Positions 1 to 64,000 of a DNA stretch of 64,000 nt are shown here, one piece after another; position 1 is the first letter of the stretch, and the number at the start of each line of letters is the position of its first letter. The notes under the pieces are model-generated. The model did no database searches. It was not told the DNA's origin and saw nothing but the letters and a program-made list of their open reading frames with translations. Made by a program: the position numbers and the translations under genes. Source of the DNA: Microthrixaceae bacterium (lineage in GTDB: Bacteria > Actinomycetota > Acidimicrobiia > Acidimicrobiales > Acidimicrobilacustridaceae). Location: assembly GCA_947449015.1 (NCBI GenBank), contig CANFQA010000001.1:49358-113357 (forward strand), read 5' to 3'.

Positions 1-1
1 A

Positions 2-337
2 ACGCTTCCGGAGTGGGTGCCCAACGGTGACCTGGATTCCTTTGGGCCAAATGATCTTCCCCGCCCGACAGGGTCATTTCTCGCCCGTCGCCGTGTTTTC
101 GACCAGATCGGGACCTACGACGAGGGCATGCGCCACGCCGAGGACACCGATTGGTTCATCCGAGTGCGCGACTCAGGGATTGATGTGTTGATCATCGACG
201 ATGTTGTGCTCCGCCGCCGGATTCACGGCTCGAACCTCACCCACGACTCTGCCGCCCAGCGGCGGGCGTTCTTCGAAGTGCTGTCGCGTCGCATGGCTCG
301 TCGACGCGATGCTGCGGACCTCGAGATAAACCCATGA
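2..337 (+). CDS. Glycosyltransferase family 2, C-terminal fragment (5' end outside window)
   Basis: Open frame runs off the left edge; GT2-type tail FLARRRVFDQIGTYDEGMRHAEDTDWFIRVRDSG; ATGA overlap with next GT2. Confidence 0.75.
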   Translation, partial: TLPEWVPNGDLDSFGPNDLPRPTGSFLARRRVFDQIGTYDEGMRHAEDTDWFIRVRDSGIDVLIIDDVVLRRRIHGSNLTHDSAAQRRAFFEVLSRRMARRRDAADLEINP

Positions 338-1026
338 CCGATCAGCACGGAGTTGGGTCCATTGCAGTTGTCATTCCCGCACGAGATCCGGGTCCGTATC
401 TTGCCGAGACGTTGAGTTCTCTGTTCGACCAGAGCCTTCGAGCAGCAGAAATTGTGGTGGTTGACGACGGTTCCTGTGACGATTCGGTGGCCGAGACCGT
501 GGCACATTTTTCGGGGGTGCGTCTCATCGCGCAGGAACCCTTAGGACGCAGCCACGCCCGCAATCAGGGAGCAGCGGCGACATCCTCTGAACTGCTGCTC
601 TTTGTTGACGCGGACGACCGATTACGTCCCGATGCCCTGCTCGCCATGTCTTCGGTGCTCGATTCGAACGCGGCAATCGACATCGTGGTTGGTCGCACCA
701 TGGAATTCGCCGACACCATGTATCCGCCACAGCAGGGGGCTCGGGCCGCCGAACAGGTTGTGTGGGCTCGTTTGCTTGGAGCCTCCCTCATGCGTCGGCG
801 ATTATGGGACCGGGTTGGCGGGTTCGACACCTCGTTTGCCTCGCGTGAAGCCATCGACTGGATCCATCGCTCTGATCAGATGGGCGCTGTTCTCCAGCAA
901 CTTGATGACATCGTGCTCGAACGTCGACTTCATGGCTGGAATCGGACGACTGTTTTGAAAGACGAAGCAAGTTTCTTGGCAATGGCCCGTGCTGCCATTG
1001 AACGCAAGCGCGCGACGCCGCAATGA
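334..1026 (+). CDS. Glycosyltransferase family 2
   Basis: IAVVIPARDPGPYLAETLSSLFDQSLRAAEIVVVDDGSCDDS...LLLFVDADDRL; classic GT2 N-terminus and DxD-like motif. Confidence 0.85.
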   Translation: MTDQHGVGSIAVVIPARDPGPYLAETLSSLFDQSLRAAEIVVVDDGSCDDSVAETVAHFSGVRLIAQEPLGRSHARNQGAAATSSELLLFVDADDRLRPDALLAMSSVLDSNAAIDIVVGRTMEFADTMYPPQQGARAAEQVVWARLLGASLMRRRLWDRVGGFDTSFASREAIDWIHRSDQMGAVLQQLDDIVLERRLHGWNRTTVLKDEASFLAMARAAIERKRATPQ

Positions 1027-2195
1027 GTCAGCGCCACGGACTCCGTTGGAACTGCTGGCCATCAGCCACAGATACGGCGCTGCTTCAGGTGCTGCTTGAT
1101 CTTGATGACCGTCGAGCGCTGTCGATCTGGCAACAACTCCGAACTGAGCTCGATCTCGACGCGCCAACCTCTGAGCAGTACCGCCAGTACCCAATGCTTG
1201 CTCGTCGTCTTGCCGTGCTCGATCCTTCCGAACCCCGACTCGGCATGCTTCGCGGCGTTGCCCGGCAGGTCACCATCCAGAACCTCAGACATCTCGCAGC
1301 TCTCGACCAACTGCTGGATTTGCTTGCCGAGGTTGAGATCGACGCCGTTGTCCTGAAGGGCCCGGCGCTTGTGCTTTCGGTCTACGAACACCTTGGTCTG
1401 CGGTGGTTTGCCGACGCCGATATTTGGGTTGGAATCGCGAATCATGAGCGCGCACTGTCGGCGCTGACAGCAGCCGGTTGGTCACCCACCCGGGTCGATC
1501 ATCGGGGCAATCACGCGATCGACATGATTGGTGGGCCGATCCCAGTGGATCTGCATCGAGCCATCAACCCCGAACTGGTGACTGCTGCGATGCACGACGG
1601 TGGCTGGGAAGCGTTGCAGCGCATAACCGCCTCGCGGCCGCTCCCCTCGGGTCGCCATGTCGCAGTGCTGGCGCCGCCGGAGTCATTGCTGCACGCAATC
1701 GTGCACGGAACGCAATGGGGTGGACCGGTTCAGATTCGATGGGTCGTAGATGTCGTCGAACTTCTGCGATCCGGCCAGATCGATCTCGGGATGCCTGCGG
1801 ATCGCCATCGCTTGATCGACCTTGCCTGTCAGTTCGGGGTTGCGCCTGTCATCCACGACGGACTGTGTTTCGTCGAGCAGGTTGCCCCCAACACCGTCGA
1901 TAGTCGCGTACTGGTCGAGCTGGCTGCGGTGCGATCCTCCTCGCTCGACCGACTTCGGATGACCGCGTTCCATGAGGACCCATCGGGCGAGCGAAGCATG
2001 CGGGGCCTCGGACGAGCCACCTCCCGGTTCATCCAGCGCACCCGGGCGATGGGCGCCATCGAAGCAATCCGACTCGCGCCGGGCTACTTCACCGAAGCGA
2101 CCGGGGCATCGAGCCCGTGGCAGTTACCTGGCATCGCGCTGCGATGGGGTATCGGCCGGTGCGTGCAGTTCGTTCGCCGCAGTCGACACCGGTGA
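1023..2195 (+). CDS. Nucleotidyltransferase-family protein (NTP_transf_5-like)
   Basis: VVLKGPALVLSVYEHLGLRWFADADIWV motif; ATGA overlap with upstream GT. Confidence 0.65.
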   Translation: MSQRHGLRWNCWPSATDTALLQVLLDLDDRRALSIWQQLRTELDLDAPTSEQYRQYPMLARRLAVLDPSEPRLGMLRGVARQVTIQNLRHLAALDQLLDLLAEVEIDAVVLKGPALVLSVYEHLGLRWFADADIWVGIANHERALSALTAAGWSPTRVDHRGNHAIDMIGGPIPVDLHRAINPELVTAAMHDGGWEALQRITASRPLPSGRHVAVLAPPESLLHAIVHGTQWGGPVQIRWVVDVVELLRSGQIDLGMPADRHRLIDLACQFGVAPVIHDGLCFVEQVAPNTVDSRVLVELAAVRSSSLDRLRMTAFHEDPSGERSMRGLGRATSRFIQRTRAMGAIEAIRLAPGYFTEATGASSPWQLPGIALRWGIGRCVQFVRRSRHR

Positions 2196-2216
2196 CCGGC
2201 GTCGACTCTCAGTTGG

Positions 2217-2288
2217 TGCCTCCGGTGGGGGTCGAACCCACGCTCGTCGGATTAAAAGTCCGCTGCCTTACCACTTGGCCACAGAGGC
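2217..2288 (-). tRNA. tRNA-Lys (anticodon TTT), CCA encoded at 2214-2216
   Basis: Reverse complement GCCTCTGTGGCCAAGTGGTAAGGCAGCGGACTTTTAATCCGACGAGCGTGGGTTCGACCCCCACCGGAGGCA(CCA): acceptor, D, anticodon (CTTTTAA loop) and T arms all identifiable. Confidence 0.92.
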
Positions 2289-2310
2289 TGGGCACTGGAC
2301 ACTAATCGGG

Positions 2311-3075
2311 CTAGGTGATGGGGCAGCTTCCACCGTCGGCCATGAGCGTCATGCCGTTCACGTAGCGACTTTCATCACTCAGCAGAAAACGCACGACCGG
2401 CCCGATATCGGCCTCTGCGTCGCCCAGTCGGGCCAGGGGATTGCGGGCAAGAACCCGCGTTGCCATTGCCGGATCGTTGGCGAATGCCGCGGTCATCGCC
2501 GGTGTCGATGCCAGTGGCGCGACACAATTGGCGCGAGCGCCTGTTGGGCCCCATTCCCGAGCGAGTGAGCGGATCACGCCACGTTGAGCCGCTTTCACGG
2601 CTGCGTACACCGGCAGACGCGCTTTGCCTTCGAATCCAGCTTCAGAGGTGAGCACCACGAAGGATCCCTGTGCGGCGACGAGATGGGGATGTCCTTCGGC
2701 GGCCAGAAGGTAGGTGCCACGCAGCGAGACCCCCACATGGTCACCAACGTCGGCGAACGGAACCTCAGCGAGTGTGGTTGGCATCGGGGAGAGTCCACTG
2801 GTTGCGTTGTGGACGATTCCGTCGAGTCGGCCGTGGCTCTCGATGATGGCGGCGACTGCCGAGCGCACCGATGCAGGATCACCCACATCGCCAACGAAGA
2901 CCTGGGCGAAGCCTCCGTGCGTGTTTGCTTGGTCGGCGACTGCCTGTGCTTCGGTGGCTCTGCGCGCCATGATCCAGATGTTCCATCCGGCACTGGCACA
3001 GGCAAGGGCGACACCCGCGCCGACTCCGCCACTTGCCCCGCTGATCAGCACGACTTTTGTGTTCGGAGTACTCAT
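2311..3075 (-). CDS. SDR family oxidoreductase
   Basis: VVLISGASGGVGAGVA N-terminus, YAAVKAA active-site motif, C-terminal ADGG. Confidence 0.85.
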   Translation of the reverse strand: MSTPNTKVVLISGASGGVGAGVALACASAGWNIWIMARRATEAQAVADQANTHGGFAQVFVGDVGDPASVRSAVAAIIESHGRLDGIVHNATSGLSPMPTTLAEVPFADVGDHVGVSLRGTYLLAAEGHPHLVAAQGSFVVLTSEAGFEGKARLPVYAAVKAAQRGVIRSLAREWGPTGARANCVAPLASTPAMTAAFANDPAMATRVLARNPLARLGDAEADIGPVVRFLLSDESRYVNGMTLMADGGSCPIT

Positions 3076-3716
3076 CGCCAGGACCTTCCGCCATCGGCAT
3101 GGATCACTGTGCTGGTGAGAGCTACGGCATCATCGGACAGCAGCATGCGGCAGGTGGAGATGACCTGATCGGCAACCTGCCCCGGGAAACTGGTGAGTGG
3201 GGGCTGGGGGTCGACGACTGGGAGCTTGGTGAGTCGCGCCGGGGTGGTCACGAGGTTCACCCGAACGCCGCGCCCACCTTCGGACCGTGCCAAGGAACGA
3301 ACCAGCGCCTCGACCGCGTCGGACACGGAGGTTTCTGCCGATCGCCCCGCCGAGTCCAAAGGGGCGACACGATCAACGATGGCCGTGATCGACCCACCGT
3401 CGGCACATCGTCGCTGGGCCACGCCGAGCGCAGCGATCCATCGGGCAAATGCGACTTCGCAGCGTTCCACCCAACCCACGAGGTCGATGGTGTCGAGTGA
3501 AGCTGGGTCACTGACCTTGGGGAACAGGGCAACAACGATCTGATCGGCCTTCGGACCGTCATTGGCAAGATTGCGCCAGACCTCGAGTGCATCAGCCCAT
3601 TGCCAGTTCACCGAGCCATCATCGAGGTTGGGTTGAACCAACAGTTCACCATCAATGGCTGCTGCGATGACCCGAGCGTGTTCCTCCTCGAGCCCGATCA
3701 CCAATGGTGTCGTCAT
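3072..3716 (-). CDS. Divergent SDR-like protein lacking the cofactor and catalytic motifs
   Basis: SDR-like C-terminus (LLSDDAVALTSTVIHADGG) but no TGxxxGxG and no YxxxK; overlaps the following SDR start by 4 nt. Confidence 0.6.
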   Translation of the reverse strand: MTTPLVIGLEEEHARVIAAAIDGELLVQPNLDDGSVNWQWADALEVWRNLANDGPKADQIVVALFPKVSDPASLDTIDLVGWVERCEVAFARWIAALGVAQRRCADGGSITAIVDRVAPLDSAGRSAETSVSDAVEALVRSLARSEGGRGVRVNLVTTPARLTKLPVVDPQPPLTSFPGQVADQVISTCRMLLSDDAVALTSTVIHADGGRSWR

Positions 3717-5425
3717 GATGGCCGTACGACCACGCCGGGCAACTCGCGAGTGGGTGTTCCGTTCTCGACGACAACAACCCCATTCACCAGGGTTGCGATC
3801 GCCCCGGTGGGCACCGCGCGAAAGCGGGCTGCTCCGGTGACCTCATCGGTTTCTTGTCGGCAACTTCCGGGGCCGATCCGTTCGGGATCGAAAATGTAGA
3901 TGTCGGCAGGAAGACCAATGGCAAGGCGACCGCGATCCTGCAGTCCAAGAATCGAGGCCGGCACGGACGTGATCTGCGCAATGGCTTCCTCAAGCGTCCA
4001 GACCTGTTCGGTTCGCCACCAGGTTGATAGGAAATGTGAGGGCCATTCCTGACCATCATCGCGGTCGAGGTGGGCGCCGCCGTCGGAGACGCCCACGATC
4101 ATCTGCGTGTGGCGTTGCACATCCTTCAGCAGTTCGCGCCAGGCCGGTGTTTCGTTTGACCAGTGGAACACCGTGTTGAGGTCATCAGCAACCGCGATGT
4201 CAAACATGACATCAGCGGGGTGTTTGCCAAGCTCGTCGGCGATGTCGGTGATTGTCCGGCCCGCGAACCGAGCAGTGGAATCATCAAAGGTTTGCGAGAC
4301 CCGCATGCTTTCCCAGAGCGGTGGGGGAAGGGTCGAACCCTTCGCCGGGTCACGGTTGGGTTCGTCGATTGCGGCCCGAAGCAATGATCGGTGCGCGTCA
4401 TCGATGAGAAGCCTGTTCTTCTCCTCGGCGCTGGCGACCATGAGCTGATTCCAGAGCGGGACTCCTTCATAACGAGTCGTTCCGTCACGAAGCGTGAAGG
4501 GTCCGTTTAACGGTCTGGTCATCAGCAGCGAATACACCGGTGCGCCAAGTTCCACCGAGCGTTCGAGGAAGTCACGCGATTGCATCCATGTGGCGCTCGG
4601 GGCATCAACCTTGGATCGACCGCCGAGCCCTTGAGTGATCACCGGGGCATTGGCCCGTCCTGCGATCTCGATAAGCAGCTCGCGGTCGTTGGCATCGATG
4701 CCCTCGACCGCACTTTCGGGCGCATAGGCAACGGTTCCGCGAGTGAAGCGACCCTGTGCATCGGCAAGCGCGCGCAGTTCATCAAGCGACGCCAGTCGGC
4801 TGGGGACGGGTCGGTCAGCAAGGTCGAGATGGGTTGGCGCATGGGAAGAGGAGAGTCCGAGCGCTCCCGCTTCCATGGCCGATTCGAACAGTGCAACGAT
4901 TGACGCGAGTTCATCGTCGGTGGCTGGTCGTTCGAAGGCAGCATCGCCCATGACCCATCGGCGTAATGCCGAATGCCCGACGTACATGCCGAGGTTCACG
5001 CCGAGTCGACCAGCGCGGCTGGCGAGAAATTCCTCGAAGGTTTCGAAACCCCACTCGATATGAGCCAATGACCCGAGGTCCATGCCTTCAACCCGAGCGA
5101 ACATCTGGGCCACGTACTCGTGGTCATCGTTGCGGCACGGAGCAATGGAGAAGCCGCAGTTACCCGCCGCGAGCGTGGTGACGCCATGAAGTGCCGCCGT
5201 GTCACACAGCGGGTCCCAGGTGAGTTGCGGGTCGTAATGGGTGTGGGCATCGACAATCCCGGGAGCCACAACCATGCCGGTGGCATCGATAATTCTCGAT
5301 GCTTCGGCGCCGTCGAGATTTCCAATGGCGGCGATGTGACCGTTTTCGACTGCGATATCAGCCATCACACCGGGCTTACCGGTTCCATCAATGAGCAGTC
5401 CGTTGCGGATGACGATGTCGTACAT
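3713..5425 (-). CDS. Amidohydrolase, N-acyl-D-amino-acid deacylase type
   Basis: MYDIVIRNGLLIDGTGKPGVMADIAVENGHIAAIG...VVAPGIVDAHTHYDPQLTWDP; start refined from 5560 to ATG at 5425. Confidence 0.85.
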   Translation of the reverse strand: MYDIVIRNGLLIDGTGKPGVMADIAVENGHIAAIGNLDGAEASRIIDATGMVVAPGIVDAHTHYDPQLTWDPLCDTAALHGVTTLAAGNCGFSIAPCRNDDHEYVAQMFARVEGMDLGSLAHIEWGFETFEEFLASRAGRLGVNLGMYVGHSALRRWVMGDAAFERPATDDELASIVALFESAMEAGALGLSSSHAPTHLDLADRPVPSRLASLDELRALADAQGRFTRGTVAYAPESAVEGIDANDRELLIEIAGRANAPVITQGLGGRSKVDAPSATWMQSRDFLERSVELGAPVYSLLMTRPLNGPFTLRDGTTRYEGVPLWNQLMVASAEEKNRLLIDDAHRSLLRAAIDEPNRDPAKGSTLPPPLWESMRVSQTFDDSTARFAGRTITDIADELGKHPADVMFDIAVADDLNTVFHWSNETPAWRELLKDVQRHTQMIVGVSDGGAHLDRDDGQEWPSHFLSTWWRTEQVWTLEEAIAQITSVPASILGLQDRGRLAIGLPADIYIFDPERIGPGSCRQETDEVTGAARFRAVPTGAIATLVNGVVVVENGTPTRELPGVVVRPS

Positions 5426-5432
5426 ATGAGTC

Positions 5433-6212
5433 TCAGCGAATAGCCGGAGGCCGCCCGGCAACGGCGCCTCCGTCGACGATGAATTCTGCGCCGGTTGAAT
5501 ACGAACTGGCATCGGACGCGAGGAAGGCAACCATCTCGGCGACTTCCTCGGGCGTTCCAATGCGCGGGATCGGGAACGCGTCGAACACTTTTTGCCGGTC
5601 GACAGCGCTGAACTGCGGATTGAACGTCATGGGTGTGTCGATGACTCCGGGGTGCACCGAATTCACGCGGATGCCGTCATGACCGAGTTCAATTGCGGCG
5701 GTCTTCGTCATTCCGCGAATTGCCCACTTGGTCGCTACATAGGGAACCGCTCCGGCGACGCCCTGAAGGCCGGCGATCGAGGACACATTGATGATCGAAC
5801 CGCGCTGTTGCGCCTTCATCGTGGGGATGACTGCTTGCATCCCGAGGAAACAACCGAGTTGGTTGACCCGCACTGCCTCCATGTAATCCTCGGTCGACAC
5901 GGTCTCGAGTGCGCCGGCTTTCACGATGCCGGCGTTGTTCACGAGCACATCGAGGCTGCCGAAGGAACTGAGGGTGAACTCGACCGCCTCGGCCCATTGC
6001 GCGGCGTCGCCGACATCGAGACTGAGGTAGCGAGCCGAGTCGCCAAGTGAGGCCGCGACCTCTCGGCCGAGTTCGTCGAGCACATCGGTGAGCACCACGC
6101 GCGCGCCGCGTTCTACGAGCAACCGTGCTTCGCATTCACCCTGGCCTCGTGCCGCGCCGGAGATGAGCGCCACGGCGCCATCGAGTCGGGTGCGATCCAC
6201 CTGGGCGCTCAT
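5433..6212 (-). CDS. SDR family oxidoreductase
   Basis: GAVALISGAARGQGECEARLL...YVATKWAIRGMTK; start refined to ATG at 6212, overlapping upstream stop by 4 nt. Confidence 0.87.
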   Translation of the reverse strand: MSAQVDRTRLDGAVALISGAARGQGECEARLLVERGARVVLTDVLDELGREVAASLGDSARYLSLDVGDAAQWAEAVEFTLSSFGSLDVLVNNAGIVKAGALETVSTEDYMEAVRVNQLGCFLGMQAVIPTMKAQQRGSIINVSSIAGLQGVAGAVPYVATKWAIRGMTKTAAIELGHDGIRVNSVHPGVIDTPMTFNPQFSAVDRQKVFDAFPIPRIGTPEEVAEMVAFLASDASSYSTGAEFIVDGGAVAGRPPAIR

Positions 6213-7165
6213 AGCACTGCCACCGGATTGATCGGCGAGCCGGTTCCGCCGGGAATGCGAAGTGGTGCCATGGTGAGGAGGAACTCCCATGTTCCGAGCT
6301 CGGCGCAGACCTCGCTGAGTTCTCCGAGTGCCATGTTGTCGATGAGCATGAGCCCCAGTCTGGTTATGCCGATCTGATGGATCGGGAACGGCCACTCGGC
6401 GATACCGAGTCCGGGCATTGGATCGCTGATGCCGTCGCCGCCGAGCAGCGCGACGTCATGTTCCTGCAGCCACCGGAGACATTCGGCGTGCAGGCCGGCG
6501 AGACCATCGGCGATGGGATCGAGTCGTCCGCGCTTTTGTTCACGACGCAGATCGCGTCCAGTGCTCACGAGCAGGAGATCGCCGCTGCGAACCTCAACGC
6601 CCTGCGCCGCACAAGCGAGATCGAGCTGTTCGGGTGTGATCGCCGTGTTCCCGGGAAGTTCCGTGAGTCCAAGCGCGCGGGGAACGTCGAGCAGGACTCC
6701 TCTGCCGACGATTCCTCCGGCTGCTTCCATGATTGTGTTGGCAGTCGCGCCGGTGCTTGAGACCGATTCGGCGGTCCGGCCGTTGTAGGTCTTGCCCCGA
6801 ACAAACATGTGGCAGAGCGCATCGATATGAGTGAGTCCGAGCCCGTGCACGTCGGTACCGATGTAGTCACGGGTGGCTTCGTATCCGGGAATCCCGTTTG
6901 ATCCGAGCGCATCGCCGCTGGCGAGCATGTGATGGTGCGCGGGAAAGGGGCACTCCACCGACGGCATGGTTGAGATGTCATGGGCCAGACCCACGGTTCG
7001 ACCAGTGCGCACCAGCCCCGCGGCGTCGATGCGGCATTGGGCCGTGAGGAGATTGAGCGCGCCCAATTGATCCTGCGATCCCCATCGTCCCCAGTTGGAA
7101 CACTGCGCGTACAGCTGCTCAAGTCGTTCCGGTGTGGGTGGCGTCGATACCGTCGATTCGCTCAC
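6209..7165 (-). CDS. Cyclase family protein (kynurenine-formamidase-like fold)
   Basis: THIDALCHMFVRGKTYNG metal-binding motif and LGGDGISDPMPG region. Confidence 0.75.
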   Translation of the reverse strand: MSESTVSTPPTPERLEQLYAQCSNWGRWGSQDQLGALNLLTAQCRIDAAGLVRTGRTVGLAHDISTMPSVECPFPAHHHMLASGDALGSNGIPGYEATRDYIGTDVHGLGLTHIDALCHMFVRGKTYNGRTAESVSSTGATANTIMEAAGGIVGRGVLLDVPRALGLTELPGNTAITPEQLDLACAAQGVEVRSGDLLLVSTGRDLRREQKRGRLDPIADGLAGLHAECLRWLQEHDVALLGGDGISDPMPGLGIAEWPFPIHQIGITRLGLMLIDNMALGELSEVCAELGTWEFLLTMAPLRIPGGTGSPINPVAVL

Positions 7166-7275
7166 GCAGTGATCCCCTTCTGGACTGCACGGTGGAGTGA
7201 TGGTGCAGCCTAAACCGCTGATGGTGCATCATTCTTTGTCAGGCTCAGCGTCACCATGTGCAGTGAAGGAGAACA

Positions 7276-8040
7276 ATGAACACCGAAGAGTTCGCCGGCA
7301 AGGTCGCCATCGTCACGGGTGCTGCGGGAGGCATTGGGCGTGAATCGGCTCGTCTCTTCGCGGAGCGAGGGGCTTCGGTCATCGTGGCCGACATCAATCT
7401 GCCGGGTGCGCAGGCAACCGTCGACATCATCACCGCCGGGGGTGGCGTCGCCACCGCAGTGCTGGTGGATGTGGCCTCGTCGGCGTCAGTGAAGGCCATG
7501 GTCGAGACCACCATCGCGACCTACGGTCGTCTCGATATCGCTCATAACAATGCCGGGATCAAGGGAGCGGACGAGACCGTTGTCGACATGCCCGAGGAGG
7601 TTTGGAGCGCAGGTATCAGCATCATGCTTGATGGCGTCTTCTTCTGCATGAAGCATGAAATCCCGGAAATGCTGAAGGTCGGGGGCGGAGCAATCATCAA
7701 CACCTCATCGGGTGCGGGACTTATCGGTGTTGCCCGATTCTCGAATTACGTTGCCGCCAAACATGGAGTGATCGGGCTTACCAAGGCAGCAGCGCTGGAG
7801 TACATTACCCAGGGAATCCGCATCAACGCGATCTGCCCGGGAACCGCCCGTAGTCAGATGGTTGATGACTGGATGCAGGGTTCTGCTGAAGCGGAGGCCA
7901 GCGTCGCTGCGCTCCATCCAATCGGTCGAATCGCTGGTCCGGAGGAGATTGCTGAGGCCGCGGTCTGGTTGGCTTCTGACGCTGCATCGTTCGTGGTTGG
8001 CACGGCAATGTCGGTCGATGGCGGCTACACCACACTCTGA
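7276..8040 (+). CDS. SDR family oxidoreductase
   Basis: KVAIVTGAAGGIGRESARLF...YVAAKHGVIGLTKAAALEY; SD AAGGAG upstream. Confidence 0.9.
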   Translation: MNTEEFAGKVAIVTGAAGGIGRESARLFAERGASVIVADINLPGAQATVDIITAGGGVATAVLVDVASSASVKAMVETTIATYGRLDIAHNNAGIKGADETVVDMPEEVWSAGISIMLDGVFFCMKHEIPEMLKVGGGAIINTSSGAGLIGVARFSNYVAAKHGVIGLTKAAALEYITQGIRINAICPGTARSQMVDDWMQGSAEAEASVAALHPIGRIAGPEEIAEAAVWLASDAASFVVGTAMSVDGGYTTL

Positions 8041-8073
8041 GTCACTGAACCTCGACGCGGTTAGCGTCGGACC

Positions 8074-9336
8074 GTGACGCTTCCCCGATCACCAGACGCT
8101 GATCGTCGATCCGACTGGATCACCGGTCGCGCATCGCTTGATGCACTGGCGATTTTCGCGGTCATCACCATCTGTGTCTTCATCGCCGTGAACATCGGCG
8201 GTCACGGAAAACTCTCCTCGATCGCCAGTATCGACAGCGCTCCCTATACCGGTTCATCCATCTTTGGTTCCTGGTTCCGTTTCGATGGTCGCTGGTACGA
8301 CATCATCGCCAACCGCGGGTACTACTGGGCGGGTCCCGATGTGCAGTCGCCAGTGGCGTACTTCCCGGCGTACCCGATGGTGTTGCGCGTGCTGCACGAC
8401 ATCACGGGCGTTTCGGTCCGACTCCTCGGCTCGCTGGTGACCATTGCCTGTGGCGCCGCCACGAGCGTGTTGTTGCTGCGCTGGTGTCGCGATCGGGTGG
8501 ACGCCATCACTGCCCGGGCTGCTCTCATCACGCTGCTGGTGTACCCATACGCGTTCTATTTCATGGGCGCGGTGTACGCAGACGCCCTGTTTGCTGTGCT
8601 CGTCATCGGAGCTTTCCTGTTGCTCGATCACGACCATCCCATCTGGGCCGGTGTGCTCGGCGCGCTCGCGACAGCGACGCGACCCACCGGTATTGCTGTG
8701 GTCATCGGACTCGTCGCTGTCGTGCTCGCCAAACGCGAGGTCATCACCCGGGTCGCCGGCCGCACCGTGATCTCGCTGCGCAATCTGCGTCGAGGTGATT
8801 TCGGTGTCCTTCTCTCCTTGGGCGGACTGATCGCCTACATGACCTACCTCGGGGCACGTTTCTACGCGCCCCTCGCCTTCGAGGAGGTCCAGAAGGCACC
8901 GGGCTGGGATCAGGGCGGGGGACCCCGCACCTGGCTCAAGATCACCTGGTTCCAGCAGATCAAACACTTCCCCGGTTGGACCCTTTCTTGGATCCAACGT
9001 GGCGACGACGCCACGTTCCAGAAGGTGCAGTACGCCTCCACCGTCATCCTGCAAGGAGCGCTGATCCTCGGCTTCCTCCTGTTGGCCTGGCAGGTCTGGA
9101 AGCGACTGGGTTGGGGATACGGGCTCTACTCATTCGCCCTGCTCGCCATCCCTCTTGTTGGCACGAAGGACTTCCAGGGTGCCGGTCGGTACCTCATGGC
9201 TGCCTTCCCATGCTTCCTTGTGCTGGCCATGGTGCTTTCGCCACGACCAGTGCTGAGGTGGGCATGGTGGGGCCTCAGCGCAGCAATTCTGCTGCTCTGG
9301 GCGTTTGCCTTCGGCCGTGGCTACTACCTTGCATGA
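8074..9336 (+). CDS. Multi-pass membrane mannosyltransferase (PIG-V-like)
   Basis: FRFDGRWYDIIANRGYYW...VAYFPAYPMVLRVL; many TM segments. Confidence 0.7.
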   Translation: MTLPRSPDADRRSDWITGRASLDALAIFAVITICVFIAVNIGGHGKLSSIASIDSAPYTGSSIFGSWFRFDGRWYDIIANRGYYWAGPDVQSPVAYFPAYPMVLRVLHDITGVSVRLLGSLVTIACGAATSVLLLRWCRDRVDAITARAALITLLVYPYAFYFMGAVYADALFAVLVIGAFLLLDHDHPIWAGVLGALATATRPTGIAVVIGLVAVVLAKREVITRVAGRTVISLRNLRRGDFGVLLSLGGLIAYMTYLGARFYAPLAFEEVQKAPGWDQGGGPRTWLKITWFQQIKHFPGWTLSWIQRGDDATFQKVQYASTVILQGALILGFLLLAWQVWKRLGWGYGLYSFALLAIPLVGTKDFQGAGRYLMAAFPCFLVLAMVLSPRPVLRWAWWGLSAAILLLWAFAFGRGYYLA

Positions 9337-10124
9337 CTGACATGTCGAACTTTGAGAGCCTGACGATCTTCTACCCGATGTGGAACGAGGAGGACACCAT
9401 CGAGCGCGCCGTCAAGGCGGCGTTCGAGGCCGGCGACGCGCTGATTGCCGAAGGTGAGATCTCCCGCTACGACGTCCTCATCATCAATGACGCTTCCACC
9501 GATCGCACGCCTGAGATTGCCGACGCCCTCGCTGCTTCCGACCAACGCGTGTCCGTCGTGCATCATCCGACCAACCGAAAGCTCGGTGGATCACTCAAGT
9601 CGGGTTTTGCCAACGCCACCGGCGAACTCATTCTCTACACCGATGCCGATCTCCCCTTCGATATGGCCGAGACCATCAAGGCCGTTCGGCTGCTGCGCAT
9701 TTATCAAGCCGACATTGTCAGCGCGTATCGATTCGATCGCACGGGCGAAGGCGCTCGGCGACTCGTCTACAGCTACGCCTACAACCACCTCATCCAAACC
9801 GTGTTCGGCCTGCGTCTGCGCGATATGAACTTTGCGTTCAAGCTCATGCGCCGATCGGTGTTCGAACACGTCGAGCTCAAGAGCGAAGGCTCCTTCATCG
9901 ACGTCGAGCTCCTTGCTCGTGCACAGAGGCTTGGGTTCAGCATCGTGCAGTTCGGGGTCGATTACTTCCCTCGCACTCGTGGCATCTCCACGCTCTCGTC
10001 CAACTCAGTCATCATGAAGATGCTGCGTGAGATGAGCGGATTGCGATCCGAGCTCAAGTCGCTCACTCCGCTTCCGGCTGAGGTGCTGCGCCCATGGGAG
10101 TTCGGCACCGGTTCGGATTCGTGA
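9333..10124 (+). CDS. Glycosyltransferase family 2 (dolichyl-phosphate-mannose-synthase-like)
   Basis: LTIFYPMWNEEDTIERAVKAAFEAG...LIINDASTDRTPEIAD...LYTDADLPFD; start refined to ATG 9333 (ATGA overlap). Confidence 0.87.
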   Translation: MTDMSNFESLTIFYPMWNEEDTIERAVKAAFEAGDALIAEGEISRYDVLIINDASTDRTPEIADALAASDQRVSVVHHPTNRKLGGSLKSGFANATGELILYTDADLPFDMAETIKAVRLLRIYQADIVSAYRFDRTGEGARRLVYSYAYNHLIQTVFGLRLRDMNFAFKLMRRSVFEHVELKSEGSFIDVELLARAQRLGFSIVQFGVDYFPRTRGISTLSSNSVIMKMLREMSGLRSELKSLTPLPAEVLRPWEFGTGSDS

Positions 10125-10146
10125 TCAAGCCTCCACCGGAGTCTCG

Positions 10147-10884
10147 GTGAAACCCCCGCGCACCCCGGCCGCTCATCGGGTTCTGACCCTGTGGGCCGAT
10201 GCTGGTCGGGCCGGTCGGTTCCACACCACCGCCCGATGGTGGTCGGCCCCCTTTGCCGAACTCGAACTCGAGGTGCCGCTCGCCGGCGACATCCTCGAGA
10301 TCGGGTGCGGCCATGGTGTGTTCACGAGCTATCTGGCGATCACGTCGCGGGCGCGTCGGGTGGTGGGTGTCGACATCGACGCCGACAAGATCCAGCGTGC
10401 CGAGCGTGCCTGCGCAGGTCTCGAACCGGACGAAGCAACCCTGCGATTTGAGACAATCCCATCGGGAACCGTGCCGCGCATCGATGGGGGATGGCGATCG
10501 ATCGTGTTCGCCGATGTGCTGTATTTGCTGGGCCGCGAACGTCGCGCGGCACTGCTGGCCGAATGCGTCGAGGCGCTCGCTCCCGGTGGCCTGCTGGTGA
10601 TCAAAGAGGTCGACACCACACCGTTGCTCAAGGCGAAGCTCACCTACCTCCAGGAACTGATTTCCACCAAGGTGTTGCGCATTACCGATGGACACACCCT
10701 CGAATTTGCCTCTTCCGAGGAACTCGCGGCGTTACTTGTTGATCTCGGACTGTCGGTCATGGCGAAACGTATTGACCATGGCTACCTGCATCCGCACTGT
10801 GTTGTGCTGGGGACCAAGCCGATGCGATCAGACCTGCGATCAGACCTGCGATCAGAAGAGACGACCGGCGACAGTTCCTTCTGA
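10147..10884 (+). CDS. Class I SAM-dependent methyltransferase
   Basis: DILEIGCGHGVFTSYLA motif I; C-terminal RSDLRSDLRSEE repeat. Confidence 0.75.
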   Translation: MKPPRTPAAHRVLTLWADAGRAGRFHTTARWWSAPFAELELEVPLAGDILEIGCGHGVFTSYLAITSRARRVVGVDIDADKIQRAERACAGLEPDEATLRFETIPSGTVPRIDGGWRSIVFADVLYLLGRERRAALLAECVEALAPGGLLVIKEVDTTPLLKAKLTYLQELISTKVLRITDGHTLEFASSEELAALLVDLGLSVMAKRIDHGYLHPHCVVLGTKPMRSDLRSDLRSEETTGDSSF

Positions 10885-11475
10885 AGGATTGATCAGGTCA
10901 TTGTCGAGTTCATCGACGACGACCGGTTCATTGCTGTTGCTGTCGTTGTCGCCATCACTGTCGTCGAGTGCTGATGGCGTGTCTTCTTCACCCGATGACT
11001 TGGCGATGAGGAACCCACGTGCCCGCTCGGCCAGTGGGTAGTTGTCAACCAAGGCGTGGAACGCAGGGGAGTGGTTGAACTCCACGAGATGGGCCAGTTC
11101 GTGCACGATGACGTAGTCGAGCACCCACGGTGGCCACGCCGCGAGGCGGTTCGAGAGCCGGATTGAGCCGGTACTGGGCGTACACGATCCCCACCGCGAT
11201 CGTTGTTCCGCCCACTGCACTGATGTGGGTTGCGGGAGTCCGAACCGTCGGGCGAGCCGACGCGCTCGTTCGTCAAGGTCGACCGCGTCAGCAAGATGTC
11301 GGCGTTCCAGACGTTCAACGAGCGTCGCAACGGTGGCGTCGAGTTCCTTCTTGGAGATCCGAGCAGGTGCCTGCACGCGAATCACACCATCAACAATGGT
11401 GGCTTGGACGGTTTTGCGTCGACGCGCGCTGTAGACGATCTCGATCGGCAGCGGCTGGCGTGGCGCGGGCTCCAC
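10852..11475 (-). CDS. YgjP/DUF45-type zinc metallopeptidase family protein
   Basis: IVHELAHLVEFNHSPAFHALV (HExxH...H); DUF45-like SRWGSCTPSTGSIRLSNRL. Confidence 0.85.
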   Translation of the reverse strand: MEPAPRQPLPIEIVYSARRRKTVQATIVDGVIRVQAPARISKKELDATVATLVERLERRHLADAVDLDERARRLARRFGLPQPTSVQWAEQRSRWGSCTPSTGSIRLSNRLAAWPPWVLDYVIVHELAHLVEFNHSPAFHALVDNYPLAERARGFLIAKSSGEEDTPSALDDSDGDNDSNSNEPVVVDELDNDLINPSEGTVAGRLF

Positions 11476-11481
11476 CGGCTC

Positions 11482-12063
11482 TCAGATCTGGTTCGGGATG
11501 GTGAGTTCGGCGTCGTCAACAAGGACGAGGCGTTCGCCGACCTCGAGATGTCCACCATGGTGGGTGACGCGTCGGGCGCCGAGATTGGGCATGCGCTCCC
11601 AGGGCAGACCGCAGTCACGCTCCAGCGCACCAACAACACCGCCGTGGGTGAGGATCAACAGTTCAGCGCCGCGGTAGTCGGCCTCGATGCGGTCGAGCGC
11701 ACCGCGGACCCGCGTCATCAGTGCCTCATGGCCCTCGTAGCCCGGGGGCCACTGGTCGTGGCCGAGATAGCCGGGCCACTGCTGTTCGATCTCTTCGCGG
11801 GTGAGCCCCTCCCATTCGCCGGCATCGCGCTCGGCGAGGTCGGCTTCGACGATCACCGGGCCCACACCAATCTGGACACTGATGATGTGTGCTGTCTCAA
11901 GAGCGCGGATGAGTGGTGAGGCGATAATCACGTCGACAGTGCCGATACGGGCCGCTGCATGCAGAGCCTGCTGACGACCGAGATCGGTCAGGTCGGGGTC
12001 GGCGCTTCCCTGCCACCTTCCGGTGGCATTCCATTCGGACTGTCCGTGCCGGACCAGCAACAT
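11482..12063 (-). CDS. Histidine phosphatase family protein
   Basis: MLLVRHGQSEWNATGRWQG; start refined to ATG 12063. Confidence 0.87.
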   Translation of the reverse strand: MLLVRHGQSEWNATGRWQGSADPDLTDLGRQQALHAAARIGTVDVIIASPLIRALETAHIISVQIGVGPVIVEADLAERDAGEWEGLTREEIEQQWPGYLGHDQWPPGYEGHEALMTRVRGALDRIEADYRGAELLILTHGGVVGALERDCGLPWERMPNLGARRVTHHGGHLEVGERLVLVDDAELTIPNQI

Positions 12064-12210
12064 GTGCGTCACGGCGCCGACGGTACCGCGCCGCAGACCG
12101 GTACCGCGGCCACGTGCTGAAGACAGGTGCTGAAGACAGGTGCCCGTGCTGGGTGCTACGCGTTGCTCGTGACTCATGGCGGTGAACGCCTGAACCCCTA
12201 GTCTCTCGGG

Positions 12211-12453
12211 GTGGCCAACCTCCGACTCTTCGCCGCCGCCCGTGAGGCTGCCGGGAGAGGTCGCGACGTGATCGAGGGTGCCACTGTGGCCGAGGTCCTT
12301 GACGCCGCGGTCCTTCGCTACGGCGATACCTTCGGCGCGGTGCTGGCGAACTCGCGTGTGTGGTGCAACGGTGAACCCGCCGAACGCAGCGATCCGGTGA
12401 CCGATCGCGATGAGGTTGCGGTTCTCCCTCCGGTGTCGGGAGGCGAGTCATGA
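12211..12453 (+). CDS. MoaD/ThiS-family small sulfur-carrier protein
   Basis: 80 aa beta-grasp-like sequence ending VLPPVSGGES. Confidence 0.7.
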   Translation: MANLRLFAAAREAAGRGRDVIEGATVAEVLDAAVLRYGDTFGAVLANSRVWCNGEPAERSDPVTDRDEVAVLPPVSGGES

Positions 12454-13247
12454 GTCCGGCTTCCACGCAGGCGCCGTCGCGTATTGAACGGTTCGTGCTC
12501 ATGCCCCAGAGTCAAGGTCGCGAGGTCCGATTCGGAGTCGCTTGGTTCGGCGGGTTCGTCATCTGCGCGTTTGTCGGTCCACTGGCAATTGCTGTGCTGA
12601 TTGGTGCGCTCTGTTCGGTCGCCGCGCTGCAGTCGGTGATGTCATGGAAGCAGCAGCGCACCGAGGTTGATCGCCCGATTGCCGCAGTACTTCCCATTGC
12701 CGCTGCGCTCGCTTCACTAGTCGGCGTCGGCCTTGCCGGCCTCGTCCTGGCCTTCGGTACCGTGCTTGCCGTCGTTTTGGCCATGGGTGCACCCGGGCGT
12801 CGTGTTGGCGTCTTTGCTCGCGCCGGCATCACGATGCGCTGTTGCTTGCTCCCCGCGGTGGTCGCTATTTCGGTGGTTTCGATGGCCCGAACCAGTACCA
12901 GTGCGCTGTTGGTATTGCTCGTGCTCGTGAGCGTGTACGAGACCGGGAACCATCTGGTCGGAACTGATGCCGGGTCAATTTTCGAGGGACCGATCGCCGG
13001 TATCGCTGCAGTCCTCGTGGTCACTTTCACCGAAGCCACGTTCCAGTTCGGGCCATTCACCACACGTGCCGCCTGGCTGTTTGGTGGACTGGTTGCGGTG
13101 GCGGCACCGTTGGGGGCACCGCTTGCGGCTGCCATGGTGCCCCGTGCCGCCGACGCCGGGGCCGCACTGCGGCGACTCGACGTCTGGCTCCTGGTGGCCC
13201 CGCTGTGGTGCTGGTCGGTGTGGAACCTGCTCGGTCGAACCCACTGA
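12450..13247 (+). CDS. Multi-pass membrane protein, possibly CdsA-related
   Basis: About 7 hydrophobic segments; short NHLVGTDAGSIFEGPIAGIAA motif only weakly reminiscent of cytidylyltransferases. Confidence 0.45.
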   Translation: MSPASTQAPSRIERFVLMPQSQGREVRFGVAWFGGFVICAFVGPLAIAVLIGALCSVAALQSVMSWKQQRTEVDRPIAAVLPIAAALASLVGVGLAGLVLAFGTVLAVVLAMGAPGRRVGVFARAGITMRCCLLPAVVAISVVSMARTSTSALLVLLVLVSVYETGNHLVGTDAGSIFEGPIAGIAAVLVVTFTEATFQFGPFTTRAAWLFGGLVAVAAPLGAPLAAAMVPRAADAGAALRRLDVWLLVAPLWCWSVWNLLGRTH

Positions 13248-13306
13248 ACACCGAGAGCACCGAGAATGCACCGATTTTGCGCTGTGCGCCCTAGCGTGGG
13301 GGAGTC

Positions 13307-14524
13307 ATGAGATCGCTCGCAGTGCTCTCGTTGCACACTTCCCCCCTCGCTCAGCCCGGCACTGGTGACTCCGGGGGCATGAATGTGTACGTACGTGAAC
13401 TCGTTGGCGCGCTCGCCCAGGCTGGCGTGCGTACCGAGGTGTTCGTGCGCCGGTGGTCCGCCGATCTCCCCGACATCGTTGATGTCGAGCCCGGTTTCCG
13501 CGTGGTGCATATCGACGCTGGTGCGGTCGATCTGGCCAAAGAACAACTTCCCACCATTGTTGATGAGTTCGCCGATGGTGTCGCGGCCCATCTCGGGCGC
13601 AACCGAGACACCGATGCCATTCACGCCAATTACTGGTTGTCAGGTATGGCTGGACATCGCCTGAAGCACGAACTGTCGCTTCCTTTGGTCTCGACGTTCC
13701 ACACGCTTGCTCGCGTTAAGGCCGACACCGGTGATGATGAACCCGACGCCCGTGTTGCCGCCGAGACCTCGGTCATTGGCTGTTCTGACGCCATTCTTGC
13801 CAACTGCGCGGATGAGGTCACCCAGCTGGTCGAGCTCTATGGCGCCGACCCATCGCGAATCGAAATCGTGCCGCCCGGTGTCGATCACGCTTTTTTCTCT
13901 CCCGGCAATCGCGCTGGTGCTCGATCCGCGCTCGGCCTCGGTGATCATCCGGTGCTGCTGTTCGCCGGACGTATCCAACCGCTCAAGGGACTCACCGTTG
14001 CGGTCGCCGCGTTCGCTGAGCTCGCCGAATCCCATCCCGACGCGGTGCTGCTCGTTGTTGGCGGTCCCAGCGGTCTCGATGGTGAGCAGGAACTGCGCGC
14101 CGCCCGATCGTTAATCGAGGCCTGTGGTCTGGCCGACCGAGTCCGGTTCGTACCCCCGCAGCCTCACCACATGCTCTCCACCTTCTACCGAGCTGCAGAT
14201 GTTTGTGTGGTTCCCAGTCGTTCGGAGTCCTTCGGGCTTGTGGCGCTCGAGGCGGCGGCCTGTGGCACCCCGGTCGTGGCCGCTGCGGTCGGTGGCCTAC
14301 GAACGCTCGTTGATCACGGAAACACTGGATTCCTCATCGACTCGCGCGATCCAGCTGAGTACGCCGCTGCCATCGCCGAGTTGCTCGACAACCCGCAGCT
14401 TGCCGCGGCCATGTCCGCAGCCGCTGCCGAGAAGTCGCGGTATTTCACCTGGTCCACCACGGCTGCTCGACTTCGGCGTATCTACGCCGATCTGACATCA
14501 CGGGCACTGGTGACATGCGCATGA
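13307..14524 (+). CDS. mshA: D-inositol-3-phosphate glycosyltransferase (mycothiol biosynthesis)
   Basis: LHTSPLAQPGTGDSGGMNVYVRELVGALAQAG and GT4 motif SRSESFGLVALEAAACGTPVVAAAVGG. Confidence 0.93.
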   Translation: MRSLAVLSLHTSPLAQPGTGDSGGMNVYVRELVGALAQAGVRTEVFVRRWSADLPDIVDVEPGFRVVHIDAGAVDLAKEQLPTIVDEFADGVAAHLGRNRDTDAIHANYWLSGMAGHRLKHELSLPLVSTFHTLARVKADTGDDEPDARVAAETSVIGCSDAILANCADEVTQLVELYGADPSRIEIVPPGVDHAFFSPGNRAGARSALGLGDHPVLLFAGRIQPLKGLTVAVAAFAELAESHPDAVLLVVGGPSGLDGEQELRAARSLIEACGLADRVRFVPPQPHHMLSTFYRAADVCVVPSRSESFGLVALEAAACGTPVVAAAVGGLRTLVDHGNTGFLIDSRDPAEYAAAIAELLDNPQLAAAMSAAAAEKSRYFTWSTTAARLRRIYADLTSRALVTCA

Positions 14525-14536
14525 CCCAGGTTCGAC

Positions 14537-14998
14537 ATGGCTGACGAAATCGCGGATCGGCAACGTTTCTCCCAGGTCGAAACGCTCATTGCGACCTGGC
14601 TTGATGAGCAACTGCGTGACAACCCCACCATTGCCGCCGTCGAGCGTATTGATGAGGGCGACGTGCGCTGGTTCGCGCGGGTCAAAGGTGAATCCAAGGA
14701 TGTGTATTCCATCTGGTTCACACTCCGGCAGCGGTCGCTGCATTTTGAGACCTATGTGATGCCCGCACCCGAAGAGAACCACGCCGAATTTTACGAACAT
14801 CTCCTGCGCCGGAATCGCAAACTGCACGGCATGTCGTTCTGCATCGGTGACGAGGAGGCGGTATTCCTTTCCGGGGCGTTGCCGATTCATGCCATCGATG
14901 AGGGCGAACTCGATCGCATCCTCGGATCGTTCTACGCCTATGTCGAGCAATGCTTCCTTCCTGCACTTCGAATCGGGTTCGCTTCGCGTTTCGCTTGA
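14537..14998 (+). CDS. YbjN-domain protein
   Basis: Short acidic protein directly downstream of mshA, the arrangement known in other actinobacteria. Confidence 0.7.
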   Translation: MADEIADRQRFSQVETLIATWLDEQLRDNPTIAAVERIDEGDVRWFARVKGESKDVYSIWFTLRQRSLHFETYVMPAPEENHAEFYEHLLRRNRKLHGMSFCIGDEEAVFLSGALPIHAIDEGELDRILGSFYAYVEQCFLPALRIGFASRFA

Positions 14999-15250
14999 GA
15001 ACCGCGGTTCCCCTGGTCTCATGCAGCGCACTGTCTGACTCGTCGCTGTGATTTCCGACCCGGGTCATCTGGACCTTCATGGTCTGCAGTCTGGGTCCCA
15101 TGACCTTTCCGATTCCATGATCGGTGGCATGGCCATCAGCGATCCCTACCGTGCTCGGCGCTCGGGTGTCCTGAGGGACGGTAACCATCGGGGAAGTGGA
15201 GCTGGCTCCGACGGGCACCCGAGCAGGCGCCGGTTCGCTAGCGTCGCCCC

Positions 15251-16042
15251 ATGATTCGACTCGAAATCGTTGGTGGCGGTCGCATGGGTGAAGCGCTCCT
15301 CGGCGGCCTGCTCGCGTCGGGATGGGCTGCGCCGGCTGAAGTTGCCGTGGTTGAACGGCTTGCCGAGCGACGCGAGCAGCTCGGCGGGCTGTTCCCCGGG
15401 GTGGCTGTGCTCGCTGAACCAGTTGCCGCCGAAGGCGCGGTGATCGCGGTGAAGCCCAACGATGTGGCCGATACCTGTCGCACCCTCGCCGGTGTTGGCG
15501 TGCAGCGAGTGCTGTCGATCGCGGCCGGTGTCACCACTGCGGCGTTGACCGAAGCGCTGGGCGAGGGCATCGCGGTGGTTCGCTCCATGCCCAACACACC
15601 ATCGTTGGTGCGCACCGGAGCATCCGCCATCGCCGCCGGCGCGTCGGCCACCACTGCTGATCTTGATTGGGCTGCGTCGATCCTTGAAGAAGTCGGGATT
15701 GTCGTGCGGGTCGAAGAGCACGATCTCGACATCGTCACCGGACTGTCGGGATCAGGTCCGGCTTATGTGTTCCTGCTGGTTGAGAATCTCATCCTCGCCG
15801 GTGTCGCCGGTGGCCTTTCCCATGAGATGGCCGAGGTGCTGGCCACGCAGACCCTGTTGGGCGCTGCCACGTTGTTGCACAGCAGTGACGAGGATGCTGC
15901 AGCGCTGCGCGAGGCGGTCACCTCGCCCGGTGGCACCACCGCCGCCGGACTGCGGGTGCTTGCCGAAGCCGGCGTTCCCGCTGCCATCGTCGACGCGGTT
16001 CTTGCGGCTGCCGAACGCTCTCGTGAGCTCGGACGGGCCTGA
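15251..16042 (+). CDS. proC: Pyrroline-5-carboxylate reductase
   Basis: RMGEALLGGLLASGW; VVRSMPNTPSLVRTGASAIAAG; DIVTGLSGSGPAYVFLLVE. Confidence 0.93.
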   Translation: MIRLEIVGGGRMGEALLGGLLASGWAAPAEVAVVERLAERREQLGGLFPGVAVLAEPVAAEGAVIAVKPNDVADTCRTLAGVGVQRVLSIAAGVTTAALTEALGEGIAVVRSMPNTPSLVRTGASAIAAGASATTADLDWAASILEEVGIVVRVEEHDLDIVTGLSGSGPAYVFLLVENLILAGVAGGLSHEMAEVLATQTLLGAATLLHSSDEDAAALREAVTSPGGTTAAGLRVLAEAGVPAAIVDAVLAAAERSRELGRA

Positions 16043-16073
16043 GTCGCCGGTGCACCGGTAGCCTTCGCCTCCC

Positions 16074-16937
16074 ATGGCCCTTCGCTACGACACCATTACC
16101 TTCCTGTCCGACTACGGACTCACCGACGGATTCGTTGGTGTGGTGCATTCGGTCATCCGCTCCATTGCCCCTGAGGTTGCCGTTATCGACCTCACTCATG
16201 GCATCGAGCCCTATGACGTGCGCGGCGGCGGTCTCGCCCTTGCCCGCAGCGCGCCCTATCTCTGTCCTGGCGTGGTGGTCGCAGTGGTCGACCCCGCGGT
16301 CGGTACCTCGCGTCGACCCATTGCCGTCGAAATCGGCGACGGTGCCGCAGTGCTTGTTGGTCCTGATAACGGTCTGCTCGCACCGGTGGTGCAGCTCTAC
16401 GGCGGTGCATCGCGGGCTGTCGAGATCACCAACGAGCTGTATCGACTGCCGACGGATTCGGCCACCTTCGATGGACGCGACATCTTCGGACCGGCAGCTG
16501 CGCATCTGTGCATGGGTGTCGAACTCACCGACCTTGGCCCGCTGGTTGATCCCGTCTCGCTGTTTCCGGCCATGGTGCCGCTGCCCCGCGAGGAAGAGGG
16601 CCGTATCTATGGCGAGGTGCTCTGGGTCGATCGCTATGGCAATGCCCAGCTCAATATTGATCCTGAGGAACTCACCGAGTTCGAGGATCAGGTTCGGCTT
16701 GTGTTCGACAACACCTCACGAACAGCCCGACGCGTGCCGGCATTCGCATCGGTCGATCGCGGCGAAGTTGGTCTCATCGTCGATTCCTACGGCCTCATGG
16801 CAGTCGTGCTTGATCGTGCATCGGCTGCCGAGGAGTTCGGCCTGAAGGCCGGCAGCGCCGTCACCATCGAAGCGCTCGACGAGGATCGTCAGCCCGGCAT
16901 CATCACGCCGGTATCCATCAGTCCGCGTCCCGTCTGA
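16074..16937 (+). CDS. SAM hydroxide adenosyltransferase family (DUF62)
   Basis: ITFLSDYGLTDGFVGVVHSVI...VVAVVDPAVGTSRRPIAVE. Confidence 0.9.
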   Translation: MALRYDTITFLSDYGLTDGFVGVVHSVIRSIAPEVAVIDLTHGIEPYDVRGGGLALARSAPYLCPGVVVAVVDPAVGTSRRPIAVEIGDGAAVLVGPDNGLLAPVVQLYGGASRAVEITNELYRLPTDSATFDGRDIFGPAAAHLCMGVELTDLGPLVDPVSLFPAMVPLPREEEGRIYGEVLWVDRYGNAQLNIDPEELTEFEDQVRLVFDNTSRTARRVPAFASVDRGEVGLIVDSYGLMAVVLDRASAAEEFGLKAGSAVTIEALDEDRQPGIITPVSISPRPV

Positions 16938-16952
16938 ACCATCGGAGAACCC

Positions 16953-17042
16953 GTGCGACCAGGAACTGTTATTGCTGTCGGAACGCTGCTGCTCATCATT
17001 CTCGGCGCAGCAGTGATGCAGTTGTTCATTCTGGCCAAGTAG
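16953..17042 (+). CDS. Candidate 29-aa single-TM small protein
   Basis: GTG-start ORF (M)RPGTVIAVGTLLLIILGAAVMQLFILAK*, 15 nt after the preceding stop; below the ORF-track cutoff. Confidence 0.45.
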   Translation: MRPGTVIAVGTLLLIILGAAVMQLFILAK

Positions 17043-17072
17043 TCGGCTGCAGCAGTACCAGCGGGAGTAGGC

Positions 17073-17858
17073 CTACGCCGCTTCGTCGCGTCCGGACCTG
17101 TTCGCGGGCGCTCGCCACGGAACCGGTGCGCGCAGCGCGCGCACATCGCTGGTCACATCGGTGTTGGTAAGCAGGAACCCAATGAAGATCACGGCGATGC
17201 CGGCCACAAGGGAAAGTGCAAAACCGTTCATCTCGTCGACCACGGAGTTCAGCACTCCACCCGCGCTCAGAATGATCGTTCCGGCGGCGATGAGCAGGTT
17301 GGCTAACGCGAGACGACCGGGGGAAAGGCCCGATCGATTCTCCGATGATGAATTGGCCGAGCGTGTCGGCATGAGTCGCCACGCGCTCCATAACGCACCG
17401 CCAATGATGACCATGGCGGCAACACCGGAACCGATCGCGGCAGCGATACGGGGGCCGATGTCGAACACCTCTTTGCCCTGGGGCAACACATCGGGGTTGA
17501 TGGCGCCGAGAAGTGGAGCGGAGACCACCAAGCCGACACAAAACGCGCCGAGGAGAGAAATGATTGCGGTCCACCGTCGACCGTGTTTGGGGCCGGCCAG
17601 CAACTCGATAGTTCCGAGCGCGAGAAAGGGCACGTTGAGAATGGCACCGAACAGATAGAACGCTTTGAATGACCATTCACTCCATCCGATGGCTGCGCCC
17701 ACCCACAGCGAGGCGGAGCCGGCGGCGAACATGGCCAGCGAGATGGTCCAAGCAGCTTCGTGGCGGCGGTGTCCTCGCAGCCACCGTTCAAACGTCGACA
17801 GGGCAAACGCCATCGACATGAGGGTGGCAGCAGCGGCCACTGCGGCGTGCAGCGTCAT
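17073..17858 (-). CDS. Multi-pass membrane protein of unknown function
   Basis: About 7 TM segments from MTLHAAVAAAATLMSMAFALSTFERWLRGHRRHEAAWTISLAMFAAGSASLWVG; start refined from 18098. Confidence 0.6.
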   Translation of the reverse strand: MTLHAAVAAAATLMSMAFALSTFERWLRGHRRHEAAWTISLAMFAAGSASLWVGAAIGWSEWSFKAFYLFGAILNVPFLALGTIELLAGPKHGRRWTAIISLLGAFCVGLVVSAPLLGAINPDVLPQGKEVFDIGPRIAAAIGSGVAAMVIIGGALWSAWRLMPTRSANSSSENRSGLSPGRLALANLLIAAGTIILSAGGVLNSVVDEMNGFALSLVAGIAVIFIGFLLTNTDVTSDVRALRAPVPWRAPANRSGRDEAA

Positions 17859-17943
17859 GGTCAGAGCGTAGGCCGGTCCACGAGTGCCGCCATCCGCTCG
17901 TGACTTTGTGAAATCAACAGCGGGACCGGTATGGTCCGACGCC

Positions 17944-18645
17944 GTGGACCGTCCCCGCCGCCGCATCCCTGAGGCCACTGTCGCCCGGCTTCCGCTGTAT
18001 CTGCGCACCCTCACCGAACTGCAGGCTGAGCAGGTCACCAACGTCTCCTCGGAGCGCCTGGCCGAACACGCCGGGGTCAATGCCGCCAAGGTTCGCAAGG
18101 ATCTCTCGTTTTTGGGTTCCTATGGCACCCGTGGGGTTGGCTACGACGTTGAGTACCTCCTGTTCCAGATGAGCCGTGAACTTGGACTCACCCAGAACTG
18201 GCCCGTGGTCATTGTTGGCATTGGCAATCTCGGCGCCGCCCTTGCCAATTACGGCGGGTTCGGCGATCGGGGCTATCCGGTGGCTGCGCTTGTTGACACC
18301 GACCCCACCAAGGTTGGCCGGGTGGTAAGCGGTCACACCGTGCACCATCTCGACGAACTTCCCCGCATGGTCGCCGACTACGGCATCGCCATCGGGGTCA
18401 TCGCCACCCCGGCCGAGACCGCCCAGGAGGTGGCCGACATCCTTGTCGCCGCTGGGGTTACCTCGATTCTCAACTTCGCCCCCGCAGTGGTGTCGGTGCC
18501 CCCCGAGGCCTCATTGCGCAAGGTCGATCTGGCCCTCGAACTGCAGATTCTGAGCTTCTATCGCCAGCGGGAATCCTCAGCAGCGCTGTTGGACGGAGCT
18601 GATTCCACCGAACTCGTGGCTGACCGGTCGATTACATCGGCATGA
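17944..18645 (+). CDS. rex: Redox-sensing transcriptional repressor Rex
   Basis: RIPEATVARLPLYLRTLTEL...VSSERLAEHAGVNAAKVRKDLSFLGSYGTRGVGYDV; GTG start at 17944; followed by hemA. Confidence 0.93.
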   Translation: MDRPRRRIPEATVARLPLYLRTLTELQAEQVTNVSSERLAEHAGVNAAKVRKDLSFLGSYGTRGVGYDVEYLLFQMSRELGLTQNWPVVIVGIGNLGAALANYGGFGDRGYPVAALVDTDPTKVGRVVSGHTVHHLDELPRMVADYGIAIGVIATPAETAQEVADILVAAGVTSILNFAPAVVSVPPEASLRKVDLALELQILSFYRQRESSAALLDGADSTELVADRSITSA

Positions 18646-18796
18646 CCCCCTTTGGAGCTTCCTCACTCGCAGTGGTCGAAGGTCACAGCCCATCGCCCGG
18701 TTCATGGCCTTTCGACTGGCAGGATTGCGCTGTTTCGGGGATGCTTGGTGCCTTGCGCGAGCAACCCCTCGCCGGATCGAAGGAGACCACCCAGAC

Positions 18797-20056
18797 GTGT
18801 CGGTAGTCGTTCTCGGGTTGAACCACAGAACTGTTCCGCTGTCGCTGCTTGAGCGCGTCACCATCGACGACGCCCGGTTGCCGAAAGCGCTGCACGATGT
18901 GATCTCCCACGAGCACGTCAGCGAAGCAGTGGTGCTGTCAACCTGCAATCGCACCGAGGTCTACGTGGTGGCCGAGAAGTTCCATCCGGCCTATGCGGAT
19001 CTGCGTTCCTTCTTCGCCGATCTCGCCTACGCACCGCCCGAAGAGATCGCCGATCACCTCTACGTGCACGACGGCGCCCAAGCCATCGAGCATCTTTTCC
19101 GAGTTGCTTCGGGTCTTGACTCTGCTGTTGTTGGCGAGGCCGAGATCCTCGGTCAGGTCCGCCACGCGTGGGAGCAGGCACAGGCCGAGCAGGTCACTGG
19201 TTCGCAGATCAATCTGTTGTTCCGTCACGCCCTCGAGGTCGGCAAGCGCGTCCGCACCGAAACCGAGATAGGTCGTCACATCGCGTCGGTGTCCACTGCG
19301 GCAGTTGCCATGGCCGCTGCACAACTCGGCAGCCTCGAAGGTCGCAGCATTCTGGTCATGGGTGCCGGCGAAATGGGCGAGGGCATGGTTCGAGCCTTGG
19401 CCTCCAATGGCGTCACCGATATCCGCATCGCCAATCGCACGTTTGAGAACGCTGCTGAAGTCGCCGAACGATTGGGTGGTCGTGCCATCCGTCTCGCTGA
19501 ACTCGATGCCTCGCTTGGCGAGGTTGATCTGCTCATGACTGGCACTGGTGCGCAGTCGATGATCCTCGAACACGCTGATCTCGCCCGAGTCATGGAAGCT
19601 CGCAATGGAAACCCCATTCTTGTGGTCGACATCGCCGTGCCTCGTGACGTCGATCCGGCAGCAGCGGATCTTCCCGGAGTCACGTTGCTCGACATGGACG
19701 ATCTGCGTCGTTTCGCGGAGGCGGGTCTGGCGGAGCGACGTCGTGAAGTTGCCTCCGTGCAGGTCATCATCGATGAGGAAGTTGATCGCTTCAGCGCGGT
19801 CAGCACTGCCCGTGAGGTCGCTCCGCTCATCGCCATCCTGCATGCGCATGGCGAGTCCGTGCGCAGCGTCGAACTCGACCGCCTTCGTGCCCGTCTCGGT
19901 GACCTTGATGAGCGTCAGCTCGATGCCGTCGAGGCGCTCACTCGCGGCATTGTGGCCAAGCTTCTGCATGAGCCGACCATTGCGCTCAAAGATGCCGCCG
20001 GTACCCCCAAGGGCGAACGGCTGGCCGATGCGCTGCGCGATCTGTTCGAGCTGTAG
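18797..20056 (+). CDS. hemA: Glutamyl-tRNA reductase
   Basis: VVVLGLNHRTVPLSLLERV...VVLSTCNRTEVYVV; start refined to GTG 18797. Confidence 0.95.
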   Translation: MSVVVLGLNHRTVPLSLLERVTIDDARLPKALHDVISHEHVSEAVVLSTCNRTEVYVVAEKFHPAYADLRSFFADLAYAPPEEIADHLYVHDGAQAIEHLFRVASGLDSAVVGEAEILGQVRHAWEQAQAEQVTGSQINLLFRHALEVGKRVRTETEIGRHIASVSTAAVAMAAAQLGSLEGRSILVMGAGEMGEGMVRALASNGVTDIRIANRTFENAAEVAERLGGRAIRLAELDASLGEVDLLMTGTGAQSMILEHADLARVMEARNGNPILVVDIAVPRDVDPAAADLPGVTLLDMDDLRRFAEAGLAERRREVASVQVIIDEEVDRFSAVSTAREVAPLIAILHAHGESVRSVELDRLRARLGDLDERQLDAVEALTRGIVAKLLHEPTIALKDAAGTPKGERLADALRDLFEL

Positions 20057-20065
20057 CGGTTCGAG

Positions 20066-21001
20066 ATGAGCGCGTCACGGTCGCTGCATGTACGCGCGGC
20101 CACACGGGCCAGCGCGTTGGCTCAATGGCAGACCGATGCGGTGAGCGAGGCGCTCATTGAGGTTGCGGCGCGAGCTGACATCACGCTCACCGTTGAGAAG
20201 GTTCTGGTCGAGACCACCGCCGATCAGCGTCTCGACATCCCCATCCACGCCATGGGCGGCAAAGGGGTCTTCGTCAAGGAAGTGCAGGCTGCGGTTCTCG
20301 ACGGACGAGCTGATATTGCCGTGCACTCGGGCAAGGACCTGCCGGCCATCACGCCCGAAGGCCTTGTCATCGCCGCGGTGCCCCTGCGTGCTGACGCCCG
20401 CGATCTCCTCATCGGCTCCACCCTTGATGATCTGACCACCGGTGCGGTTGTGGCCAGCGGATCTATCCGTCGCCGTGCGCAACTCGCGCACCTTCGCCCT
20501 GATCTGCGCTTCGCTGATCTGCGCGGCAATATCGCCACCCGTTTGGCCAAGGCCGATGGCTTCGATGCCATCGTTATGGCCGCGGCAGCTGTCGATCGGC
20601 TCGATCTTGATCTCTCTGATCGCGCCATCGAGCTGCTTGATCCGGCCGTGATGCTTCCGCAGGTGGCTCAGGGCGCAATGGTCGTCGAGTGTCGAAGCGA
20701 TGCGCTCGCACTCAGTGAACTCCTTGCGCTCATCGAGGACCCAGCTTCGCGGATCGCCGTCGATGCTGAGCGGTCCTTTCTTGCCGAACTCGGCGGAGAT
20801 TGTGATCTCCCCGCCGGCGCCTACGCCACGCTGCACGGCAACATCCTTGAGATGGAAGCCATCCTTGCCTCAGAGGACGGATCCACCGTGTTGCGTGAAC
20901 GCCGACGGGTTCCGGCCCATGACGCTGTTGCGGTGGGTCGCGAACTGGCGCGGGAACTGCTCGACCATCGGGGTGGCGCGGAGTTGCTGCGCGATCGATG
21001 A
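20066..21001 (+). CDS. hemC: Hydroxymethylbilane synthase
   Basis: VRAATRASALAQWQTD; AVHSGKDLPA; GSIRRRAQL; DLRGNIATRL. Confidence 0.95.
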   Translation: MSASRSLHVRAATRASALAQWQTDAVSEALIEVAARADITLTVEKVLVETTADQRLDIPIHAMGGKGVFVKEVQAAVLDGRADIAVHSGKDLPAITPEGLVIAAVPLRADARDLLIGSTLDDLTTGAVVASGSIRRRAQLAHLRPDLRFADLRGNIATRLAKADGFDAIVMAAAAVDRLDLDLSDRAIELLDPAVMLPQVAQGAMVVECRSDALALSELLALIEDPASRIAVDAERSFLAELGGDCDLPAGAYATLHGNILEMEAILASEDGSTVLRERRRVPAHDAVAVGRELARELLDHRGGAELLRDR

Positions 21002-21633
21002 TCGACGAGCCCATCGAGCCCATCGAGCCCATCGAGCGCGAGGTGGGAGTCGGACCTCACGAGCAACCCTGGCCTGATGATGACCGGTTTGATCTCGAGT
21101 TGCTGCGCGACGGCGATCGTCGCAATGTTCTCGATGCGTATCGCTACTGGACCAATGAGGCGATCGTCGCCGAGCTCGACACCCGACGTCATCAGTTCCA
21201 TGTCGCCATCGAGAACTGGCAGCACGATATGAACATCGGCACTGTTGTGCGCACGGCCAATGCGTTTAACGCAGCCGGTGTGCACATCGTTGGCCGCCGT
21301 CGTTGGAATCGGCGTGGCGCAATGGTCACCGATCGGTACATGCATGTCTCCCATCACGACACGGTTGCCGAGCTCATGGAATGGGCCGAAAAAGAGTCAC
21401 TGGCTGTGATTGGTGTCGATTTGGTTCCCGGTGCGGTAGCCATTGAGACCGTGCAACTGCCGCAACGCTGCATCCTTGTCTTTGGACAAGAGGGCCCCGG
21501 GCTCAGCGCCGAGGTTTGCGAGCGGGCGGCCATGGTGTGTTCCATTGCCCAGTTCGGTTCCACCCGTTCCATCAATGCCGGGGTGGCCGCTGGCATCGCG
21601 ATGCATACGTGGATCCGCCAGCACGCCATCTGA
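20998..21633 (+). CDS. TrmH/SpoU-family RNA methyltransferase
   Basis: NIGTVVRTANAFNAAGVHIVG; LVFGQEGPGLS; IAQFGSTRSINAGVAAGIAMHTWIRQ. Confidence 0.9.
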   Translation: MIDEPIEPIEPIEREVGVGPHEQPWPDDDRFDLELLRDGDRRNVLDAYRYWTNEAIVAELDTRRHQFHVAIENWQHDMNIGTVVRTANAFNAAGVHIVGRRRWNRRGAMVTDRYMHVSHHDTVAELMEWAEKESLAVIGVDLVPGAVAIETVQLPQRCILVFGQEGPGLSAEVCERAAMVCSIAQFGSTRSINAGVAAGIAMHTWIRQHAI

Positions 21634-21650
21634 GGTCGTAACGTCGTCAC

Positions 21651-23144
21651 GTGGACACAGTGTGGATCCTCGGCGACCAACTTCGACGAGACCTTGGTGC
21701 TCTTCGCGGTCGTCATCCGGGTGAAGTTCGTGTGCTTGTTGTTGAGAGCACTGCCAAGTTCGCCTCCAAGCGTTGGCACCGACAGCGAGCCCACTTCGTG
21801 CTTGCCTCAATGCGGCGGTTCGTGCTCGAACTGCGTGCTGAGGGTTTCGAGGTGGATCTCCGTGTGGCGCCCACTCTGGCGACCGGTCTGGCCGAACACC
21901 GTGCCGAGTTCTCTCCGACGCAGGTCGTGGCGATGAGTCCTATGTCGTTTTCGGGACGCCAGATGCTCGAGCGTCATGAGGTCATTGTGCTTCCCAATGA
22001 CCAGTTCATCTGCACTGCTGAGGAGTTCGCTGGTTGGGCCTCCGGGCGGCGCTCGATGCGCATGGAGGACTTCTATCGCTGGCAGCGCACTCGCACCGGC
22101 GTGTTGATGGTCGAAGGCGAACCCGAAGGTGGTCGTTGGAACTTTGATGATCAGAACCGGGAACCTCCGCCCTCCGATGGTCGGTCCTGGCCAGAAGCTC
22201 TGCGCGAACCGCTTGACGCAATCGATGCCCGGGTCATGCTTGATGTCGAACGTCGCTGTCCATCGGCATTCGGTGATGCACCCGACGGCACTTGGGCCAC
22301 CACTCGGGCAGGTGCGTTGGCCCGACTCCAGCAGTTCGTCGAGGAGGTGCTGCCGCTGTTCGGTCCGCATGAAGACGCCATGCTGCGAAACGAATGGAAG
22401 CTCGCCCACTCGGCGCTCAGTCCGTATCTCAATATCGGACTGTTGCATCCCCGCGAGGTTATTGATGCTGCCATTGATGCCTATCGTGCCAGTCGGGTGC
22501 CCATCGCGTCAGCCGAAGGTTTCATCCGTCAGGTCATTGGCTGGCGTGAATACGTGTGGGGACTCCATTGGATGTGGATGCCGCAGTACCGCACCAGCAA
22601 TGCGCTTGATGCGCAACTTGCGTTGCCACCAGCGTTCCTGGGTGGACCTACCGAGCTTTCCTGTGTGGCCCACGCGGTCGCTGGTATCGAACAGCGCGGA
22701 TGGGTGCATCACATCGAACGGCTGATGGTGCTCGGCAATCTTGCGCTCACTGCCGGCGTGCGCCCCGATGCGATGGTGGAGTGGATGTGGGCGTCATTTG
22801 TTGATGGAGCGGAGTGGGTGATGCTTCCGAACGTTTTGGGCATGGCGCTCTACGCCGACGGCGGCAGGATGGCCACCAAGCCCTATGCGTCCGGCGGTGC
22901 CTACATCAATCGCATGAGCGATCACTGCGGAGACTGTCGTTTCGATCCGAAAAAGCGAACCGGCACTGATGCCTGTCCATTCACCACGTTGTATTGGGAT
23001 TTTCTCGCCCGCAATGAGGACGCGTTACGTGGCAACAATCGGATGGGTAATCAGTTGGGTTCGATGCGCAAGCTCAAAGATCTCGATGCCGTGCGTGAAC
23101 GAGCTGTCGAGATTCGTGACCGACTGGCCCGGGGAACGCTCTAG
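21651..23144 (+). CDS. Cryptochrome/photolyase family protein, Fe-S bacterial (6-4) type
   Basis: WILGDQLRRDLGAL...; Cys-rich C-terminus DHCGDCRFDPKKRTGTDACPFTTLYWDFL; RQVIGWREYVWGLHW. Confidence 0.9.
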   Translation: MDTVWILGDQLRRDLGALRGRHPGEVRVLVVESTAKFASKRWHRQRAHFVLASMRRFVLELRAEGFEVDLRVAPTLATGLAEHRAEFSPTQVVAMSPMSFSGRQMLERHEVIVLPNDQFICTAEEFAGWASGRRSMRMEDFYRWQRTRTGVLMVEGEPEGGRWNFDDQNREPPPSDGRSWPEALREPLDAIDARVMLDVERRCPSAFGDAPDGTWATTRAGALARLQQFVEEVLPLFGPHEDAMLRNEWKLAHSALSPYLNIGLLHPREVIDAAIDAYRASRVPIASAEGFIRQVIGWREYVWGLHWMWMPQYRTSNALDAQLALPPAFLGGPTELSCVAHAVAGIEQRGWVHHIERLMVLGNLALTAGVRPDAMVEWMWASFVDGAEWVMLPNVLGMALYADGGRMATKPYASGGAYINRMSDHCGDCRFDPKKRTGTDACPFTTLYWDFLARNEDALRGNNRMGNQLGSMRKLKDLDAVRERAVEIRDRLARGTL

Positions 23145-23160
23145 CCGTTGTTTGGTCAGT

Positions 23161-23367
23161 TCAACTGACCGACGCAACTTCGTAGCCAGCTTCATCGACT
23201 GCTGCACGCACCTCGGCTTCAGTCGCATTCCCGATCACGACAACGGTCTTCGCATCAACGTCCACGGTGACCGACTCAACGCTGTCGAGTTGGATCACCT
23301 CGCCTTCGATGGCACTTTTGCAGTGACCGCAGGAGATGCCGGGTACGGAGTAGGTCAGCGTGGTCAT
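23161..23367 (-). CDS. Heavy-metal-associated (CopZ-like) copper chaperone
   Basis: MTTLTYSVPGISCGHCKSAIEGEV; adjacent to copA; start refined to 23367. Confidence 0.88.
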   Translation of the reverse strand: MTTLTYSVPGISCGHCKSAIEGEVIQLDSVESVTVDVDAKTVVVIGNATEAEVRAAVDEAGYEVASVS

Positions 23368-23447
23368 GAGTGCTCCTCGCAATAGCGGGGTCAGAGAGGG
23401 GAAAAGCAAGTGGAACAGCGAGTGGAACAGAGAATGAAGCGAGCGAT

Positions 23448-25709
23448 TCAGCGATGGGCGCCGCGAAAGCGACGAAGGCGAAGGGAATTGGTGACAACGA
23501 ACACTGAAGAGAATCCCATAGTGCCCGCGGCGATCATTGGATTGAGCACACCGAACGCAGCGAGCGGGATCGCAGCAACGTTGTAGGCGAAGGCCCAGAA
23601 AAGGTTGCCCTTAATGGTGGCAAGGGTTCGGCGGGAAAGTGCGATGGCATCGGCTGCTGCCCGAAGGTCTCCGCTCACAATGGTGAGGTCGCTTGCTTCG
23701 ATGGCCACGTCGGTCCCGGTGCCGATGGCGATGCCGAGATCAGCCTGGGCCAGTGCCGGTGCGTCATTGATGCCATCGCCGACCATGGCGACCACGTGGC
23801 CCGCCTCCTGCAAGCGCTTCACTTCAGCCACTTTGTCGGCGGGAAGCACTTCGGCAACCACCCGATCGACCCCGACCTCGGCCCCGATGGACTGCGCGGC
23901 TCGAGAGTTATCGCCAGTGAGAAGCACGACCTCGAGACCAAGGTCATGTAGCTGCGCGACCGCCTCGGCGCTGGTCGGTTTCACGCGGTCGGCCACGGTG
24001 ATGACACCAACTGCCGGGATGTCGGGGTCCTGGTACTGACCGAGTCCGACGACCACCGCGGTTCGACCGGCACGTTCGGCCTCATCGATCGCTTCAAGTA
24101 GCTCAGTGTCGATGTTCGTGAACAGCGATGGGCGGCCGACGCCGACTCGAGTGAGCAAACCGCTTGCCGCCACCTTGCAAGCGGTGACGCCTTGGCCGGG
24201 AATGTTGTTGAACTCGACCACCTCGGCGCCGCTGGCGACACCAGGATCCTCGATATCAGCGGCAGCAACGATGGCTGCGGCAATGGGATGCTCCGAGCGG
24301 GCCTCGACCACAGCGGCGAAGAGAAGCACGACCCGGGGATCATCTTCGATAGAGAAGACGTCGACGACTTCCATGCGCCCTTCGGTGAGCGTGCCGGTCT
24401 TGTCGAGCACTGCGATATCGACGCGTCGGGTCTGTTCAAGCACCTCGCCGCCCTTGATGATGATGCCGAGCTGTGCGCCACGTCCGGTGCCCACCATGAT
24501 CGCGGTTGGCGTCGCCAGACCAAGCGCGCAGGGACAGGCAATGATGAGCACCGCGACCGCGGCGCTGAACATTTGGTTCGCGTTGTGGCCGGTGACAGCC
24601 CAGCCGACAAGTGTGAGCACGGCGATCGCGAAAACGATTGGGACGAACACGCCGGCCACGCGATCCGCGAGACGTTGGATGGGCGCTCGTGAACCCTGCG
24701 CGTCGTCAACCAGTTTCACAATCTGTGCGAGTGCAGTATCCGCTCCGATCCGGGTGGCTTCGACCACAAGATGCCCGTTGGCGTTGACGGTGGCGCCAAC
24801 GACATCGTCGCCAGGGGAGACTTCGACCGGCACTGCTTCGCCGGTGAGCATCGACAGGTCGACCGCGGAGTGACCGTCAACGACACGGCCGTCGGTGGCG
24901 ATCTTCTCGCCGGGGCGAACCAAAAATCGCATGCCCACGGTGAGTGCATCGAGCGGAATCTCGGTTCCATCCTCAAGCCGGGCGGTCTTGGATCCGAGTT
25001 CGGCAAGTTTGCGAATGGCATCGCCGCTGCGACGACGGGCCCGTGCTTCGAACCACTTCCCCAACAGGATCAGCGTGATGATGACGCCAGCGGTTTCGAA
25101 ATACACATGCGGTGCGGTCGTTGTCGCCCCACCATCCATACCCGGCATCGAACCCATTGCGTTGTCGTGTTGATCGGCAGCGCCGAGGAACACGAGCGCG
25201 ATCGTGGACCACAACCACGCTGCCAGCGTGCCCATGGAGACGAGGGTGTCCATGGTGGCGGTGCCATGACGAAGATTGATGGCGGCAGCCCGATGGAAAC
25301 CCCATCCGCTGAAGAACACCACTGGCGTGATGAGTGCGAACGCCACCCACTGCCAGTTGTGGAACATGAGCGCCGGAACCATCGAGATGAGCAGGGTTGG
25401 TGTGGTGAGAACAACGGCGACGATGAGTCGTCGGGTGAGCACCGAGATGTACCTGGCTTCGAGCGCTGCTTGATCATCGATCTCGGGAACTGAATACCCA
25501 AGGCTTTCAATCTTGCGCACCAATGCGTCAGTGCCCACCACGCCCGGGTCGAACACGATGGTGGCGCGGGCCGCGGCAAGATTGACATCGGCTCGCTCCA
25601 CCCCGTCGAGTTTGCCGAGTCCCTTACCGATCCGCGTCGCACACGCGGCGCAGGTCATTCCCTCAATGGGAAGATCGACACGCGTTGCGGAGTCGGCGGC
25701 TGGTGCCAT
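23448..25709 (-). CDS. copA: Cu(+)-exporting P-type ATPase
   Basis: [16 protein letters not shown] domain; [35 protein letters not shown]. Confidence 0.95.
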
Positions 25710-25774
25710 CCCTTGAGTCTACGGAGCAGCGGTGATGTTCATTCAGGCGTTCATTCGGGCGTTCATCCGGGACT

Positions 25775-26587
25775 TCATCGAACGGGGCGCACCATCGAGA
25801 TGATTACCCGTCCGTTCACCAGTTCGGTCAGAGTGGCGTCATACACATAGCCCTCGGGATGGGTGAACTCGGCGAGCGAATCTGCTTCATCGGCGCCGGT
25901 GGTGAGAATGAATTTCACCAGCGCCCCTTTGAGCAACTTGTTCCAGTGATTCACCGTGGTGAACTGACGCGGCCCGCGTGCTGTGCGCGCTTGCTCATCA
26001 AGGAACTTCACACTCATGGTGCGCGTCGTCGCCGCAGTGGGGCAGACCCATGCGTTGTCATGTTCTTTGGGCAGCAGGTTCCATAGGGCGCGCCCACTGA
26101 CGAACGGTGTGAGCGCGTCGACCAGCGGCGCTCGCCACAGCAGTGTGGTGTTGCCGATCTTGGGCAGCGCCCCGCCCATCTTGAGCTTGTACTCGGGGAT
26201 CGGGTCGGCGGCCATCACCGCTCCGAACAGACCACTGAAGATCACGACATCAGCCTCGAGCCGAGTCCGAGCCCGCTTGGGCAGGTTTGCTGCATCGAGT
26301 GCGTCGTAGAGAACGCCGGTGTATCGATCGATCGCTGCCATGGTGCCGCAGCGTCGGACCGCAAGGTTCTCAGCGGTGGCAGCGGCTAACGCATCGCCTT
26401 TCACGCTGAGGAGTTTCGACCGGGATGCCTCCGGTTGCTTCATGGCTTCGACCAGTGCGGTCATTACCTGGCGGCGGGTGCGATCGAGGGCGCTGAATGA
26501 GCAGGATCCCGCCGACCACTTCGGCCCGTCACCACCGCTGCATTTGCCCTCGGAGGGTGGGAGCAGGATCACGGGGGTCGTCGGCAT
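25775..26587 (-). CDS. yaaA: YaaA family protein (peroxide stress)
   Basis: VILLPPSEGKCSGGDGPKW; KFILTTGADEADSLAEFTHPEGYVY. Confidence 0.88.
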   Translation of the reverse strand: MPTTPVILLPPSEGKCSGGDGPKWSAGSCSFSALDRTRRQVMTALVEAMKQPEASRSKLLSVKGDALAAATAENLAVRRCGTMAAIDRYTGVLYDALDAANLPKRARTRLEADVVIFSGLFGAVMAADPIPEYKLKMGGALPKIGNTTLLWRAPLVDALTPFVSGRALWNLLPKEHDNAWVCPTAATTRTMSVKFLDEQARTARGPRQFTTVNHWNKLLKGALVKFILTTGADEADSLAEFTHPEGYVYDATLTELVNGRVIISMVRPVR

Positions 26588-26679
26588 GGCCGCAATATTG
26601 CCTCAGGTGGTAGAAAGAGGTCCCGCTGGATAGTTCACGGCGGCCCCAACCCGTACGAATTCGAAGGAGGTGACGCCAC

Positions 26680-26745
26680 ATGCCTACGAGCGAACCCCCA
26701 AGTACCTCGACCGCAGAACGCGCCACCTCGCTTCATCACGGCTGA
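26680..26745 (+). CDS. Candidate 21-aa leader peptide upstream of the MgtE-like gene
   Basis: ATG CCT ACG AGC GAA CCC CCA ... GGC TGA (MPTSEPPSTSTAERATSLHHG) preceded at 6 nt by AAGGAGGTGA (26664-26673), a full-length Shine-Dalgarno. Confidence 0.55.
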   Translation: MPTSEPPSTSTAERATSLHHG

Positions 26746-26870
26746 TCCGCCCCCGTCGCGTCACGAACGCGGCCCGTAGGTCTGCTGCTGCATGGAACGC
26801 AGTGCCGGTCGATTCCGGCCATGAGGTGGTGTGACGTCCCTGTCCGCCCACGTTCGTTGTGGAGACCGTC

Positions 26871-28205
26871 ATGTCCCAGACCCTGTCTGCCCCCCAAGTT
26901 CTGACTCAACGTCGCAAGGAGCGCACCAAGCGCCTTCTCGCGCTCGAAGCCGTCGCCGATTCACTGGTGTCGGTGGCCGGCCTTGCTGGCGCGCCTGTTG
27001 TTCACCGGTCCGGTGTCGAGGTCGGCCGTCTCGTCGATGTTGTGGTCCGTTGGGAAGGCGAGTCCTACCCGCCGCTGACTGGCATTGTGGTCCGTGTTGG
27101 TCGTCGCCTTGCCTGGGTGAAGGCCGACAAGATCGATGATCTCGAACAGCGCCGTGTCGTCCTGCGTTCGGCCAAGTTCGATCTGCGCGACTTCGCTCGT
27201 CGCAACAACGAGGTGAAGTTGGTCGATGACGTCATTGACCATCAGATGGTCGACGTCGATGGCGTGCGTGTCTTCCGTGCCGCTGATCTGTTCCTGGCCC
27301 GTGTCGGCGGCGGACATCGCCTGGTAGGCGCCGATGTCGGGTTCTCCACCTTGTTACGTCGACTCGGCCCAGCTCGGTGGCGAGTCACCCCGCAGCCCGA
27401 TCGCCTTATTGACTGGGCCGCTATTCAGCCGTTCAGCGATCCGGGCGAACCGGTGCGTCTTACCCGCGCCAACAACGAACTCAAGCGTCTTCGCCCCGGC
27501 GAGCTCGCCGATCTTCTCGAAGAACTCGGGCGCTCGCAGCGACAGGAACTGCTCGACGCGCTCGATGCCGAGACTGCCGCTGATGCGCTCGAGGAAATGG
27601 AGAGCGAGGAACTCGCGGCATTGCTGCGTGAGGTTGATCCAGAAAAAGCGGCCTCGTTGGTGGCGTCGATGGAACCCGATGAGGCCGCCGAAGCGCTGCG
27701 CGATCTCGATGATGAAACTCGCGACGAACTGCTCGAGGCCATGCCCCAGGATGTTGCCGACTCACTGGTGGGCCTGCTCGATTACGACGAGGAGACCGCC
27801 GGTGGTGTCATGACCACCTCGATGCTCGTTCTTGAAGGTGATGCCACAGTTGCTGAGGCTCGACTTCGCCTGAAGGAGCGGACTGACAGCAGCGATGTTG
27901 ACGGTGTGCTGGTCGTTGACGGCGATGGCGTGCTGGTCGACAACGTACGCATCATCGAGCTGTTCACCGCTGAGCCCGAACAGAAGATGCACGAACTCAC
28001 TGGTGCACCATGGCCGGTCACTGTTGCCGCCGATGTCATGCTCGAAGAGGTGGTCGAAGCATTCGTTGAAAACCGCGGCTCATCAGTGGTGGTTGTTGAC
28101 GAAGACCAACGCCCCATTGGACGAATTCTGGCCGATGATCTTGTCGACGCTCTGCTGCCCGAAGACGCGCGCAGCCTGCGTGCCTTTACCGGACTGCTCT
28201 CGTAG
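26871..28205 (+). CDS. MgtE N-domain + CBS protein with PRC-barrel-like N-terminus and no membrane channel domain
   Basis: LRPGELADLLEELGRSQRQELLDALDAETAADALEEME... repeats; GVMTTSMLVLEGDATVAEA CBS domains; no TM segments; GGAG 6 nt before ATG 26871. Confidence 0.85.
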   Translation: MSQTLSAPQVLTQRRKERTKRLLALEAVADSLVSVAGLAGAPVVHRSGVEVGRLVDVVVRWEGESYPPLTGIVVRVGRRLAWVKADKIDDLEQRRVVLRSAKFDLRDFARRNNEVKLVDDVIDHQMVDVDGVRVFRAADLFLARVGGGHRLVGADVGFSTLLRRLGPARWRVTPQPDRLIDWAAIQPFSDPGEPVRLTRANNELKRLRPGELADLLEELGRSQRQELLDALDAETAADALEEMESEELAALLREVDPEKAASLVASMEPDEAAEALRDLDDETRDELLEAMPQDVADSLVGLLDYDEETAGGVMTTSMLVLEGDATVAEARLRLKERTDSSDVDGVLVVDGDGVLVDNVRIIELFTAEPEQKMHELTGAPWPVTVAADVMLEEVVEAFVENRGSSVVVVDEDQRPIGRILADDLVDALLPEDARSLRAFTGLLS

Positions 28206-28217
28206 ATCGCTGCTGCC

Positions 28218-29501
28218 ATGACCGATCCGATGCCGACAAGCGGCGATCCGAAACCCCGAGCCAAAGCACGCCGCCGTCCTCGTTGGCTGCTGTGGCTGAT
28301 GGTGCTTGGCCCCGGACTCATTGCTGCCAACGCTGGTAACGATGCCGGTGGCATTGCCACCTACGCGTCGGCGGGCTCACAGTTCGGGTACCGAACCCTG
28401 TTCGTCATGGCATTGGTCACCATTGCGTTAGTGGTCGTGCAGGAAATGTCAGCCCGACTTGGCGCCCATACCGGTGAAGGGCTTATGTCGCTCATTCGTG
28501 AGCAGTTCCCGCTGCGACTCTCGGCGTTCGCCATCATCGCCCTGCTCATCGCCAATCTGGGTCTTGTCGTTTCTGAGTTCGCCGGTATTGGTGCAGCCTT
28601 CGAGCTGTTCGGTGTCTCGCGCTACATCGCTATCCCCATTGGTGCGCTGGCCATCTGGGCAATCGTCGTTCTTGGAAACTACCGCTATGCCGAGCGCGTA
28701 TTTCTCGTGCTCGGTCTCGCGTTCATCACCTATCCCATTGCCGCGGTGCTCGGGAAACCCGATTGGGGAGCGGTGGTGAGCAACACGTTCATTCCCCACA
28801 TGCTGGGCACAAAGGAGTTCCTCTTCCTTGTCGTGGCGCTCATCGGCACCACCATCACGCCCTATATGCAGCTGTACCAAGCGGCTGCTGTGGCTGACCG
28901 CGGCGCGGGCCCCGAGGAGTACCGCATGGTTCGCATCGACACCATCACCGGCGCGATTTTTGCCAACATCATCTCGATGGCCATCATCATCGCCACCGCC
29001 GCAGCAATCGGTGGTAGCGGTGTACTTACCTCGGCCAAGGAAGCCGCGCAGGCGCTTGAGCCAGTGGCCGGGTCCGGCGCCGAGATCCTTTTCGGTGTTG
29101 GTCTTCTGGGAGCCTCGGCGCTTGCGGCCGCTGTCGTCCCCTTGGCTACTTCCTATGCCGTAGCTGAGGCGCTGGGCGTCGAACGCTCGGTCTCGCGCAC
29201 CTTCCGCGAAGCGCCGTTGTTCATGGGGCTGTTCACCGCGTTGGTCGTTATCGGTGCAGGCGTGGCGCTGGTGCCGGGCAACCTCATCAATCTGTTGCTC
29301 AACATGCAGGTGCTCAACGGCATCATCACGCCGATCATCCTCACGTTCATCCTGATTCTCGCCAATCGTCGCGGTGTGCTCGGGGCAGCAGTGAACGGCC
29401 CGAGATTCCGGCGGGTTGCCTTCGTCTGTGTGGTTGTCATCGCGGTGCTGGCGTTCGTGGTGCTCGTGCAGACCGTGGCCGGCTGGTTCGGGATCGGTTA
29501 A
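28218..29501 (+). CDS. NRAMP-related transporter, possibly Mg2+-type
   Basis: GPGLIAANAGNDAGGIATYASAGSQFGY (DPGN replaced by DAGG) and GTTITPYMQLYQ (MPH replaced by TPY). Confidence 0.85.
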   Translation: MTDPMPTSGDPKPRAKARRRPRWLLWLMVLGPGLIAANAGNDAGGIATYASAGSQFGYRTLFVMALVTIALVVVQEMSARLGAHTGEGLMSLIREQFPLRLSAFAIIALLIANLGLVVSEFAGIGAAFELFGVSRYIAIPIGALAIWAIVVLGNYRYAERVFLVLGLAFITYPIAAVLGKPDWGAVVSNTFIPHMLGTKEFLFLVVALIGTTITPYMQLYQAAAVADRGAGPEEYRMVRIDTITGAIFANIISMAIIIATAAAIGGSGVLTSAKEAAQALEPVAGSGAEILFGVGLLGASALAAAVVPLATSYAVAEALGVERSVSRTFREAPLFMGLFTALVVIGAGVALVPGNLINLLLNMQVLNGIITPIILTFILILANRRGVLGAAVNGPRFRRVAFVCVVVIAVLAFVVLVQTVAGWFGIG

Positions 29502-29503
29502 GC

Positions 29504-29869
29504 GTGCACCACTACGTACGCATCTGGGCTGATGAGATGGGGGAGTCCCATTTCGAAGACGTCACTGTCGACATCGCAGTGTCGCCGGCCGAACCTGGAG
29601 TTGCCGAGTTGTGGGTGTCCGATCAGGTCACTGTGGACCGTGTCCATTTCGTCACCGTCCAAGCCATCGATCAAGTTCCCGACTGGCATTGCGCGCCACG
29701 TCGTCAGTTTGTGGTGTTTCTCGACGGCTGGGTGTGCATCACCGTGAGTGACGGGGAATCACGCACACTTCCCGCTGGCAGTGTCGTTCTGGTCGAGGAT
29801 GTAACTGGGCGCGGTCATATCACCGAGCACGAACCCGGCGAGCGACGGGTGCTGTTGTTGCCGCTCTGA
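29504..29869 (+). CDS. Cupin-fold protein
   Basis: RRQFVVFLDGWVCITVSDGESRTLPAGSVVLVEDVTGRGH. Confidence 0.7.
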   Translation: MHHYVRIWADEMGESHFEDVTVDIAVSPAEPGVAELWVSDQVTVDRVHFVTVQAIDQVPDWHCAPRRQFVVFLDGWVCITVSDGESRTLPAGSVVLVEDVTGRGHITEHEPGERRVLLLPL

Positions 29870-29941
29870 TCGACTGAGGTGGCAGGCTGTGGTCCTCGCC
29901 GGGGAATTCCGCCCGCGGCAATTGCCCGAAGGTGCCATTTC

Positions 29942-31501
29942 GTGAATGCCGAACTCATCCAACGCCGACGTTGGCTCATCCTTGCGGTGCTCGCGGCAAG
30001 CGTGTTTCTTGTCGTGGTCGACAACACCATCGTGAATGTGGCGCTTCCCCGTCTCAGCAGCGATCTCGGCGCTTCCACCACGCAACTCCAGTGGATTGTC
30101 GATGCCTACAGCCTGGTGTTCGCCGGTTTGCTTCTTGCCGGCGGTGCTATCGGTGATCGCCTTGGTCGCAAAGGTGTATTGCAGACCGGCCTCGTGATCT
30201 TCGCCGCGATGAGCACCCTTGGCGCCTTCGCGCAGAGCTCCGGGCAGCTCATTGCCGCTCGTGCTGCCATGGGCGTGGGAGCTGCACTTGTGTTTCCTGC
30301 CACGCTCGCCATCCTCACCAATGTGTTCACTGATCCCACCGAACGAGCCAAAGCCATTGGTGTCTGGTCAGCGGTCTCAGGCGCTGCAGTGGCGTTTGGC
30401 CCCATCACGGGTGGGTTTCTGCTGGAGCATTACTGGTGGGGTTCGGTGCTGCTGGTCAATCTGCCGATCGTGGCGGTCGCCCTTCTCGCCGGGGCCATCC
30501 TTGTACCCACATCGCGAGACCCTGAGGTGGGTCGTTTCGATATTCCTGGCATTGTTCTGTCGATCTCGGGTATCGGGCTTCTCGTGTTCACCGTGATCGA
30601 GGGCCCGCATTGGGGCTGGAACTCGCTCACCACCTTCAGCGGATTTGCTGCGTCGCTCGCGCTGATTGCTGGCTTTGTTTGGCGTGAACTACGCACCGAT
30701 CATCCGATGCTTGATGTGCGGGTATTCCGCATTCCTCGCTTCAGCGCAGCGGCAGGTTCCATTGCTGTGGCCTTCTTCGCATTGTTCGGGTTCATCTTCC
30801 TCGCAACTCAGTACTTCCAATTCGTGCGTCACTACACCACGTTGTCGGCCGGTTTACACACCCTGCCGTTCGCCATTTTCGCCGGCATCACCGCTCCCTT
30901 TGCCGCACGTCTCGCTATGCGCTTCGGTCCCCGCCGGGTGATTGGCACCGGACTGTTGTTGATGTGTGTCGGACTGGTGATTGCCAGCACCTTCACATCA
31001 ACCACCTCCTATTTCGGTGTCGTCGTGTGGTCAATGGCACTTATGGCTACGGGTCTTTCGCTGGTGACATCGCCCGCCACTGAAGCTGTCATGAGTTCGT
31101 TGCCCAAGGAGAAGGCCGGCGCTGGCGCGGCGGTCAACGACACCACGCGGGAACTGGGAGGAACGCTTGGCGTTGCCGTTGTTGGCAGCGTGTTCGCTTC
31201 GGCCTATGCACCGAAGATCGGTGACTTCCTCGCCCAGTTCCCCATTCCCGCAGAAGCCGTCAGCGCAGCGCGGGAATCGGTTGCTGCGGCACTCGTGGTC
31301 GTGGGCAGGGCGCCTCAGGACGTGCAGGCCTCCATTTCCGCTGCTGCCTCCTCAGCGTTCATGGATGGCATGTCGGTGGGATGTCTTGTTGCTGCTGGTG
31401 TCTCCCTCGCTGGGGCGATTGTGGCGTTCATCCTGCTGCCGGATCGCAACTCGATCTATGACGATCAGGAACCGATCGCCGCTGAGGGTCGCCATACTTG
31501 A
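29942..31501 (+). CDS. MFS transporter, DHA2-type (14 TM)
   Basis: RRWLILAVLAASVFLVVVDNTIVNVALPRLSSDL; start refined to GTG 29942. Confidence 0.9.
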   Translation: MNAELIQRRRWLILAVLAASVFLVVVDNTIVNVALPRLSSDLGASTTQLQWIVDAYSLVFAGLLLAGGAIGDRLGRKGVLQTGLVIFAAMSTLGAFAQSSGQLIAARAAMGVGAALVFPATLAILTNVFTDPTERAKAIGVWSAVSGAAVAFGPITGGFLLEHYWWGSVLLVNLPIVAVALLAGAILVPTSRDPEVGRFDIPGIVLSISGIGLLVFTVIEGPHWGWNSLTTFSGFAASLALIAGFVWRELRTDHPMLDVRVFRIPRFSAAAGSIAVAFFALFGFIFLATQYFQFVRHYTTLSAGLHTLPFAIFAGITAPFAARLAMRFGPRRVIGTGLLLMCVGLVIASTFTSTTSYFGVVVWSMALMATGLSLVTSPATEAVMSSLPKEKAGAGAAVNDTTRELGGTLGVAVVGSVFASAYAPKIGDFLAQFPIPAEAVSAARESVAAALVVVGRAPQDVQASISAAASSAFMDGMSVGCLVAAGVSLAGAIVAFILLPDRNSIYDDQEPIAAEGRHT

Positions 31502-31504
31502 ACC

Positions 31505-32398
31505 ATGCTCTGGCTCACCGGTGCCACCGGTCAGGAAGTCCGCACCTCTGATGGCACCGTGCTGGGTCAGGTGATTGACCTCAGCGTTCGTCTTTCAACA
31601 TCACGCTCCACACCGTTGGTTTCGCGAGTGCTCGTTGAAGTCCGACGTCGGCAGTGGTCGCTCATCGGTTGGAACCAGGTCGTGGGTTTTGAACATGACG
31701 ATGTCGAGCTCATCAATGGCATCGATCAAGGCGCACTCATGCTGTTCGATCCGAACACGGTGAGTGCAGAGCTCGAACCCGATGAATTGCTGCTGCGCCG
31801 AGATGTGCTTGATACACAGATCGTCGATGTGGTTGGTCATCGACTGGCGCGCGTCGCCGATGTGGCACTCGCTCGCACTGCTCACGGAGAGATGGAGGTT
31901 CTCGCCGTCGAGATCGGATTCGGTCGGGTGCTTGAACGACTGCACCTCAGCGGTTTGATCGGTGGTCGACCAGATGAGTCCATTGCCTGGACGGACCTTC
32001 ACCTCACGTCCGATCGGGGCCACCTTGTGCAATTGGGATCGCCGGCCAGTGCCGTGCATCGGCTGACCAACGGCGATCTCGCTGCTCTGGTGGCGCGTCT
32101 CGATCTTGAGAGCGCCACCGAAGTTCTGGACTCGGCCGGCCCGCAGCGCGCCGCTGGAGCGATCGCCCATGCCGCTACCCCAGTCGGTGAGCGTTTGCTG
32201 CGCGCACTTCCTGAGGATGCACGAGCTGAGGTTTTCGACCATATGTCGCCCGAGCATGCCCATTGGTGGCGTCATCGTGTCCGCCATGAGCGACCACTGC
32301 GCGGTCGACGTTTTTTCCGGGGCGCCGGATGGCATCACCGTCACGGAACTCCCCGGCATGTGAGGTCGGGCGCTTCCATTGCGCCGGGTGATCAATGA
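31505..32398 (+). CDS. PRC-barrel + MgtE-N-like soluble protein
   Basis: GQEVRTSDGTVLGQVIDLSV; MgtE-N-like LTNGDLAALVARLDLESATEVLDSAGPQRAAGA; ATGA overlap with next NRAMP gene. Confidence 0.75.
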   Translation: MLWLTGATGQEVRTSDGTVLGQVIDLSVRLSTSRSTPLVSRVLVEVRRRQWSLIGWNQVVGFEHDDVELINGIDQGALMLFDPNTVSAELEPDELLLRRDVLDTQIVDVVGHRLARVADVALARTAHGEMEVLAVEIGFGRVLERLHLSGLIGGRPDESIAWTDLHLTSDRGHLVQLGSPASAVHRLTNGDLAALVARLDLESATEVLDSAGPQRAAGAIAHAATPVGERLLRALPEDARAEVFDHMSPEHAHWWRHRVRHERPLRGRRFFRGAGWHHRHGTPRHVRSGASIAPGDQ

Positions 32399-33630
32399 AG
32401 GGGACTGCTCGGCGGCGGGTGGCGATCGGCGCACTGTTTGCGGTGGTGGGGCCTGGACTTATCGCCGGACTCTCTGATGATGACCCTGCAGGGATCACGA
32501 CCTATTCGGTGCTTGGTGCGCAGCACGGCTATCAGCTGTTGTGGGTGCTGGCGCTCTCGACCGTGGCGCTCATCTTGTTCCACGGACTTGGTGCCCGCAT
32601 GGGTGTGGTCACCGGTCAGGGCATCATTGGTCTGATCCGTCAGCGCTATGGCGTGAAACTCAGTGGAGCTGCACTCATCGCGCTGGTGCTGGCCAACCTC
32701 GGGACCACCTGTGCCGAGTTCGCCGGCCTGGCTGCCGGGTTCGAGTTGTTCGGCGTGAATCGATATCTGAGCGTGCCGCTGGCCGCGGTTGGCGTCTCGG
32801 TGCTGGTGTTACGTGGGAGCTTCCGTCGGATCGAACACATCTTTGTGCTGCTCGCTGCGGTGTTCGTGGCCTATATCGCCTCCGGTTTGCTCTCGCATCC
32901 CGACTGGGGTGCTGCGGTGCACGGTCTGGTCGTACCGACCATGCCATTCACTCGTGATGCCTTCGTGATCATCACCGCCACAGTCGGCACCACGCTCGCT
33001 CCCTGGGGTCTCGCGTTCATCCAGTCCTATGCGGTGGACAAACAACTTCGTCCCGAGGACCTTCGCTTCGAACGAATTGATGTCATCGCCGGTTCGATCC
33101 TCACTGGTGTCGTCGGGTTCTTTGTGGTCATCGCCTGCGCGGCGACATTGCATCGCACTGGACTCTCCATCGACACCGCGTCTGATGCTGCTCGTGCGCT
33201 CGAACCGCTGGCGGGTGGGGCTGCCGGCACGCTGTTTGGCATCGGCCTCATCGGCGCTGCAGTGCTGGCTGCTTCGATCCTTCCGCTGTCGACTGCCTAT
33301 TCAGTCTGTGAGTACATGGGCGTTGAAGCTGCCCTCAACGATCCCTACGCGGAGGCGAAACCGTTCTACCTGACCTATGGGGCTGTTGTGGTCTTTGCTG
33401 CTGTACTCGTGCTCATTCCCGGCGCACCACTTGTGACGATCCTGGTCGCCACTCAGGTGCTCAACGCAGTGCTACTCATCCCGTTATTGGTGTTCCTGCT
33501 CGGTGTGGCCCGAGATCGTGACCTCATGGGGGAGTGGGTGGCGACTCGACGGGCGGTCGTTGCCTATGCAGTCACCATTGCCGTGGTGAGCGCGTGTGTT
33601 CTCGGATTGCTCGTCACGATGTTGCTCTGA
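32395..33630 (+). CDS. NRAMP-related transporter, possibly Mg2+-type
   Basis: GPGLIAGLSDDDPAGITTYSVLGAQHGY (DPAG) and GTTLAPWGLAF (MPH replaced by APW). Confidence 0.85.
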   Translation: MKGTARRRVAIGALFAVVGPGLIAGLSDDDPAGITTYSVLGAQHGYQLLWVLALSTVALILFHGLGARMGVVTGQGIIGLIRQRYGVKLSGAALIALVLANLGTTCAEFAGLAAGFELFGVNRYLSVPLAAVGVSVLVLRGSFRRIEHIFVLLAAVFVAYIASGLLSHPDWGAAVHGLVVPTMPFTRDAFVIITATVGTTLAPWGLAFIQSYAVDKQLRPEDLRFERIDVIAGSILTGVVGFFVVIACAATLHRTGLSIDTASDAARALEPLAGGAAGTLFGIGLIGAAVLAASILPLSTAYSVCEYMGVEAALNDPYAEAKPFYLTYGAVVVFAAVLVLIPGAPLVTILVATQVLNAVLLIPLLVFLLGVARDRDLMGEWVATRRAVVAYAVTIAVVSACVLGLLVTMLL

Positions 33631-33688
33631 GGGGCCGCTTCGGGGCTCGGTCGACAGGCCCGATGACCGCACGGCATCATTGGTCCTG

Positions 33689-34897
33689 ATGAGTCTCTCG
33701 AGCGTTCGTTCCGTGGTCCGCTTCGGGCGATTCGAAACCGATTCCGTGAAGCGACGGCTCTCCCGCGCCGCATCAGTGGCCGATCTCCGCAAGATCGCCC
33801 AGAAGCGACTCCCGGGCGGTTGTTTCGATTACATCGACGGTGGTTCCGAGGATGAACGCACCCTCGCCGCTAACTCCCGGGCGTTCGCTGATATGCAGTT
33901 CCGACCTCGGGTACTGCGAGGCATCGAGAAGATCGAGGTCGGTACCGAACTACTGGGCGCGGCAACGCAGCTTCCACTCGTGCTCGCTCCCACCGGTTTC
34001 ACCCGCATCGCCGATCCGCAGGGCGAACTGGCCGTTGCTCGGGCTGCGGCGCGGGCGGGCATTCCCTACACGCTGTCCACGCTCGCCACCCGCTCTATTG
34101 AGGAGGTGCGTTCGGTCAGCGATGGTCGGCTCTGGTTCCAGGTGTACGCATGGCGCGATCGCGAACTGGTCACCGAGATGGTGCAGCGGGCCGCGTCCAA
34201 CGATTACGAGGCCTTGGTGCTCACCGTTGACACGGCGGTATTCGGTCGCCGTGAACGTGATGTGCGTCGCGGGTTCTCCCTGCCGCCCACCATCGGGGCC
34301 GGAACCATCATCGACGGACTGCGTCATCCGGCCTGGACACTGGCATTCCTGCGCAACGAGCCGATCCGTTTTGCCAATGTCATAGGGCGGTCGGTTGGCG
34401 ACGGTTCCTCGCCGGTAAATCTCTCCGACTACATCAACAGCCAGTTCGACCCCGCGCTCGCATGGAGAGATATCGAATGGTTGCGTTCCATCTGGAGCGG
34501 TCCCATCGTGGTCAAGGGCATCCAGTGTGTCGAGGATGCGGTCATTGCCGCCGATCTCGGCGTTGATGCCATAGCGCTCTCTAATCATGGCGGTCGCCAG
34601 CTCGATGGTTCACCGGCAACGCTCTCTCTTGTTGCACCCGTGGCCGACGCTGTTGGTGGTCAAACGCAGATCATCTGCGACGGCGGAGTGCGCAGGGGCA
34701 GCGACATCGTGAAGGCGGTCGCTGCCGGTGCCGACGCCGTGATGGCTGGACGTGCCTATCTCTATGCGCTTGGTGCGGCAGGTGAGGTCGGGGTCGACAC
34801 GCTGCTGGGTTGGTGGCGTGAGGACATGCGGCGAACGATGAGTCTGATTGGTGCCGCCTCGATCGCGGAACTGGACCGGTCCTTCATCACCCAGTAA
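33689..34897 (+). CDS. FMN-dependent alpha-hydroxy-acid oxidizing protein
   Basis: QKRLPGGCFDYIDGGSEDERT; LVLAPTGFTRIADPQGELAVARAAARAGIPYTLST; ALSNHGGRQLDGSPATL. Confidence 0.93.
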   Translation: MSLSSVRSVVRFGRFETDSVKRRLSRAASVADLRKIAQKRLPGGCFDYIDGGSEDERTLAANSRAFADMQFRPRVLRGIEKIEVGTELLGAATQLPLVLAPTGFTRIADPQGELAVARAAARAGIPYTLSTLATRSIEEVRSVSDGRLWFQVYAWRDRELVTEMVQRAASNDYEALVLTVDTAVFGRRERDVRRGFSLPPTIGAGTIIDGLRHPAWTLAFLRNEPIRFANVIGRSVGDGSSPVNLSDYINSQFDPALAWRDIEWLRSIWSGPIVVKGIQCVEDAVIAADLGVDAIALSNHGGRQLDGSPATLSLVAPVADAVGGQTQIICDGGVRRGSDIVKAVAAGADAVMAGRAYLYALGAAGEVGVDTLLGWWREDMRRTMSLIGAASIAELDRSFITQ

Positions 34898-34942
34898 CTC
34901 GCTTCGAGCGGGATGAATTGTCGGCCGATCGGGATACTCGGA

Positions 34943-35686
34943 TCAGTTGGTGACCGCACCGCCATTGATGGCGATGGTCTGTCCGGTGATCCACTCCGAT
35001 TCATCGGAGGCCAGGAACACGCAGGCAGTGCCAATATCGCGTCCGGTGCCGAGTCGACCAACGGGCACCTGCTTGGCCATTGCTGCGGTGACGGTTCGTG
35101 ATTCTTCGGTGACCTCGGGGTCATCGCGCTCCATGAGTCCCAGCGCAAGTGTGTTGGCGGTGACCCCACTGCGAGCAGTCTCCACCGCGAGGTGGCGCAT
35201 GAAACTGATGGCACCACCTTTGCCAGCTCCGTACATCGACACTCCGATGTTGAGACCCTGGGTACCCGCGCCCGAGGAGATGGTGATGACCCGTCCCCAG
35301 CCGCGCTCGCACATGGCGTCAACGGTGGCCTTCACGCAGTTGATGACGCCATAGAGATTCACATCGATATACGCCGCCCACTCATCCGGGTCCATGTCGC
35401 GGAACTTCACCGGGCGCATCGTCGGTGGAATACCGGCATTGTTCACGAGAATGTCGATGGGACCACAGTTGTCAATCGCCGCGCGCACCTCCTCGAGATT
35501 GGCAACCGAGAACGGCAGCGGGTGGGCGTTGGTGCCAAGCGCTTTAACGGCCGCCTCCGCTCGCTCAGGGATCAGGTCATTGATGAACACCACCGCGCCA
35601 GCCTCGATGAGAGCAGCGGCAATCCCGAAGCCCACGCCGCGTCCGGCGCCGGTGACAAGGGCGGTTCTTCCTGTGAGATCGAACAT
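34943..35686 (-). CDS. SDR family oxidoreductase
   Basis: GRTALVTGAGRGVGFGIA...YGAGKGGAISFMRHLA; start refined to 35686. Confidence 0.88.
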   Translation of the reverse strand: MFDLTGRTALVTGAGRGVGFGIAAALIEAGAVVFINDLIPERAEAAVKALGTNAHPLPFSVANLEEVRAAIDNCGPIDILVNNAGIPPTMRPVKFRDMDPDEWAAYIDVNLYGVINCVKATVDAMCERGWGRVITISSGAGTQGLNIGVSMYGAGKGGAISFMRHLAVETARSGVTANTLALGLMERDDPEVTEESRTVTAAMAKQVPVGRLGTGRDIGTACVFLASDESEWITGQTIAINGGAVTN

Positions 35687-35766
35687 GGCAAGAGGCTTGC
35701 ACATCGGCCCCGGCGCGGTCGTTAGTCTCCTCAGAGCATTTCCGTCGGCGACCACGGGGAACCTTT

Positions 35767-36954
35767 ATGTACAGCGATCAGGACCTGACCAAACTCACCG
35801 AGGAGTTCGTGGAGATCAACCGCGAGATTCTCGACGACCAGTTCGCGCTGCGCGGTGCTCAGTTCGATGCCGGTCTCGCCATGGTGCATTTCCCCGAGGG
35901 TTACGGCGGTCTCGGCGGCAATCGTGGCCAGCAGGCAGTGATTGATGCGGTGCTGCGCGCCAACGGCGCCAACTATGAGGACCTGCGCATCAATCCGATC
36001 GGGATCGGTATGGGTGCCCCCACGGTGCTCATGTACGGCTCCGAGGAACTCAAGGCCAAGCACATCCGTCGCATCTTCACCGGTGAGGACATCTGGTGTC
36101 AGTTGTTCTCCGAGCCGACGCATGGCTCTGATGTTGCTGGCATCCCCAGCCGTGCGATCAAGGATGGAGATGAGTGGATCGTCAATGGTCAGAAGGTTTG
36201 GACCACGCTGGCGCATGTGTCGAGTTACGGCATGTTGCTCACCCGCACCAACCCCGACGTTCCCAAGCACAAGGGGCTCAGTTATTTCGTGCTGGATATG
36301 AACGCGCCTGGTGTTGAGGTTCGTCCGTTGTTTCAGATGACCGGTGAGGCCGAGTTCAACGAGGTGTTCCTCACCGATGTGCGCATTCATGATTCGCTTC
36401 GACTTGGCGAAGAGGGCAACGGTTGGAAGGTTGCGATCACCACCCTGATGAACGAACGTGTCGCGCTTTCCGGTGGTGCCGCAGCACGCGGTTCTGGTCC
36501 GATTCGTGATCTCCTTTCGCTGTGGGAGCAGCGTCGCGATGCGTTGACCGAGAACGAGCGCGTCATTTGGAGGGACCGGGTTTCGAGGTTGTGGATCGAA
36601 GCCGAGATCATCCGACTCACGAACGCCCGAGCCAAAGCCTTGGCCGTTGGTGGCAGTCCCGGCCCCGAGGGTTCGGTGGGCAAGCTCGCATCGGCCGAGT
36701 TCTCCAAGCGTCTCAACGAAGCAATCGTGGAACTTGAGGGTGCCGACGGCATGATTCACGAGCCCGGCTATCCACTCACGCGTTCTTCTGATTCGATGCG
36801 CACGCGCACGGGCCGGTTCCTGCGCTCGCGGGCCAACACCATCGAAGGTGGCACCTCCGAAATCATGCGCAACATTCTCGCCGAGCGAGTGTTGGGTCTT
36901 CCCGGCGATGTCCGTGTCGACACCGAACTTCCCTGGAGTGACATCCCCCGCTGA
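35767..36954 (+). CDS. Acyl-CoA dehydrogenase
   Basis: LFSEPTHGSDVAGIPSRAIKDGDEWIVNGQKVWTTLAH; NTIEGGTSEIMRNILAERVLGLP. Confidence 0.93.
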   Translation: MYSDQDLTKLTEEFVEINREILDDQFALRGAQFDAGLAMVHFPEGYGGLGGNRGQQAVIDAVLRANGANYEDLRINPIGIGMGAPTVLMYGSEELKAKHIRRIFTGEDIWCQLFSEPTHGSDVAGIPSRAIKDGDEWIVNGQKVWTTLAHVSSYGMLLTRTNPDVPKHKGLSYFVLDMNAPGVEVRPLFQMTGEAEFNEVFLTDVRIHDSLRLGEEGNGWKVAITTLMNERVALSGGAAARGSGPIRDLLSLWEQRRDALTENERVIWRDRVSRLWIEAEIIRLTNARAKALAVGGSPGPEGSVGKLASAEFSKRLNEAIVELEGADGMIHEPGYPLTRSSDSMRTRTGRFLRSRANTIEGGTSEIMRNILAERVLGLPGDVRVDTELPWSDIPR

Positions 36955-36986
36955 GATTTCCGGAGTAGGTCGGCGACGTGCGCGGG

Positions 36987-37808
36987 TCAGCCGAGCGGCA
37001 GACCATCAAGGCCGTGCACGGTGAGGCCCCAGTCGGCAATGTTGTCGAGGCTCACGGTGATGCGGCCGGTCACGTCGGGTTCGCAGTCGCACAGCACGAG
37101 AGTTCCCTCGACCATGGCTTCCATTGACTCGATCTGATCGGGCCGCAGTGTTGCGCCAACAATCGCGGCGGCGCCCTCGCTCAACACCGCCGCGCGCGGC
37201 TCCACGGTGTTCACGCGAACACCAGTGCCGTAGACCTCGGCCGCGAGGCCATTGGTAATGCGATTGAGCGCCGCCTTCGACGCACCGTAGGCGGCGATAC
37301 GCGGGCCCGAGGGACCGACATCGAACGGCGGACCATCCCATAACTTGGCGCTGCCACTCGAAAGGTTGACGATCCAACCTTCGCCCGCCTCAATCATTGC
37401 CGGAAGGGCGGCCAGTGAAAGATCGGTCGGAGCGTTCACGTTGGCTTCGAACATGATGTTGCGACGCTTCACCGAGAAGCCCGTGAGCGGGGCCTGAATC
37501 GATGCCGCCGCGTTGTTCACGAGGATCTCGATATGCCCACCCAGCGCCTCGGCGGCCTCCGGCACGATGCGCGCCCTGTCGGTTTCATCAATGAGGTCGG
37601 CCACAACGATCGCCACGTTCGTGCCGTACTTCGCAATTCGCTCGGCAGTTTCGGTGAGGCTGCCAGCGAGGTGCTCATGGGCGTCAAGCGTGCGAGCGGT
37701 CAGCACCACATCGGCACCTTCAGCGGCGAGGCGCTCGGCAATGCCGGCACCGATGCCGCGGCTTGAGCCCGTGACAAGTGCGCGTCGACCGCGGAACCTG
37801 TCACCCAT
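36987..37808 (-). CDS. SDR family oxidoreductase
   Basis: GRRALVTGSSRGIGAGIAERLA...YGASKAALNRITNGLA; start overlaps upstream stop (TGATG). Confidence 0.87.
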   Translation of the reverse strand: MGDRFRGRRALVTGSSRGIGAGIAERLAAEGADVVLTARTLDAHEHLAGSLTETAERIAKYGTNVAIVVADLIDETDRARIVPEAAEALGGHIEILVNNAAASIQAPLTGFSVKRRNIMFEANVNAPTDLSLAALPAMIEAGEGWIVNLSSGSAKLWDGPPFDVGPSGPRIAAYGASKAALNRITNGLAAEVYGTGVRVNTVEPRAAVLSEGAAAIVGATLRPDQIESMEAMVEGTLVLCDCEPDVTGRITVSLDNIADWGLTVHGLDGLPLG

Positions 37809-39043
37809 CAGATGAGGCCCTTGTCGGCGAGGAACGCTTCGACGGTTTCGCCGATGTAGGCACAGTCGTCATCACTCAGTGAGTGATTGTTCGGCAGGAT
37901 CAGGCCCCATTCCATGACGCGATCGGCATTCGGTAGCCCGGCGGCGGGCACTCGGAACTCTTGGCCTCGCAGCATGGGCTGGCGGGTGACGTTTCCGGTC
38001 CAGACCATGCGGGTATCGATACCGTTGGTTTCCATCCAGGACTGGAACTCGGAGCGGCGGATGCCGGAGTCCTCGTTAATGAGGATGGGGAACATATGCC
38101 AGCCCGTCTCAATGCCTTCGGTGAGGCGGGGAAGGGTGAACAGTTCCGGCCAGCGTGCGAAATGTGCCGCGGTAAGAGCAAAGCTTCGCTGACGACGGGC
38201 CAGGTTGTCATCAAGCTTGTCGAGTTGCACAAGACCGAACGCAGCGGAGAGTTCGGAGGGTTCAAAGTTCCAACCGTTCTCATCGAAGATGAACAAGTTG
38301 TCGTATTCGAGACCATCATCGATATCGCTGAAGAACCGATTCACCTTGCCCTTGAGTGAACCAAACAGCTGCAGCTCTGAGCGACGACCCCACCGACGGA
38401 ACAGCAGTGCCTTATCGGCCATGTCGTCATCGTCGAAGCACACCATGCCGCCGGTTCCGGCTGCGGTGATGATGTGTGAGAGAGCGAAACTAGTGAGGGA
38501 GATGTCGGCACGCGTGCCAGTGGGCGTGCCCCGCAAGGTGAGCCCGAGTGCGTCGCAGGAATCCTCCACCACTTTGAGCCCGTGACGATCAGCGATGGAT
38601 CGGATGACATCCCAGTCCGGAGCGTTGCCAATGAGGTTGGGGGCAAGGATCGCTCGGGTGCGCGGTGTGATCATGGCCTCGATGGCATCAACGTCGATCT
38701 GGAAGGTGTCCGAGGTGACGTCGACGAACACCGGAACAATGCCCTTGCGGATCATGGGTGCAATATCGGTGGAAAACGTGACGGCGCTGGTGATGATCTC
38801 GTCACCAGGTTCGAGATTGAGTACCTCGATGGCGAGGTACAGCGCGGAGCTGCCGGAGTTGCACATGACGCCCCGACGCTTGGCGAACAGCTCGGCCACC
38901 CTCTTCTCCATGGCTTTTACGTTCTTGCCGATGCGAAGTGCAGTTGGCCCGGCCCGGAGGACCTCGACGACTGCCTCGATCTCACGTTCATCATGGACCG
39001 ACCCGGCGTACTCGATGCGGCGGTCAGATGTGATGCGGCTCAT
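37808..39043 (-). CDS. DegT/DnrJ/EryC1-fold enzyme with His replacing the PLP lysine (sugar 3-dehydrase-like, E1/ColD group)
   Basis: VVEDSCDALGLTLRGTPTGTRADISLTSFALSHIITAAGTGGMVCF: His at the usual SFxxxK lysine position. Confidence 0.75.
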   Translation of the reverse strand: MSRITSDRRIEYAGSVHDEREIEAVVEVLRAGPTALRIGKNVKAMEKRVAELFAKRRGVMCNSGSSALYLAIEVLNLEPGDEIITSAVTFSTDIAPMIRKGIVPVFVDVTSDTFQIDVDAIEAMITPRTRAILAPNLIGNAPDWDVIRSIADRHGLKVVEDSCDALGLTLRGTPTGTRADISLTSFALSHIITAAGTGGMVCFDDDDMADKALLFRRWGRRSELQLFGSLKGKVNRFFSDIDDGLEYDNLFIFDENGWNFEPSELSAAFGLVQLDKLDDNLARRQRSFALTAAHFARWPELFTLPRLTEGIETGWHMFPILINEDSGIRRSEFQSWMETNGIDTRMVWTGNVTRQPMLRGQEFRVPAAGLPNADRVMEWGLILPNNHSLSDDDCAYIGETVEAFLADKGLI

Positions 39044-39194
39044 CGGAGTCCTCTCTGTTGTCCAGAACCCATGAAGTTAGTCCGGTCGATCTTGCCGGGA
39101 ACCCACGCAACCTTTGATGCAGGACGAACCCAGTGCGGATGTCGCCGCACTGGGTTGAAGCGATTGCGTGAAAACGCTGTCGTATGATGCCGCC

Positions 39195-39713
39195 ATGCGC
39201 ATGATCCCCACCTCCCGTATCGGTGCCGTTAGTGCTGGAGTTTTGCTCGCCGTTGTACTGCTTCTCTCTGCGTGTGGATCATCGTCAAGCAGTTCGAAGG
39301 GTGCAGCCGCAGATGACGCCACGACCACGAGTTCGACCATTCCGACTCCGGCTCAGGCGGCTAGTTCATGCCAGAAAGCAACTTCAGCAGTGGGATCATT
39401 GATTGATGCCGCCAACGCGGATTCATCTTCAATGGACTACAGCGCATTGGGCGGCCTCCTCGACGATGCCCGAGCAGATGCCGAGCAGTGCCAGGCTGCA
39501 GTGAAAGCCGCCAGTCCAAAGCTGTCAGCCGAGGGGCAAACGGCAGCCACGTCGTATTCCGGTGCACTTGGCGCTGTGCTGCCGCTGCTGGAACTCGCCC
39601 CAACGGACCCTGACATGCTTTCTGTCTGGACAGCTCGGATGTCGGCAGTATTGGGACCACTCACGGCAGCGCAAGGCGCCCTCGCGCAGGCTGACCCACT
39701 GTTCGCGAACTGA
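39195..39713 (+). CDS. Lipoprotein of unknown function
   Basis: MRMIPTSRIGAVSAGVLLAVVLLLSACGSSSSS lipobox; start refined to ATG 39195. Confidence 0.65.
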   Translation: MRMIPTSRIGAVSAGVLLAVVLLLSACGSSSSSSKGAAADDATTTSSTIPTPAQAASSCQKATSAVGSLIDAANADSSSMDYSALGGLLDDARADAEQCQAAVKAASPKLSAEGQTAATSYSGALGAVLPLLELAPTDPDMLSVWTARMSAVLGPLTAAQGALAQADPLFAN

Positions 39714-39754
39714 TCTATCGGCTGGTTGAAGCCATCGAACGATTCCGTCGTTCC

Positions 39755-41521
39755 TTAGGACTGCCAGGCCGGGGTTCCGTCGATGTAGGTCTCGGTCACG
39801 GAAATGTCGGCCCAGCCGGCTGGATCCGATGACCAGGGATCAGCCGAGACCACAGCCCAGTCGGCGCGTTTGCCCACCTCAAGCGATCCGCGGTCATCGG
39901 CGTGGATCTGCCACGCGGCGTTGGTGGTGATGGCGGCGAGCGCCTGCGTCGGAGTTGCACATTCCGAACGGTTGAGCACCGAACCGTCATCCTCAATGTT
40001 TCGTAGCACTGCTGTTCGTGCACTGAGCAGCGGATTGATCTCGCTCACGTTGTAGTCGGAATGGAGCGATGGGCGTAGACCGGCGCCATACGCGGACGCC
40101 ACCCGATCGAGCCGATCGGCGCGTGCTGGGCCGAGCAGCGTGTCGCGAAATGCCGCACCCCAGTAATACACATGGTTCATGAGGAAACTCGGCGATACTC
40201 CTGCGGCGGCCATACGTCGAAGTTGATCGTCGGTGGTGAACGAGGCGTGTTCAAGTCGATGACGCAGATCGTTGCCACCCTTGATCGGGAGCAAGTCTTC
40301 AAGCGCGGTGAGTGCGAATTCCACCGCGGCATCGCCGTTGGTGTGGACCATCAACTGCCAGCCTCCGTCGAGTCCCACCGACAACACCTCACGCAGGCTT
40401 TCAGGCGTCCAATTGGCTTTCCCGCCATTGTCCTGACCGAGATACGGCTGCATGAAGTAGCCGGAGCGGCCTTGGTTTGAGCCGTCAGTGACGACCTTCC
40501 ACGCATCGGCCCGCACCATTTCGTCCCCGCTGAATGGAGTGACGCCCGCCTCGGCCCATGCTGCTGCCGTCTGGGCCGGAGTCTGTCCAGCGATGGTGGC
40601 GAACTGCGCAGTGGAGACGCGAGTGGGTAGGCGCTTGGAGCCGTTCAACTGGTGCAGCAGTGCCAGCTCGCCAACTCCGGCGAGGGTTCCGGTGGCGGCT
40701 TCACGCACCGAGGTCACGCCTCGACGCGCTGCCGCGTTGAGAATCTGCTCGATGCCCGCCGCAGTGTCCTGCGCAGTCGGCTTGGGGAGCACGCCGATCA
40801 ACATGAGCATGGCGGATGCCTCGCCGATGACTCCATTGAGTTTGCCGTCGACGCGACCGAAGGTGCCGCCAGGAGGATCGATCACCTGATCGTCGATCTT
40901 GGCGGCGACGAGAGTGGCGGAGTTCACGTAGAGGTAATGCATGGACGCATTCATCACCACGACGGGATTCTCCGGAGCGACCTGATCGAGGATTGCACGC
41001 GTGAGCGTTGGTTCACCGGGATAGCGACTGGGATCGAACAACTTGCCGAAGACGAACTGACCATTCGGTGTGCGTTGTGCGTCAGCTTTCACTGCGGCGA
41101 CGACATCGTCGAAGGTGGGGCAGGCATCGTGGGACATGTCAGTCCACGCCAGATTCATCAGTGAAGTCCAGATATGCATGTGTGGCTCAATGAGTCCGGG
41201 GATCACGATTCCATCCGGCTTCACTGTGGTCGTAGAGACGTTCGTGAGCCCTTCGACATCTGCGAGCGATCCGATTCCGATGATTCGCCCACCCGAAATT
41301 GCCATTGCCTCAGCCGTTGGGGTGGAAGCATTGTTGGTGGAGATCTCACCGAGAATCAGCAGCTCAGCGTGTTGTGTGACTGTGCGTCCACGCGTGTGGT
41401 GTGCGGGTTCGATGACAGATGATGTTCCCGCGAGCGATTGGCCAAGATGGGCCCGACTGACCGGGTGCATGTCGCAATTGCAGGTCGTGGTGGTCATCGT
41501 GATTCCTCCGGTGAATCTCAT
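39755..41521 (-). CDS. Amidohydrolase, YtcJ-like
   Basis: AMAISGGRIIGIGSLADVEGL...IVIPGLIEPHMHIWTS; LMVHTNGDAAVEFALTALED; HSDYNVSEINPLLSARTAV. True start possibly ATG 41497. Confidence 0.85.
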   Translation of the reverse strand: MRFTGGITMTTTTCNCDMHPVSRAHLGQSLAGTSSVIEPAHHTRGRTVTQHAELLILGEISTNNASTPTAEAMAISGGRIIGIGSLADVEGLTNVSTTTVKPDGIVIPGLIEPHMHIWTSLMNLAWTDMSHDACPTFDDVVAAVKADAQRTPNGQFVFGKLFDPSRYPGEPTLTRAILDQVAPENPVVVMNASMHYLYVNSATLVAAKIDDQVIDPPGGTFGRVDGKLNGVIGEASAMLMLIGVLPKPTAQDTAAGIEQILNAAARRGVTSVREAATGTLAGVGELALLHQLNGSKRLPTRVSTAQFATIAGQTPAQTAAAWAEAGVTPFSGDEMVRADAWKVVTDGSNQGRSGYFMQPYLGQDNGGKANWTPESLREVLSVGLDGGWQLMVHTNGDAAVEFALTALEDLLPIKGGNDLRHRLEHASFTTDDQLRRMAAAGVSPSFLMNHVYYWGAAFRDTLLGPARADRLDRVASAYGAGLRPSLHSDYNVSEINPLLSARTAVLRNIEDDGSVLNRSECATPTQALAAITTNAAWQIHADDRGSLEVGKRADWAVVSADPWSSDPAGWADISVTETYIDGTPAWQS

Positions 41522-41613
41522 TCCGCTCGAACGATGACTCTATGGCACAGCAGTTCGGAACCGGCTTGCGGAGGTGGGGAGCAGACTGCCCCAGCATCTA
41601 AGGTCGCCGATCT

Positions 41614-44232
41614 ATGGAGCGGATCACGGCCACACCCACGACAGATCCAGCTCCTCCGATCTTCGGAGAACCTGTTCCAACCTTGATGATGGTGCAGGCC
41701 CAGGTGGAAGCGTGTCCTGGTTCCCTCGCAATCATTGATGTCGATGGTTCGGTAGTGACCTACGGAGAACTCTGGGGGCAAGCCACCGATCTCGCCGAGG
41801 GTCTCAACATCGAGCGCGGCGAGGTCGCTGGTTTGTGCCTCCCTCGTGGCGCCGGGATCGTGGTTGCGATGATCGCAGTCATGATGCGCGGCGGTGTGTA
41901 CGTGCCGTTCAGTCCTGATGATCCGCAGGTTCGTACCGAGAACCTCAGGGAGCGCATTGGCGTGCGCTGCATGATCGAGTCCGAAGGCTCGCGCAGTGTG
42001 GTGCGATCGCGCGACGGCGTCGCAGCCCGAGTTCTCGACATGAGCAGCGATGCACCCGATTGTCCGATCTATGTGATGTGGACAAGCGGTTCCACCGGCG
42101 AGCCGAAGGCGGTTGTTGTTCCTCATCGTGGTGTGACTCGACTTATCCGAGACCACGAGTTCATGGACATCGGACCACAGGATCGTGTTGCGTTCGCGTC
42201 CAACTCGATGTTCGATGCTGCGACCTGGGAGATCTGGGCTGCCTTGGGCAATGGTGCGGGCCTGGTCGTGATCAGTCCCGATGACCTCGTCGATGCTCGT
42301 CGATTGCGGTCCCGGTTTCAAAGGACCGGCGTGACCCACACGTTTCTCACCACGTCGCTGTTCAATCATCTCGTGCGCTCCGATCCCATGATGTTCGGCT
42401 CGCTCACAAGCGTTTCGGTGGGTGGCGAGGCGCTGAATCCATCGGCGATACGCGCAGTGCTCGAGTCCGGTGCTGCTCCAACCTCTTTGATAAATGCCTA
42501 CGGGCCCAGCGAATGCACGACGTTTTCTGTCTGGGGTCTGATCGAACACGTTCCTGCAGATGCGCAACGCATTCCGATCGGTGGACCATTGATGGAAACC
42601 GAACTTGCGGTTGTCGACGCGGACGGAAGCCCAATTCTTGATGGCGAGGAGGGCGAGCTGTGGATTGCCGGGACCGGCGTCGCGCTTGGCTATCTCGGTG
42701 CACCACCTGAGATGGAGCGTTTCGTTGAAACCACGTTGCTCGGGCATCGTGGTGACAGGTGGTATCGCACCGGCGATCTTGTTCAGCGGTTGCCTGATGG
42801 TTCTTTCGACTGCCTTGGTCGCATCGACCGACAGATCAAGATCCATGGCTATCGAATCGAGCCGGGGGAGATCGAAGGAGCGTTGATCTCCCGACCGGGA
42901 GTTTCGGCGGCTTCGGTGATCGCGCTGCGATCCGGTTCCTCGGTCAGCCTGATCGGATTCCTTGTGGCCCTCTCGCACCATGAGGTGAACCCCGACGCGA
43001 TTTTGCGTGACCTGCGCCAGATGTTTCCCCATTACATGGTGCCGGCTCGGCTCCTTCTCGTCGATCATCTCCCAATCACCGCGAACGGCAAGCTCGATGA
43101 AGATCGGCTCCATGCGCTGGCTCGTTCGGCACCACCCAGTGCTGATCAACCGAGGTTTGAACAGCCGACCGATGTTGACTCGGAGGACCCGAATGCGTTC
43201 ATCGACCTGGTTGCGGATTTCGTGCTCGAATGTGCTCGTTCAATCCTCGGTGACGGTCAGCTACGGGCCGAGGATGACATTTGGGCCGCTGGTCTCGATT
43301 CACTTGCCGCGATCGAACTTCTCGACACCATCAATGGTGGTGAGTTCGGTGATCTCGCCGCACCCGATTTCGCGGGGAGGACCACCGTCGCCGAGCTCTC
43401 CCGAGCGCTGCGCACCTCACCGGTCGGAGACTCGGAGACTGGGCGGGTCTCGACGAGCGTGAGGCTCAACTCAGCGGGAACGGCTCCACCTCTGTTCGCC
43501 ATCCCCGGGGCTGCGGGTACGTCTGCCCAATTCATGCATCTGGCGAGAGCGCTAGGAACTGACCAGCCGATCGTGGTCATTGGATCAAGTGGATTGCATC
43601 ACCCCGGACCTGTGCATCGGACGATCGACGCCATGGCGGAGCATGCGATTGGGGAGATCGATGAGGTTCGACGCCCTGGAGATCTGTGCCTGCTGCTCGG
43701 GTTCTCGTCAGGTGCGAGCGTTGCCTATGAGTCGGCGCGAACGCTTCACGAACGCGGATTCGATGTGCGTTTGGTGATCCTCGATGCGATGCCCGGGGTG
43801 GCAGGCGGCGAGCAACTGGGTTCGGTACGACCTGCGCCACTGGTCTTTGAGCGACCGCCATTCCACGTTCGGCTCCGACAGCGCGGACTGCTCGCCACCA
43901 TTGCCCGCGCTCCAGCGGCGCTGCGAGCACGACGCAGATTGCAGCGGATCGAGCAGTACGTGGCCAAGCCGGGTCCGCCGAGTTTCGATCTCGAGCGTTA
44001 CGCCGCGTTCGCCCTGATTCAGAAACGTGCCGTTGAGCAGTACGTTGCCGAACCAGCAGGTCTGCCGGCCACGCTCATTCGTGTCGACGACGGTCCGCTC
44101 GAACTGCTCGGACGCGACCTCTTCGACCATCTTGATGTGTACGTCGTCGGCGGTGTGCACGAAACGATGCTCGATGTGGATCATGCTCCCGAGGTCGCCG
44201 CGATCATCGCCGCGACCATCGCCGCAAGGTGA
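41614..44232 (+). CDS. NRPS-like protein: adenylation - carrier - thioesterase (A-T-TE)
   Basis: A3 MWTSGSTGEPKAV, A4 FDAATWEIW, A5 NAYGPSECTTF, A7 YRTGDL, A10 NGKLD; T domain AAGLDSLAAIEL; TE LLLGFSSGASVAYESART; no condensation domain. Confidence 0.9.
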   Translation: MERITATPTTDPAPPIFGEPVPTLMMVQAQVEACPGSLAIIDVDGSVVTYGELWGQATDLAEGLNIERGEVAGLCLPRGAGIVVAMIAVMMRGGVYVPFSPDDPQVRTENLRERIGVRCMIESEGSRSVVRSRDGVAARVLDMSSDAPDCPIYVMWTSGSTGEPKAVVVPHRGVTRLIRDHEFMDIGPQDRVAFASNSMFDAATWEIWAALGNGAGLVVISPDDLVDARRLRSRFQRTGVTHTFLTTSLFNHLVRSDPMMFGSLTSVSVGGEALNPSAIRAVLESGAAPTSLINAYGPSECTTFSVWGLIEHVPADAQRIPIGGPLMETELAVVDADGSPILDGEEGELWIAGTGVALGYLGAPPEMERFVETTLLGHRGDRWYRTGDLVQRLPDGSFDCLGRIDRQIKIHGYRIEPGEIEGALISRPGVSAASVIALRSGSSVSLIGFLVALSHHEVNPDAILRDLRQMFPHYMVPARLLLVDHLPITANGKLDEDRLHALARSAPPSADQPRFEQPTDVDSEDPNAFIDLVADFVLECARSILGDGQLRAEDDIWAAGLDSLAAIELLDTINGGEFGDLAAPDFAGRTTVAELSRALRTSPVGDSETGRVSTSVRLNSAGTAPPLFAIPGAAGTSAQFMHLARALGTDQPIVVIGSSGLHHPGPVHRTIDAMAEHAIGEIDEVRRPGDLCLLLGFSSGASVAYESARTLHERGFDVRLVILDAMPGVAGGEQLGSVRPAPLVFERPPFHVRLRQRGLLATIARAPAALRARRRLQRIEQYVAKPGPPSFDLERYAAFALIQKRAVEQYVAEPAGLPATLIRVDDGPLELLGRDLFDHLDVYVVGGVHETMLDVDHAPEVAAIIAATIAAR

Positions 44233-44334
44233 GCCACTGGATCTGGCCCCAGCGATCAGCCGGAGCCACTTTGCCCTAGTATTTCTTGATTGTCCCGTTT
44301 GTGGTGAGCAATCAAATCTGAAGAAGCGATTGCA

Positions 44335-45438
44335 ATGATGGAGAGCGGAACCCAAACACCTGCGAGCGTCATCCCACAAGGGCTGTCACACTCGACGCTG
44401 CAAACACGGCGGATCTCGCGATCTTGGGTCCGGATCGCATGTCTGGTGCTGCTCGCAGTTTCGGCTTCGCTGCTCGCAGCCTGCGGCGGGTCTTCTGGCG
44501 CGTCTGAGGGCTCATCGAAGGTGTCGCTCAAGGTTGGGGTCATCAGCCCGAATAGTTCAGCCCGGCAGATCAACCGCCTGAAGTCGGGGGCTTTCGACGG
44601 CACCGACTATTCGATCGATTGGGTTGAGTTCGCCAGTACCAATGATGCGCTGCCAGCGCTTCTCTCCGGTGCCATAGATGTTGCGCTGATGGTGCAGTCG
44701 CCCGATGTTGTTCTCTCCTCCGGCAATGCGACAGAACAATGGACGGCTGACACGGCACCCTTTGTCGTCATTGCGGCCTCGTTGCCCTTTACTGATACCG
44801 GACAGGTGCTCATCGTCAAGAAGGATTCCCCGGTGCAGTCGCTTTCGGATCTCACTGGCCGGTCAATCACCTTCCCACGGGGCTCACTGATGCAGTACTG
44901 CTGGAACAAGCTCAGGTCCTCCAACAACATCGCCGATGGTGCGGTGAACGAAGTTCCCCTATCGGCGGGAGAGGGGAAAGCGGCGTACCAGAGCGATGGG
45001 GTCGATTCGCTTATCAGCACCACATGGGCGAAGGCACAACTTGCGAGTGGTAAGTCTCGGTTACTTGCCCAGTGCGATTCAAACATCTCCCCCAGCTACA
45101 CAGTGTCAATGGCACGCGCCGGGCTGCTTGATGATGCGTCGACATCGGCTGCGGTGGGTGATCTGCTCGAGCGAGTACAGACCGCCGAGGTGTGGTCGAA
45201 CGACCATCAGGACCTTGCCGCCCAGACCTATGTGGATGTCGCGTCGCAGTCGCCTGCGGAAGCTGCTGCGTCAGCAACGTACGACTACCGCGGCAGGGTG
45301 CCGCTTGATGCAGAAACGATCACAGCCATCCAAGACGAAGCGACGGTCTTTGCTGATCTGGGTCTGATCAAGAACCGACTCGACCTTACGTTCCTCTTTG
45401 ACACGAGGTTCGACAGTGGCGTCACCCGAGGCCGTTGA
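44335..45438 (+). CDS. ABC transporter substrate-binding lipoprotein (SsuA/TauA/NMT1-like)
   Basis: SASLLAACGGSSGA lipobox; DALPALLSGAIDVALM; followed by permease and ATPase. Confidence 0.82.
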   Translation: MMESGTQTPASVIPQGLSHSTLQTRRISRSWVRIACLVLLAVSASLLAACGGSSGASEGSSKVSLKVGVISPNSSARQINRLKSGAFDGTDYSIDWVEFASTNDALPALLSGAIDVALMVQSPDVVLSSGNATEQWTADTAPFVVIAASLPFTDTGQVLIVKKDSPVQSLSDLTGRSITFPRGSLMQYCWNKLRSSNNIADGAVNEVPLSAGEGKAAYQSDGVDSLISTTWAKAQLASGKSRLLAQCDSNISPSYTVSMARAGLLDDASTSAAVGDLLERVQTAEVWSNDHQDLAAQTYVDVASQSPAEAAASATYDYRGRVPLDAETITAIQDEATVFADLGLIKNRLDLTFLFDTRFDSGVTRGR

Positions 45439-46334
45439 CCCAGGAGATCCCCGGCCATGACGGCCCCGTGTTGATTGATGCCGCTGATGGTTCACCATCG
45501 GTGCACACTGGGGAGTCACCGGCGCCAGCACGAGGACTTGCTCGAATATCAAGATGGACTGTGGGTTCGCCGGTCACCGATCGCCGTCGGAGGCACCTTG
45601 TTTCGGGCCGGATGCTTGGTCCGATAGTCCTACTGGCGCTGTGGTGGGCGCTCTCCGCTGCGGGTGCCCTTGATCCGGATCTCGTTCCCGGGCCTGCGGA
45701 TGTGCTGCGGGCGGGCGGGCATCTGATCAGCACCGGACAGTTTCAGTCGGCGCTGTTCGCGTCGATCAAACGGGTTGCTGTGGGCATGTCTGGTGGTGTC
45801 GCCGCCGGAGTCAGCCTTGCGGTCCTCGCTGGGATTTTCACGATTGGTCGAAATCTCTTCGACTCCAACATGCAGATCATCAAATCGATTCCGAGCTTCG
45901 CCATTGCCCCCCTTCTCATCATCTGGATGGGGATTGACGAGGGACCCAAGTTTCTTCTCATTGCGATCGCAACTTCGGTTCCGGTGTACGTGGGCGTCTA
46001 CGGAGCAATTCGCAACATGGATACACGCTTACTTGACATGGCCCGCACACTCAAATTGCGTCGGTCCACCCTCATCCGTCACGTCATTGTTCCAGGAACG
46101 GCGCCGGAGTTCCTCGTCGGTCTCCGTCTCAGCTTCGCCTCGGCATGGTTGGCACTGATCTTCGCCGAGCAGGTCAATGCCAAACAGGGTCTGGCCAAAC
46201 TGATGTCGGATGGTCGAAACGACTTCCGGATCGACGTCATGCTCTTCGTGGTCGTTGTCTATTCAATCCTCGGCCTCGTTTCATACGCATTCGTCCGAAT
46301 GCTTGAGCGACGCCTCCTTGTTTGGAAGCAATGA
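45435..46334 (+). CDS. ABC transporter permease (SsuC/TauC-like)
   Basis: SIKRVAVGMSGGVAAGVSLAVLAG...SIPSFAIAPLLIIWMGIDEGPKFLLIAIATSVPVYVGVYGAIRNMD. Confidence 0.9.
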   Translation: MTQEIPGHDGPVLIDAADGSPSVHTGESPAPARGLARISRWTVGSPVTDRRRRHLVSGRMLGPIVLLALWWALSAAGALDPDLVPGPADVLRAGGHLISTGQFQSALFASIKRVAVGMSGGVAAGVSLAVLAGIFTIGRNLFDSNMQIIKSIPSFAIAPLLIIWMGIDEGPKFLLIAIATSVPVYVGVYGAIRNMDTRLLDMARTLKLRRSTLIRHVIVPGTAPEFLVGLRLSFASAWLALIFAEQVNAKQGLAKLMSDGRNDFRIDVMLFVVVVYSILGLVSYAFVRMLERRLLVWKQ

Positions 46335-47080
46335 CTATCGACGGTTTGGCGAAGGAGAGCGCGACGGTCGAACCGGCGGTGGTGCTTGACGGGGTCGGGC
46401 GGTCCTTTGATGATCGAGTCGTGTTTGACGGTCTCGATCTCATGATCGACAAGGGTGAGTTCGTGGTGATCCTCGGTCACAGCGGCACGGGCAAGAGCAC
46501 ACTGTTGAGAATTCTCGCTGGATTAGATCGTGAGTTCTCCGGCCGCTTCCTTGCACCCGATCAGCGATCGATCGCGTTTCAGGAACCACGACTTGTGCCC
46601 TGGCGCCGAGTGCTGGCCAACGTCACGCTCGGCCTCACCGGCAACGATGTGCAGAACCGAGGCCGCGAGGCATTGGCCGAGGTCGGACTCACCTCGCATA
46701 TTCGCGCCTGGCCCAACACGCTCTCTGGAGGTGAGGCCCAGCGAGTTGCGTTGGCTCGAGCGATGGTCAGGATGCCTGAGTTGCTCCTGCTCGATGAACC
46801 GTTCGGTGCGCTCGATGCACTCACCCGCGTACAGATGCAAATACTCCTTATGGAACTTTGCGCCAAACATCGCCCTTCGGTGGTGCTGGTGACTCATGAC
46901 GTCGAGGAGGCAGTGCTGCTCGCCGATCGACTCCTTGTGCTCCACGAGGGACGCTTCATCCTCGATCAGCGCGTCGCGCTGCCGCAGCCGCGACTGCGCA
47001 CATCACCTGACGTGCAGAGGATTCGGGCTGAGGTGCTTGGTGCGTTGGGAGTCTTTGATGAGCGTTCGGAGCTGCAATGA
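46322..47080 (+). CDS. ABC transporter ATP-binding protein (SsuB/TauB-like)
   Basis: LGHSGTGKSTLLRILAGLD; NTLSGGEAQRVALARAMVRMPELLLLDEPFGALDALTR. Confidence 0.93.
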   Translation: MEAMTIDGLAKESATVEPAVVLDGVGRSFDDRVVFDGLDLMIDKGEFVVILGHSGTGKSTLLRILAGLDREFSGRFLAPDQRSIAFQEPRLVPWRRVLANVTLGLTGNDVQNRGREALAEVGLTSHIRAWPNTLSGGEAQRVALARAMVRMPELLLLDEPFGALDALTRVQMQILLMELCAKHRPSVVLVTHDVEEAVLLADRLLVLHEGRFILDQRVALPQPRLRTSPDVQRIRAEVLGALGVFDERSELQ

Positions 47081-49656
47081 CCAGCACGCTTGAAACGCAT
47101 ACAGCGGAGCAACCGCGGAGCCTTGCCAGCGAACTCGCTCAAGTCGCTGTTCTGAAGCCGAACGAGTTAGCCGTCACCGATGGCGTGCACTCACTCACTT
47201 TCGGTGAGCTCGAACATCGAGCAGCAACAGTTGGTCATCGACTGATCGAAGCCGTTGAGAACGAAGGCGCTTTTGGCCGTGTCGTTCGAGGATCTCGATG
47301 GCTTCCTGTCATCGTCGACCGCACGGCTGCTTCGATGGTGGCGCTGCAGGCCGCGGCGCGCGCTGGCATGGCGTTCTCACCCATTGAGGCAGATCTTCCC
47401 GTGGATCGAATTGCTGAGGTGTTCCATCGGCTGGGCGACCCAAAGGTCGCGTTGGTTGCCGATCGCCAGTACCTCGGGTTGCTGCCCGCCGGCGTGCGTG
47501 GCATTCCCGTCATCGATGATCAGCTCAATGTTCGCTGTGCGGTTGTCGAGGTCGATCCGCGGGCACCCGGGGTGGTCAACTTCACCTCTGGTTCGACGGG
47601 TCGACCCAAGGCTGTCGTCCGCCCATGGAACTCATTTGTCCGGTCGATGCAAAGTGAACGAGCACGTGCCGCTGGCATCGGATCTCGGCGGGCCAGCCAA
47701 CTTCGACCGTTTTCATTCGGAGCGGGACTGGCGCGAGTAGGTCGCGTTTCTCTGGGTGATTCCCTCCACATCATTGATCCCCGCGCATTCGATTCCGACG
47801 GATTGCTCAACGCGATTGCGGAACACGAGCTCACTGATATCCATCTCGGGGCCAGCCTGATGGCGACAATGCTGAGGGGCTCAAATCGAAGTCGCCGACT
47901 TCCTTCGGTCGAGGTGGTTCGACTCGGGGGTGAAGCGACGCCATGGGATCTCATTGAACCCATCTTCGACATGGTTTCGCCGGATGCCTTCGTCCAGGTG
48001 GGGTTCGCGGCAACTGAAGCTGGCAACATGACTCGATTCGAGGTTCGTCCCGGCGACCCAATCGGCAAGGGGTTTGTTCCACTCGGTCGACCGGTTCGAC
48101 CGGAGATGTTTCGCCTCGCGCCGGCGGAAGGTGTCGACACCGCATTCGAGATCCTCGTGGGCGATCCCCAGTCGATTGGTTTCCTTGACGACCCCGAACT
48201 CGACGCTGCAAGGTTCACGACCGACACCGATGGTGTTCGGTGGTGGTGCAGTGGCGATCTAGCTACCGTCGACGATGAAGGCATTGTCCACCATCACGGC
48301 CGAATCGATTCGATGGTCAAGGTCAATGGTGTCCTGATTGAGCCAGGAGAGGTTGAAGCTGCGTTGCGCGGCATCGACGGGATCGCCGATGCTGCAGTGG
48401 TCCCCAAGGTGGCGGTCAACGGTTCCAAACGCCTGATCGGTCATCTGGTGGTCGACGAGGATTCGCTGACCGGTGAGTCTGTGCGCGAGCAACTTCTGCG
48501 CCGGCTCCCTCAGGCGCTCGTGCCGGCCATGTTTGTTCTCCACCAGCAGTTCCCACTGACCGATCGCGGAAAACTGGATCGGCGAGTATTGGCTGAAACC
48601 ACCTGGGAGCGATGGCGCTCCACAGAGCCTCGCACTGGCCATCTCGAACAGGAACTCTGGTTGGCGAGCCAGGTCGAACTCATCCTGGACCTTGGTGAGG
48701 TCGGGTTCGATGATGACCTCTGGGACCTCGGACTCGACTCGCTCGGGGCTGTGGAACTCTGCGCGGCGATCAGTGACGCAGGATTTCCTGAGATGAATCC
48801 CAACCAGCTACTCGAGACACGAACGGTGGCTTCACTCATTGCGTTCTTGAGCTCATGTGAGTGTGGAATCCCCTCTGTATCGGTGGTACTGAACGCGTCG
48901 GGTACTCGCCGACCGGTGTTCGCGCTCCCTGGCGGCGGCGGAACCGCGCTGCGCTTCCAAGCTCTTGCCCAATGTCTGGGAGAAGGGCAACCCGTCGTCG
49001 TGATCGAACCGCAAGGAATGCACTTTCCGGGTGTAGTTGATCGCAGGATTGAGTCGATGGCGGCGCACGCTGTCAACGAGATCGAAGAGCGCCTCGATGA
49101 AGGCGACCATTGTGTGCTGATGGGATTCTCGGCTGGAGCGACAGTCGCGTTTGAGACCGCACGGCAGTTGCATGCGAGCGGGCGTTCCGTAGAGCTGATT
49201 CTCCTTGACGCTGTGCCTGGTGGACGAGAGAAGCCCGCCGCTGAGGTCACGGCATCGACAATCGATAAACGTCCGAGCTTCGTCCGTCGTCTGCTTGGGC
49301 GCGGCCCGCTTGCAACTGCGCGTCGTCTTCCGGCCCTACTCGCCGCCCGAGGTCATCGGCGCATTCTCGAGCGCTACTACCTCGATCCGGGCCCTCCCAG
49401 TCACGATCTGGATCGATACTTGGCTTTCCGGCGGATCCAAAGTGAAGCCATTTCGGCCTACCAACCCGAGCCGCTTCCCATTGTCGGAACGCTCATCAGA
49501 GTTGCGAATAATCCGATCGAGAGTGCTGCTGAGCCGCTCTTCGACGGACTCAGAGTTGTCGTGGTCGGTGGCGATCACGATTCAATGCTGATGCACCCAC
49601 ACGTTGCCGCAATCGCAGTAGTTGTTGTCGCCGCCAACGGGCCAGTCAGTCGCTGA
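47077..49656 (+). CDS. NRPS-like protein: divergent adenylation - carrier - thioesterase (A-T-TE)
   Basis: A3 VNFTSGSTGRPKAV; A4 replaced by RPFSFGAGLARVG; A7 WWCSGDL; A10 RGKLD; T domain LGLDSLGAVEL; TE LMGFSAGATVAFETAR; ATGA overlap with ABC ATPase. Confidence 0.88.
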   Translation: MTSTLETHTAEQPRSLASELAQVAVLKPNELAVTDGVHSLTFGELEHRAATVGHRLIEAVENEGAFGRVVRGSRWLPVIVDRTAASMVALQAAARAGMAFSPIEADLPVDRIAEVFHRLGDPKVALVADRQYLGLLPAGVRGIPVIDDQLNVRCAVVEVDPRAPGVVNFTSGSTGRPKAVVRPWNSFVRSMQSERARAAGIGSRRASQLRPFSFGAGLARVGRVSLGDSLHIIDPRAFDSDGLLNAIAEHELTDIHLGASLMATMLRGSNRSRRLPSVEVVRLGGEATPWDLIEPIFDMVSPDAFVQVGFAATEAGNMTRFEVRPGDPIGKGFVPLGRPVRPEMFRLAPAEGVDTAFEILVGDPQSIGFLDDPELDAARFTTDTDGVRWWCSGDLATVDDEGIVHHHGRIDSMVKVNGVLIEPGEVEAALRGIDGIADAAVVPKVAVNGSKRLIGHLVVDEDSLTGESVREQLLRRLPQALVPAMFVLHQQFPLTDRGKLDRRVLAETTWERWRSTEPRTGHLEQELWLASQVELILDLGEVGFDDDLWDLGLDSLGAVELCAAISDAGFPEMNPNQLLETRTVASLIAFLSSCECGIPSVSVVLNASGTRRPVFALPGGGGTALRFQALAQCLGEGQPVVVIEPQGMHFPGVVDRRIESMAAHAVNEIEERLDEGDHCVLMGFSAGATVAFETARQLHASGRSVELILLDAVPGGREKPAAEVTASTIDKRPSFVRRLLGRGPLATARRLPALLAARGHRRILERYYLDPGPPSHDLDRYLAFRRIQSEAISAYQPEPLPIVGTLIRVANNPIESAAEPLFDGLRVVVVGGDHDSMLMHPHVAAIAVVVVAANGPVSR

Positions 49657-49740
49657 TCGCATCGTTCGCAACCCACCGCTCCAACCGGTTTGTGTGTCGC
49701 GCCTGAGGATGAAGGCTCAGCGGGGCCACTGCGCGAGCAG

Positions 49741-50613
49741 TTACGAGGGAATGTCTTCGCCCCACATCGATGGTTGAGGCCGCAGTCGACGGCCGAGAAC
49801 TGCTCGGAGTCGATTCGGGAGCATCCTCACGATTCGCGGCTTGGCCGCTTCCTCGCGCGCTTCTTTCGCGGCGATTGCTTTGAGGCGCAGTGATTCGAGC
49901 ACCGCTGTGAACCTTCCACCATCGATTGTTTGCAACACACTGGGGGCAGGGGGTCCGTTCTCGCCATCAAGAATCGGAGCCTCTTCAATGGGGTTTGGAG
50001 ACAGAGTGGCTGTCAGCGCGCGCTGATGCCAAAGACGGGTGGCGAATCGGTCGCGGCTAGCCGGAGACCACACGGGCTTGCGCATCACGACAATCGATTC
50101 CTCCCACACGTTGCGATTCCAGTCGGTGAAGACATCGACCACCTCGAACTCGAGGTGGTCCGCAACAGCAACGAAGCCGTCGTCATGGAATCGCCAGCAG
50201 TCAACTGGATAGCGATGGTACGGGCCGCGTCCAGGGGCGGTGATGAGCGCTAGACCACCGGGGCGCAGGGCACGGCCGATCTCGAACGCGGTCGCCCAAA
50301 AGAAGGGGATGTGTTCGAAGGTCTGTCCCGAGACGATGACATCAAAGGAATCGGATTCGAGTTCGTTCCATCGGTAACCATCGGCGGGGATTACGTCGAC
50401 GTTGAGACCCGATTCCACGTCGAGGCCTGTGTAATTCCACTCTGGATCGTCGAACAGCGTGCGGTAGGTGAGTACTTGACCGCCGACCATTTGGCTCCCC
50501 ACATCAAGAATATCGAGGTGCGTACTGCGGAATTGGTCGAGGTAGGTGGAGACAAACGCCGCGACTTTCTCGTGGCTGGAGGTGTGCAATGCGACTCCCG
50601 AAGTCGAGGTCAT
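49741..50613 (-). CDS. Class I SAM-dependent methyltransferase
   Basis: HLDILDVGSQMVGGQ...ESDSFDVIVSGQTFEHIPFFWATAFEIGRALRPGGLALITAPG; start refined from 50715. Confidence 0.78.
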   Translation of the reverse strand: MTSTSGVALHTSSHEKVAAFVSTYLDQFRSTHLDILDVGSQMVGGQVLTYRTLFDDPEWNYTGLDVESGLNVDVIPADGYRWNELESDSFDVIVSGQTFEHIPFFWATAFEIGRALRPGGLALITAPGRGPYHRYPVDCWRFHDDGFVAVADHLEFEVVDVFTDWNRNVWEESIVVMRKPVWSPASRDRFATRLWHQRALTATLSPNPIEEAPILDGENGPPAPSVLQTIDGGRFTAVLESLRLKAIAAKEAREEAAKPRIVRMLPNRLRAVLGRRLRPQPSMWGEDIPS

Positions 50614-50744
50614 GCGAAGTAATGACAACAACTTGAGGCTACCCAGTGGCAAGGATATTCCCGACTGGGGCTCCGTTCGCGTGCGCCGGTATGCGACGGT
50701 GATCGTCTGGATCAACCGATAACCTTGAGTCCTGGGCTACGTAG

Positions 50745-51749
50745 GTGAAAGGAATGCAACGCGAGATGTCGTTCTGTCCGGATTTTCTGCTGATTGGTGC
50801 TCAGAAAAGCGGCACGACATCGCTGTACGCCTATCTCAATCTTCATCCTGAGCTTTTCATGTCGGATGTGAAGGAACCTCACTTCTTCTGTGCGCCTGGC
50901 GACGGATCCCCAGTGGACTTTGTCGGAGTGCAAAGCGATTGGGAGATACATCTCGTACCAGACCCCGCGGAGTACGAGGCCTTGTTCGCCGATGCCCGCG
51001 GTCGACGCACTGGTGAGGCCTCGGCCTCGTATCTGGTTGATCGGTTGGCGGCACCGCGGATCGTTTCCGCAAATCCCGATGTTCGACTTGTCGTGGTGTT
51101 GCGCGACCCGGTCGAGCGGGCGATTTCGGACTGGCGTATGTGGCAGAAATGGGGTGGAGAGAAACGAGAACTTGCCGACGCGATCGCGGATGAACTGCAG
51201 CGAATTGAGGACGGGTTGCCCAATCCCCACATGTATCTCGCCATAGGTCGGTACGTAGAGCATCTTGAATGGTGGGAGCAGTATGTGAATCGATCGCAAT
51301 TCTGCATCGTGCTCACTGAGGATCTGGAGCATGATCGGGTGGCGACCTTGCAGCGAATCTTCGCTCATCTCGGGGTTGACGACACCTATGTGCCGGACGT
51401 GGATTTCAAACTCAATCGCAAAGATTCCTTTGAAGGAAAGACCGATTCACTGCGAGCGGCACTTCGAGTACGTCATTCAGTGCCGGGTCGTGTATTCGCA
51501 AGACTTGTTCCCAACAATCTCCGGAAAGGCGTTCGCGAGCAGCTCACAAAACCGGCGTTTCGCCCGAATTCCGGTGAGGTACCGAACGAGGTGCGCGCAG
51601 AGTTGCGCGAGTACTTCCGCGAAACAAATCTTGAGTTGCAGCGCCGATACGACCTCGATCTACGCAGTTGGCTGACCGACCCCGACCCCGACCCCGACCC
51701 CGGCCCCGGCTCCAACTCCAACTCCAACTCCGCACAATCAAAACGATGA
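50745..51749 (+). CDS. Sulfotransferase with dipeptide-repeat C-terminal tail
   Basis: FLLIGAQKSGTTSLYAYLNLHPELFMSDVKEPHFF (5'-PSB loop); VLRDPVERAISDW (3'-PB); tail DPDPDPDPGPGSNSNSNS. Confidence 0.9.
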   Translation: MKGMQREMSFCPDFLLIGAQKSGTTSLYAYLNLHPELFMSDVKEPHFFCAPGDGSPVDFVGVQSDWEIHLVPDPAEYEALFADARGRRTGEASASYLVDRLAAPRIVSANPDVRLVVVLRDPVERAISDWRMWQKWGGEKRELADAIADELQRIEDGLPNPHMYLAIGRYVEHLEWWEQYVNRSQFCIVLTEDLEHDRVATLQRIFAHLGVDDTYVPDVDFKLNRKDSFEGKTDSLRAALRVRHSVPGRVFARLVPNNLRKGVREQLTKPAFRPNSGEVPNEVRAELREYFRETNLELQRRYDLDLRSWLTDPDPDPDPGPGSNSNSNSAQSKR

Positions 51750-51750
51750 G

Positions 51751-52668
51751 TTGATGAGACAGCACCAAGAGGGTTCGAAGGTGATTCGAATCGCAAGCGG
51801 AATGGAGATTTACGAGGACAAGTGCCTCATCCTCGGTGACAGTCTTCGTCGTTTGGGCTTCGAAGCTGAGGTTGAGGCGTCAATCCCGCGTAGGCGCCTC
51901 TCCCGCGATCAGCGGCGTCACGATCTCTGGATTGGCTACTGGAACGCAGTACCAGCGCGACGAATTCCTCGCCGATACATCGCTCTGCAGACTGAGCCAA
52001 TGCGCGCGCGTTCCGCATGGTGGACCGAGCAGGCAGGTTGGATACCGATGATCGAGGGTGCACTCGAGATTTGGGATTATCAGGAATCGAATCGCTCAGT
52101 CATTGAGGGCCTGGGTCGGTCGTTCCACTCTTTGCCCTGTGGTTTCAGCCCGTTGCACGAGTCGTGGTTCCGTCAGGCATCGGCACAGGTGTCGGCGCCC
52201 GATATTGATGTGCTCTTCGTGGGGGGGATGGTGCCGCGACGTCGGCGCGTGATCGACGATCTGCAGTCGGCTGGGATTCGCGTTGAGGTCGTGACCTATG
52301 CCAACGTCGCGGTCGGCGCCGATTTCCACCGGTTACTTGCCCGAGCAAAACTTATGATCGGAATACATCGATACGATGCGGCTGACGCACAGATGCTGGA
52401 TCTCTTCCGCTTCGACATGGCGCTGGCGAATGCAGTTCCGATCCTTCATGAACGTGTGGATGCGACCTCCGCGTTTGACGAGCCGTTCATGGAACGTGTG
52501 CCGTTCTATGAGATTGACACTGTCGTTGATGCGGTCCGATCCCGGCTTGACGCCCTTGACCTGGCTCGGGCCGAGGCGGAACAAACCAAACAGTGGTTCC
52601 GTGACGAGTTTCTGATCGATCGGTTCATCCCCGTCGAGAGTCTTCGTCGAAGGCTTGAAGCGATCTGA
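51751..52668 (+). CDS. Glycosyltransferase-like protein
   Basis: DVLFVGGMVPRRRRVIDDLQSAGIRVEVVTYANVAVGADFHRLLARAKLMIGIHRYDAADAQMLDLFRFDMALANAVPILHE; GT-B-like C-terminal layout. Confidence 0.6.
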   Translation: MMRQHQEGSKVIRIASGMEIYEDKCLILGDSLRRLGFEAEVEASIPRRRLSRDQRRHDLWIGYWNAVPARRIPRRYIALQTEPMRARSAWWTEQAGWIPMIEGALEIWDYQESNRSVIEGLGRSFHSLPCGFSPLHESWFRQASAQVSAPDIDVLFVGGMVPRRRRVIDDLQSAGIRVEVVTYANVAVGADFHRLLARAKLMIGIHRYDAADAQMLDLFRFDMALANAVPILHERVDATSAFDEPFMERVPFYEIDTVVDAVRSRLDALDLARAEAEQTKQWFRDEFLIDRFIPVESLRRRLEAI

Positions 52669-52697
52669 AAGCACGCGCGCTTGCCCTGATCGGCGTC

Positions 52698-53936
52698 CTA
52701 CCTGCGCGCGTGGAGCTGCCGGAGTCGAGATGCCATCAGGTGACCTACAACCTCTGGCGAGTGCTGTCGGGGGATGTCAATCGCTGCGCGCTTGCCAAGC
52801 CGTTGGGCAAGATCTGGATCGTCGTGCACTGAGCGCATGAACTCCGAAGCCATCTGGATATCGGGTTCCGCCCACATGAGTCCAGGCAGGAATCGCGATG
52901 CGTCAACCTCGTTGATCGTGATCAGTTCCGCGGCCACGGGGAAGGAGTTGGACTCGGTGAGATAGTCGGCAGGCCCGGACCAGTTCGTCGCAATGACCGG
53001 TTTCGCAAGTGTCATCGCCTCGGCGGCGCCCATTCCAAATCCCTCTGCCCGGTGTAATGAGACGAAACAGTCGCAGAGCTCAAGCAGGTCCGTGGTTTCG
53101 TCATCGGTTAGCGAGTCAGTGAGCAACAGCACATCGGGGCCGAAGGCAGGATCGTCGCGGAGCACATTCAGGAACGCCGTGGTCTCGAGGTCCATCTCAC
53201 CCATCACGAGAGCTTTGATGACAAGTGTTGCGTCTGTCTGGCCGTGCGGGAATGCCGCTCGGAATGCATGGAGTGCTCCGTCGGGGTTCTTGCGGATCAT
53301 CGGTACATCGGTATTTACGAACGTGAGGAACGTGAGGCGATGCTCGGGGATCCCCAACTGTTTGCGAGTGAGCTGTGGGGCTCGCTCGGGAGTAATCTCG
53401 CGATGCACGATATTGGGAATAGCAGTGACCGGCTTACTCGTCGAACGAGCGAACACCTCTGTGGCGAACGAGGAACCAGTCCAGATTTCGTCAACCGACG
53501 TGATTCCATTCATGTACGCAGTCGACAGTTCTGTCTGTTCGCAGAGCCAATTGCCAATCACGTAGCGCCCAGCGAATGCCCGCGGGGAGATCACTCGGAG
53601 ATCGAAATGCGTTGGCCAGGCCAGGATGAGGGTGAACGCGTAGCGGGGTCGAATTCGGTTGCCAGTGGCGTGATCGATATACGACCGCCCGCGTCGATAC
53701 GAGAGGTCATCGATCGAGATCATGTCGAACGGGACATCGGCGCTTTCGAGGGCTTCACGAACAAGTCGGGACACAACGCCGAGACTGTGAAATTCGGTCG
53801 GGTGCCCGATGATGTTCACACCAAAGGAACGTGAGCGGTACAGCGATGTTGGAAACATCTGCGCCGCCCGATGCAGCAGGCGCCGCGCGCGACGATGAAG
53901 CAAAGATTTGAAGCCCCGCAGTCCGCTGACCATCAC
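52698..53936 (-). CDS. Glycosyltransferase family 4-like
   Basis: LLELCDCFVSLHRAEGFGMGAAEAMTLAKPVIATNWSGPADYLTE. Confidence 0.85.
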   Translation of the reverse strand: MMVSGLRGFKSLLHRRARRLLHRAAQMFPTSLYRSRSFGVNIIGHPTEFHSLGVVSRLVREALESADVPFDMISIDDLSYRRGRSYIDHATGNRIRPRYAFTLILAWPTHFDLRVISPRAFAGRYVIGNWLCEQTELSTAYMNGITSVDEIWTGSSFATEVFARSTSKPVTAIPNIVHREITPERAPQLTRKQLGIPEHRLTFLTFVNTDVPMIRKNPDGALHAFRAAFPHGQTDATLVIKALVMGEMDLETTAFLNVLRDDPAFGPDVLLLTDSLTDDETTDLLELCDCFVSLHRAEGFGMGAAEAMTLAKPVIATNWSGPADYLTESNSFPVAAELITINEVDASRFLPGLMWAEPDIQMASEFMRSVHDDPDLAQRLGKRAAIDIPRQHSPEVVGHLMASRLRQLHARR

Positions 53937-55147
53937 GACCGATGGAGCTGCTTCAGTCGAGCCGCGATTGCGGCGCCAACCACGGGAATCGAATGCCGCC
54001 CCGCGATGTCCAACGCGGCTTGTCGCCCCAGCATCTCGCCCAGTGACGGGTCATCGACGAGGGCCTTCATGTACCCAGTTGCAACGTCGAGGTCAGGTTC
54101 GGCCCATTCGAGTCCCGGCTTGTAGAAGATGGTGCCTGTGTCATCGATGGTGACCAGTTCGTAGGGAACGGGCAGGCTGTTCTCAGCGGTGAGGTAATCA
54201 ACTGGGCCGGACCAGTTTGTGACGATCACTGGTTTGCCGAGGCTCATCGACTCCGCAGCTCCCAGACCAAATCCCTCGGCGCGGTGCAGTGAGACGAATG
54301 CATCGCAGCACTTGAGAAGCTCGGTCATCTCCGAGTCAGAGATTGCCTCAATGATGAGAATGATGTCGTCGCCGAACGTTGGGTCGGATGAAAAATATTC
54401 TCGTTGGACCGTTGGAGTTGGGCTGTAGTCGCTGACCAGAAGTTTGATTGCGAGGACCGCCTCAGTCTGACCATGTGGGAATGCGGCTCGGAACGCGTGC
54501 ATCGAACCGAGTGGGTTCTTCCGCACAAACGAGCTGGTGGCCGATGCAATCGTGAGAAACACGTAGCGGTCGGTGGGGAGATCGAAGCGAGCACGACCCG
54601 CCACTGTCGGCGATGTCTCGACCTGACGGACTGGGTGGGCAATGAGCTTGATCGGTTTGTCAATTGAGCGTAGATAGGTGGCGCGTACGAATTCCGATGA
54701 AGCCCAAAACTCATCAATGCCAGCGGCGTTGTTGAGATAGGCCTCGGGTAGTTCGCTCTGTTCCCACAGCCAATTGGCGATGACGAATCTGCCAGCGGTG
54801 ATGGAAACCGGGAGTTGTTCGATACGAAAGAAGTGCGGAGGATTCACGATGATCGTGAATGCGTGACGCGGGATCCTTCCGAAGTTCCGAGCGGGGCGGC
54901 GATGCCAACCTGCTGTTTGGTTGATGATGTCGTGCTCGGTCACAGGGATTCCCGCAGATCGCAGGGCGGCTGCGTAGTCGCGGGTCATTACAGCAATGCT
55001 GTGTTCTCCCAGGGATCCAACGAGGTTGACGCCCATCGGGCGGCCATGGAAACCCCGAGGATGCAGCAACCTGATTGCCTCGCGATGCAGTCGACGCAGG
55101 GCTCGACGCGAACGGGAGGCGAGTCGTCTCGCAGTTGGGAATTCCAT
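53933..55147 (-). CDS. Glycosyltransferase family 4-like, paralog of the adjacent gene
   Basis: LLKCCDAFVSLHRAEGFGLGAAESMSLGKPVIVTNWSGPVDYLTAENSLPV; overlaps next GT by 4 nt. Confidence 0.85.
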   Translation of the reverse strand: MEFPTARRLASRSRRALRRLHREAIRLLHPRGFHGRPMGVNLVGSLGEHSIAVMTRDYAAALRSAGIPVTEHDIINQTAGWHRRPARNFGRIPRHAFTIIVNPPHFFRIEQLPVSITAGRFVIANWLWEQSELPEAYLNNAAGIDEFWASSEFVRATYLRSIDKPIKLIAHPVRQVETSPTVAGRARFDLPTDRYVFLTIASATSSFVRKNPLGSMHAFRAAFPHGQTEAVLAIKLLVSDYSPTPTVQREYFSSDPTFGDDIILIIEAISDSEMTELLKCCDAFVSLHRAEGFGLGAAESMSLGKPVIVTNWSGPVDYLTAENSLPVPYELVTIDDTGTIFYKPGLEWAEPDLDVATGYMKALVDDPSLGEMLGRQAALDIAGRHSIPVVGAAIAARLKQLHRS

Positions 55148-55189
55148 GACACGGGTAGGTGCAGATCGGATGATCGCTTGTTCGCAAAT

Positions 55190-55564
55190 CTAGATGCAGA
55201 CCCAGTTCTCATTGGCGCTAGATGCCGTCCAAGCGGCGTCGAACTCACCCATGCTCTCGAAGCCGCTCAGCCAACCCAGCGCACCGAACGGACCAGTGAC
55301 GGCGCGGCCAAAGGATGCATCTGTTCCGGTTGCCTGCTTCCAGGCTTGACAGATTTCAATACCGGACACGGTTGCTTCGACCACCCGAGAGGGGCCGGAG
55401 GTGCCCCCGACTGACCACACGATGTTGGGCATTTCCATCTCGGTTGCTTCTTGAGTGGTGAACACCACGTCGAGAAGGAGGTCATTGATGGCCACCACAC
55501 TCGGCGCCAGAGCGAGGGACAACTCCATGTACTTCGCGTCTTCTCCTCGCCGAAGTGCAACCAT
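55190..55564 (-). CDS. Hypothetical protein (about 124 aa)
   Basis: MVALRRGEDAKYMELSLALAPSVVAINDLLLDVVFTTQEATEMEMPNIVW...GALGWLSGFESMGEFDAAW; natural composition unlike the upstream part of the 439-aa track ORF. Confidence 0.5.
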   Translation of the reverse strand: MVALRRGEDAKYMELSLALAPSVVAINDLLLDVVFTTQEATEMEMPNIVWSVGGTSGPSRVVEATVSGIEICQAWKQATGTDASFGRAVTGPFGALGWLSGFESMGEFDAAWTASSANENWVCI

Positions 55565-55772
55565 CTGTCGCACCTGTGCGGACCGTAGGTGAAGTGGGTT
55601 TTGGTTTCCACTGGCTTTTGGGTACTCGTCTGGACTGCCGTGGCGTCTGAGAGAGGCCCTAGGGCTTTTTGCCGACCTTGGTGTAACTTTTCCACCCAAG
55701 GTGTCAAAAACATCCAAAACTTGAGCGGAAGCGAAGACATCCAATGGGTTGCTTCGAGGGAGGGGAGAAGCT

Positions 55773-58700
55773 GTGCCGAAACCTCCTCTGACGCGCCGTG
55801 GATTCTCCTTCTCCGCCGCACTCTCCGTTGTGTTGGTCCTCTCACTACTCGCCGCTGTCGCCTTCGTCGAGCCCGCGGCTGCGCAGGGTGCAGAAACGTC
55901 CTCTGCGTCCTCTGATGGAGCAGCGATTTCGCCGTCAACTTCTACCACCGCACCAACTCGCTCTGACCGGCCTGATGCGCCTACCGATGTTCGGGCCGTG
56001 GCCACCGCTGACGGCACGGAGGTTCGATGGAATGCCCCGGCCTCGTCAGAACTCGCGCCCGCCCCAACGGGGTATCTCGTCGTCGGGTGCGGACCGTACG
56101 CGTTCGGCTCCAACGAAGCGACGACTGCTGCCAATGCGGTGTGTCTAAATGAGGAGTCGTCGCGTCCGCAGCGTGTTGGCGCCAATGTGACTGATGCAGT
56201 GGCGCAATGTGTACCTACGGCGACTGACTTCTGTGTCCTCGCGGTGTTCTCCGAGACGGACTCGCTCCAGTCGCGTGCGGCTGTTGTCGGCTCGGGAGGC
56301 ACACCGCCCAACGAACCCACCGCCGTTGTTGCCGTTCCGGGAGCCGATGGCCGCTCCATTGAACTTTCGTGGACCCCGGGTGTCGATGTCGTCCAGGTCG
56401 GATCGATACCAGCGATTCCGCAGCTATGGGAAGTCTCACGCGGTGAGCAGGTCCTCGCTCGCACATTGAACGAACCGCGGTTTGTCGATAACTCATGTGG
56501 TTTCGGCATTCGATGTGACTACTCGGTGCGCGCCGTGAGTCCTGCTGGACGATCAGCGGCCGTCGAGGTTGATGCGGTGACGAAGGGAACCGCAGCGCCA
56601 ACGATCGACGCTTTTTCATCCTTGCTTGTCCCCGGGGTCGGAGTGATTACCGGTCGTGCCGGACACGGGGCAACCGACGCCCGACCAATCGAACTGAACC
56701 TGCGCAGCGAGGCCGGCGATTTCGCGCTGGGCACCATCGTTCCTCCCGATACCAACGGTGGCTGGTCGATGATCATCCCGGCCTCGGTTGCTCCCGGGTT
56801 CTACCGGATCGTGGCCCGTCAGGCTGGCTTCGAAACTGTCTCCGAGCCTGTGGCGATCGCCGTTGATCGCCCATTCACCGCAGTTCTCGACGGGAGCACC
56901 GGCGCCGACGACGCACCTATCGCCACTGTGTCTGCAGCAACTCTGCGACTCACTGGTTCGGCTGTTGCCAGTCCGCCGGGCTCGACGGTCGAGATCGTCG
57001 ACCACTGGGGATTCCAACTCCCACAGGGCACTGCCCCGACCCAGGAGTCGCTTGGTCTCGCTGTTGAACGCGCCGATCATTCCCCGAGCGGTCCGGTCCG
57101 TCAGGTACTCGTCGACGCTGACGGAGTATGGGGAGTTGATTTCGCGATCAACCGCTCGGTCACTTCGGTGCACATTCTCACTGTCACCCAGACGATCCCC
57201 GGTATTCGTGTTTCGACCCGCTACGTCGCCGTGCAGGTGCTTGCCCCGGCGGTACTGCGTCGGGTCCGTGCTGCCAACAACCTGCTGACCGCCTCGGTCA
57301 GTGCCATGGCGAACCAGAGTGGTCAGCAGAACCAGATCCCGTCTCCGCCGATGGCCCCGACCGATGTCGTCGCTGTTTCAGCTCCCTCGGCAGCAGTTAT
57401 CTCGTGGTCGCCAGCCGTTTCGGAGAGTTCGCCGGTCACTTCCTATGTTGTGTCGGTCGTCGGAAGTTCGGTGCCCGGATGCACCGTCCTCATCTCGCCA
57501 GGCGCGCAGGGTGAAGAGAAGCTGAGTTGCATGGTGTCCAGCCTGCGCAATGGCACCGCCTACCAGTTCACTGTGAAGGCCCGGAACACCGCAGGTGCTT
57601 CACCGGCTTCGGTGGCCTCAAAGTCTGTGGTCCCGGCGGGTGTGCCGGCGGCACCGACACAGGTGCGGGCCACCGCTGGTCCGGGCTCAATCGCAGTGAG
57701 TTGGTCGAGTCGGTCAAACAACGGTGCGGCGATCACGTCATTCACTGTGAGGAGTGTCGAGGATCCCACGGTTGGATGCACCACGAGTTCGCTCGTGGCG
57801 CTACCCGCCCGAAGTTGCGTCGTGAGCGGCCTTACCAATGGCAACGACTACACGTTTACGGTGGTGGCCAACAACATCGCTGGCGATTCCGTGGCCTCCG
57901 CCCCGTCCAATGCGGTTCGGGCGGCCGACGTACCCGGAGAGCCACTCGAGATCGTGGCGTTAGCTGGCGACAGGTCGGCCACAATTCGATGGAGCACCCC
58001 GTCCAATAATGGTCAACCGATCACCTCCTATCGGGTGCGCGCCGCGTCGGCCCCTTCGAAGACCTGCACCTACTCCGTTCCGGACTCAGGTGAAGCTGCC
58101 AACACCTGCACCATCACTGGTCTGACCAATGGCACGACCTACACATTCGACGTGAATGCCACCAACGCGGTTGGCACCTCGCTCGCGTCATCGAGCAATC
58201 CAGTCGTTCCCGCTGCGGTTCCAAGTGCGCCGCTGACGGTCACTGCAACGCTCAGCGGCACCACCGCAACCATTCAGTGGTCGGCCTCAGTCGCAAACGG
58301 TCGCCCCATCAACTCCTATGTCGTGACCTCACTGCAGGATCCCTCGAAGAACTGCACAGCTGCCTCGGTGCAGGGAGTCATCCGGCGGAGTTGTTCGATC
58401 ACTGGTCTCAACTACGCGATGGGATACACGTTCTCGGTGGTCGCCGTCAGCGACGCTGGGAACTCGGTGCCGTCTGCTCCTTCGAACGAGCTCACAGCAA
58501 CCAAGATCCCTGATGCTCCTACCTCGGTGACCGCAAGCGTCGAGGATGGCGCGGCGGTCATCTCGTGGGTCAATTCCGTCACCTACGGCATACCGGTGAC
58601 CTCCTATGTCGTGAGAGCGGTTTCGAACGCGACCAAGACCTGCACGCTTTCGGTGCCATTCGGCGAAACTCGGTCATGTCGCATTGAAGGTCTCACCAAC

Positions 58701-61700
58701 GGAGTGAGTTACCGGTTCACGGTGGTCGCGAACACTGCGGCGGGTGCCTCTGGGGTCTCTACCCCGTCGTCAGCAGTCACGCCGGCAGCGGTACCCTCCG
58801 CACCCGTCACTGTCACTGCAGTTGGTGGCGATGCCCGAGCAACGATTTCGTGGGCGATTGCTGTTGGCAATGGAGCCGCGGTCACCGCGTACACAGTGAG
58901 CGCGGTCGAGGATTCCACGCTGCACTGCGCGACCAGCTCGCTTGTTGGCGCACCGAGCCGTTCCTGTGTTGTCAGCGGACTGACCAATGGACGCACCTAT
59001 TCCTTCACGGTCATCGCGACGAACCGCGTTGGTGACTCGCTTGCCTCGACGCCATCGGCCAGCGTGCTCGCGGCTGGTGTGCCGCTGGCCCCTACCGGTG
59101 TCGAAGCAACACCTGCGCCCACTAGCGCGTCAGTGCAATGGAACACCGCCTCGCCGAACGGTTCACCAGTCCTGTCCTATGCCGTGACCACTGTTGGGCT
59201 ACCCACCCGCACATGCACTGTACGTGTGAGCGATCCGAACGCGTCGACCGAGACCTGCACCATTGTCGGGCTGACGAATGGCACGGCGTACACCTTCGTT
59301 GTCAGAGCCATCAACGCCATCGGAACCTCGCTGGCTTCGATCGCGTCCTCGCCGGTCACCTATGCAACCGTTCCATCTGCGCCGATGAGCATCTCGGGTG
59401 TGAGCAGTGGATCCTCTGCAACTATCACCTGGGCGCCAGCCGTCAATGGTGGTTCGCCGATCACCTCCTATTCGGTCAGCACCACGCAAAGGCCGTTCCG
59501 TACCTGCGTCAGCACTGCGCTCATCGGACCGCCCCCCACCTCGTGTGTGATCGATGGACTCACAATCGGTGAGACCTACAACTTCCGGGTGCGAGCAACG
59601 AATCTGCTCGGCCCCTCTCGTCAGTCGGTCACTTCCGCGCCAGTACTTATCGGATCCCGTCCTGCAGCGCCGACCGGTGTCAACGCTGTGCGCGGAAGCG
59701 GCCAGGTCGAAGTTCGCTGGACGGCTGCTGTCGCCCCGGATCTTCCAGTCACGTCCTATGTGGCGACCGCAGTTGAGGATCCCACCAAGCAGTGCACCGC
59801 TACGAACACGAGTGGCCAACCCGAGGTCACTTCCTGTGTCGTTCAGGAACTCACCAACGGCGTCAGCTACTCCTTTACCGTTCGGGCGATAAACGGCATC
59901 GGGAGTTCAAGCGCCTCTACGGCCACGTCGTCGGTGGTTCCCGGCACCGTTCCCGGCACCGTCTCCACCCCCGATGTTGTTGCTGGGCCGTTTCGGGCCA
60001 CCATCACTTGGGAGACGCCAGCGAATAACGGCCTCGCAATCGCGTCCTATGTGGTCGAGTCAGTCGACGATCCAACCCTGTGGTGTTCCTATGAGGTTCC
60101 TTCCTCGGGCGACTCGCTCAACGAGTGCACGATCACTGGCCTCGATGCTGAGACTTCCTATCGATTCGTTGTCCGTGCCGTCAACGCCGTTGGAGCATCA
60201 CTGGATTCTGAACCGTCGGCCGCAGTGATCGTCGGATCGATCGACGCGCCGACCGCAGCATTTGCGACTGGTGGCACCAACGGCCGATCGTTCATCACCT
60301 GGTCGGCTCCGGTCACAACCATCGACGATCCCATCTTGGGGTACACCGTGTCATCCAACCCGGAGGTCACACCGCCATCCACCTGCGTGTCGACCCGCAT
60401 GATGTGGTGTCGTTTCACCGGCCTTGAGAATGGCGTCACCTATACCTTTGAGATTCGTGCGCTTACCGCGTCTGGTCGCGGACTGCCTGTTCAGGTTGTC
60501 GCGCAGCCCCGCCCCGAGGTGCCGAGAGCGCCTGCCGGTGTCACAGCCTCGCGAATCGGGACCGCTGCCACTATCGGATGGGGTGCAGCTGTCGAGAACG
60601 GTTCGCCGATTCAGTCCTACACGGTGACTGCCGATCAGGATTCCTCGAAAACCTGTAGCTATCTGGCACCCCTTGACGGTGGCCCCGACCGGCGCACCTG
60701 CGTGGTCGAAAATCTCGATCCGGATCGCTCCTACACATTCTCCGTTCTCGCTACCAACGCTGTCGGTAACGGCGCCCGCTCGGTATCGAGCGAAGCTGTT
60801 GGCATTCCCGATGCACCGACTGACCTCGTCGTGACGCGAGCGCCGGGAACGATCACGGTTGCTTGGACACCGGCTTCGGGTCACGGGTCAGCTCCCACCT
60901 ATCGGGCCTATGCCTCACTCAACCACTCGTTGAACTGCGTCACCGATGACACGTCCTGCACGATCTCGGGGCTTACTGCCGGCCTCAGTCAGACCTTTGA
61001 GGTCGTGGCCTTCAACGAAGTTGGAACGAGCGAACCTTCTGAACCTTCGGAGTCCGTCGTTCCCGCATTGCTGCCGTCTGCCCCGTCGACACCGATCGTC
61101 ACAGCGGGCATTCGTTCCGCGTCAGTGGCATGGAACTCTGTGTGGGCGCCATGGGCCGAGGTGACCTCCTATAGCGCGACCGCGACACCTGGCGACCTTT
61201 CCTGTACTTCCGAAGGCTTCAGCTGCACCATCGACGGACTCGTCCCCGGTGTCGTCTACACAATCTCGGTTGCTGCAACCAGCGAACTCGGCACCGGTGC
61301 TTCCTCATCTGCGGTCGAGCTTCTGGGTCGAGGTCCCACCGATGCACCCACGGGAGTCGCGGTGTCGGAAACGGGAGTGTTCTTGCTCGGCGATCACGTC
61401 GATGTCACCTGGACTGTTCCCGCTGCTCCTGGTGGTGGACCGAACCGCTGGAGCGAGGTGTTCGCCGTTGATGCCGAAGGAACATCGACACAGGTGTGCG
61501 TCACTGCAATCACCGGATCGTTGTCGGGATCATGTCGGGTCTACGCGTTCCGACTCGAACCTGGCGTACCCATCTCGTTCATCGTGCGCACGCAGTCGGG
61601 CTACGGCTATTCGGAGTTCTCTGAGCCCACTGTCGTAGTCACACCGTTGGTCACGCCGGCAGCTCCCGCCGGCATCGCCGTCGAGGTGACCGGAGATGTT

Positions 61701-64000
61701 GCGACCATCAGCTGGGAACCGGTTTCCGGAAACGGCATCACGAGCTACACGGTCACTTCCCCCGAGGACGACACTCGAAGCTGCACACTGCTTGTCGACG
61801 ACATCACCAGCGAACCATCGTGCTCGATCGGTGCACTCGAACTTGGGCGGGCATACACATTCGTCGTCCGGGCCAACAATGAAGTGGCAACCGGGGTCGC
61901 ATCGAATGCGACCACTGCGGTCACCCCCATGAAGGCGCCCGAAGCTCCGACTGCTGTCGGCGATGCAAAACATGGGAGAACGCGCGAGATTCGTTGGACT
62001 GCTGCAGTTGCCAACGGAACGCCCGTCACCTCGTATCGTGCCGTCGCCATCGGCGATGCCTCGTTGAGTTGTTCATCGGAGGGCGATGCAGGAACTCCCG
62101 TTACTCATTGCACCATTGACGATGTCGACCCCACTGTTGATCTTGCGTTTGTCGTCACTGCCACCAACCGTGTCGGTACATCGGCCGACTCGATTGCGTC
62201 CGAGGACTATGTGCATGTGGCGGCACCCGATGCGCCGACCGATATCAGGTTCTCCGAAGGCAAGGTGTCCTGGACCGCACCGGAGGCCAACGGTTCGCCC
62301 ATCACTTCCTATGTGGTCACCGCTACCGTCGACCCTTCCTCGCCGAACCCGGTGCCCTGGTGGATCCCGCTGCAGCCGGGCTGCACCTATGAGGTGCCCG
62401 ATGATGGGCCGGCGGTGAACTCCTGCACGATCACCAGCGGACTGCCGGCCTCACCTCTCTACTACTGGTATGGCCCCTTCTCCTTCAGTTTCTCCGTTCG
62501 CGCCGTGAACGCTGCCGGTACTTCGGTGGCGTCGACACCGACCGCAGGAGTCGTCGCCAACCTTCCCCAGCGAGCTCGGTCGGTCACGTCGACTGCGCTC
62601 GACGCTTCGGTGACTGCACGGTGGTTACCCCCGTCGAACAATTCGGTGTTCCCAGCGAATCGATATGACGTGCGTCTCCAGAACGGCACGGTGTTGTGCT
62701 CGGTAGTCCCCACCAATGATGTGGAAGCGCCAGTGAGCTGCACCTTCCCGATGGCGAACTACACCTCGACCAGTATCCGTATCGCGGCGTTCAATGCTTT
62801 CGGAGAGTCGGCCGAGCAGGGTTTTGCCTGGGTCACCGTTGTGCCGTCCTTGTACGTGGTGAGCAACCTCCGAGTTGTTGCTGGAGATTCCCGCGCAACG
62901 GTGTCGTGGACTGACCGTATGGACGCCCCTGACTGGGGAACGCCTGTCTACACCGTGACTTCGGTCGAGGACCCCACCAAGACCTGTGAGTCGCGGCCGT
63001 ACTTCCCTCGGGTGGGGAACTGGAACGCCTCATGTGTGGTCGCCGGGCTCGAACCGGGTCGGGCCTACACCTTCACCGTCACTGCTGCGGACTACTACGG
63101 CAACTCCTCGATCTCACCGGCCACCGCTGCCGTGGTTCCCTTCGGTGCGCCCGGTGCACCCACGGAGGTGGTCGCCCGATTCGGAACCCAGAACTCAGCG
63201 AATCACACCGGTTCGATGATCGTGACCTGGAACCCTGCGCCGGCCAACAGCTCGGCGATCACCGGATACCGCGTCCGCTCGACCACGTCGCCGGAGCGAT
63301 CCTGCACAACGACCACCGGCACGATCTGTGAGATCGCCGGCCTCGCCAACGGCGTCGAGCATTCATTTATCGTCACCGCCACGAACGCTGCCGGCACAGG
63401 CGCTGACTCCGATCCCTCGAACACGGTGCTGTCGGCGGCAGTACCGAGCGCGCCAACCGGTGTGCACGCCACGGTGAACGTGTCCACGTCTGCGCCGTCG
63501 ATCACCGTCGCCTGGGATGCCCAGAGTCTGCTGGTCTCTCCGGTGATCGCGGGCAACGGCTCCGTGATCACCCGCTACACCGTCACTGCTGTCGGGAACC
63601 CCGGTCTCACCTGCACCACCGCCTCGAACTCCTGTGACATCGACGGCGTGGAGAACGGGTCCACCTACACCTTCGTGGTCACCGCCACCAATGCCATCGG
63701 TACCGGAAAGCCCTCATCGGAAAGTGTGGGGGTCACTCCTGCTGCTGGCCCCGATGCGCCTACCGGGCTCACCGTGCTCGCGTCCAACGGTCGGGTGACA
63801 GTTGGGTGGACCACCCCGTCTACCAATGGCTCGGCGATCCTGAGCTACCGAGTGGCCGAAGTGGATGATCCCTCACTGTCGTGCACCTATCTCGTTCCCG
63901 GCTCGGGGCCCTCGCTCAATGCATGTTCGGTCAGCGGTCTCGACAATGGGACCTCCTATTCCTTCCGAGTGACCGCAACCAATGGCGTTGGCACCGGTGA
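55773..64000 (+). CDS. Giant secreted FN3-repeat protein, 3' end outside window
   Basis: GTG start in frame 0: (M)PKPPLTRRGFSFSAALSVVLVLSLLAAVAFVEPAAAQGAET signal peptide, then about 25 FN3-like units with recurring CxVxGLTNGTxYTFxVxAxNxxG; same frame still open at 64000 (at least 2742 codons). Confidence 0.92.
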   Translation, partial: MPKPPLTRRGFSFSAALSVVLVLSLLAAVAFVEPAAAQGAETSSASSDGAAISPSTSTTAPTRSDRPDAPTDVRAVATADGTEVRWNAPASSELAPAPTGYLVVGCGPYAFGSNEATTAANAVCLNEESSRPQRVGANVTDAVAQCVPTATDFCVLAVFSETDSLQSRAAVVGSGGTPPNEPTAVVAVPGADGRSIELSWTPGVDVVQVGSIPAIPQLWEVSRGEQVLARTLNEPRFVDNSCGFGIRCDYSVRAVSPAGRSAAVEVDAVTKGTAAPTIDAFSSLLVPGVGVITGRAGHGATDARPIELNLRSEAGDFALGTIVPPDTNGGWSMIIPASVAPGFYRIVARQAGFETVSEPVAIAVDRPFTAVLDGSTGADDAPIATVSAATLRLTGSAVASPPGSTVEIVDHWGFQLPQGTAPTQESLGLAVERADHSPSGPVRQVLVDADGVWGVDFAINRSVTSVHILTVTQTIPGIRVSTRYVAVQVLAPAVLRRVRAANNLLTASVSAMANQSGQQNQIPSPPMAPTDVVAVSAPSAAVISWSPAVSESSPVTSYVVSVVGSSVPGCTVLISPGAQGEEKLSCMVSSLRNGTAYQFTVKARNTAGASPASVASKSVVPAGVPAAPTQVRATAGPGSIAVSWSSRSNNGAAITSFTVRSVEDPTVGCTTSSLVALPARSCVVSGLTNGNDYTFTVVANNIAGDSVASAPSNAVRAADVPGEPLEIVALAGDRSATIRWSTPSNNGQPITSYRVRAASAPSKTCTYSVPDSGEAANTCTITGLTNGTTYTFDVNATNAVGTSLASSSNPVVPAAVPSAPLTVTATLSGTTATIQWSASVANGRPINSYVVTSLQDPSKNCTAASVQGVIRRSCSITGLNYAMGYTFSVVAVSDAGNSVPSAPSNELTATKIPDAPTSVTASVEDGAAVISWVNSVTYGIPVTSYVVRAVSNATKTCTLSVPFGETRSCRIEGLTNGVSYRFTVVANTAAGASGVSTPSSAVTPAAVPSAPVTVTAVGGDARATISWAIAVGNGAAVTAYTVSAVEDSTLHCATSSLVGAPSRSCVVSGLTNGRTYSFTVIATNRVGDSLASTPSASVLAAGVPLAPTGVEATPAPTSASVQWNTASPNGSPVLSYAVTTVGLPTRTCTVRVSDPNASTETCTIVGLTNGTAYTFVVRAINAIGTSLASIASSPVTYATVPSAPMSISGVSSGSSATITWAPAVNGGSPITSYSVSTTQRPFRTCVSTALIGPPPTSCVIDGLTIGETYNFRVRATNLLGPSRQSVTSAPVLIGSRPAAPTGVNAVRGSGQVEVRWTAAVAPDLPVTSYVATAVEDPTKQCTATNTSGQPEVTSCVVQELTNGVSYSFTVRAINGIGSSSASTATSSVVPGTVPGTVSTPDVVAGPFRATITWETPANNGLAIASYVVESVDDPTLWCSYEVPSSGDSLNECTITGLDAETSYRFVVRAVNAVGASLDSEPSAAVIVGSIDAPTAAFATGGTNGRSFITWSAPVTTIDDPILGYTVSSNPEVTPPSTCVSTRMMWCRFTGLENGVTYTFEIRALTASGRGLPVQVVAQPRPEVPRAPAGVTASRIGTAATIGWGAAVENGSPIQSYTVTADQDSSKTCSYLAPLDGGPDRRTCVVENLDPDRSYTFSVLATNAVGNGARSVSSEAVGIPDAPTDLVVTRAPGTITVAWTPASGHGSAPTYRAYASLNHSLNCVTDDTSCTISGLTAGLSQTFEVVAFNEVGTSEPSEPSESVVPALLPSAPSTPIVTAGIRSASVAWNSVWAPWAEVTSYSATATPGDLSCTSEGFSCTIDGLVPGVVYTISVAATSELGTGASSSAVELLGRGPTDAPTGVAVSETGVFLLGDHVDVTWTVPAAPGGGPNRWSEVFAVDAEGTSTQVCVTAITGSLSGSCRVYAFRLEPGVPISFIVRTQSGYGYSEFSEPTVVVTPLVTPAAPAGIAVEVTGDVATISWEPVSGNGITSYTVTSPEDDTRSCTLLVDDITSEPSCSIGALELGRAYTFVVRANNEVATGVASNATTAVTPMKAPEAPTAVGDAKHGRTREIRWTAAVANGTPVTSYRAVAIGDASLSCSSEGDAGTPVTHCTIDDVDPTVDLAFVVTATNRVGTSADSIASEDYVHVAAPDAPTDIRFSEGKVSWTAPEANGSPITSYVVTATVDPSSPNPVPWWIPLQPGCTYEVPDDGPAVNSCTITSGLPASPLYYWYGPFSFSFSVRAVNAAGTSVASTPTAGVVANLPQRARSVTSTALDASVTARWLPPSNNSVFPANRYDVRLQNGTVLCSVVPTNDVEAPVSCTFPMANYTSTSIRIAAFNAFGESAEQGFAWVTVVPSLYVVSNLRVVAGDSRATVSWTDRMDAPDWGTPVYTVTSVEDPTKTCESRPYFPRVGNWNASCVVAGLEPGRAYTFTVTAADYYGNSSISPATAAVVPFGAPGAPTEVVARFGTQNSANHTGSMIVTWNPAPANSSAITGYRVRSTTSPERSCTTTTGTICEIAGLANGVEHSFIVTATNAAGTGADSDPSNTVLSAAVPSAPTGVHATVNVSTSAPSITVAWDAQSLLVSPVIAGNGSVITRYTVTAVGNPGLTCTTASNSCDIDGVENGSTYTFVVTATNAIGTGKPSSESVGVTPAAGPDAPTGLTVLASNGRVTVGWTTPSTNGSAILSYRVAEVDDPSLSCTYLVPGSGPSLNACSVSGLDNGTSYSFRVTATNGVGTG

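Follow-up and report, generated by a model that had tools for sequence, protein, structure and literature searches.

A conserved Glu-Pro-Pro-Ser leader ORF upstream of a putative magnesium import operon in Acidimicrobiia

In a 64 000-nucleotide stretch of a Microthrixaceae genome (the window), two genes for soluble proteins related to the N-terminal domain of MgtE each lie directly before a gene for an Nramp-like transporter. The locus raises the question of whether these pairs import Mg2+ and, if so, whether Mg2+ in turn controls them. The initial annotation had proposed that the Mg2+ sensor of the MgtE channel was detached and re-paired with an Nramp-fold transporter, twice. The four ORFs lie where it had placed them (Table 1; modules A and B, each a partner and a transporter). 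The start first read for partner A was retained as the likely one, an ATG at 26871 with a Shine-Dalgarno sequence GTGGAG at 26859-26864. Partner A and transporter A share one reading frame, split by a single TAG. Long open frames in high-GC genomes that could be taken for partner-transporter fusions were overlapping frames only, and no fusion was found.

A block consisting of a CopA-type ATPase, YaaA, partner A, transporter A, a small protein and an MFS pump is conserved in the genus. In three genomes (G000, G010 and G018) module B sits as an insertion between the MFS gene and the gene for an FMN-dependent dehydrogenase; transporter B likewise adjoins the dehydrogenase in G007, but on a separate contig. 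The ORF at 29504-29869, first described as a cupin, had no match at E<=1e-3 in either Pfam or NCBIfam. A leader ORF that lies upstream of module A is absent from the initial annotation. Further upstream, TGGTAGAAA is possibly the promoter of module A, judging from its position and conservation.

Table 1. Features of the locus, in window coordinates
Feature	Position	Strand	Remarks
TGGTAGAAA, conserved extended -10-like element	26608..26616	+	kept in genus alignment
Shine-Dalgarno sequence GGAGGTGA of leader ORF	26666..26673	+	invariant in 17 aligned leaders
Leader ORF (uORF), 21 codons, MPTSEPPSTSTAERATSLHHG	26680..26745	+	candidate Mg2+-sensing leader peptide
Glu-Pro-Pro-Ser core GAA CCC CCA AGT	26692..26703	+	consensus GAA CCY CCN AGT
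Arm 2 (CACCTC), leader ORF tail	26715..26729	+	pairs with own Shine-Dalgarno sequence or downstream arm; moderate evidence
Arm 3 GAGGTGGTGTGA	26823..26834	+	37 nt before partner A start
Partner A	26871..28205	+	two PRC-like barrels, MgtE_N, CBS; channel domain absent
NRMT type A transporter	28218..29501	+	NDAGG / GTTITPY
Partner B	31505..32398	+	two PRC barrels, truncated MgtE_N, no CBS, conserved basic C-terminal tail
NRMT type B transporter	32395..33630	+	DDDPAG / GTTLAPW; start overlaps partner B stop (ATGA)

On sequence grounds, both transporters are Nramp-related magnesium transporters (NrmT/NRMT). Both match the Nramp family PF01566 (283 bits), and for both the closest solved structure is that of the characterized Mg2+ transporter EleNRMT (7qia), with E-values of 1.5e-98 and 6e-94. 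The next PDB matches lie at 1e-26 to 1e-31, and EleNRMT beats any MntH-type protein by at least 60 orders of magnitude in E-value. The NRMT signature, DxxG in TM1 with TxxA/T in TM6 (PMC8806188), is present as DAGG and TTIT in A and as DPAG and TTLA in B, and the motifs first read from the letters (TM1 DAGG and DPAG, TM6 TPY and APW) were confirmed. The soft-metal Met is absent from both proteins and the TM3 Glu is retained in both (SEFAG/AEFAG). Compared with MntH, both TM6b histidines of the proton relay are replaced, by Y and Q in A and by W and I in B.

A tree of 40 transporters was built that included a third type, C (NDAGG/TVAPW), found elsewhere in the class. Types A, B and C each form a fully supported clade, and together they group with EleNRMT (support 88), with MntH-type proteins outside (100). 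Two long outgroup branches meet in this tree, which leaves the exact branching among A, B, C and EleNRMT unsettled. Transporters A and B are 38% identical, which together with the tree rules out a recent tandem duplication of the modules. Module B of the window is an old paralogue of module A.

A scan of contigs gave 80 type-A loci, of which 77 were informative, the other three ending at a contig edge. In all 77 the transporter gene is immediately preceded, on the same strand, by the partner gene. Type-B partners are directly upstream in 9/9 informative loci, and type-C partners are linked in 9/10, twice in a different orientation. The partner tree gives three clades, A, B and C, that match those of the transporters; therefore the pair was inherited as a unit. 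With one clade per type in either tree, the trees point to one old pairing that diversified into the three types, not to a domain re-paired twice. Neither the pairing nor the idea of a feedback sensor is new, both having been known since 2014, when Shin et al. described an MgtE-N-like neighbour for the majority of NrmT genes and suggested cytoplasmic feedback (PMC4072509).

The partners themselves differ in how much of MgtE they have kept. Both MgtE_N (78.7 bits) and CBS (41.4 bits) score above the Pfam cut-offs in partner A, while MgtE_N in partner B (23.6 bits) falls under its cut-off of 25.9. The MgtE_N/CBS assignment of partner A therefore stands; the PRC-like region, earlier assigned to the second partner only, is in fact present in both, as two PRC-like barrels that precede the MgtE-N helical domain. 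A fold search with a model of partner B returned CdpB and the reaction-centre H subunit. Neither partner contains the transmembrane pore domain PF01769, and no other gene of the genome encodes it.

The Mg2+ sites of Thermus MgtE, as listed in PMC5882242, were mapped onto the partner alignment. Wherever a partner A sequence has a residue at the positions of E59, D91, D95, D247 and D250, that residue is acidic, and five of the six MgtE Mg2+ sites fall among the 11 fully acidic columns of 223 (P=6e-7, an optimistic value as the alignment rows are related). These acids are invariant across Acidimicrobiia and Streptomyces, strikingly so in a domain that has no channel. Partner A thus resembles the MgtE channel in its MgtE_N and CBS fold and in keeping the acids of Mg4, Mg6, Mg7 and half of Mg5. 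It differs in its missing channel domain, in the PRC barrels in front, in the absence of a full plug helix and in an Arg for the Mg5 residue D226, seen in 76 of the 77 type-A partners. Partner B has lost both the D91 segment and the entire CBS part. Since a type-B relative, G258, retains a full-length partner, this loss is secondary, and with neither CBS nor the Asp91/Asp247-type site an MgtE-style Mg2+ sensor is unlikely in partner B. The claim of a Mg2+ sensor paired with an NRMT is supported for module A, where the Mg2+-site acids are kept, and fails for module B, where CBS and the Asp91/Asp247-type site are deleted. A frameshift in partner B was considered and rejected, as its basic C-terminus is conserved in relatives (RPLRGRRFxRxxGW).

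The read-through translation of partner A and transporter A was modelled as a joined chain with AF2 (pLDDT 85, pTM 0.68, with a disordered linker). The transporter part superimposes on EleNRMT with a TM-score of 0.93, and the MgtE part matches 2yvy, the cytosolic domain of MgtE with Mg2+ bound, to within 2.3 A. The model supports the predicted folds of partner A and transporter A but is no proof that partner A docks on NRMT-A.

The gene content of the genome (2.38 Mb, 96.9% complete) bears on what module A carries. No CorA and no MgtE channel is encoded in it, nor is there a canonical MntH or any other Nramp; it does encode a ZnuA-like ABC binding protein. Among 37 genomes of the family, type-A NRMT occurs in 22 and the MgtE channel domain in 13, with zero overlap, a count that is weakened by relatedness. 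Less affected is a swap within one genus, where G034 carries MgtE and G035 carries NRMT-A instead. CorA occurs in some type-A genomes. When the NrmT of Acidobacterium capsulatum, which has the same kind of partner, was expressed, it gave full rescue of Mn2+ uptake and rescued Mg2+ uptake only at millimolar concentrations, and co-expression of the partner did not improve the Mg2+ rescue (PMC4072509).

The new part of the locus is the conserved leader ORF upstream of module A. An alignment, within the genus, of the sequences in front of partner A gave a near-invariant block made up of GGAGGTGA, an ATG and the 21-codon ORF, whose peptide in the window begins MPTSEPPST. A short ORF with a Shine-Dalgarno sequence and an early [DE]PPS is present in 38 of the 77 type-A leaders, and dinucleotide shuffles of the 77 leaders gave a mean of 0.05 [DE]PPS ORFs. 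Elsewhere the peptides differ (MPASEPPST, MRTQEPPSS, MNSSEPPST, MHTDEPPST, MRTDDPPSQ), so the Glu-Pro-Pro-Ser (EPPS) core is the conserved part. When 395 Acidimicrobiia genomes were scanned with a strict pattern, 17 matches appeared, never two in one genome, and a control with the reversed pattern gave none in the same genomes. All 17 matches precede an NRMT operon, 15 of them a type-A partner; the other two directly precede a type-C transporter gene, with no partner between. One carrier of the leader is the cultured relative Acidithrix ferrooxidans (locus L087). The open-access literature yielded no account of an EPPS leader or of any NRMT leader peptide.

In Streptomyces the same place before the orthologous operon is occupied by an M-box (ykoK) riboswitch (129-132 bits in loci L121, L127 and L128). 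For NRMT genes an upstream M-box is an indicator, though not a strictly defining feature. No M-box was found in the window or in 18 EPPS loci, and Rfam detected no structured RNA or riboswitch upstream of module A in the window. Orthologous operons therefore differ in their leader, a known Mg2+ sensor in Streptomyces versus EPPS in Acidimicrobiia. In about half of the type-A loci, EPPS is missing and no M-box was detected. The window locus otherwise resembles characterized NrmT/NRMT systems (Clostridium acetobutylicum CA_C0685, EleNRMT) in its position outside the MntH clade, the DxxG/TxxA-T signature, the retained TM3 Glu, the replacement of both proton-relay His and the adjoining MgtE-N-like gene; it departs from them in having the EPPS leader in place of an M-box, a type B partner without CBS, and two modules at one locus.

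The codons of the core are constrained in a particular way. The Ser codon is AGT in 38/38 EPPS leaders and the first Pro codon is CCY in 37/38. For codon statistics, 20 leaders from outside the genus were used, in which the first Pro is CCC or CCT in 19 (P=1.7e-6) and GAA encodes Glu in 15 (P=5e-8). All 20 use AGT for Ser, although this codon is rare in these genes. The second Pro shows no bias (CCY in 6/20). In the window, arm 2 can pair either with the Shine-Dalgarno sequence of its own ORF or with arm 3. The duplex of arm 2 and arm 3 has a predicted energy of -21.9 kcal/mol, and cognate arm pairs score above swapped pairs (P=0.011) and above shuffled arms. The whole leader RNA folds no better than shuffles (z -0.31).

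A comparable arrangement is known from enterobacteria. Ribosomes drop off at EPDP in MgtL, the leader peptide of mgtA, under low Mg2+ (PMC11282234), and the Pro codons of MgtL, CC[C/U], need m1G37, a product of the Mg2+-requiring enzyme TrmD (PMC6335274). MgtQ of mgtB relies on early acidic codons (PMC8092293). In MgtL-type leaders the position of the ribosome governs alternative RNA structures or a Rho site. Like MgtL and MgtQ, the leader of the window is a short ORF with a strong Shine-Dalgarno sequence before a Mg2+ transporter, the latter assigned by homology, and as in MgtL an acidic-Pro sequence lies within the first eight codons with a CCY Pro codon. In contrast to MgtL, the motif is EPPS rather than EPDP, the Ser codon AGT is invariant and no homology is detectable; EPPS leaders precede NRMT genes in Acidimicrobiia, whereas MgtL and MgtQ precede enterobacterial mgtA and mgtB. 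By analogy, the EPPS leader is probably a MgtL-like element, a candidate Mg2+ sensor of Acidimicrobiia. That it forms an undescribed class of Mg2+ leader, independent of MgtL, which replaces the M-box and serves the A and C clades, is a more tentative proposal, to which we would give not quite an even chance.

We infer from sequence that module A transports Mg2+ and is controlled by it, and we think it fairly probable that it is the Mg2+ import operon of the cell, with two layers of feedback, module B being a paralogue without the sensor part. In the first layer, at high Mg2+, ribosomes would finish the EPPS ORF and operon expression would be held down; at low Mg2+ the early Glu-Pro-Pro codons would make them stall or drop off, in the manner of MgtL, and the operon would be expressed. 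In the second layer, the soluble partner A would be a PRC-barrel scaffold that carries the MgtE N/CBS sensor and docks on the NRMT from the cytoplasmic side. On binding Mg2+ between its N and CBS parts, this sensor would close and slow Mg2+ import. For module B the likeliest role is transport of a divalent ion (Mg2+ or Mn2+) that is not subject to MgtE-type feedback.

The ion itself is the first point at which another reading must be weighed. The operon might handle Mn2+, or divalent metals broadly, rather than mainly Mg2+, with partner and leader answering some other signal. The A. capsulatum NrmT and partner behaved as a Mn2+ transporter (PMC4072509), EleNRMT also carries Mn2+, and the genome has no canonical MntH. 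Nevertheless, we consider this unlikely given the Mg2+-specific M-box that precedes the orthologous type-A operons of Streptomyces, the lack of CorA or an MgtE channel, the loss of the soft-metal Met and the ZnuA-like binding protein, which could serve Mn2+ or Zn2+. A role for the partner as metal chaperone, assembly factor or membrane anchor, instead of feedback sensor, is somewhat unlikely. In its favour, PRC barrels occur in membrane-associated scaffolds (the two returned by the fold search), partner B retains its PRC part while the sensor part is lost, and transport in complementation did not need the partner (PMC4072509). Such a role leaves the invariance of the type-A Mg2+-site acids, in a protein with no channel, without an obvious reason.

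The leader, too, can be read differently. Ribosome stalling is general at Pro-Pro motifs, some leader ORFs respond to tRNA-Pro charging or antibiotics, and a QacA/EmrB-type efflux gene comes after the operon in the window; the leader could thus sense translation stress or proline/EF-P status, through polyproline stalling, rather than Mg2+. This is improbable in our estimate: across the 395 genomes every occurrence of the leader precedes NRMT genes, even at loci without the efflux gene, orthologues have an M-box in its place, and in the core Pro-Pro always follows an acidic residue. It is more doubtful still that the element is a nucleotide-level signal, an RNA or DNA motif GAACCYCCNAGT that falls inside an ORF by coincidence. 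The constraint on third positions in the Ser, Glu and first Pro codons would agree with such a signal, but the Shine-Dalgarno sequence and in-frame start are conserved in the alignment, start-to-motif spacing changes by whole codons, and the leader RNA has no stable fold. The free third base of the second Pro codon and the change of Glu to Asp in two loci are, moreover, what a peptide predicts.

If the proposed reading of module A and its leader is true, destabilization of the ribosome by an acidic-proline sequence would be a Mg2+ sensor reached in lineages as distant as enterobacteria and actinobacteria, and a leader-peptide sensor and a riboswitch would be interchangeable on the same operon. 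It would also provide a testable answer to the question, dating from 2014, about the MgtE-like fragment beside NrmT. Since type A keeps the Mg2+-site acids and type B has lost them, the two modules of this one genome offer a natural test of the sensor part.

The serine of the EPPS core is encoded by AGT in all 38 leaders compared (the short ORF 5' of module A in the window and 37 related leaders), whereas AGT is a rare codon in the genes concerned. In the same set, the first proline codon is CCY (37 of 38) and the glutamate codon is mostly GAA. Together, these codon preferences point to a constraint on EPPS at the codon or nucleotide level, beyond what the peptide alone explains.

Features in the window
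Feature	Position	Remarks
EPPS core	26692-26703	
QacA/EmrB-type MFS efflux gene	29879-31501	downstream of module A; conserved there across the genus
Partner B C-terminal tail	32263-32395	conserved, basic, aromatic: RPLRGRRFxRxxGW

The efflux gene travels with the putative Mg2+ operon (module A) in the genus. The partner B tail is predicted to be disordered (pLDDT 31-45), and may serve as a docking tail for the membrane or the transporter.

An additional Nramp-like type, with motifs DPSG and GTTISPY, lies outside the NRMT clade (G021:C9, L044; G023:C72, L045), with no partner gene nearby at either locus. Several contigs with Acidimicrobiia-like loci (L051, L061, L066, L074) have public records titled Bifidobacterium breve, titles that look wrong. 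L100 (L100:154-2055) is another locus with two NRMT types: a type-C-like NRMT immediately precedes a type-A module that is complete. At L168 and L169, the partner gene adjoins a type-C NRMT in the opposite orientation, and thus partner linkage outlasts operon structure.
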